The notes beneath the pieces were generated by a model, which searched no databases, had not been told where the DNA came from, and worked only from the letters and a program-made list of their open reading frames with translations. The position numbers and the translations under genes are program-made. DNA of 20,397 bases, taken from IMG/VR virus record IMGVR_UViG_3300021963_000816, positions 1 to 20,397 of that record; one strand, given 5' to 3'. This DNA comes from a virus. This document shows positions 1 through 20,397 of the stretch, piece by piece. How positions within the stretch are numbered: position 1 is the first letter of the stretch; each line of letters opens with the position of its first letter.

Positions 1-2
1 GA

Positions 3-215
3 CACGTTAAGGTTTTGCATGACGCTATGCAATGGCGCAAACTACAACAGAATTCTACTGTAAAGAAAAAAGTATCAAGCGCTAAACCTGTAGTGAGACC
101 AGGTGCTAAAGATACAAAAGCGGAAGCTACGTCTAACGTACGTAACTTACGTGAGCAATTACGTAAGACAGGTAAGTCAGACGCAGCACAAAAACTTATC
201 GAACAAATGATCTAA
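3..215 (+). CDS. C-terminal end of scaffold-like capsid assembly protein (5' truncated)
   Basis: This is the last 70 residues of a longer protein. The frame is open to the window edge (H-V-K-V-L-H-D-A-M-Q-W), so the in-frame TTG at 15 and ATG at 27 are probably internal codons. The tail is strongly basic and low in complexity (KKKVSSAKPVVRPGAK), then ends in a predicted helix, VRNLREQLRKTGKSDAAQKL. Proteins encoded just before SU10/T7-like major capsid proteins often have this end: a disordered K/A/P-rich linker and a short charged helix, as in scaffolding proteins that bind the inner capsid surface. The capsid gene follows after 21 bases, which supports the role. Only the C-terminus is visible, so the call rests on position and composition; a capsid protease or fused scaffold remains possible. 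Confidence 0.6.
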   Translation, partial: HVKVLHDAMQWRKLQQNSTVKKKVSSAKPVVRPGAKDTKAEATSNVRNLREQLRKTGKSDAAQKLIEQMI

Positions 216-236
216 TTTACAAAGGAAAAAAACATC

Positions 237-1190
237 ATGGCAGTTTCAGCAACCAATAGTTATACCGGTAAAGGTATAGCGGAGTCATTCGAAGATATTA
301 TCTTTGATATTTCTCCAGAAGATACACCATTATTATCAATGGCAAAGCGCATGACCGCCGGCCAGACCTATCACCAATGGCAGACAGACGCCTTGCAAGC
401 AGCAGGCACAAATGCTAACGTTGAAGGTGACGACGCTTCATTCGCAACATTAGCAGCAACAACAGTATTAGGTAACTATACTCAAATTTCACGCAAAACA
501 GTTCAAATTTCTAACACATACGACGTAGTACGTAAATACGGCCGTAAGTCTGAAGTTGCTTACCAACTTATGAAAGCTGGTAAAGAAATGAAACGTGACA
601 TGGAGTATGCTCTAGTACGTAACCAAGCTTCTTCAGCAGGTGGCGCAGCAACAGCTCGTACATCAGCAGGTATTGAGTCTTGGATCACTAACCGAGTAAT
701 TGCTACAGGTTCTACAGCAGGTACAACACCTGGCTTCTCAAATGGTACAGTTGCATCACCAACAGATGGTACTTCAGTAACATTTATCGAAGCAGACTTG
801 AAGTCAGCTTTACAATTAGCTTGGACAGACGGTGGCGAGCCATCAACAATTCTTATGTCAGCAACTAACAAAGCTCGTTTCTCAGGCTTTGCAGGTATTG
901 CTACTAAGTTTGTAGACGTACAAGTTAAAACACAAGCTACAATTACTGGCGCTGCAGACGTTTACGTTTCAGACTTCGGTAACCACACAGTTAAACTTGA
1001 CCGTTTCATGAGAGATCAAGCTGTTCTCTGTATTGATCCTGGTTATGTTGGCTTAGCTTCACTACGTCCATTAAGCAAAGAAGAACTTGCTAAGACTGGT
1101 GACTCAACAAAATGGTTACTCACAGCAGAATACGCATTAGTGGTTCAAAACCCAGATGCACATGCTAAAGTACAAAACGTTGGTGCTTAG
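237..1190 (+). CDS. Major capsid protein, SU10-like (DUF5309 family)
   Basis: This 317-residue protein builds the icosahedral head. The N-terminus (SFEDIIFDISPEDTPLLS, about residues 17-34), the central TTVLGNYTQISRKTVQISNT stretch (75-94) and the helix after it (KSEVAYQLMKAGKEMKRDME) are characteristic of the SU10/DUF5309 major head protein family, which has the HK97 fold. The length of about 320 residues fits. The ATG at 237 follows AAAGGA at a usable distance and begins right after the scaffold-like gene. Codon use leans to C-ending synonyms (AAC, TAC, GAC, TTC) more than in neighbouring genes, as expected for the most highly expressed phage gene. A strong intrinsic terminator follows. No internal Ig-like or protease domain is visible. 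Confidence 0.94.
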   Translation: MAVSATNSYTGKGIAESFEDIIFDISPEDTPLLSMAKRMTAGQTYHQWQTDALQAAGTNANVEGDDASFATLAATTVLGNYTQISRKTVQISNTYDVVRKYGRKSEVAYQLMKAGKEMKRDMEYALVRNQASSAGGAATARTSAGIESWITNRVIATGSTAGTTPGFSNGTVASPTDGTSVTFIEADLKSALQLAWTDGGEPSTILMSATNKARFSGFAGIATKFVDVQVKTQATITGAADVYVSDFGNHTVKLDRFMRDQAVLCIDPGYVGLASLRPLSKEELAKTGDSTKWLLTAEYALVVQNPDAHAKVQNVGA

Positions 1191-1204
1191 TAAATAGGTA
1201 TGAT

Positions 1205-1241
1205 ACAATGGAGGGAGTTAATTCTCCCTCTTTGTATTTTT
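1205..1241 (+). terminator. Rho-independent terminator after capsid gene
   Basis: The inverted repeat GAGGGAG (1211-1217), loop TTAATT, CTCCCTC (1224-1230) forms a 7-bp GC-rich perfect stem and is followed by TTTGTATTTTT. Outer bases ACAA and TTGT can extend the stem imperfectly. It lies in the only gene-free gap of this part (1191-1245) directly after the capsid gene. That is where T7 has its T-phi terminator, which limits but does not stop transcription into the tail genes. No promoter was recognised downstream, so read-through is likely needed. Confidence 0.88.
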
Positions 1242-1245
1242 ATAT

Positions 1246-1569
1246 ATGCCAATATTATTTGATCAAAATAGCGTAACAGGTGTAAGTCAGTACTTTGACT
1301 ATGATCCAGCTAAAGATACATACTACCTAACTTCTACTCAAGACTTGAGTGGCATGTTAGACAAAATTAAAGAAGCAAGAGATAACCCAGATATTTGGGA
1401 CAAAGGCGTTAAACAAGAATGGGCGCACTTTGCTAGCATTCCTCCAGTAGTGGAAATGCAATTAAAACAAAAAGGGATAGATATATATAACCCTGAACAA
1501 ACAAAAGAGCTTATAAAAGAAATAAACGAAAACTACCCATACTTGAAACTAACTACTAAACGTGGATGA
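1246..1569 (+). CDS. Conserved phage protein downstream of the capsid gene (107 aa)
   Basis: The protein has 107 residues and no membrane segment. It looks like a family of small unnamed phage proteins often found directly after SU10-like capsid genes: an aromatic N-terminus (SQYFDYDPAKDTYYLTSTQD), a central segment with a Trp and SIPPVVEMQLKQKGIDIYN (about 64-82), and a C-terminal NENYPYLKLTT. Its role is not known to me; a head-completion or minor virion role would fit the position. The ATG at 1246 sits immediately after the T-tract of the capsid terminator and has no visible Shine-Dalgarno sequence. Translation may therefore be weak or depend on read-through mRNA. The gene overlaps the next one by 8 bases. 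Confidence 0.75.
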   Translation: MPILFDQNSVTGVSQYFDYDPAKDTYYLTSTQDLSGMLDKIKEARDNPDIWDKGVKQEWAHFASIPPVVEMQLKQKGIDIYNPEQTKELIKEINENYPYLKLTTKRG

Positions 1570-1711
1570 TATTAAACAAGACTGGTCTTTTATAGACAAA
1601 TGGTTTGATGACTACGGTCATACATTAGAGCCTAGAGAAATAGCAAGATGGGCTTACAGTAATGGAACATGGCAACAAGCTATAAAGACAGTACAAGATG
1701 ATAGTTTATAG
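1562..1711 (+). CDS. Small acidic Trp-rich protein (49 aa, GTG start)
   Basis: This short reading frame runs from GTG at 1562 to TAG at 1711. It starts inside the last codons of the upstream gene, and an in-frame stop at 1550-1552 makes this GTG the only likely start. The product (MDDIKQDWSFIDKWFDDYGH...) has ten acidic and five basic residues and four Trp, a composition typical of a real soluble folded protein rather than a chance frame. The alternating aromatic/acidic N-terminus and the REIARWAYSNGTWQQAI helix suggest a compact helical fold. I do not recognise the family. The overlaps on both sides point to translational coupling. Without this gene and the next, positions 1570-1831 would be an unexplained gap in an otherwise packed operon. 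Confidence 0.62.
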   Translation: MDDIKQDWSFIDKWFDDYGHTLEPREIARWAYSNGTWQQAIKTVQDDSL

Positions 1712-1850
1712 CGTTAAAGGTTTATTCAGTAATTTAAAACGTGTTGTTAAGACAAGAGACTCTAACAAGAATAAAAGAGTTTACGATAAAATAAGCAAGC
1801 TACGAAAACCATGGTGGCACTTTAGGAATAGATGGACAGAGACGAATTAA
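1698..1850 (+). CDS. Small highly basic protein (50 aa)
   Basis: The frame runs from ATG at 1698 to TAA at 1850. It overlaps the 49-aa gene by 14 bases and the TPR-glycosyltransferase gene by 19 bases. The product begins MIVYSVKGLFSNLKRVVK and ends with the cluster KPWWHFRNRW. It has fourteen Lys/Arg against three acidic residues, so net charge is about +11. Such proteins can bind nucleic acid or a membrane surface, but no family is recognised and no function is claimed. No clear Shine-Dalgarno sequence precedes it, so coupling to the upstream gene is the likely mode of translation. The composition and lack of alternative genes in this stretch favour reality; the double overlap is the main doubt. 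Confidence 0.5.
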   Translation: MIVYSVKGLFSNLKRVVKTRDSNKNKRVYDKISKLRKPWWHFRNRWTETN

Positions 1851-3160
1851 AGAACGTACAGTTAGCTATACATGACCTTATCACTAAGGAAAAGTATGAC
1901 TTGGCTATGCCACTTATTAATGAAGTGTTAATGATCTATCCGAATGATGCAGCGACATTAAACTTTGCTGGATACATTTGGTTAATGGGTGATAAACCTG
2001 CATTTGCATACCAGTACTTTCGTAGAGCATTACAAGAACAACCAGGTAACAAAGCATTATGGACTTCTCTAGGCCGTGCATGTCACGAAATGGATAACTT
2101 TGATGATGCTATTAAATACTTCTTAAAGTCAGCAGAATTAGACCCTAACTATGCTATGGCATACTCTAATGCTTCAGCATCATTAGTTCAAATGTCACGT
2201 TGGGAAGATGCAGAGAAAGCAGCTAAGATGGCTTTAGAATGTGACCCTAAAGAGATACACGCACAATTAAACCTAGCTCATAGTTACTTAGCTAAAGGAC
2301 AATGGGTAGAAGGCTGGAAAGAATGGGATAAGTCACTAGGTGGCAAGTTCCGTAAAGAATTAGTTTATGGTGATGAACCAAGATGGGACGGTTCTAAAGA
2401 CAAAACTATCGTTATCTATGGCGAACAAGGTTTAGGTGATGAGATATTCTATGCTTCATGTATTCCTGACGCTATTGCTATTAGCAAGAAAGTTTACATA
2501 GACTGTGATGAAAGACTAGAAACATTATTTAAACGCAGTTTTCCTAAAGCAGAAGTGCATGGCACTCGTAAACAAGACAATGTGGAGTGGTTAGATGGAC
2601 TTACTTTTGATGCAAGGTGTGGAATTGGTGGCCTACCCCAGTTTTTCAGAACAAACAGCAAGGCTTTTCCTGGGACTCCTTTTCTAGTACCTGATAGTGA
2701 GAAGGTAGACATGTGGAAGCACATGTTTAAGTCATGGAATAAAACAGTAATTGGTATCACAACTAAAGGCGGTACATTTAGAACTAACTCTAAAGGCCGT
2801 GAACTTACAGAAGAAGACTTACAACCACTATTAAAGCGTAAAGATATACAGTTAGTAAGCCTAGACTATAGCGTAGAACGCAAAATTGATGGCGTTAGAT
2901 ACTTTGAATTTGCAACAGACGCAAAAGACTATGACGAAACAGCATCTATTATAGCTGCATGTGATATGGTTTTAGGGGTAAACACTACAGCATTGCATTG
3001 TAGTGCTGCTATGGGCGTTAAAACATGGTGCTTAGTACCTAAATATCACCAATGGAGATACGGACAAGCAAGTATGCCATGGTATCGTTCTATGAGACTT
3101 ATCTACCAAGACGATAAAACATGGTCTGAAGTAGTAGAAAACGTAGCAAGTCAGTTATGA
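1832..3160 (+). CDS. TPR-repeat protein with C-terminal GT9-like glycosyltransferase domain
   Basis: The protein has 442 residues in two parts. Residues about 10-165 form four or so TPR helical pairs (for example the segments ending PNDAATLNFAGYIWLMGD, PGNKALWTSLGRACHEMDN and DPNYAMAYSNASASLVQM). Residues about 190-440 look like the GT-B fold of heptosyltransferase/GT9-type enzymes: GEQGLGDEIFYASCIPD (197-213) is the nucleotide-sugar side loop seen in TPR-GT fusions, and VNTTALHCSAAMGVKTWC (383-400) with HQWRYG (406-411) is the C-terminal sugar-donor motif. TPR plus GT-B is also the layout of protein O-GlcNAc transferases, so a protein acceptor is plausible, but donor and acceptor are unknown. 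The start has AGGA 6 bases upstream. The stop overlaps the methyltransferase start (ATGA). Codons in 2581-2745 are unusually rich in GAG, AAG, CAG, CCC and GGG. Confidence 0.82.
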   Translation: MDRDELKNVQLAIHDLITKEKYDLAMPLINEVLMIYPNDAATLNFAGYIWLMGDKPAFAYQYFRRALQEQPGNKALWTSLGRACHEMDNFDDAIKYFLKSAELDPNYAMAYSNASASLVQMSRWEDAEKAAKMALECDPKEIHAQLNLAHSYLAKGQWVEGWKEWDKSLGGKFRKELVYGDEPRWDGSKDKTIVIYGEQGLGDEIFYASCIPDAIAISKKVYIDCDERLETLFKRSFPKAEVHGTRKQDNVEWLDGLTFDARCGIGGLPQFFRTNSKAFPGTPFLVPDSEKVDMWKHMFKSWNKTVIGITTKGGTFRTNSKGRELTEEDLQPLLKRKDIQLVSLDYSVERKIDGVRYFEFATDAKDYDETASIIAACDMVLGVNTTALHCSAAMGVKTWCLVPKYHQWRYGQASMPWYRSMRLIYQDDKTWSEVVENVASQL

Positions 3161-3756
3161 AATTAGCAGGTAACACCTATTTACCAGATAGTGACCAATT
3201 CTTTGTAAACTATTTTAAATTAGGTGATGTATTTGAACGAAAGTCACTAGATATTGCAATAGAACATGTAAAGAAATGGGATGTTGCAGTAGATGGTGGC
3301 GCACATGTAGGTAGTTGGTCTAGGTTTCTGTGTGATAAATTCAATTTAGTCGCATCTTTTGAACCTAACCCTGATAACTTTGAATGTTTAGTAGCAAATA
3401 CTAAAAACAAAAACAATATTATATTGTCTAAGTTTGGTCTGTACGACTCTCATCAAGAATTTGCACTAGAAAGTGGTAATAACACAGGTTGTTGGCATTT
3501 ATCTGAAGGTAAAGGTATAAAAGTTATGCCTATGCCTGACTTCGGTGCATTAGACTTCTTAAAACTAGACGTAGAAGGTTTTGAACACAATGCTATTACA
3601 GGCATGCTAGACCAAATTAAACGTTATAGACCTGTTATTGTGATAGAAGAAAAGAACCTACCACATAAATTATTAAAATACGAAGCAAGACATATCTTAG
3701 AAAGCATAGGATATAAACAAGTAGGTCAAGCACACAAGGATATTATCTTTGCTTAA
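3157..3756 (+). CDS. FkbM-type SAM-dependent methyltransferase
   Basis: This 199-residue protein is predicted to transfer a methyl group from S-adenosylmethionine, most often to a sugar hydroxyl in this family. Motif I is AVDGGAHVGSWS (44-55), the acidic ribose-binding loop is FEPNPDN (68-74) and the family signature is FLKLDVEGFEHNAI (134-147), followed by RPVIVIEE. Together these are typical of FkbM enzymes. Length is near the minimum for the fold, with a short N-terminal region. Translation probably couples to the TPR-glycosyltransferase through the ATGA overlap, since no ribosome site precedes the ATG. Between two glycosyltransferases, O-methylation of a glycan is the simplest role. The acceptor is not visible from sequence. 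Confidence 0.85.
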   Translation: MKLAGNTYLPDSDQFFVNYFKLGDVFERKSLDIAIEHVKKWDVAVDGGAHVGSWSRFLCDKFNLVASFEPNPDNFECLVANTKNKNNIILSKFGLYDSHQEFALESGNNTGCWHLSEGKGIKVMPMPDFGALDFLKLDVEGFEHNAITGMLDQIKRYRPVIVIEEKNLPHKLLKYEARHILESIGYKQVGQAHKDIIFA

Positions 3757-4369
3757 CATTACTTTTCTACATGTAGGTAAAGATGCAACATTGCCTACTA
3801 AAATGGTAGCTTCTGTAAAAGAAGTTATGCCAAATGCAAATATCGTTCAACTTACAGATGAAAATACACCTATTATTAAGGGTGTAAATACAGTTATTCG
3901 TAAAAAATATAACGGTCTTATCATGTTATTTAGACTAGAACACCTAGCTTCACTCAGAGGCAATTGGATAACACTAGATACTGACATGATAATTAAAAAA
4001 GACTTATCTCATGTATTTGACCAAGACTTTGACGTAGCACTTACAAGACGTTATGGTGTCATCATGGATACGCATGGGAATGATTTAGTAAAGATCATGC
4101 CATATAACGCAGGTGTTATGTTTTCTAAGAACCATGAGTTTTGGAAAGACGCATTAGAAGCATTAAAGACATTTAAACAAGAAGCACATGAGTGGTATGG
4201 TGACCAATTAGCCATTAAATTCATATCAGATAAAAACCAATATAAAGTATTAGAACTTCCTTGTGATGAGTATAACTATACTCCAAAGGATAGAGAAGAA
4301 CGTAAAGATGTATATGTTTATCATTTCAAAGGTCCTCGTAAAGACTGGATGATAGACGGTAATTATTAA
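3749..4369 (+). CDS. GT-A glycosyltransferase with DXD motif
   Basis: The product has 206 residues. WITLDTDMIIKKDLSHVF (73-90) carries the DXD motif Asp77-Thr-Asp79, which binds the metal and the nucleotide-sugar phosphates. PYNAGVMFSKNHEFW (118-132), EWYGDQLAIKF (148-158) and VYHFKGPRK (190-198) match the acceptor-side and C-terminal His motifs of GT8/GT32-like enzymes. The TTG start at 3749 is preferred because AAGGA lies 8 bases before it and the sequence starts a beta strand (LNITFLHVG) at once; the next ATG would remove the first strand. It overlaps the methyltransferase by 8 bases. It is likely a cytoplasmic partner of the two preceding enzymes. Donor sugar and acceptor cannot be assigned. 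Confidence 0.83.
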   Translation: MLNITFLHVGKDATLPTKMVASVKEVMPNANIVQLTDENTPIIKGVNTVIRKKYNGLIMLFRLEHLASLRGNWITLDTDMIIKKDLSHVFDQDFDVALTRRYGVIMDTHGNDLVKIMPYNAGVMFSKNHEFWKDALEALKTFKQEAHEWYGDQLAIKFISDKNQYKVLELPCDEYNYTPKDREERKDVYVYHFKGPRKDWMIDGNY

Positions 4370-4378
4370 AGGATAACT

Positions 4379-4993
4379 ATGGCTTTTACCAACTATACTA
4401 GTTTTGTTACAGTAGTAGAAAACTATTTAGCAAGAACAGACTTAAGCTCACAAATACCTGACTTCATTCAATTAGCACAAACAAGAATGTCACGTGACTT
4501 AAGAACTGAAAAGATGCTAAAAGTAGCTACTGCACCTATAACTGCAGGTGATGGAACTGTAGCAGTACCTTCAGATATGTTAGAGGTTAGAGAAATACAT
4601 ATACAAGGTAACCCTGTAGTTCGTGTAGCTTATCAAAGTCCAGACTTATTCTTTAAAGACGGTCTTACAACTACTTCAGGTATATCTGTATTTTTTACAA
4701 TGTTAGGCTCTGAATTTCAGTTTGCTCCTGTTCCAAATGGTTCACAAACTGTTCAAATTCTATACTATGCTCAACCTACATTTATATCAACAACAACAGC
4801 TAGTAACTTATATCTAGCTAATTACCCAGACGCTTTATTATACGCAACTCTAGCAGAGGCAGAGCCATACTTGATGAATGATGGTCGTATTCAAACATGG
4901 TCAGCTTTATACGATAGAGCAATTGCTAACATTAAGACAAGCGACTTGGGCCAAACATACCCATATACTTCATTAAACGTAACACCACGATAA
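4379..4993 (+). CDS. Head-tail adaptor protein (SU10/T7 gp11-like)
   Basis: This 204-residue protein should form the ring that joins the portal to the tail nozzle, as gp11 does in T7. The N-terminal helical part (LARTDLSSQIPDFIQLAQTR, about 18-37, then MSRDLRTEKML) is the hallmark of SU10-type adaptors: a helix bundle that starts with an LARxDL-P-FI-LA pattern. The middle is beta-rich (VAVPSDMLEVREIHI; FQFAPVP) and the end is helical (LLYATLAEAEPYL...WSALYDRAIANI). Length agrees with the family. AAAGGA precedes the ATG. In T7-like phages the nozzle gene comes next, but here about 5.3 kb of appendage genes lies between. Confidence 0.87.
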   Translation: MAFTNYTSFVTVVENYLARTDLSSQIPDFIQLAQTRMSRDLRTEKMLKVATAPITAGDGTVAVPSDMLEVREIHIQGNPVVRVAYQSPDLFFKDGLTTTSGISVFFTMLGSEFQFAPVPNGSQTVQILYYAQPTFISTTTASNLYLANYPDALLYATLAEAEPYLMNDGRIQTWSALYDRAIANIKTSDLGQTYPYTSLNVTPR

Positions 4994-5003
4994 GGAAAAC
5001 AAA

Positions 5004-5390
5004 ATGGCAGAAATTTCAAACTACTTAGAAAATGCAATTATCAATGCAACTCTAAGAAACACAACATATACATCACCAGCAACTGTGTATGTATCATTAT
5101 GGACTTCAGATCCTACAGATGCAGGTAGTGGTACAGAAGTATCAGGTGGATCATACGCTAGAACAGCAGTTACATTTGGCGCACCTTCTAATGGCGTGTC
5201 AACAAATAGTGCAGCAGTAGAGTTCCCACAAGCCACAGCTTCATGGGGAAGTATTGGCTGGATAGGTATTAATGATGCTTCTACATCTGGTAACTTACTT
5301 TACCATACAGCATTAGATACAGCAAAAACTATTGGCTCAGGTGACATATTTAAAATTGCTACAAGCAATTTATCTGTAACATTAGCTTAA
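5004..5390 (+). CDS. Virion structural protein, Gp80-like tail/fibre-associated family
   Basis: The product has 128 residues. It starts with a short helix (SNYLENAIINATLRNTTY) that often begins this phage family. It continues with PATVYVSLWTSDPTDAGSGT, GGSYARTAVTF, a SWGSIGWIGINDA segment and a final SGDIFKIATSNLSVTL. These are the typical blocks of a small all-beta virion protein annotated as tail fibre or Gp80-like in many phages (family name from memory, not searched). It probably sits on the virion surface or tail; its exact place is not known. The ATG has AAGGAAAA upstream and follows the adaptor gene by 10 bases. Confidence 0.68.
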   Translation: MAEISNYLENAIINATLRNTTYTSPATVYVSLWTSDPTDAGSGTEVSGGSYARTAVTFGAPSNGVSTNSAAVEFPQATASWGSIGWIGINDASTSGNLLYHTALDTAKTIGSGDIFKIATSNLSVTLA

Positions 5391-5398
5391 GGTAAATT

Positions 5399-6616
5399 AT
5401 GCCAGTACCAATGACGCTAGAAGAGCTAGACGTTTATGGTAGCTTGGAAAATGTACCATATAGTTTAGATAACACGTTTTATAATAATGGCACTACAATA
5501 TGTGGTCCATGGACGCTAGATCAATTAGACTATTTTGGAAGTTTAGATAACTTACCATTCTCACTAGATGATCCAGTATGGACAACTGGTGCATGTTTTA
5601 ATTTAGCTACCGGTGCAATATCAGGTGATGCTACAGTAGCTACAAATGCTATTAGAGTTAGAACAGATAGTGGTGCTATAATAGGTAATGCAAGCGTTAC
5701 TGCAGATGGTATTAAAATATTAGTAGGCGAAGGAAGTATTACTGGTAATGCGACAGTAACTTCAGACGCAATACGTATAAGAACAGATAGTGGCTCTATT
5801 AATGGTACTGCTACTGTAACAGCAGATGGCATAAGAGTATTAACAGGTAATGCAAGTATCACAGGTGACGCTACTGTGACTTCAGATGCTATACGCATTA
5901 GAACTGATAGTGGTTCTATTACAGGAAATGCGACTGTTACTGCTAACGCTGCAATAGTATTAACAGGTAGCGCAAGTATTACAGGTAATGCAGACTTAGA
6001 GGCCAATGTTACAAGAATTACATTTGACTCTGCAAGCATACTAGGTGAAGCTACAGTCACAGCTAACGGTGCTAAAGTTGTATCATCTAGTGGCGCTATT
6101 ACCGGATATGCTTTATTAACAGGCATAGGTAATGCTATCTATGAAAGCTCAGGTAGTATTACAGGTAACGCTACAGTCACAGCAAATGGTGTTCGTATCC
6201 AATTAGGTGACGCATCTATTACAGGTAGTGCAACTGTCACAGCAGATGGTTTAAGAATTAGAACATCTACAGCAGATATTACAGGCAATGCCACAGTATC
6301 AGCCGTAGGTGGTGTAGAGTATTCAGGCAATGCAAGTATATTAGGAACAGCACTTCTTACTTGTTCTCCTAACGCTATTTTATATGGCGTAGGTAGTGTT
6401 ACAGGCAATGCAAATATAATTGCTAATGGCATCATACAAGGTAAAAACTGGAATCCTATTACACCTGGATCAGAGTCATGGAATGTTGTAACACCAAGTA
6501 GTGATACTTGGACAGAAATAACAGCAGGTGCAAGTTCATGGACTGATATATCTCCAGGATCAGATACATGGACAGCAACAAGTTCAAGTAGTAATACGTG
6601 GTATCAACAAATTTAA
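5399..6616 (+). CDS. Repeat-built appendage protein (20-residue solenoid plus Trp repeats)
   Basis: This 405-residue protein is made almost wholly of repeats. Residues 6-64 hold two copies of an LDxYGSLxNxPxSLD module, 33 residues apart. Residues 72-351 are fourteen exact-length 20-residue repeats of the type (G/A)SITGNATVTADGIRIRTD. Residues 351-405 are five 10-residue repeats that each start with Trp (W351, 361, 371, 381, 391, then W401) and end YQQI. There is no signal peptide, coiled coil or catalytic motif. The even spacing with alternating beta-type residues suggests a beta-solenoid shaft or stacked beta layers, that is, a tail fibre or decoration protein. The start follows AAGG. Neighbours are other virion surface proteins. 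Function is inferred from context. Confidence 0.8.
   Translation: MPVPMTLEELDVYGSLENVPYSLDNTFYNNGTTICGPWTLDQLDYFGSLDNLPFSLDDPVWTTGACFNLATGAISGDATVATNAIRVRTDSGAIIGNASVTADGIKILVGEGSITGNATVTSDAIRIRTDSGSINGTATVTADGIRVLTGNASITGDATVTSDAIRIRTDSGSITGNATVTANAAIVLTGSASITGNADLEANVTRITFDSASILGEATVTANGAKVVSSSGAITGYALLTGIGNAIYESSGSITGNATVTANGVRIQLGDASITGSATVTADGLRIRTSTADITGNATVSAVGGVEYSGNASILGTALLTCSPNAILYGVGSVTGNANIIANGIIQGKNWNPITPGSESWNVVTPSSDTWTEITAGASSWTDISPGSDTWTATSSSSNTWYQQI
5414..5590 (+). repeat. Two copies of an LDxYGSL-type protein module
   Basis: Copy 1 lies at 5414-5491 (TLEELDVYGSLENVPYSLDN) and copy 2 at 5513-5590 (TLDQLDYFGSLDNLPFSLDD). They are 99 bases apart start to start. A third copy of the same module occurs in the nozzle gene at 11262-11339. 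The copies share protein sequence better than DNA sequence. Confidence 0.85.
5612..6451 (+). repeat. Fourteen tandem 60-bp coding repeats
   Basis: Fourteen units of exactly 60 bases, with no insertion or deletion of a codon, encode 20-residue repeats. Strongly conserved positions are the first Gly/Ala, Ile at 3, Gly at 5, Asn/Asp at 6, Ala at 7 and Ala near 11. Units 3 and 5 are nearly alike (both end TSDAIRIRTDS), which suggests that units were copied in pairs. DNA is much more diverged than protein. Confidence 0.9.
6449..6598 (+). repeat. Five tandem 30-bp coding repeats with Trp every ten residues
   Basis: Units WNPITPGSES, WNVVTPSSDT, WTEITAGASS, WTDISPGSDT and WTATSSSSNT follow each other with no change in length. 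The first Trp is also the last residue of the preceding 20-residue repeat array. A sixth Trp starts the last five residues. Confidence 0.9.
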
Positions 6617-6625
6617 GGAACAATT

Positions 6626-7348
6626 ATGGCAAAAGATAAGATCAGTCAGTACGCATCCACAAGTGCTGGCGCAAATTTAAATACAGACATTGCAGGTATT
6701 AATATTGATGAGGGCTGCGCACCTTCTAATATTAACAATGCTATTAGAACACTAATGGCTCAAATTCGTGACTTGCAGTCAGCAGCAAGTGGAGACTCTA
6801 TACCTATCGGTGCAGGTGGTACAGGTTCTACTACAGCATCTTCAGCAAGAGCAGCTTTAGGTCTTGCTATTGGTACAGACATTCCAAGCTATACATCTAC
6901 AAACACATTTACACCTAAACAAATTTTTACAGGTACATCTAGTGTTATTTCATCTAAATTTACAAACGCTTTAGAATTAGTCACAGTATCAGCTACAGCA
7001 GCTACAGGTACTATCAATTATGATGTGACTACACAGTCTGTGTTATACTATACAAGCAATGCAAGTGCAAACTGGACTGTAAACTTTAGAGGTTCTAGTG
7101 GTACATCTTTAGATACAGCTATGGCTACAGGCGAAGCTATTACAGTCGTCTTTTTAGTGACACAAGGCTCTACAGCTTATTACAATAATGCAGTTCAAAT
7201 TGACGGATCATCAGTTACACCTAAATATCAAGGTGGCACAGCATGGACTTCAGGTAACGCTTCAGGAATAGATGCTTACTCTTATACTATCGTTAAGACA
7301 GGTTCAGCAACATTCACAGTATTTGCAGCTCAAACACAATTCAAATAG
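6626..7348 (+). CDS. Tail fibre protein with cyanophage-type C-terminal domain
   Basis: The product has 240 residues. The start, DKISQYASTSAGANLNTDIA then GINIDEGCAPSNINNAIR (24-41), is the common N-terminal element of phage fibres that attaches to the virion and trimerises. IGAGGTGSTTASSARAALGL (61-80) is the Gly-Gly-Thr-Gly repeat of fibre shafts. Residues about 118-240 (TGTINYDVTTQSVLYYTSN ... VQIDGSSVTPKYQGGTAW ... TFTVFAAQTQF) form a beta-rich domain that I know from many cyanophage and other marine phage fibres. There it probably forms the distal part of the trimer. AAGGA lies before the ATG. It is followed closely by the glycine-rich adhesin, so the two may belong to one fibre. Confidence 0.8.
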   Translation: MAKDKISQYASTSAGANLNTDIAGINIDEGCAPSNINNAIRTLMAQIRDLQSAASGDSIPIGAGGTGSTTASSARAALGLAIGTDIPSYTSTNTFTPKQIFTGTSSVISSKFTNALELVTVSATAATGTINYDVTTQSVLYYTSNASANWTVNFRGSSGTSLDTAMATGEAITVVFLVTQGSTAYYNNAVQIDGSSVTPKYQGGTAWTSGNASGIDAYSYTIVKTGSATFTVFAAQTQFK

Positions 7349-7357
7349 GAATTAACA

Positions 7358-9871
7358 ATGTCATTATTGTCAAGACTAGCTATACAAGCCGCAAGAGCTT
7401 ATGGCGTTCTATCATCTCGTAGCACTAATGTAGCAGCAGACTATCTTGTTGTAGCTGGTGGTGGAGCTGGAGGCTTCTCTCAAGGCGGTGGCGGTGGTGC
7501 TGGTGGGTTACTTACCTCTACTGCAACATTATCTACTCTTACTACATATACAGTGACTGTAGGTGCTGGCGGTGCTGGCAATTCAACTGCTGATACTCCT
7601 GGTGGCAATGGAACAAACTCTGTTTTGTCAGGCACAGGTCTAACTACAATAACTTCAGTAGGTGGAGGCGGTGGCGGTGGTGGTAATAGAGCTGGTTTAA
7701 CAAGTGCAACCGTAGGTTCAAATGGTGGTTCAGGCGGTGGTGGCTCTGGAGTTTATAGTACCACTAAAGCTGGAGGAACAGGCACATCTGGTCAAGGTAA
7801 TGCTGGCGGCACAGGCGGTGAAGATGTAGCAAGTTCTGGTCCAGAACTAGGCGGCGGTGGCGGTGGATCTTCTGCTGTTGGTGGTAATTTTTCTACTGCT
7901 GGTTCAGGGTCTGCTGGTAATGGCGGAGCAGGTACAGCATCTTCTATTAGCGGTTCTTCTGTTACATACGCTGGCGGTGGTGGAGGAGGTATTAGGTCGG
8001 ATGCTACTAGTGTAGGTAGTGGTGGAGCTGGTGGCGGTGGTGCTGGTGCCACAGGAACATCTGCTGGAACTGCTGGAACTGCTAACACAGGTGGTGGTGG
8101 AGGTGGTGGCGGTGGTCAATTTGGAGGTGGCGGTGGTGCTGGTGGTGCTGGTGGTTCAGGCGTAGTCATCATATCTTACACATCTGCTACACCTAAATTC
8201 ACAGGTGGCACAGTTACTACTTCAGGTGGTAAACAAATTCATACATTCACAGCTTCAGGATACCTAGTCCCTGCTACAGCAGTTACAGCTAGTTATTTAG
8301 TAGTGGCTGGGGGTGGTGCTGGTGGTTATGTTACAGGTAATAATAGAGCAGCTGGAGGTGGTGGTGCAGGCGGTTATCAAACATCATCAATAACACTTTA
8401 CTATCCAGCTACATACACAGTTACTGTAGGCGCTGGAGGATCATCTACAACATCTAGCAACACTAATGGTTCTAATTCTGTTTTATCAGGAACAGGTATT
8501 ACAACTATCACCTCAACAGGAGGTGGATCTGGTGGATCTACTTTCCCAGATAAAAATGCAGCAAATGGTGGCTCTGGTGGTGGCGGTGGTTCAGGAACTG
8601 CTAATACAGGAGGCACAGGCACTTCAGGTCAAGGTAACAATGGCGGAAATGGTAGTGGTAATTTTAGTGGTGGCGGAGGTGGAGCTAGTGCGACAGGAAG
8701 TAATGCAAGCGGATCTGCTTCAGGAGCAGGCGGAGCAGGAACTGCATCATCTATAAGTGGTTCTAGCGTTACTTACGCAGGTGGTGGTGGAGGCGGTCAA
8801 TATAATGGATCAGTTGTAGGTGCAGGAGGTTCAGGTGGTGGCGGTGCAGGAACAGGATCAGCAACAGGCACAGCAGGAACAGCCAACACAGGTGGTGGCG
8901 GTGGTGGAACAGGACCATCTGGAACAGCAGATGTTTCTTTTGCAGGTGGAGCAGGCGGCTCTGGAATAGTTATCATCTCATACGCTGGATCACAACAATT
9001 TACAGGTGGGACTGTAACATCATCAGGTGGAAACACAATACATACATTTACTTCTAGTGGAAGTTTAACTGGTGCTTATTCTGTAGACTATTTAGTAGTT
9101 GCAGGTGGTGGAGGTGGTGCTGGTGCTGCAAATGGTGGTGGAGCTGGTGGCGCTGGTGGTTATCAAACTTCTTCTGTTTATATTAATTCAGGAAATACTT
9201 ATACAGTAACTGTTGGTAGTGGTGGAACAGGTGGGTCATCAGGAACTAATGGATCAGACTCAGTTTTATCAGGCACAGGAATTACAACAGTAACATCAGT
9301 TGGTGGCGGTAGAGCAAATAATAATGCAAACGGTAGTTTAGGAGGCTCAGGTGGTGGTGCTTCTTCTACTAACGGAACTACTTATACTGGTGGTGCAGGA
9401 ACTAGTGGACAAGGTAATGCTGGTGGAAATTCAGTATCAACAACTCCATTTGCTACAGGCGGTGGTGGTGGAGCTTCTGCAGTAGGTGCTAATGGAAGTG
9501 GCTCTCAGTCTGGTGCTGGTGGTAATGGATCTTCTTCATCTATTACTGGTAGCTCAGTAACATACGCTGGTGGTGGCGGTGGCGGTGCGACATCTCAAGG
9601 TTCAGCTAGAGGTACAGGTGGCACAGGCGGTGGTGGTGATGGAGGAACTAGTGGAAATAGTGGAGCAGCTGGTACTGTTAATTTAGGTGGCGGTGGTGGT
9701 GGAGGTAGTAATTCAAGTGGTCAAACTGGTGGTAATGGTGGTTCTGGTGTGGTAATATTATCTGTTCCTACTACTAAATATACAGGAATTACAACTGGTA
9801 GCCCAACTGTAACAACATCTGGAGCTAATACTATATTAAAATATACTGCCTCTGGCACTTACGTAGCTTAA
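7358..9871 (+). CDS. Glycine-rich tail adhesin with three domain repeats
   Basis: This 837-residue protein starts with an amphipathic segment (SLLSRLAIQAARAYGVLSSR) that may fix it to the virion. It then has three repeated glycine-rich domains beginning at about residues 28, 312 and 577, each with (D/S)YLVVAGGG. Each unit has TYTVTVG(A/S)GG, SVLSGTG(I/L)TT(I/V)TS, GTSGQGN(A/N)GG, GSSVTYAGGGGGG and a closing GG-VVIIS or similar strand. Linkers such as GGTVTTSGGKQIHTFTASGY separate the units. Runs of up to nine Gly fit a polyglycine-II type bundle, as known for the adhesin gp38 of phage S16. It most likely binds the host receptor with the loops between the Gly runs. There is no enzyme motif. 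The start has TAGGAA upstream. Confidence 0.8.
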   Translation: MSLLSRLAIQAARAYGVLSSRSTNVAADYLVVAGGGAGGFSQGGGGGAGGLLTSTATLSTLTTYTVTVGAGGAGNSTADTPGGNGTNSVLSGTGLTTITSVGGGGGGGGNRAGLTSATVGSNGGSGGGGSGVYSTTKAGGTGTSGQGNAGGTGGEDVASSGPELGGGGGGSSAVGGNFSTAGSGSAGNGGAGTASSISGSSVTYAGGGGGGIRSDATSVGSGGAGGGGAGATGTSAGTAGTANTGGGGGGGGGQFGGGGGAGGAGGSGVVIISYTSATPKFTGGTVTTSGGKQIHTFTASGYLVPATAVTASYLVVAGGGAGGYVTGNNRAAGGGGAGGYQTSSITLYYPATYTVTVGAGGSSTTSSNTNGSNSVLSGTGITTITSTGGGSGGSTFPDKNAANGGSGGGGGSGTANTGGTGTSGQGNNGGNGSGNFSGGGGGASATGSNASGSASGAGGAGTASSISGSSVTYAGGGGGGQYNGSVVGAGGSGGGGAGTGSATGTAGTANTGGGGGGTGPSGTADVSFAGGAGGSGIVIISYAGSQQFTGGTVTSSGGNTIHTFTSSGSLTGAYSVDYLVVAGGGGGAGAANGGGAGGAGGYQTSSVYINSGNTYTVTVGSGGTGGSSGTNGSDSVLSGTGITTVTSVGGGRANNNANGSLGGSGGGASSTNGTTYTGGAGTSGQGNAGGNSVSTTPFATGGGGGASAVGANGSGSQSGAGGNGSSSSITGSSVTYAGGGGGGATSQGSARGTGGTGGGGDGGTSGNSGAAGTVNLGGGGGGGSNSSGQTGGNGGSGVVILSVPTTKYTGITTGSPTVTTSGANTILKYTASGTYVA
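7439..9868 (+). repeat. Three tandem ~0.8-kb adhesin repeats
   Basis: Repeat starts are at 7439, 8291 and 9086. The peptide GSSVTYAGGGGGG occurs in each (7952-7990, 8759-8797 and 9548-9586) with different codons: its two Ser codons are TCT-TCT, TCT-AGC and AGC-TCA. Copies are 260-285 residues, with most length change in the Gly-rich loops. Confidence 0.85.
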
Positions 9872-9887
9872 CTAAAAGGAAATAAAT

Positions 9888-10247
9888 ATGGCACATTTTG
9901 CTAAACTAGAAAACAATGTAGTAACTCAAGTAATAGTAGTATCTAACCAAGATATTCTTGATGAAAATAAACAAGAGTCTGAAGAAAAAGGTATAGAGTT
10001 TTGCTCTAACCTTTTAGGCGGTACTTGGAAACAAACATCTTATAACGCTAAAATTCGTAAGAATTATGCTGGTATTGGATACACTTATGACGAAGGTCGT
10101 GATGCGTTTATTCCACCTAAACCATATAATTCATGGTTATTAGATGAAACAACATGCCAATGGAAAGCACCTGTAGACTATCCTACAGACGGTAAAAGAT
10201 ATACTTGGAATGAAGAAAAAACTTCTTGGGACGCAGTAACAGAATAA
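9888..10247 (+). CDS. Small conserved marine-phage protein (119 aa)
   Basis: The product (MAHFAKLENNVVTQVIVVSN, then DILDENKQESEEKGIEFC, GGTWKQTSYN, RKNYAGIGYTYDEGRDAFIP and PKPYNSWLLDETTCQWKAP) is a family I recognise from cyanophages and other aquatic phages, in which it lies next to tail-fibre genes. It has two Trp/Tyr-rich beta segments, two Cys and no signal peptide. Its function has not been shown to my knowledge; a small virion surface protein or fibre cap/chaperone is possible. AAAAGGAAA lies upstream. Its position between the glycine-rich adhesin and the nozzle links it to tail assembly. Confidence 0.78.
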   Translation: MAHFAKLENNVVTQVIVVSNQDILDENKQESEEKGIEFCSNLLGGTWKQTSYNAKIRKNYAGIGYTYDEGRDAFIPPKPYNSWLLDETTCQWKAPVDYPTDGKRYTWNEEKTSWDAVTE

Positions 10248-10256
10248 GGAAAATGA

Positions 10257-11678
10257 ATGGCTACTCAAAGAATAGCTTTTACAGAATGGCTACCAGATCA
10301 GCCTACGACTACAAATGCGTTACTGGAAGCTAATAACGTATATCCTTTAACAGTAGGTTATGGACCATTTCCTTTATCTGCTGACTATTCTAATGCTGCA
10401 AGTGAAAACTTAAACAATGTAGTTGCTGTTAAGTTTGATCTTACTACCCAACTTTTTGCAGGTGGAGCTACTAAACTATTTAAGTTTAATGCAGGTACTA
10501 CAAACTTAGATGATGTAAGTAAGTCAGGTGGATACTCTAGTGCAGAACGCTGGAGCTTTGTTCAATTTGGTAACGCTGTATTAGCATCTAATGATACAGA
10601 TAAAATACAAGCATGGTATGTAGGCACTTCTACTGCATTTGCAGACGTAGCTGCTTCAGCACCTATTGCTAAATACATCACAGTAGTTCGTGACTTTGTA
10701 GTGGCTGCTAATATTAGTGGTACAGCTAATAAATTGCAATGGTCAGATATTAATGACGAAACAGACTGGACTTCAGGCGGTGCTTCACAGTCAGACTATC
10801 AAATACTAGCAGAAGGTGGAAACATTACTGGCATTACAGGTGGTGAATTTGGTATCGTTTTATTGGAACGTGCTATTTACCGTATGTCATATATTGGTTC
10901 ACCATTATTCTTCCAATTTGACGCTATTTCACGTAATTTAGGCTGTAATACACCAGGATCAGTCACACAATATGGCCCTAGTACATTTTTCTTAGCTGAT
11001 GACGGCTTTTACATGTGTGATGGTACTAATGTGATAAACATTGGTAACGATAAAGTAGATGAATACTTTTACGAAAATATGGCTTTATCTCAACAAGATA
11101 CTATTAGTGCTGCTATTGACCCAATTCGTAATATTGTTATTTGGAATTATCCTAATACTAACGGTGGCCGTTCACTTCTTATCTACAATTGGTTAGTTAA
11201 GAAATGGTCATCTGCTGATACTTCACTAGAATACATTGTATCTTTAGCATCATCCGGTGTTACATTGGAAGGCTTAGATGCTTATGGCACTTTAGACTCA
11301 CTTCCTGCTTCACTAGACAGCCGTGTATGGTCAGGTGGTAAGTTCTTATTAGGCGGTGCAGACGGTGCTAAAATTGCTACGTTTACCGGACAAAATTCTA
11401 CAGCAAATATTACTGTAGGTGAGATGGAATTTGGATATAACTCTGTAGTGACTAATGCACGATCACAAATAGATAATGGTGCTTGTACAATGGCTATAGC
11501 ATCACGTAAAGAATTAAATGGTGCTGTAACATATAAACCTACAGTCACACAAAACTCTGATGGTACATGTCCATTACGTTCTTATGGTCGTTATCATAGA
11601 ATTAGAGTGACACCTACAGGTACATGGACACATGCTATATCTATAGATGTAGACTACACACAAAGTGGAAATAGATAA
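10257..11678 (+). CDS. Tail nozzle protein (T7 gp12-like)
   Basis: This 473-residue protein should form the hexameric nozzle below the adaptor. Typical of the family are the N-terminal WLPDQPTTTNALLEANNVYP (11-30), the propeller-like middle (FVQFGNAVLASNDTDKIQ 101-118; KLQWSDINDETDW 159-171; GGEFGIVLLERAIYRMSY 195-212) and FFLADDGFYMCDGTNVI (244-260) with VDEYFYENM (267-275). Residues 336-361 carry a TLEGLDAYGTLDSLPASLDS module also found twice in the solenoid protein. The start at 10257 has AAGGA six bases before; the ATG at 10253 is out of frame. Length is shorter than T7 gp12 but usual for SU10-like nozzles. The stop shares its last base with the next ATG (TAATG). Confidence 0.88.
   Translation: MATQRIAFTEWLPDQPTTTNALLEANNVYPLTVGYGPFPLSADYSNAASENLNNVVAVKFDLTTQLFAGGATKLFKFNAGTTNLDDVSKSGGYSSAERWSFVQFGNAVLASNDTDKIQAWYVGTSTAFADVAASAPIAKYITVVRDFVVAANISGTANKLQWSDINDETDWTSGGASQSDYQILAEGGNITGITGGEFGIVLLERAIYRMSYIGSPLFFQFDAISRNLGCNTPGSVTQYGPSTFFLADDGFYMCDGTNVINIGNDKVDEYFYENMALSQQDTISAAIDPIRNIVIWNYPNTNGGRSLLIYNWLVKKWSSADTSLEYIVSLASSGVTLEGLDAYGTLDSLPASLDSRVWSGGKFLLGGADGAKIATFTGQNSTANITVGEMEFGYNSVVTNARSQIDNGACTMAIASRKELNGAVTYKPTVTQNSDGTCPLRSYGRYHRIRVTPTGTWTHAISIDVDYTQSGNR
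11262..11339 (+). repeat. Third copy of the LDxYGSL-type module
   Basis: This stretch codes for TLEGLDAYGTLDSLPASLDS followed by RVWSGG. It matches the modules at 5414-5491 and 5513-5590, including the ending (x)VW(S/T)(G/T)G. It lies between two propeller segments of the nozzle. Confidence 0.85.
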
Positions 11679-12487
11679 TGTCAAAACGTGACATGTATCG
11701 TAAGCTAAATTGGCAAGGTGGTACGCCAAGAGAAGTAGCTGAAATTGTAAATAACTTAGTAGAAGGTAAGTCTAATAATACAGGCGATATTACTTTAGTA
11801 GCTTCAGGTGCTACATCTACTACTATTTATGATGAACGTATAGGGTATAACTCTTATATTGGACTAGAACCTAAAACACAAACAGCAGCTAGTACATACT
11901 TCCCATACGGTGCATTTCAAGACTCTACAGATCAAAGTATAGCAACTATTACAGCTACTGCTAACGTTACATTAAACACTACAGACTATAATTTAGGTAC
12001 AAGTCTTGTAGATGGTTATAAAATAAAAGTAGACTATTCTGGTCTTTATAATGTTCAATTTAGCATTCAATTTGCTAATGATGACTCACAAATACAAGAT
12101 GTAGATGTATGGTTTAAAAAAAATGGTTCAGATGTAACAGGTTCTAATAGTAAATTTTCTATAGACAGTAAACATGGTAGCGTTAAAGGTCATCTTATTG
12201 CATCTTTAAACTTTAATATAGAATTAGCTAAAGATGATTATGTTAGTTTATCATGGGCTACAACTTCTACTTTGGTTACAGTAGAACATTTAGCAGCACA
12301 AACTACACCTACTAGACCAGCTACACCTAGTGCTATTGTAACTATTCAGTATTTAAGTGCCAATTCATACACTACAAATTTATTTACAGAACCTTATATT
12401 AGCTCACAGTCACAAGGTCAAGCTACTATATCGCATCCTGCAAATACAGGCACAAACAAGGTATATCGTTATATAATAGTAGGATGA
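11678..12487 (+). CDS. Virion surface protein with C1q/TNF-like jelly-roll insert
   Basis: The product has 269 residues. The beginning (GTPREVAEIVNNLVEGKSNN then TGDITLVASGATSTTIYDER) and the end (QSQGQATISHPANTGTNKVY then RYIIVG) match the two halves of a small phage protein family that is normally about 100 residues long. Between them (about 85-235) lies a beta-sandwich-like domain: GLYNVQFSIQFANDDSQIQD, VDVWFKKNGSDVTGSNSKF and LAKDDYVSLSW have the pattern of C1q/TNF-type jelly rolls, which often bind receptors or cap fibres as trimers. The ATG at 11678 shares a base with the nozzle stop, so the two are probably translated together. A role in decoration or host binding is inferred. Confidence 0.68.
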   Translation: MSKRDMYRKLNWQGGTPREVAEIVNNLVEGKSNNTGDITLVASGATSTTIYDERIGYNSYIGLEPKTQTAASTYFPYGAFQDSTDQSIATITATANVTLNTTDYNLGTSLVDGYKIKVDYSGLYNVQFSIQFANDDSQIQDVDVWFKKNGSDVTGSNSKFSIDSKHGSVKGHLIASLNFNIELAKDDYVSLSWATTSTLVTVEHLAAQTTPTRPATPSAIVTIQYLSANSYTTNLFTEPYISSQSQGQATISHPANTGTNKVYRYIIVG

Positions 12488-12882
12488 TATTACACTATAT
12501 ACCTAAAGATCAGTTAAGACAGCATTGGGACTACATTAAACATGGCTTAGAGCTTATTAGGGCCAAAGGTCATAATGAATGGATAGTAGAAGACATTTAC
12601 TGTGACTGTTATGAAAATAGATCAATGTTATTTCTTGGCATTGTTAATGATAAAGCAGTAGGTTTCGTAGTACTTCAACCAATAGGTAATGCTCTTCATG
12701 TATGGGCCACATGGTCTACATTATATGATGAAACATTATTTCACCAAGCATTTAAAGAAATACAAACAATAGCAAAGCAAGGCGGTAAAACTAAAGTTAC
12801 ATTTACATCTGCAAGACGTGGATGGGAGCGTAATGCTAGAAAAATGGGTTTTAAACCTCAAACATGGGAATATATACTTTAA
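12484..12882 (+). CDS. GNAT-fold protein at the position of T7 gp13
   Basis: The product has 132 residues. The strand-helix pattern fits a small GNAT acetyltransferase fold: MLFLGIVNDKAVGFVVLQPI (49-68), HVWATWSTL, a helix TLFHQAFKEIQTIAKQGG, then KVTFTSARRGWERNARKMGF (103-122), in which the last part resembles the C-terminal xGWxxxAxKxGF element of the family. In T7-like phages a protein of this size and position (gp13) lies between the nozzle and the internal core genes and is known to be related to GNAT proteins. It may therefore help virion assembly rather than catalyse acetylation; the acetyl-CoA loop is not clearly seen. It overlaps the preceding gene by four bases (ATGA). Confidence 0.66.
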   Translation: MILHYIPKDQLRQHWDYIKHGLELIRAKGHNEWIVEDIYCDCYENRSMLFLGIVNDKAVGFVVLQPIGNALHVWATWSTLYDETLFHQAFKEIQTIAKQGGKTKVTFTSARRGWERNARKMGFKPQTWEYIL

Positions 12883-12891
12883 GGAAGCAAT

Positions 12892-14022
12892 ATGAAATTA
12901 CTGAATTTTAAATGGTTATTACCTGCATTAGGTGATTACTTTACATTCTATGGTGGCGGTGGATCAGGAGGCGGAGGTAGTGGTACGTCTACTACAAAGT
13001 CTGAACTAGACCCAACGGTAAGACCATTCGTAGAATATGGTTTACAAGAAGCTAAAGGTTTATATCAACAACCTGGCCCAGAATACTTTGGTGGTCAAAC
13101 TTATGTAAGCCCATCTCAACAAACTACTTTAGCTTTACAAGCTGCTCAAAATAGAGCATTACAAGGTAGCCCATTATCACAAGCTGCTCAACAACAACAA
13201 TTAGGTACTATTGGTGGCCAATATCTATCAGCAGGTAACCCATACTTTACACAAGCTTTAGGTGGTGCAACTCAAGAAGCTACACAAGCATATAATGATG
13301 CTATTAAAGCTGCACAAGGTACTGCATCTTTAGCTGGCCGTTATGGATCAGGCGTATCTGCTGACATTCAAAATAGAGCTGCAAATACATTAGCTAATAC
13401 TTTAGCTAACAAATACGGTGATCTTGCTTATGCTAATTATGCAGGTGAACGTGCTGCTCAACAACAAGCTGCATTTAATGCACCTCAAATGGCTGCTGCA
13501 GACTATGCTGATATTCAACAATTAGCTAACGTAGGTAAAACTACAGAAAACTATCAACAAACAGCATTACAAGCTGCAATTGATAAATTCAACTTTGAAC
13601 AAAACAAACCTTATCAAAAACTTCAAGCATACCTTGGTGCTGCTTATGGCGCTCCAGTTGGTCAAGTATCTACTACACAGTCTCAACAAAGTGGTGGTGG
13701 CAAGATCGTATGTACAATGATGAACGAACAAGCTTATGGCTTTGGCTCATTTAGAAATGCAATTTGGCTTAAACATTCAGCTAATATGCCTAATGCTAAA
13801 GTATATGAAAAAGGTTATCACACATTATTCTTACCATTAGTAGAATTTGCTAAAGGTAAAGGTAAACTTAACAAAGCAGTACGCAATGTATTAGCACATA
13901 TTGCTAGACATAGAACTGCTGATATTTATAAACAAATGCGTGGCAATAAGAGAGACACATTAGGACGTATCTATCGTTCTATCTTAGAGCCAATTTGCTA
14001 CTTAGTAGGAAAGGTATCTTAA
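12892..14022 (+). CDS. Internal virion / DNA ejection protein with basic C-terminal domain
   Basis: The product has 376 residues. Residues 1-20 are hydrophobic and aromatic (NFKWLLPALGDYFTFY). Residues 21-30 are exactly GGGGSGGGGS. From about 36 to 260 it is Ala/Gln-rich and probably helical (LDPTVRPFVEYGLQEAKGLY; YVSPSQQTTLALQAAQNRAL; SLAGRYGSGVSADIQNRAAN), as in ejection proteins that form the inner core and then the channel. Residues 271-376 are a separate basic domain (KIVCTMMNEQAYGFGSFRNA ... EKGYHTLFLPLVEFAKGKGK ... IARHRTADIYKQMRG ... GRIYRSILEPICYLVG) known to me from many phage proteins of this type but with no set function. AAGGAA precedes the start. The following three genes also look like ejection proteins. 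Confidence 0.75.
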   Translation: MKLLNFKWLLPALGDYFTFYGGGGSGGGGSGTSTTKSELDPTVRPFVEYGLQEAKGLYQQPGPEYFGGQTYVSPSQQTTLALQAAQNRALQGSPLSQAAQQQQLGTIGGQYLSAGNPYFTQALGGATQEATQAYNDAIKAAQGTASLAGRYGSGVSADIQNRAANTLANTLANKYGDLAYANYAGERAAQQQAAFNAPQMAAADYADIQQLANVGKTTENYQQTALQAAIDKFNFEQNKPYQKLQAYLGAAYGAPVGQVSTTQSQQSGGGKIVCTMMNEQAYGFGSFRNAIWLKHSANMPNAKVYEKGYHTLFLPLVEFAKGKGKLNKAVRNVLAHIARHRTADIYKQMRGNKRDTLGRIYRSILEPICYLVGKVS

Positions 14023-14023
14023 T

Positions 14024-14716
14024 ATGGGTATGCCAACATTAATAGGCGCTGGAGTAGGCGCTGTCGGTTCAGCAATTACAGGTCAAAGCCCATTAAAAGG
14101 TGCTTTACTTGGTGGTGCTACAGGTGGTTTATTTGGTGGATCAGAAAGCTTATTAGGTAGTAAAGTAGCTAATATGTTTTCTAGTGGAGTAACTCCAGGT
14201 GTACAACTTGGTGCAGATGCAGCAGGTACAGCTCTTACTCCAGGTATGGGTATTAATAACTTATTTAGTCCAGTACCTACTACAGGTTTAAGTACTAATT
14301 TAGGTGCTATTGGAAGTACTCCAATACCAGCAACAACTACTACTGGTGCATTTGCTGACGGCATTAATTTAACATCTGCAAACTTGGCCGGTGGTATAAA
14401 TAACATTCCATTAGGTGCTATAGATACATCTAAAATATTTAACTATACACCGCCAACAGCTATGGATAAAATAACAGGTGCAGGTACTATGTTATCTGAC
14501 TGGGCGCAAGCTAACCCATCACAAGCTTTAAGTTCAGGTCTGCAAGGTTATCAAGCTCTTAACCAACCAGCTCCTCCACTTAATTTACCAGTAGCTCCTT
14601 CAGCTCCAATTACACAAAGACCAGCTCCATCATTAGGTTTAAGTGAAGATGAAAAACTCTTAACAAGACTATCACCTAACTATGGCGGCTTACAAGTTTA
14701 TGGTAGAGGATATTAA
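14024..14716 (+). CDS. Gly/Ala-rich internal virion protein (230 aa)
   Basis: The N-terminus is a glycine-zipper-like hydrophobic stretch (LIGAGVGAVGSAITG, 6-20, then GALLGGATGGLFGG, 26-39), which could enter a membrane. The rest is low in charge and rich in Gly, Thr, Pro and Ala, with a Pro-rich part near the end (PAPPLNLPVAPSAP) and a final LTRLSPNYGGLQVYGRGY. Proteins with this make-up are common beside podovirus ejection proteins. No catalytic motif is seen. The start is one base after the stop of the upstream gene, with AGGAAAGG at about nine bases. A T7 gp14-like channel component would fit but is not shown by sequence. Confidence 0.66.
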   Translation: MGMPTLIGAGVGAVGSAITGQSPLKGALLGGATGGLFGGSESLLGSKVANMFSSGVTPGVQLGADAAGTALTPGMGINNLFSPVPTTGLSTNLGAIGSTPIPATTTTGAFADGINLTSANLAGGINNIPLGAIDTSKIFNYTPPTAMDKITGAGTMLSDWAQANPSQALSSGLQGYQALNQPAPPLNLPVAPSAPITQRPAPSLGLSEDEKLLTRLSPNYGGLQVYGRGY

Positions 14717-14718
14717 TT

Positions 14719-15789
14719 ATGGCATTTTTTGACACAAATACTGGTTTTGGAGACTTGTTTAGTGGCATGAATATTTTTGGTGCTAGACAACCTGAATACT
14801 TGGGCGGTTTATTAACTACAGATCAACAAGAAAAGTTAAAAAACCAAGCATTACTATCAGGCCTTATTGGTGCAGGCGCTACATACTTAGCTACTCCTAA
14901 AAACCAAGGCTACGGATCACCGTTACCATACCTTGCTAAGTCATATCTAGGTGGTATGCAAGCATCACAAGGTGTTTATAACACAGCAACTGAAAATGAA
15001 ATGAACAAGCTCAAGATCCAAAAAGAACTTAGAGATGCTCAACTAGACTATCTAAAAGCTATTCCTACTGATATTCGTGAGTTTGAATATGGTCAAAAAA
15101 ACCCAGAATTCTTTGCACGTCAAGAAAAACTAAAAACTTTAGCAGCTCCTAAAACTAATGTGGTTACTAACGTATCTAACAAAGAGTTTGCATCTAATGT
15201 TATTAAAGATCTTGAAGGCAGTTTAAATGCAGGTATGGATGCACAAAGCACATTGCCAACATATAGAACAATGAGACAACTTATTGATGAAGGTGTAAAA
15301 ACAGGTGCAGGTGCTGAAACAGCTAAAACAATTTCTAAAGCAGGTCAATTACTTGTCCCAGGCTTTAATGTTGATGCTACTTCTAAACTTGAAGCATTTG
15401 ACTCATTATCTAAAAACGTTATTATTCCTCAAGTTAAAAAACTTGGTGCTAACCCAACAAATACAGACTTACAATTCATTGTTGACTCAGCTCCATCTAT
15501 TGGCAAAACACCTGAAGGTAATAAACTATTACTTAATGCACTTGAAATTGGCGCTCAACGTGATGCTGAACTTGCTAATTGGACAGCAGACTGGCAACTT
15601 AAAAATGCTAACCTTATTGAAACAAGCCCATCACAAGCTAGAGCTAAATTGTTTAAAGACAAACTTGCATTTACTAAAGACTTGCAAGCTAGAACTGCTC
15701 CGGATGTTCTTGCTATTAAGTCACAATTGCCAAACATGGTTCAAAGCGGTGCAGGTGTTATTAAAAACAAAAATATACTATTTAAGTAA
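14719..15789 (+). CDS. Internal virion / ejection protein (356 aa)
   Basis: The first part (EYLGGLLTTDQQEKLKNQAL, LLSGLIGAGATYLATPKNQG, PYLAKSYLGGMQASQGVYNT) is of a type I know from phage virion proteins encoded between small Gly-rich and large ejection proteins. Then comes a long charged helical region (about 90-150, ENEMNKLKIQKELRDAQLDY) and a mostly alpha-helical C-terminal half. There is no signal peptide and no enzyme motif. GAGGA precedes the ATG; the gene starts two bases after the preceding stop. It is probably ejected into the host with its neighbours. A long open frame at 15305-15796 in another phase of this gene is treated as a shadow. Confidence 0.7.
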   Translation: MAFFDTNTGFGDLFSGMNIFGARQPEYLGGLLTTDQQEKLKNQALLSGLIGAGATYLATPKNQGYGSPLPYLAKSYLGGMQASQGVYNTATENEMNKLKIQKELRDAQLDYLKAIPTDIREFEYGQKNPEFFARQEKLKTLAAPKTNVVTNVSNKEFASNVIKDLEGSLNAGMDAQSTLPTYRTMRQLIDEGVKTGAGAETAKTISKAGQLLVPGFNVDATSKLEAFDSLSKNVIIPQVKKLGANPTNTDLQFIVDSAPSIGKTPEGNKLLLNALEIGAQRDAELANWTADWQLKNANLIETSPSQARAKLFKDKLAFTKDLQARTAPDVLAIKSQLPNMVQSGAGVIKNKNILFK

Positions 15790-15798
15790 GGACTAAAC

Positions 15799-17832
15799 AT
15801 GGCTCAAGATCCAAAAGCAGTTATTCAAGAACTGTATTTTGACTTATCTGCTGGTAGAGACCAAGGTAATTTAAGTAAACAAGGTGAGACTGTTTTAAAT
15901 GCTATTGAGACTGGTGTAGTAACACCACAAAGTATTGGACAGTATTTGCAAGGTGCTACATTAAATTTCTCAGATGAATTACTAGGTACACTTAATTCTG
16001 TATTTGGTAAGAAACCAGGCGTTATCTCTCAAGCAGCTAAAGAAGCAGGATATGGTGACATTACACCTAGACAAGCTGGTGTAGGTTTAGAGCGTTTAGC
16101 ACTAGAACAAAGAGCTTCTGAAAAACCAATTAGATCTATTACAGAGCAAGTTATAGGTGGTGCTATTCCTGCTGTAGCAAGTAAAGGAACTACACTACCA
16201 TTAACATTAGGAAAAGCTGCTGTACAAGGCTTTAAGTCAGGTGCAATTGCAGGTTTTGGTGCAGGTGAAGGTAGCCCAACTGAACAATTAACTTCTACAG
16301 GTATTGGTGGTGTAACAGGTGGTATAGCATCACCAGCACTACAAGCAGGTGCTAGAGTTATTAAGAATGTGTCTCAACCTATTCTTAAGTCTATGTTTGC
16401 TGATCCAAATGTAACAGGTTTACAAGCAGGTAGAAATTTAGTTAAAGAAGCATTAAAGTCTGACGTAGGATCAGTAGATGAAGCTATTAATACAGTACTT
16501 CAAAACTCTGGTAAACCATATACACTAGCTGATATTGGCCCTAATACTAGAGCTTATTTAGATGCTGTAAGTCTTATCCCATCACCAGCAAAACAAACTG
16601 CTAAAAAGTTCTTAGAACAACGTGATAAAGGTATTTCAGCACGTTTAACTTCAGACTTACAAGACGCATTTGGTAGCACAGCATCATTCTTTGATGAGTT
16701 TAACGCACTTAAAACAGCTAGAACTGATCTAGGTAAAAAGATGTATGCTAATGCTTTTAATAAACAAGTGCCAGTTAATAAAGAGCTTACAGACTTATTG
16801 GGCCGTCCAAGTGTACAACAAGCTTACGCTAGAGGTATTAATATTGCACAAGAAAAAGGTATTAAAGTACCTAACGTTTCAGTTAATGCTCAAGGTCAAC
16901 TAGTTACAGCAGATAATAAACTTGTTGATAAAGTAGATACAGAATTCTTACACTACGTTAAAATGGGTTTAGATGATCTTGTATATACAGGTAAGTCACC
17001 ATCTAGCGGTATCGGTAATACACAATTAAACTCTATCAAAGATACTAGAGCGCAATTCTTAAATTACATTGACAAGAATAACCCATCTTATAAGTCAGCA
17101 CGTAATTACTGGGCAGATGATACAGCTACTATGGATGCTATGCAGTCAGGTAGAACATTCTTAAAAGCTAACCCAGATCAATTAAAAGCTGATATTAAAA
17201 AAATGTCTACATCTGAAAAAGAAGCATTTAGACTAGGTGCTATGTCAGATCTTATTGAACGTGTAGGTGGTCAGTCTACAGATACAGTTGTACCTATGAC
17301 AGCTAACGTAGCACGTAACATTCTTAAAGATCCTAAGCGTGTAGCGCTTATTAAAGCTACTTTTCCAGACAATGAATTAGGCCAAAACAAATTTAACCAG
17401 TTCATTAAAAACTTCCAAACAGAAATGGAAATGAAAGCTACATCTAGTCAAGTATTAGCTGGATCACAAACAGCAGGAAGACAAGAAGCGGCTAAAGCAG
17501 TACGTGGCACTATTGCTCAAGAAGCACCAAATATTGATGCACAAAGCCTCATATTTAATGCTCTTAAAATGGATGCTACACAAATGAATGAACAGCAACT
17601 TAAGTCAACAGCTAACGAAGTAGTTAAGATATTGACTGAGACTGATCCAAAACGACTACAACAAATTGCAAAAGAACTTACTACACGTAGACCATCTGAG
17701 GTTGTTTCAGACGTATTAACTAGAGGCGGAAGAGCGCTTATTAGTCCATACACAACCGGTGGCGTTGCTGGTAAGTTTGGAGCTACAACTCAACAAAGAT
17801 ATTTCCCAGGCCTTTTGGGTACTCCACAGTAA
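15799..17832 (+). CDS. Large internal virion / DNA ejection protein (677 aa)
   Basis: This is the largest protein after the adhesin and stands last in the ejection-protein group, where T7 has gp16. The N-terminal 200 residues follow a pattern common in podovirus ejection proteins: LQGATLNFSDELLGTLNSVF (about 49-68), then Gly/Ala-rich stretches (VIGGAIPAVASKG, GAIAGFGAGEGSPTEQLTST, GIGGVTGGIASPALQAGARV) which could cross a membrane. The rest is long, helical and charged. I see no lytic transglycosylase or other peptidoglycan-cleaving motif, unlike T7 gp16, so envelope digestion by this protein is not supported. TAAGGAC precedes the start. It probably helps move DNA into the cell. Confidence 0.75.
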   Translation: MAQDPKAVIQELYFDLSAGRDQGNLSKQGETVLNAIETGVVTPQSIGQYLQGATLNFSDELLGTLNSVFGKKPGVISQAAKEAGYGDITPRQAGVGLERLALEQRASEKPIRSITEQVIGGAIPAVASKGTTLPLTLGKAAVQGFKSGAIAGFGAGEGSPTEQLTSTGIGGVTGGIASPALQAGARVIKNVSQPILKSMFADPNVTGLQAGRNLVKEALKSDVGSVDEAINTVLQNSGKPYTLADIGPNTRAYLDAVSLIPSPAKQTAKKFLEQRDKGISARLTSDLQDAFGSTASFFDEFNALKTARTDLGKKMYANAFNKQVPVNKELTDLLGRPSVQQAYARGINIAQEKGIKVPNVSVNAQGQLVTADNKLVDKVDTEFLHYVKMGLDDLVYTGKSPSSGIGNTQLNSIKDTRAQFLNYIDKNNPSYKSARNYWADDTATMDAMQSGRTFLKANPDQLKADIKKMSTSEKEAFRLGAMSDLIERVGGQSTDTVVPMTANVARNILKDPKRVALIKATFPDNELGQNKFNQFIKNFQTEMEMKATSSQVLAGSQTAGRQEAAKAVRGTIAQEAPNIDAQSLIFNALKMDATQMNEQQLKSTANEVVKILTETDPKRLQQIAKELTTRRPSEVVSDVLTRGGRALISPYTTGGVAGKFGATTQQRYFPGLLGTPQ

Positions 17833-17842
17833 AGGAATAGCA

Positions 17843-18049
17843 ATGAGCGAGATAGATCCATTTAAGTATGGCCAACTTGTGGCTCAAGTTGACCAAATGG
17901 AAAAGAAAATAGATAAATTAGAAGCAGGTATGGATGAACTTTTAGCGCTAGCCAATAAGTCTAAAGGTGGTTTCTGGGCCGGTATGACTATAGCATCATT
18001 TATCGGTGGTTTATTTACATTTGTTATGCACAATTGGTTAGGAAAATGA
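17843..18049 (+). CDS. XhlA-like coiled-coil/TM lysis protein (68 aa)
   Basis: The start chosen is ATG 17843 (MSEIDPFKYGQLVAQVDQME), since AAAGGA lies just before it; the frame stays open upstream to 17759, but that part overlaps the ejection gene. Residues about 10-38 are an amphipathic heptad helix (LVAQVDQMEKKIDKLEAGMD), then comes a single membrane helix (FWAGMTIASFIGGLFTFVM, 44-62) and a short WLGK end. This layout is like the haemolysin XhlA family of phage proteins, which work with a holin in lysis. It begins the cassette of membrane and cell-wall genes and ends two bases before the next ATG. Confidence 0.72.
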   Translation: MSEIDPFKYGQLVAQVDQMEKKIDKLEAGMDELLALANKSKGGFWAGMTIASFIGGLFTFVMHNWLGK

Positions 18050-18050
18050 A

Positions 18051-18380
18051 ATGAAACAATTTCTAATGGCAATTACTTTAGTGTTGCTATGGTTGTTTTT
18101 ATATGACTATGCAGATGGAAAAGAATTGCCAAAGGAAATGTCAATGGCTACTGAAGCTGGTGAAGTAGTATTAACACTAGAAGAATGTACGTTTACTAAA
18201 ATGGGTTTACGTGGCTATCCTTATGCTGCGTATGCTACAGATAAAGGTAAACCTAACCATGAAGGTTGCTGGAAAAAAGAAGAAGTTAATCACATGGAGT
18301 CAGTATTAATTTACTTTCCAGAGATAGATGCTACAGCAGTATATAACCCACAACTATTTAAACCCCGTTCAACTATATGA
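18051..18380 (+). CDS. Secreted or membrane-anchored phage protein (109 aa)
   Basis: The N-terminus (MKQFLMAITLVLLWLFLYDY) is a signal peptide or membrane anchor: two charged-side residues, a hydrophobic core at 4-18 and a possible cut after ADG. The remaining part has two Cys (EECTFTK and EGCWKKEE) that could form a disulfide in the periplasm, with YPYAAYATDKGKPNHEGCW (about 57-75) conserved in similar proteins of other phages that I recall. The function is not known. The AGGAAAATGAA before the ATG supplies a ribosome site. Its place among lysis genes suggests a role at the envelope, such as a spanin partner or superinfection factor, but no lipobox is present. Confidence 0.62.
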   Translation: MKQFLMAITLVLLWLFLYDYADGKELPKEMSMATEAGEVVLTLEECTFTKMGLRGYPYAAYATDKGKPNHEGCWKKEEVNHMESVLIYFPEIDATAVYNPQLFKPRSTI

Positions 18381-18739
18381 CACATTGGATAAATGAGAAC
18401 AGCATTGCTGCTCTATACTCTGCACTTATAGAAATGAGTATATTTGATGAGTATAAACTTCCTCCAGCAAGTAAAGTTGACTTTGTTATTGTTAATGATA
18501 ATAGCATTTGTGGGCAATATGAGCCGCCTGAAGCTGGTGAACCTCATGTTATTACTATAAGTGTTGCAAGACATTCACATCTTTATCCTGTACTAATAAC
18601 ATTATGTCATGAAATAATACACATGATATGCTATTTAGAAGCACCTAAAACAGAAAAATATACGAGCCATAAAGGTTTATTCTTAAAACTACAGAAACAA
18701 GTAGCTAAGATGTATGGCTTTGACCCTAAAGAACTATAA
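18377..18739 (+). CDS. SprT-like zinc metalloprotein (HExxH)
   Basis: The product has 120 residues. The zinc motif HEIIH is at 78-82 within ITLCHEIIHMICYLEA. A third ligand can be the His at 98 in SHKGLFLKLQ, as in SprT/Spartan-like domains. The strand FVIVNDNSICGQYEP (36-50) and VITISVARH (58-66) complete the small mini-gluzincin pattern. The C-terminus is KMYGFDPKEL, short and without the Cys4 zinc ribbon of SprT. No signal peptide is present, so it acts in the cytoplasm unless carried by others. The start overlaps the previous stop (ATGA). Whether it is a protease for virion or host proteins, or has some lysis role, is not clear. Confidence 0.72.
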   Translation: MTHWINENSIAALYSALIEMSIFDEYKLPPASKVDFVIVNDNSICGQYEPPEAGEPHVITISVARHSHLYPVLITLCHEIIHMICYLEAPKTEKYTSHKGLFLKLQKQVAKMYGFDPKEL

Positions 18740-18750
18740 GGAGTATTATC

Positions 18751-19116
18751 ATAGACCCTATTACTATTTTATCTGCATTTGCACCAGTTGTTATGGACTT
18801 AGGCAAGTCTCTTATAAACCGTTTTGTAGCACCTAGTGAATTTAAACCTGCTACAATAGAACAATATGCTAAAATGAAAGAAATTGACTTAGAGTTTTTT
18901 AAAGTCATGAATGAAGCAGGAAGTGGTAACCCATCTTATCCATGGGTAGAAGCCATTGCAAGACTTATGAGACCTGCTATTGGCCTGATTGTATTAGCAA
19001 CATGGGCAACTATGCACCTACAAGGTATCGCAACACAAGAAGTAGATAACTTTGCTAGTGCGGTTGGTTTCTATCTCTTTGGGGAACGTAGTTTATTCTA
19101 CATTAAAAAGAAATGA
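18751..19116 (+). CDS. Holin-like 3TM protein (probable ATA start)
   Basis: The reading frame has AAGGAG at 18738-18743, seven bases before ATA 18751; no ATG/GTG/TTG stands in this place. From ATA the product is (M)DPITILSAFAPVVMDLGKSL and so on, 121 residues, which is the usual N-terminal hydrophobic helix of phage 3TM holins. The first ATG is 18793 (Met15), with no ribosome site, and would remove most of this helix. Later parts are PWVEAIARLMRPAIGLIVLATWATMHL (64-90; here written in pieces: PWVEAIARLMRP then AIGLIVLATWATMHL) and FASAVGFYLFGERSLFYI. It should make the inner-membrane lesion that starts lysis. It overlaps the next gene by 4 bases. Confidence 0.7.
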   Translation: MDPITILSAFAPVVMDLGKSLINRFVAPSEFKPATIEQYAKMKEIDLEFFKVMNEAGSGNPSYPWVEAIARLMRPAIGLIVLATWATMHLQGIATQEVDNFASAVGFYLFGERSLFYIKKK

Positions 19117-19271
19117 TCGTATTAAACATACTAAACTTTATTGGTTTAGCTATACTTAAATTATTAGTTGTTTCATTGCTATTCGTAGCCATGGGCTTCT
19201 CGATCTTATTCATGTACGCCATGCAATATTTAACCCAAGCACTTAACTACATAGACAACAATGTTAATTGA
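19113..19271 (+). CDS. Small membrane protein (52 aa)
   Basis: ATG 19113 lies in an ATGA overlap with the holin stop, and the frame ends at TGA 19271, eleven bases into the next gene. The product (MIVLNILNFIGLAILKLLVV then SLLFVAMGFSILFMYAMQYL and TQALNYIDNNVN) is nearly all hydrophobic from 2 to 40 and should form one long or two short membrane helices. No family is recognised. Being coupled to the holin, it may be a second holin subunit, antiholin or pinholin-like protein. Without it, 19117-19260 would be empty. Confidence 0.62.
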   Translation: MIVLNILNFIGLAILKLLVVSLLFVAMGFSILFMYAMQYLTQALNYIDNNVN

Positions 19272-19650
19272 AGTAAAACGGTTTGAATTCAAAGACACAC
19301 ATACAGTAGGTAAGATGTATGTAGATGGTATATATGAATGTTATACACTAGAGGATGTAGTTAGAAATGGCTCTAAAGTTATAGGCAAGACAGCTATACC
19401 TACCGGTGAATACAAAGTCATTATAGATAGATCTGTACGCTTTAAACAAGATATGCCACATATACTAGACGTGCCTAACTTTACAGGCATACGTATTCAT
19501 GCTGGCAATACTTCAGCACATACAGACGGATGTATATTACTTGGTACAACATGGACAGGTGGAGACTTTATTGGTAACTCTAAGTTAGCATATAACAAGT
19601 TCTTTAAGAAGTTACAGCAAGCTAAAAAAGCTACCATTAAGATATGCTAG
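19261..19650 (+). CDS. DUF5675-like protein, possible cell-wall enzyme
   Basis: The product has 129 residues. The core IPTGEYKVIIDRSVRFKQDM (47-66), HILDVPNFTGIRIHAGNTSA (67-86) and HTDGCILLG (87-95) is typical of the DUF5675 family. His80 and Cys91 are spaced and placed like the His and Cys of L,D-transpeptidase (YkuD) active sites, so a reaction on peptidoglycan is possible, though the family has not been shown by experiment to do this as far as I know. It starts with strand MLIEVKRFEF and ends IKIC with no signal peptide; holin would be needed for it to reach the wall. Its position after the holin makes it the best candidate for the missing endolysin. The start is within the upstream gene end. 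Confidence 0.72.
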   Translation: MLIEVKRFEFKDTHTVGKMYVDGIYECYTLEDVVRNGSKVIGKTAIPTGEYKVIIDRSVRFKQDMPHILDVPNFTGIRIHAGNTSAHTDGCILLGTTWTGGDFIGNSKLAYNKFFKKLQQAKKATIKIC

Positions 19651-19751
19651 AGTATTTGATCTGCGATATTCTATGCGCTATAGATCACTTTAAATACGTT
19701 TTGTTATTCATTATCATGTATTTAGTGTATAATAAAGTATCTCAAAACTAG
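19644..19751 (+). CDS. Possible tiny membrane protein (35 aa)
   Basis: ATG 19644 to TAG 19751 overlaps the DUF5675 gene by seven bases. The product is MLEYLICDILCAIDHFKYVL then LFIIMYLVYNKVSQN. It could form one membrane helix (about 17-29, with a charged N-terminus and positive end). No ribosome site is evident apart from coupling. It fills the only gap before the phosphoesterase gene, but the same stretch has a hairpin and a promoter-like TATAAT, so it may be regulatory instead. Low certainty. Confidence 0.38.
   Translation: MLEYLICDILCAIDHFKYVLLFIIMYLVYNKVSQN
19652..19697 (+). other. Imperfect hairpin near end of lysis cassette
   Basis: Arms GATCT-GCG-ATA (19658-19668) and TAT-g-CGC-tat-AGATC (19672-19686) pair with a one-base and a three-base bulge. 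Outer bases GTATTT (19652-19657) and AAATAC (19692-19697) extend the pairing after a five-base bulge. There is no T-tract, so it is not a classical terminator; an RNA processing or stability element is possible. Confidence 0.4.
19728..19733 (+). promoter_or_regulatory. Candidate sigma70 -10 box before phosphoesterase gene
   Basis: A perfect TATAAT, preceded directly by TG, lies 27 bases before the TTG start at 19761, which would give a short leader that still contains AGGAGAG. There is no good -35 at 16-18 bases (TTGTTA is too far, at 21). AT-rich sequence makes chance matches common. Confidence 0.35.
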
Positions 19752-19760
19752 GAGAGTTAC

Positions 19761-20397
19761 TTGAAATATAGATCAGTCTTAGTCATATCTGACATGCACA
19801 TCCCTTATCACCATCCTGACGCATTTGCATTTTTAAAAGCGTTAAAAAAACAATTTAAGTTTGACCATGTAGTAAATATAGGTGATGAATTAGATCATCA
19901 TGCTATATCTATGCACGAACATAACCCAGACTTATATTCTGCCGGACATGAATTAGAGCAGTCTAAAAAGTATGTTCAAGAATTAGAAAAGATATTTCCT
20001 AAGATGACATTGGTACATAGCAACCATAGCTCATTAGTATACAGACGTGCTTTAAAATATGGCATGCCTAAAGGATACCTAAAAGACTATAACGACTTTT
20101 TAGGGGTGGGTAAGGGCTGGAATTGGGTGGATGACCACACAATAACATTAAGTGATAACTCAAGGTGTTTCTTTACTCATGGCCTCTCTGCAGACGTTTT
20201 AAAGGTAGCCCAGCAGTATGGAATGAATACCGTGCAGGGCCACTACCATACCAAGTTTAGTATCGGATACTACAGTAACCCAGATGCACTTATTTGGGGG
20301 ATGCAAGTAGGTTGTTTAATACATCAAAAGTCTATGGCATTTGACTATGCTAAGAATTTTAAAAGCAGGTTCATTGTAGGCTGCGGTGTAATTGTAA
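19761..20397 (+). CDS. Calcineurin-like metallophosphoesterase (3' truncated)
   Basis: The visible 212 codons start at TTG 19761, five or so bases after AGGAGAG (19750-19756); the sequence starts the first beta strand directly (KYRSVLVISDMHIPYHHPDA), so no later start fits. Metal-binding motifs are DMH (11-13), GDELD (41-45), NH in SNHS (88-89), THG with His140, and GHYH (160-163): the full set of a calcineurin-type two-metal hydrolase. The third motif is SNHS in place of the more usual GNHD, which occurs in a phage subgroup I recall. The substrate is unknown; phosphodiester or nucleotide hydrolysis is likely. The gene runs off the window end. Codons in 20095-20330 become rich in GGG, GTG, CAG, AAG and ACC. 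Confidence 0.8.
   Translation, partial: MKYRSVLVISDMHIPYHHPDAFAFLKALKKQFKFDHVVNIGDELDHHAISMHEHNPDLYSAGHELEQSKKYVQELEKIFPKMTLVHSNHSSLVYRRALKYGMPKGYLKDYNDFLGVGKGWNWVDDHTITLSDNSRCFFTHGLSADVLKVAQQYGMNTVQGHYHTKFSIGYYSNPDALIWGMQVGCLIHQKSMAFDYAKNFKSRFIVGCGVIV

What the first reader, a model, noticed from the sequence alone, without database searches (positions are those of the whole stretch)
1832..4369. TPR-glycosyltransferase / FkbM methyltransferase / DXD glycosyltransferase cassette inside the virion operon
Three sugar-acting enzymes overlap each other and lie between the capsid and the adaptor genes, where T7-like phages have no such enzymes. The TPR plus GT-B layout is that of protein-modifying O-GlcNAc transferases, and the phage encodes several Ser/Thr/Asn/Gly-rich surface proteins (5399-9871) that could be acceptors. 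The inference is a virion glycosylation and O-methylation system, for example to mask the particle or alter adsorption. The alternative is modification of host surface sugars to block superinfection. The close overlap argues for one pathway.
Basis: partly seen in the sequence, partly recalled or inferred. Interest (0 to 1): 0.68.

Follow-up and report, generated by a model that had tools for sequence, protein, structure and literature searches.

The report
Phage virion sugar-coating cassette, swappable
A freshwater virus of bacteria carries, between its shell and tail genes, an enzyme that probably attaches a sugar to its own shell proteins, followed by finishing enzymes (here a methyl- and a sugar-transferase) that close relatives have replaced with other sets, so that each strain may wear a different sugar coat.

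Summary
In detail: three overlapping genes at 1832-4369 encode a TPR + GT-B glycosyltransferase, an FkbM methyltransferase and a DXD (GT8-like) glycosyltransferase, between the capsid and adaptor genes. The phage is SU10/LUZ24-type, not T7-like. The three are not one fixed unit. The TPR enzyme is core: present in 69 of 69 relatives found through the capsid and in 34 of 34 found through the adaptor. The genes behind it are exchanged: SAM methyltransferase; GT9-like + GT-B-like pair; all three; or FkbM + DXD, as here. A phage otherwise 97-99% identical to the window carries the other pair. The partner set changes at least 13 times on the TPR-enzyme tree and 20 on the adaptor tree. The genes are under purifying selection (omega 0.05-0.24). 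Unrelated phages carry the same families inside virion operons. More distant bacterial relatives of the TPR enzyme lie beside flagellin genes (12 of 78 loci), and the architecture is that of FlmG, whose TPR binds flagellin for cytoplasmic O-glycosylation. Best reading: the TPR enzyme primes a virion protein, and swappable enzymes extend or methylate the sugar, much as in mycobacteriophage Corndog. Acceptor, donor sugar and any glycan are unproven. A new variant of a known kind.

The parts
237..1190 (+). SU10-type major capsid protein; candidate acceptor
   Evidence: PF17236 E 8e-93; relatives 91-98% identical
1246..1569 (+). 107-aa head protein (gp5), conserved, candidate acceptor; its counterpart lies directly before the adaptor in phages without the cassette (Venkman)
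   Evidence: PHROG 3982
1562..1850 (+). two small overlapping ORFs (1562-1711, GTG, 49 aa; 1698-1850, ATG, 50 aa), absent from several relatives; upstream edge of the exchanged module
   Evidence: read directly; no intergenic DNA here in L095, L103, L005
1832..3160 (+). TPR + GT-B glycosyltransferase; core enzyme of the locus; proposed protein-priming transferase (TPR about 1-167, GT-B about 186-442)
   Evidence: present in 69/69 and 34/34 relatives
3157..3756 (+). FkbM-family SAM methyltransferase; variable tailoring gene
   Evidence: PF05050, TIGR01444
3749..4369 (+). DXD glycosyltransferase, GT8-like; variable tailoring gene, TTG start
   Evidence: invariant DxD and H192; HFKGxRKDW C-terminus; best PDB profile hit WbbM E 0.047, weak
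4379..4993 (+). SU10-type adaptor (head-tail); downstream flank of the module (identity returns at 4365-4368)
   Evidence: PF24175 E 8e-34
5004..5390 (+). GP4 gp80-like fibre/head protein; conserved, candidate acceptor
   Evidence: PF23140 E 2e-48

Best explanation
The locus is a phage-encoded virion-glycosylation module built as one fixed priming enzyme plus interchangeable tailoring enzymes. The soluble TPR-GT is made with the late virion proteins, recognises one of them through its TPR superhelix (as FlmG recognises flagellin) and transfers a first sugar from a host nucleotide sugar to Ser/Thr. In this phage the GT8-like DXD enzyme adds a further sugar and the FkbM enzyme caps it with a methyl group. 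In relatives a different methyltransferase and/or a GT9-like + GT-B-like pair does this step, so near-identical phages would display different glycans. Shown: gene identities, position, universality of the TPR-GT, frequent exchange of the partners, purifying selection, no predicted membrane segment. Inferred: acceptor, linkage, donor sugars, reaction order and biological benefit (altered adsorption or masking of the particle).
For: TPR-GT in 69/69 and 34/34 unbiased relatives, always between capsid/gp5 and adaptor. Partner sets in 109 distinct loci: SAM-MT 45; GT9-like + GT-B-like 34; FkbM + DXD 13 (window included); MT + pair 10; minor forms 7. L084 vs window: upstream 99.4% and downstream 97.4% identical, but TPR-GT 90.5% and the FkbM-DXD pair replaced; breakpoints in the 1461-1831 spacer and at 4365. 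Cassette type changes 13 times on the TPR-GT tree and 20 on the adaptor tree (about 44 when shuffled). dS within one genome pair: adaptor 1.4-1.6, FkbM 0.35, i.e. module transfer. Independent cases in virion operons: MW202512 (capsid, TPR-GT 32%, HNH, SAM-MT, GT8, adaptor), L357 (TPR-GT, other MT-like ORF, DXD 56%, adaptor), Tetraselmis virus S20 (capsid region to head-closure), CcrBL9 (after tail genes), L362 (HK97 capsid). Bacterial TPR-GT relatives: flagellin within 10 kb in 12/78 loci against about 0.5 expected from 24 flagellin hits in about 82 Mb; L299 has flagellin, TPR-GT, TPR-GT41 and the same SAM-MT family at 51%. FlmG: TPR binds flagellin, GT-B C-terminus, cytoplasmic O-glycosylation (PMC7591256). 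Fold: SPY/OGT top hits, E 8e-12. Precedent: Corndog O-MT + 3 GTs between portal and protease (PMC4351075), reported to modify capsid and tail tube (PMC11600133).
Against: No glycan, acceptor or activity is shown. Flagellin neighbours belong to the more distant bacterial relatives (about 25-29%); the closest (32-36%) lacked one nearby and sit in other clusters, some with further TPR proteins and transferases. The GT domain resembles GT9, whose classical members act on LPS. PDB TM-scores are low (0.34-0.39) because domain arrangement and TPR length differ. No virion gene obviously co-varies with cassette type. In pelagiphage Mosig related enzymes lie near nucleotide-metabolism genes, not virion genes.
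Confidence: 0.66

Rival explanations
1. The enzymes alter host surface sugars (LPS or capsule) late in infection so that superinfecting phages or released progeny do not bind debris.
For: GT9-like enzymes classically build LPS; FkbM and GT8 enzymes are common in surface-polysaccharide clusters (general knowledge); polysaccharide modification is the reading offered for jumbo-phage GT clusters (PMC7824862).
Against: No predicted membrane segment in the three proteins (max 19-residue hydropathy 1.38) and no flippase or lipid-carrier transferase in the cassettes seen. Embedded between capsid and adaptor genes in unrelated phages. The TPR enzyme is invariably kept, and its architecture is that of protein transferases.
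Confidence: 0.15
2. The TPR enzyme glycosylates a host surface protein (flagellin or pilin), changing motility or blocking a protein receptor.
For: Some bacterial homologues sit beside flagellin genes; FlmG modifies flagellin (PMC7591256).
Against: Position and universality with virion genes; a late lytic gene has little time to change assembled flagella; the host is unknown and many freshwater planktonic bacteria lack flagella.
Confidence: 0.08
3. The glycosyltransferases hypermodify phage DNA.
For: Phage GTs can glycosylate modified bases (reference 46 cited in PMC12619734); some relatives have a thymidylate-synthase-like gene that could be a base hydroxymethylase.
Against: That gene is found in only 3 of 12 long relatives, all 12 of which have the TPR enzyme. 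The cassette lies in the virion operon, and a TPR protein-binding domain is unexpected for DNA.
Confidence: 0.05
4. A drifting accessory island at a recombination hotspot, neutral to the virion (including small-molecule or polysaccharide pathways unrelated to the particle).
For: The capsid-adaptor interval receives unrelated cargo in other SU10/LUZ24-type phages: a GT in MW202711 and MW202496, a GDSL hydrolase in phiM5, nothing in Venkman. Homing endonucleases sit in it (L116, L238).
Against: TPR-GT retained in every relative with this interval covered, omega 0.13-0.17; partners 0.05-0.24.
Confidence: 0.06

Closest known systems
Mycobacteriophage Corndog (cluster O) gp35-gp38 virion glycosylation/methylation genes
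   Same: O-methyltransferase plus glycosyltransferases placed inside the virion operon; reported to modify capsid and tail-tube proteins (PMC4351075, PMC11600133)
   Different: No TPR priming enzyme reported there; different phage morphotype and host; no sequence match to the window's DXD enzyme in the phage collection; partner swapping of this kind not reported in the papers read
FlmG, flagellin O-glycosyltransferase of Caulobacter crescentus
   Same: N-terminal TPR + C-terminal GT-B domain, soluble; acceptor read by the TPR (PMC7591256)
   Different: FlmG is 596 aa and uses pseudaminic acid on flagellin; the phage enzyme is 442 aa with unknown donor and acceptor; sequences not compared directly
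OGT / SPINDLY (GT41)
   Same: TPR superhelix followed by GT-B; top fold matches, E 8e-12
   Different: GT41 profile PF13844 not matched; about 12% identity; motifs GEQGLGDE and VNTTALHC are GT9-like
Methyltransferase/GT clusters of Caulobacter phages (CcrBL9, CcrColossus) and Tetraselmis viridis virus S20
   Same: Homologous SAM-MT, GT9-like and FkbM enzymes next to tail or head genes
   Different: Longer clusters with sialyltransferase-like and GT-D enzymes; no TPR-GT found by sequence; function not studied in the sources read

Membership tests
SU10/LUZ24-type short-tailed phage | SU10-type capsid, adaptor and gp80-like protein in order | tested here: met
   PF17236, PF24175, PF23140 above cut-offs; same order in Venkman
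   capsid and adaptor match SU10 families instead
Phage virion glycosylation locus (Corndog type) | glycosyltransferases plus methyltransferase inside the virion operon | tested here: met
Phage virion glycosylation locus (Corndog type) | homology to Corndog/Che8 transferases | tested here: inconclusive
   no match of the DXD enzyme in 50,697 phage records; Corndog accessions tried were not held
Phage virion glycosylation locus (Corndog type) | glycan on capsid or tail protein | not testable with these tools
   needs mass spectrometry of virions
GT41 (OGT/SPY) | GT41 catalytic domain PF13844 | tested here: not met
   no hit in the protein or the contig
GT41 (OGT/SPY) | TPR + GT-B fold | tested here: met
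   model pLDDT 89.3; SPY/OGT top hits, TM 0.34-0.39
FlmG-like TPR protein O-glycosyltransferase | N-terminal TPR, C-terminal GT-B, no membrane segment | tested here: met
FlmG-like TPR protein O-glycosyltransferase | homologues linked to the acceptor gene (flagellin) | tested here: met
   12 of 78 bacterial loci, mainly the more distant ones
FlmG-like TPR protein O-glycosyltransferase | sequence homology to FlmG itself; TPR binds the acceptor | not tested
   FlmG sequence not at hand; binding needs an experiment
FkbM methyltransferase | PF05050 / TIGR01444 above cut-off, SAM motif and DVEGFE motif | tested here: met
GT8 (GT-A) | DxD and C-terminal HxxGxxKxW; PF01501 | tested here: inconclusive
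   motifs present and DxD invariant, but no Pfam hit and a useless model (pLDDT 48); the positional counterpart in L238 is PF01501
Gtr-type O-antigen modification cluster | membrane flippase and lipid-linked glucosyltransferase | tested here: not met
   no predicted membrane segment in the three proteins; no such gene among the cassette types seen

The most novel reading that the evidence does not exclude
An abundant freshwater phage lineage practises 'serotype switching' of its own particles: an invariant TPR-guided protein glycosyltransferase primes a head protein, and tailoring cassettes are exchanged by recombination at fixed joints, so that otherwise near-identical virions display different, methyl-capped glycans.
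Probability: 0.35. Interest if true: 0.8.

Novelty: new variant of a known kind. Interest (0 to 1): 0.6.

Why it matters
Glycosylated phage particles have been shown mainly in mycobacteriophages. A fixed TPR-guided priming enzyme with swappable finishing enzymes, conserved across freshwater phages, would make virion glycosylation a general and fast-evolving phage trait. It would give a natural set of near-isogenic phages that differ only in glycan genes, and a compact, soluble protein-glycosylation toolkit. It also gives a concrete hypothesis for many 'auxiliary' glycosyltransferase and FkbM genes annotated in aquatic phages.

Tried and rejected
T7-like placement: rejected, capsid and adaptor are SU10-type. 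GT41 membership of the TPR enzyme: rejected by profile. Three-gene unit: rejected, partners are swapped. Structure of the DXD enzyme: model unusable (pLDDT 48.5), so no fold claim. PDB sequence relatives of the GT domain: none. Looking for a fibre or head gene that co-varies with cassette type: fibres are mosaic in every type, no signal. A Ser/Thr-rich capsid loop as a mark of acceptors: capsids without the enzyme (Venkman) have a comparable loop, so uninformative. DNA modification: thymidylate-synthase-like gene in 3/12 relatives only. Direct comparison with Corndog proteins: record not held. A first alignment call failed through wrong coordinates. The annotated 'FkbM' of MW202512 proved to be the other SAM-MT family.

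Full report
OBSERVATION. The window is a complete 20,397-bp IMG/VR contig. Three ORFs at 1832-3160, 3157-3756 and 3749-4369 overlap by 4 and 8 nt and are followed 9 nt later by the adaptor gene. The first has TPRs (Pfam) and, in an AlphaFold2 model of mean pLDDT 89.3, ten N-terminal helices and a GT-B domain. The second is an FkbM methyltransferase (PF05050 E 5e-14; TIGR01444). The third has no family hit, but DxD is invariant in all 12 homologues and its C-terminus reads HFKGxRKDW, resembling the GT8 signature; its model was too poor to use and the best PDB profile hit, WbbM, is weak (E 0.047). The flanks are an SU10 capsid (PF17236), a 107-aa protein, an SU10 adaptor (PF24175) and a GP4 gp80-like protein. 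The phage is therefore of the SU10/LUZ24 type, not T7-like. The nearest isolate by adaptor is Methylophilales phage Venkman (50%). The host of the window phage is not known.

THE LOCUS IN RELATIVES. Scans of IMG/VR with the capsid, the adaptor and each enzyme gave some 230 loci. Among loci found through the capsid alone, 69 of 69 with at least 1.5 kb downstream have the TPR-GT; among loci found through the adaptor alone, 34 of 34 with at least 2.5 kb upstream have it. The genes that follow differ. In 109 sequence-distinct loci (the window included) the counts are: a SAM methyltransferase (C1, about 170 aa) 45; a GT9-like protein (C3, PF01075) plus a GT-B-like protein (C2) 34; FkbM + DXD 13; C1-C3-C2 10; and 7 minor or broken forms, including DXD without FkbM (L097). 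FkbM and C1 never occur together. In Venkman, MW202481 and MW202879 the interval holds no enzyme; in MW202711 and MW202496 it holds one other GT; in phiM5 a GDSL hydrolase. The interval is thus a recurrent insertion site, and the TPR-GT is fixed in this lineage.

EXCHANGE. L084 matches the window at 99.4% over 1-1460 and 97.4% from 4365 on, but its TPR-GT is only 90.5% identical and C3-C2 stands in place of FkbM-DXD. Breakpoints thus lie in the spacer before the TPR-GT (or near its start) and just before the adaptor. On a tree of 97 adaptors the cassette type changes at least 20 times, and on the TPR-GT tree 13 times (about 44 when shuffled). For the window and L042, dS is 1.38 for the adaptor, 0.64 for TPR-GT, 0.48 for DXD and 0.35 for FkbM: different histories for neighbouring genes. 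All stay under purifying selection (omega 0.05-0.24). Homing endonucleases lie within the locus in L116 and L238, a possible vehicle (inference).

SAME FAMILIES ELSEWHERE. MW202512, whose TPR-GT is 32% identical, has capsid, two ORFs, TPR-GT, HNH, SAM-MT (C1 family, 41%, although annotated FkbM), GT8 and SU10 adaptor. L357 has TPR-GT, a further methyltransferase-like ORF, DXD (56%), adaptor. Tetraselmis virus S20 has C1 and FkbM homologues with GTs between its capsid region and head-closure genes. Caulobacter phage CcrBL9 has C1 and C3 homologues right after the tail genes. L362, a siphophage, has a DXD homologue among head-tail genes with an HK97 capsid. Several unrelated virion operons thus hold these enzymes; pelagiphage Mosig, where they lie near nucleotide genes, is an exception.

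MECHANISM. The fold of the TPR-GT is nearest to SPY and OGT (E 8e-12; TM 0.34-0.39) and, among viral proteins, to a TPR protein of cyanophage S-SRM01 (TM 0.74) and GT9-annotated phage proteins. By sequence it is not GT41 (PF13844 absent). Bacterial homologues are 25-36% identical; 12 of 78 loci carry flagellin within 10 kb against about 0.5 expected from the density in 20 related genomes. These are mainly the more distant homologues, and the expectation is rough. L299 combines flagellin, this TPR-GT, a TPR-GT41 and the C1 methyltransferase at 51%. FlmG has the same layout, and its TPR binds flagellin for cytoplasmic O-glycosylation (PMC7591256). No membrane segment is predicted in any of the three. 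I infer that the TPR-GT primes a conserved virion protein (capsid, gp5, adaptor or gp80-like) and that the exchangeable enzymes extend and methylate the sugar. The closest working precedent is mycobacteriophage Corndog, with an O-methyltransferase and three GTs between portal and protease (PMC4351075) that are reported to modify capsid and tail tube (PMC11600133 and PMC12363180, citing Freeman et al. 2023; the primary paper was not held).

RIVALS AND LIMITS. Host-surface modification is the main rival. It is weakened by soluble enzymes, by the absence of flippases in the cassettes, and by virion-operon placement in unrelated phages, but it is not excluded. DNA modification is unlikely: a base-modification candidate is in 3 of 12 relatives while all 12 have the TPR-GT. 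No experiment shows a glycan, the acceptor is unknown, and no virion gene co-varies clearly with cassette type. Two literature searches found no description of this TPR-GT/FkbM locus in phages in the open-access library, judged from the listed titles and abstracts; subscription papers are mostly not held.

Noticed in passing
L116:3505-4104; L238:8019-8495: Homing-endonuclease-like genes (NUMOD3/GIY-YIG-like; annotated endonuclease) sit within the cassette interval, possibly helping module exchange.
   Followed up: partly
L238:8495-9025 (MW202512): Annotated 'fkbm family methyltransferase' is in fact a member of the other SAM-methyltransferase family (41% to L003 C1).
   Followed up: yes
L182 / L020: TPR-GT shortened to 432 aa and the GT9-like gene reduced to a 52-aa remnant: apparent deletion joining TPR-GT to the C2 gene.
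   Followed up: no
L299 (alphaproteobacterial MAG): Flagellin, TPR-GT, TPR-GT41 and C1-type methyltransferase side by side: looks like a bacterial flagellin glycosylation/methylation cluster.
   Followed up: partly
L365 (Sinorhizobium phage phiM5) 1873-3183: A GDSL/SGNH hydrolase occupies the same capsid-adaptor site and is annotated as detected in particles.
   Followed up: no
L348:11787-12554: Divergent thymidylate-synthase-like gene next to a dCMP deaminase gene in some relatives; could be a base hydroxymethylase.
   Followed up: partly
window 18377-18739: ORF with an HExxH metalloprotease-like motif (CHEIIHM).
   Followed up: no
window 7358-9871: Glycine-rich fibre of three repeated domains (PF21722) with a high GC content (about 0.49 against 0.33-0.40 around it).
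   Followed up: no

Follow-up and report, generated by a model that had tools for sequence, protein, structure and literature searches.

A putative ATA start codon behind a strong ribosome-binding site is kept in dozens of relatives of a phage gene

Does a phage gene with a strong ribosome-binding site and ATA at its start position begin at that codon? The question arises from the gene for a 121-residue protein in the window, that is, the whole stretch of DNA analyzed, which is an entire virus record of 20,397 bases. The preliminary description of this DNA took ATA either for a true rare start that keeps the synthesis of a holin low or for an ATG misread in sequencing or assembly. Its account of the site itself was exact: seven bases (TATTATC) separate AAGGAG (18738 to 18743) from ATA (18751 to 18753), and the first standard start lies 42 bases on, with no purine-rich site seen before it by eye. 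The codons after ATA read GAC CCT ATT ACT ATT TTA (IDPITILSAFAPVV), and the stop codon occupies positions 19114 to 19116. No ATG, GTG, TTG or CTG is present in the 21 bases between the in-frame TAA upstream and ATA. The features of the site and its surroundings are collected in Table 1.

TABLE 1 Features at and around the proposed ATA start, in window positions
Feature	Position	Strand	Remark
Upstream gene, weakly SprT-like	18377..18739	+	Pfam E 0.0056, under the curated cut-off
In-frame TAA closing the ATA frame upstream	18727..18729	+	
Shine-Dalgarno sequence TAAGGAG	18737..18743	+	Overlaps the upstream gene's TAA stop
ATC directly before ATA, rival start	18748..18750	+	
ATA, proposed start codon	18751..18753	+	Aligns with the ATG/GTG starts of other copies
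Gene for the 121-aa protein, putative holin	18751..19116	+	Stop codon included
First downstream standard start, ATG	18793..18795	+	Codon 15 of the AUA gene
Gene for a 52-aa strongly hydrophobic protein	19113..19271	+	Its ATG shares bases with the AUA gene's stop (ATGA)
Gene for a DUF5675 protein	19261..19650	+	E 1.5e-33

IMG/VR was searched for relatives of the gene using two protein sequences, one alignment and DNA patterns as queries. Among the matches listed, 319 records with a match gave 182 copies that are distinct over positions −60 to +330; these are no census, one motif scan having been loose and several searches having kept the best 80 loci each. The codon count leaves out copies with under 30 bases of sequence upstream of the gene. 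The term AUH denotes ATA, ATC or ATT at the start position without a preceding ATG. A full-length set of 174 copies leaves out partial copies, L005 and L311 (GTG before TTT); in the L005:3001 copy, the N terminus before ILSAFAPVV is swapped for an unrelated sequence. No relatives in bacterial genomes were present among 42 candidate stretches. Comparison with homologues at the start codon, which had been proposed as a check, shows that ATA recurs in 64 of the 182 distinct copies listed, from many metagenome contigs, next to ATG in 98, ATC in 8, ATT in 6, GTG in 4 and other codons in 2. Five of the six ATT codons are second codons after ATG (Met-Ile-Asp), which leaves 73 AUH copies. The ATA copies L002, L003 and L004 encode a protein identical to that of the window, and others among the AUH copies show many differences.

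The reading frames around the codon narrow down where translation could otherwise begin. An upstream stretch of 21 bases that is closed and holds no canonical start is found in 35 of the 73 AUH copies (27 ATA, 7 ATC and 1 ATT), the window included. A further arrangement occurs in 34 ATA copies, where the spacer is 6 bases, the frame is open for 45 bases and an in-frame ATG (17 copies) or TTG (17 copies) lies 36 bases upstream; this codon is probably unused, since the copies with a 7-base spacer, the window among them, have no counterpart. In-frame canonical codons also lie upstream in L235, L300 and L313, and L289 has none within 78 bases. Downstream, 60 of 72 AUH copies reach their first canonical start at codon 42; it comes at codon 6 in seven, at codon 15 in four and at codon 33 in one, the one other AUH copy being too short to reveal it. 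An AUH codon without a usable canonical start is thus found in the window and 34 other copies.

The codons that follow are under purifying selection. In the 64 AUH copies with TAAGGAG, a set picked as AUH and thus free of ATG starts by construction, pN/pS is 0.12 over codons 2 to 41, 0.20 over codons 2 to 14 and 0.26 over codons 43 to 115. Synonymous divergence is large (pS as high as 0.74 among ATA copies, and 0.96 when ATC copies are compared with ATA copies), and the mean parsimony changes per site in codons 2 to 41 are 0.7, 0.2 and 5.2 at positions 1, 2 and 3. The AUH start is conserved over these diverged relatives, yet 102 of the 174 full-length copies are canonical. The constancy of ATA is by itself weak evidence, as the internal codon 36 is equally constant (ATA in 56, ATT in 8). 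Given the recurrence of ATA in 64 copies, the selection after it and the lack of a usable standard start in most such copies, the proposal that ATA is a true rare start is strongly supported, and comparison of the relatives indicates that the predicted ATA start behind a strong ribosome site is a real feature, kept in dozens of them.

Two start-codon figures are free of that selection by codon: a count of copies with the leader motif (72 copies) and a count of full-length copies with TAAGGAG within 20 bases of the start (70 copies). In the first, the leader TAAGGAG-N3-5-ATC-ATN-GAYCC in the family of the window gene has A at the variable base in 63 copies, C in 8, T in 1 and G in none. The second comprises 64 AUH copies and 6 with ATG (L241, L258, L264 and L284) or GTG (L204 and L275), and these six have other leaders, with no ATC before the start. 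Across the full-length copies, a Shine-Dalgarno match of 7 nucleotides to the anti-SD complement is present in 64 of 67 AUH copies, and one of at least 7 nucleotides in 8 of 102 canonical copies. Conversely, a one-base overlap with the upstream stop (TAATG or TGATG) occurs in 74 of the 102 canonical copies versus 0 of the 67 AUH copies. Behind the SprT-like gene, ATG copies read CCTAAGGAACTATAATG (AAG in 7 of 7), and ATA copies read CCTAAAGAA...TAAGGAG...ATA (AAA in 55 of 56). The gene is therefore coupled by AUG to its neighbor or else combines a weak codon with a strong ribosome site of its own, a rule that is not absolute. On the gene tree, the distribution of AUH and canonical starts requires 12 changes by parsimony, which is an upper bound given the short length of the gene and the chance of recombination.

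The weak codon is particular to this gene within its surroundings. In distinct copies of the neighboring genes, ATG is the start in 47 of 47 for the 52-residue protein, 53 of 53 for the DUF5675 protein, 23 of 24 for a 109-residue protein (GTG in one), and 20 of 20 and 17 of 17 for two more. In the SprT-like, 68-residue and phosphoesterase genes and one tail-region family, other codons are aligned with the start, and reading of the alignments places ATG one or a few codons away. The phosphoesterase gene (19761 to 20397) has a TTG start behind GGAG, and the start in 16 copies is TTG in 8 and ATG in 4. A scan of the window and two related records for a strong Shine-Dalgarno sequence before a long AUH frame without a neighboring canonical start retrieved only the present gene, in the window and in G002; the G003 copy was not flagged because of an upstream in-frame codon. 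The upstream gene of L258 passes the curated SprT-like cut-off. RNA structure hiding the start was considered and rejected, as folding over the start is no greater than in shuffled sequences (z of +1.0 and +1.6). A promoter candidate at 18720 to 18749 (TTGACC-18-TATTAT) is uninformative, since promoter-like sites are fewer (7) than expected from shuffles (11.2). No tRNA genes were detected in the window or two related records, and no IF3_C domain in four related records. Elsewhere in the window, the region from the capsid to the tail genes holds three genes (1832 to 4369) that look by eye like TPR, FkbM-type methyltransferase and glycosyltransferase genes, and positions 7358 to 9871 encode a very glycine-rich protein of 837 residues with three similar stretches, possibly a tail fiber (by eye).

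Outside the family, the leader motif has G at the variable base in 16, A in 11, C in 3 and T in 2 of the matches listed; the patterns required GAYCC after the codon, so this sampling is biased to Asp-Pro starts. Three of the AUH matches are divergent or truncated family members (L444 with ATC, L459 with ATA, and L268). Among the 13 remaining, five have no upstream in-frame canonical start (L430, L433, L439, L447 and L458), and the other eight lie within longer frames or open very short ones and are uninformative. A scan for a strong Shine-Dalgarno sequence before a long frame without a canonical start, again outside the family, gave 9 rows with ATA, ATC or ATT (L155, L430, L433, L447 and L458) and 19 rows with 15 other non-start codons; because of the latter, a single frame of this kind is no evidence alone.

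Proteins of the L433 type belong to phrog_32327 (E 1.8e-10) and have a C-terminal hydrophobic segment, as judged by eye. Six named Roseobacter phages were added to the sample of this family; L516 and L552 were too short, and L155, a distant member with ATT, fell under the cut. Its other AUH loci are L433, L473 to L475, L478 to L482 and L493. The 27 distinct copies listed have ATA in 9, ATG in 6, GTG in 2 and ATG one codon earlier in 10, and ATA aligns with the position at which the genes of Roseobacter phages CRP-603, CRP-9, CRP-4 and CRP-1 have ATG or GTG. The frame of the ATA copies is open for merely 3 to 5 codons upstream. A third case is L430:5149-5556, on a contig shared with L494, which encodes a true GTA_holin_3TM protein (Pfam E 1.1e-12). 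Its start is ATC, preceded by TAAGGAGTAATATC, and codon 35 is the first canonical one; in a sample of 77 distinct copies listed, 75 have ATG, one has ATG-ATA (L567) and L430 alone is AUH. L439:6422-6655, on the minus strand, encodes a protein resembling a tail assembly chaperone (phrog_1180, E 1e-32); it apparently begins at ATC, preceded by TTAAGGAGG, has its first canonical codon at position 48 and is a single case. The trait, as read from these sequences, recurs in a second phage family and in one Pfam-confirmed 3TM holin.

The residues after ATA had been described as the expected N terminus of a holin. This was not borne out by family searches, in which none of the holin families in Pfam, PHROGs and NCBIfam matched the 121-residue protein; the PF11351 GTA_holin_3TM profile gave no match, and a profile comparison was weak (probability 4%, E 0.011). 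In that comparison, a W...RP stretch and an FG.R.L end align weakly with GTA_holin_3TM. The most hydrophobic stretches are at about residues 3 to 22 and 64 to 95, and the best 19-residue Kyte-Doolittle average, 1.57, is borderline for membrane helices, for which the customary cut-off is 1.6. The AlphaFold model is all-helical and of low confidence (mean pLDDT of 55.7), too poor for a fold search. An M15 peptidase, a common phage endolysin type, is encoded upstream of the gene in five of nine scanned neighbors (L358, L189, L353, L245 and L373), though not in the window. In Methylophilales phage MEP301, GTA_holin_3TM precedes an M15 peptidase and a phosphodiesterase and so has a position similar to the one that the 121-residue protein has in the window. 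A hypothetical protein of Vibrio phage D526 (OZ195944), with 27.7% identity over 96% of the protein, is encoded directly downstream of an annotated endolysin and, unlike the window gene, starts with ATG. The 121-residue protein is probably a holin, this being its likeliest role in spite of the missing family match.

The codons AUU, AUC and AUA are reported to be discriminated against by IF3, and AUG, GUG and UUG are not (PMC4611024). With an extended Shine-Dalgarno sequence, AUA and AUU starts of Staphylococcus aureus are described as giving about 10% of the output of AUG, and ccpN up to 30% in rich medium (PMC13009471). In one survey, a change from AUG to AUU was recorded once in 61,358 ancestral starts (PMC5622118). 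By analogy, the TAAGGAG site of the window would position the 30S subunit at ATA 18751, where the initiator tRNA (anticodon CAU) would mispair at the third base. IF3 would discriminate against AUA as against AUC and AUU, so that binding would be frequent and most initiation attempts would fail, and the output of the gene would be low and IF3-dependent. Selection would then retain the weak codon over AUG, as the product is probably a holin, which would be harmful if made early. It is reasonably probable that the weak ATA start is kept by selection and limits translation, and ATA likely keeps synthesis low, as the preliminary description had suggested. We infer low output, IF3 dependence, holin function and an effect on lysis timing as parts of this best explanation.

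A weak codon might also simply be tolerated without any regulatory role, with the strong Shine-Dalgarno sequence compensating so that output equals that of the ATG copies. Non-AUG starts in general are reported to accompany stronger Shine-Dalgarno sequences (PMC5622118), which fits such compensation, and the six TAAGGAG copies with ATG or GTG show that a strong site with a strong codon is viable. Against it, a single step would give AUG, and yet none of the 72 copies with the TAAGGAG-N3-5-ATC leader has it, although codon 6 does show the step from ATA to ATG in 6 of 64 copies, and the trait is also found in phrog_32327. Mere tolerance is conceivable but doubtful, and selective retention of a limiting ATA start is the preferred reading.

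The start could instead be the ATC at 18748, with ATA as codon 2 (Ile), in which A, C and T at the third base would be synonymous variants. This ATC is invariant, with 0 changes, across all 64 TAAGGAG-bearing AUH copies, which stand behind two different upstream genes, while the third base of the next codon varies, and its invariance is unexplained if the start is at 18751. Moreover, five relatives start ATG-ATT-GAC (Met-Ile-Asp-Pro), as an ATC start would read. However, in the ATA copies L289, L300 and L313, which stand in a third gene context, GCT or TCT replaces ATC and ATA shares bases with the TAG that ends the upstream gene; in two of them, L300 and L313, an ATG or GTG lies in frame 27 bases upstream, which weakens their use against an ATC start. 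In five ATG copies that read ATC-ATG, ATC is part of the leader. The codon before ATA also varies in the nine phrog_32327 copies (ATC in 3, ACC in 3, and GCC, ACT and ATT in 1 each), and L155 has CAA before ATT. Spacing speaks for ATA as well: over all loci, AAGGA is separated from ATG by 4 bases in 4, 5 in 12, 6 in 45, 7 in 23 and 8 in 17, so that the distance to ATA, 7 to 8 bases, is inside the local peak of 6 to 8, whereas that to ATC, 4 to 5 bases, is short. A start at ATC is accordingly unlikely, and ATA at 18751 is retained as the proposed start.

Translation that begins only at a downstream standard codon is very improbable: such a codon is present in the window, at 18793, but codon 15 is not conserved as a start among the AUH copies, most of which have their first canonical start at codon 42 (60 of 72), and codons 2 to 14 are themselves under selection. 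Expression by frameshifting from the upstream gene into a fusion protein, the upstream frame stopping (18737 to 18739) just short of ATA, has even less to commend it and was rejected, because the 65 ATA copies have spacers of 6 bases (37 copies) or 7 bases (28 copies), which change the frame of ATA with respect to the stop before it, require different shifts and exclude a single mechanism for all copies, and because AUH copies also occur behind an M15 peptidase gene (L358). The error for ATG is next to impossible and can be set aside, given 64 distinct ATA copies, further copies with ATC and ATT, and three with ATA and a protein identical to that of the window.

AUH starts under IF3 discrimination are already known, and their conservation in phages, for which there are at least two families here, appears new as far as searches show; no phage example was found among the search results listed from the open-licence full-text literature. 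The start of infC is given as ATT in Escherichia coli and ATC in Streptomyces (PMC5472188), and S. aureus infC and ccpN are described as having an AUA start with an extended Shine-Dalgarno sequence (PMC13009471). In these accounts, infC and S. aureus ccpN and cvfC1 have AUH behind a strong Shine-Dalgarno sequence (PMC5472188, PMC13009471), as the window gene does, and in the infC type, as here, the third base varies among A, C and U between lineages. The window gene probably belongs to a phage lysis region, whereas infC and ccpN encode a translation factor and a regulator, and IF3 control is here a proposal. Unlike the infC type, it has many relatives with a plain ATG and another leader. In Streptomyces sigR, a noncanonical codon is reported to limit a product that is harmful in excess (PMC5472188), and the same is proposed here; sigR has a GTC start with demonstrated IF3 repression in that report, whereas the window gene has an AUH start with a proposed role of IF3. 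IF3 overproduction is reported to reduce re-initiation and to impair M13 propagation (PMC2268962).

The finding bears on annotation and on phage biology. Gene finders limited to ATG, GTG and TTG would trim most AUH copies to codon 42 or miss them, and the phrog_32327 ATA copies would likewise be trimmed to codon 30 or 33. A broader proposal, that several unrelated families of the phage lysis region repeatedly took AUA, AUC or AUU starts and that the output of lysis proteins is paced by host IF3, is tentative and unlikely to hold; if true, lysis timing would be tied to the translation state of the host, much as infC makes the supply of IF3 depend on IF3. Should the weak start prove regulatory, ATA/ATG would provide a one-base switch for testing initiation fidelity against lysis time, and start-codon control of the IF3 type would reach from a few bacterial genes to phages.
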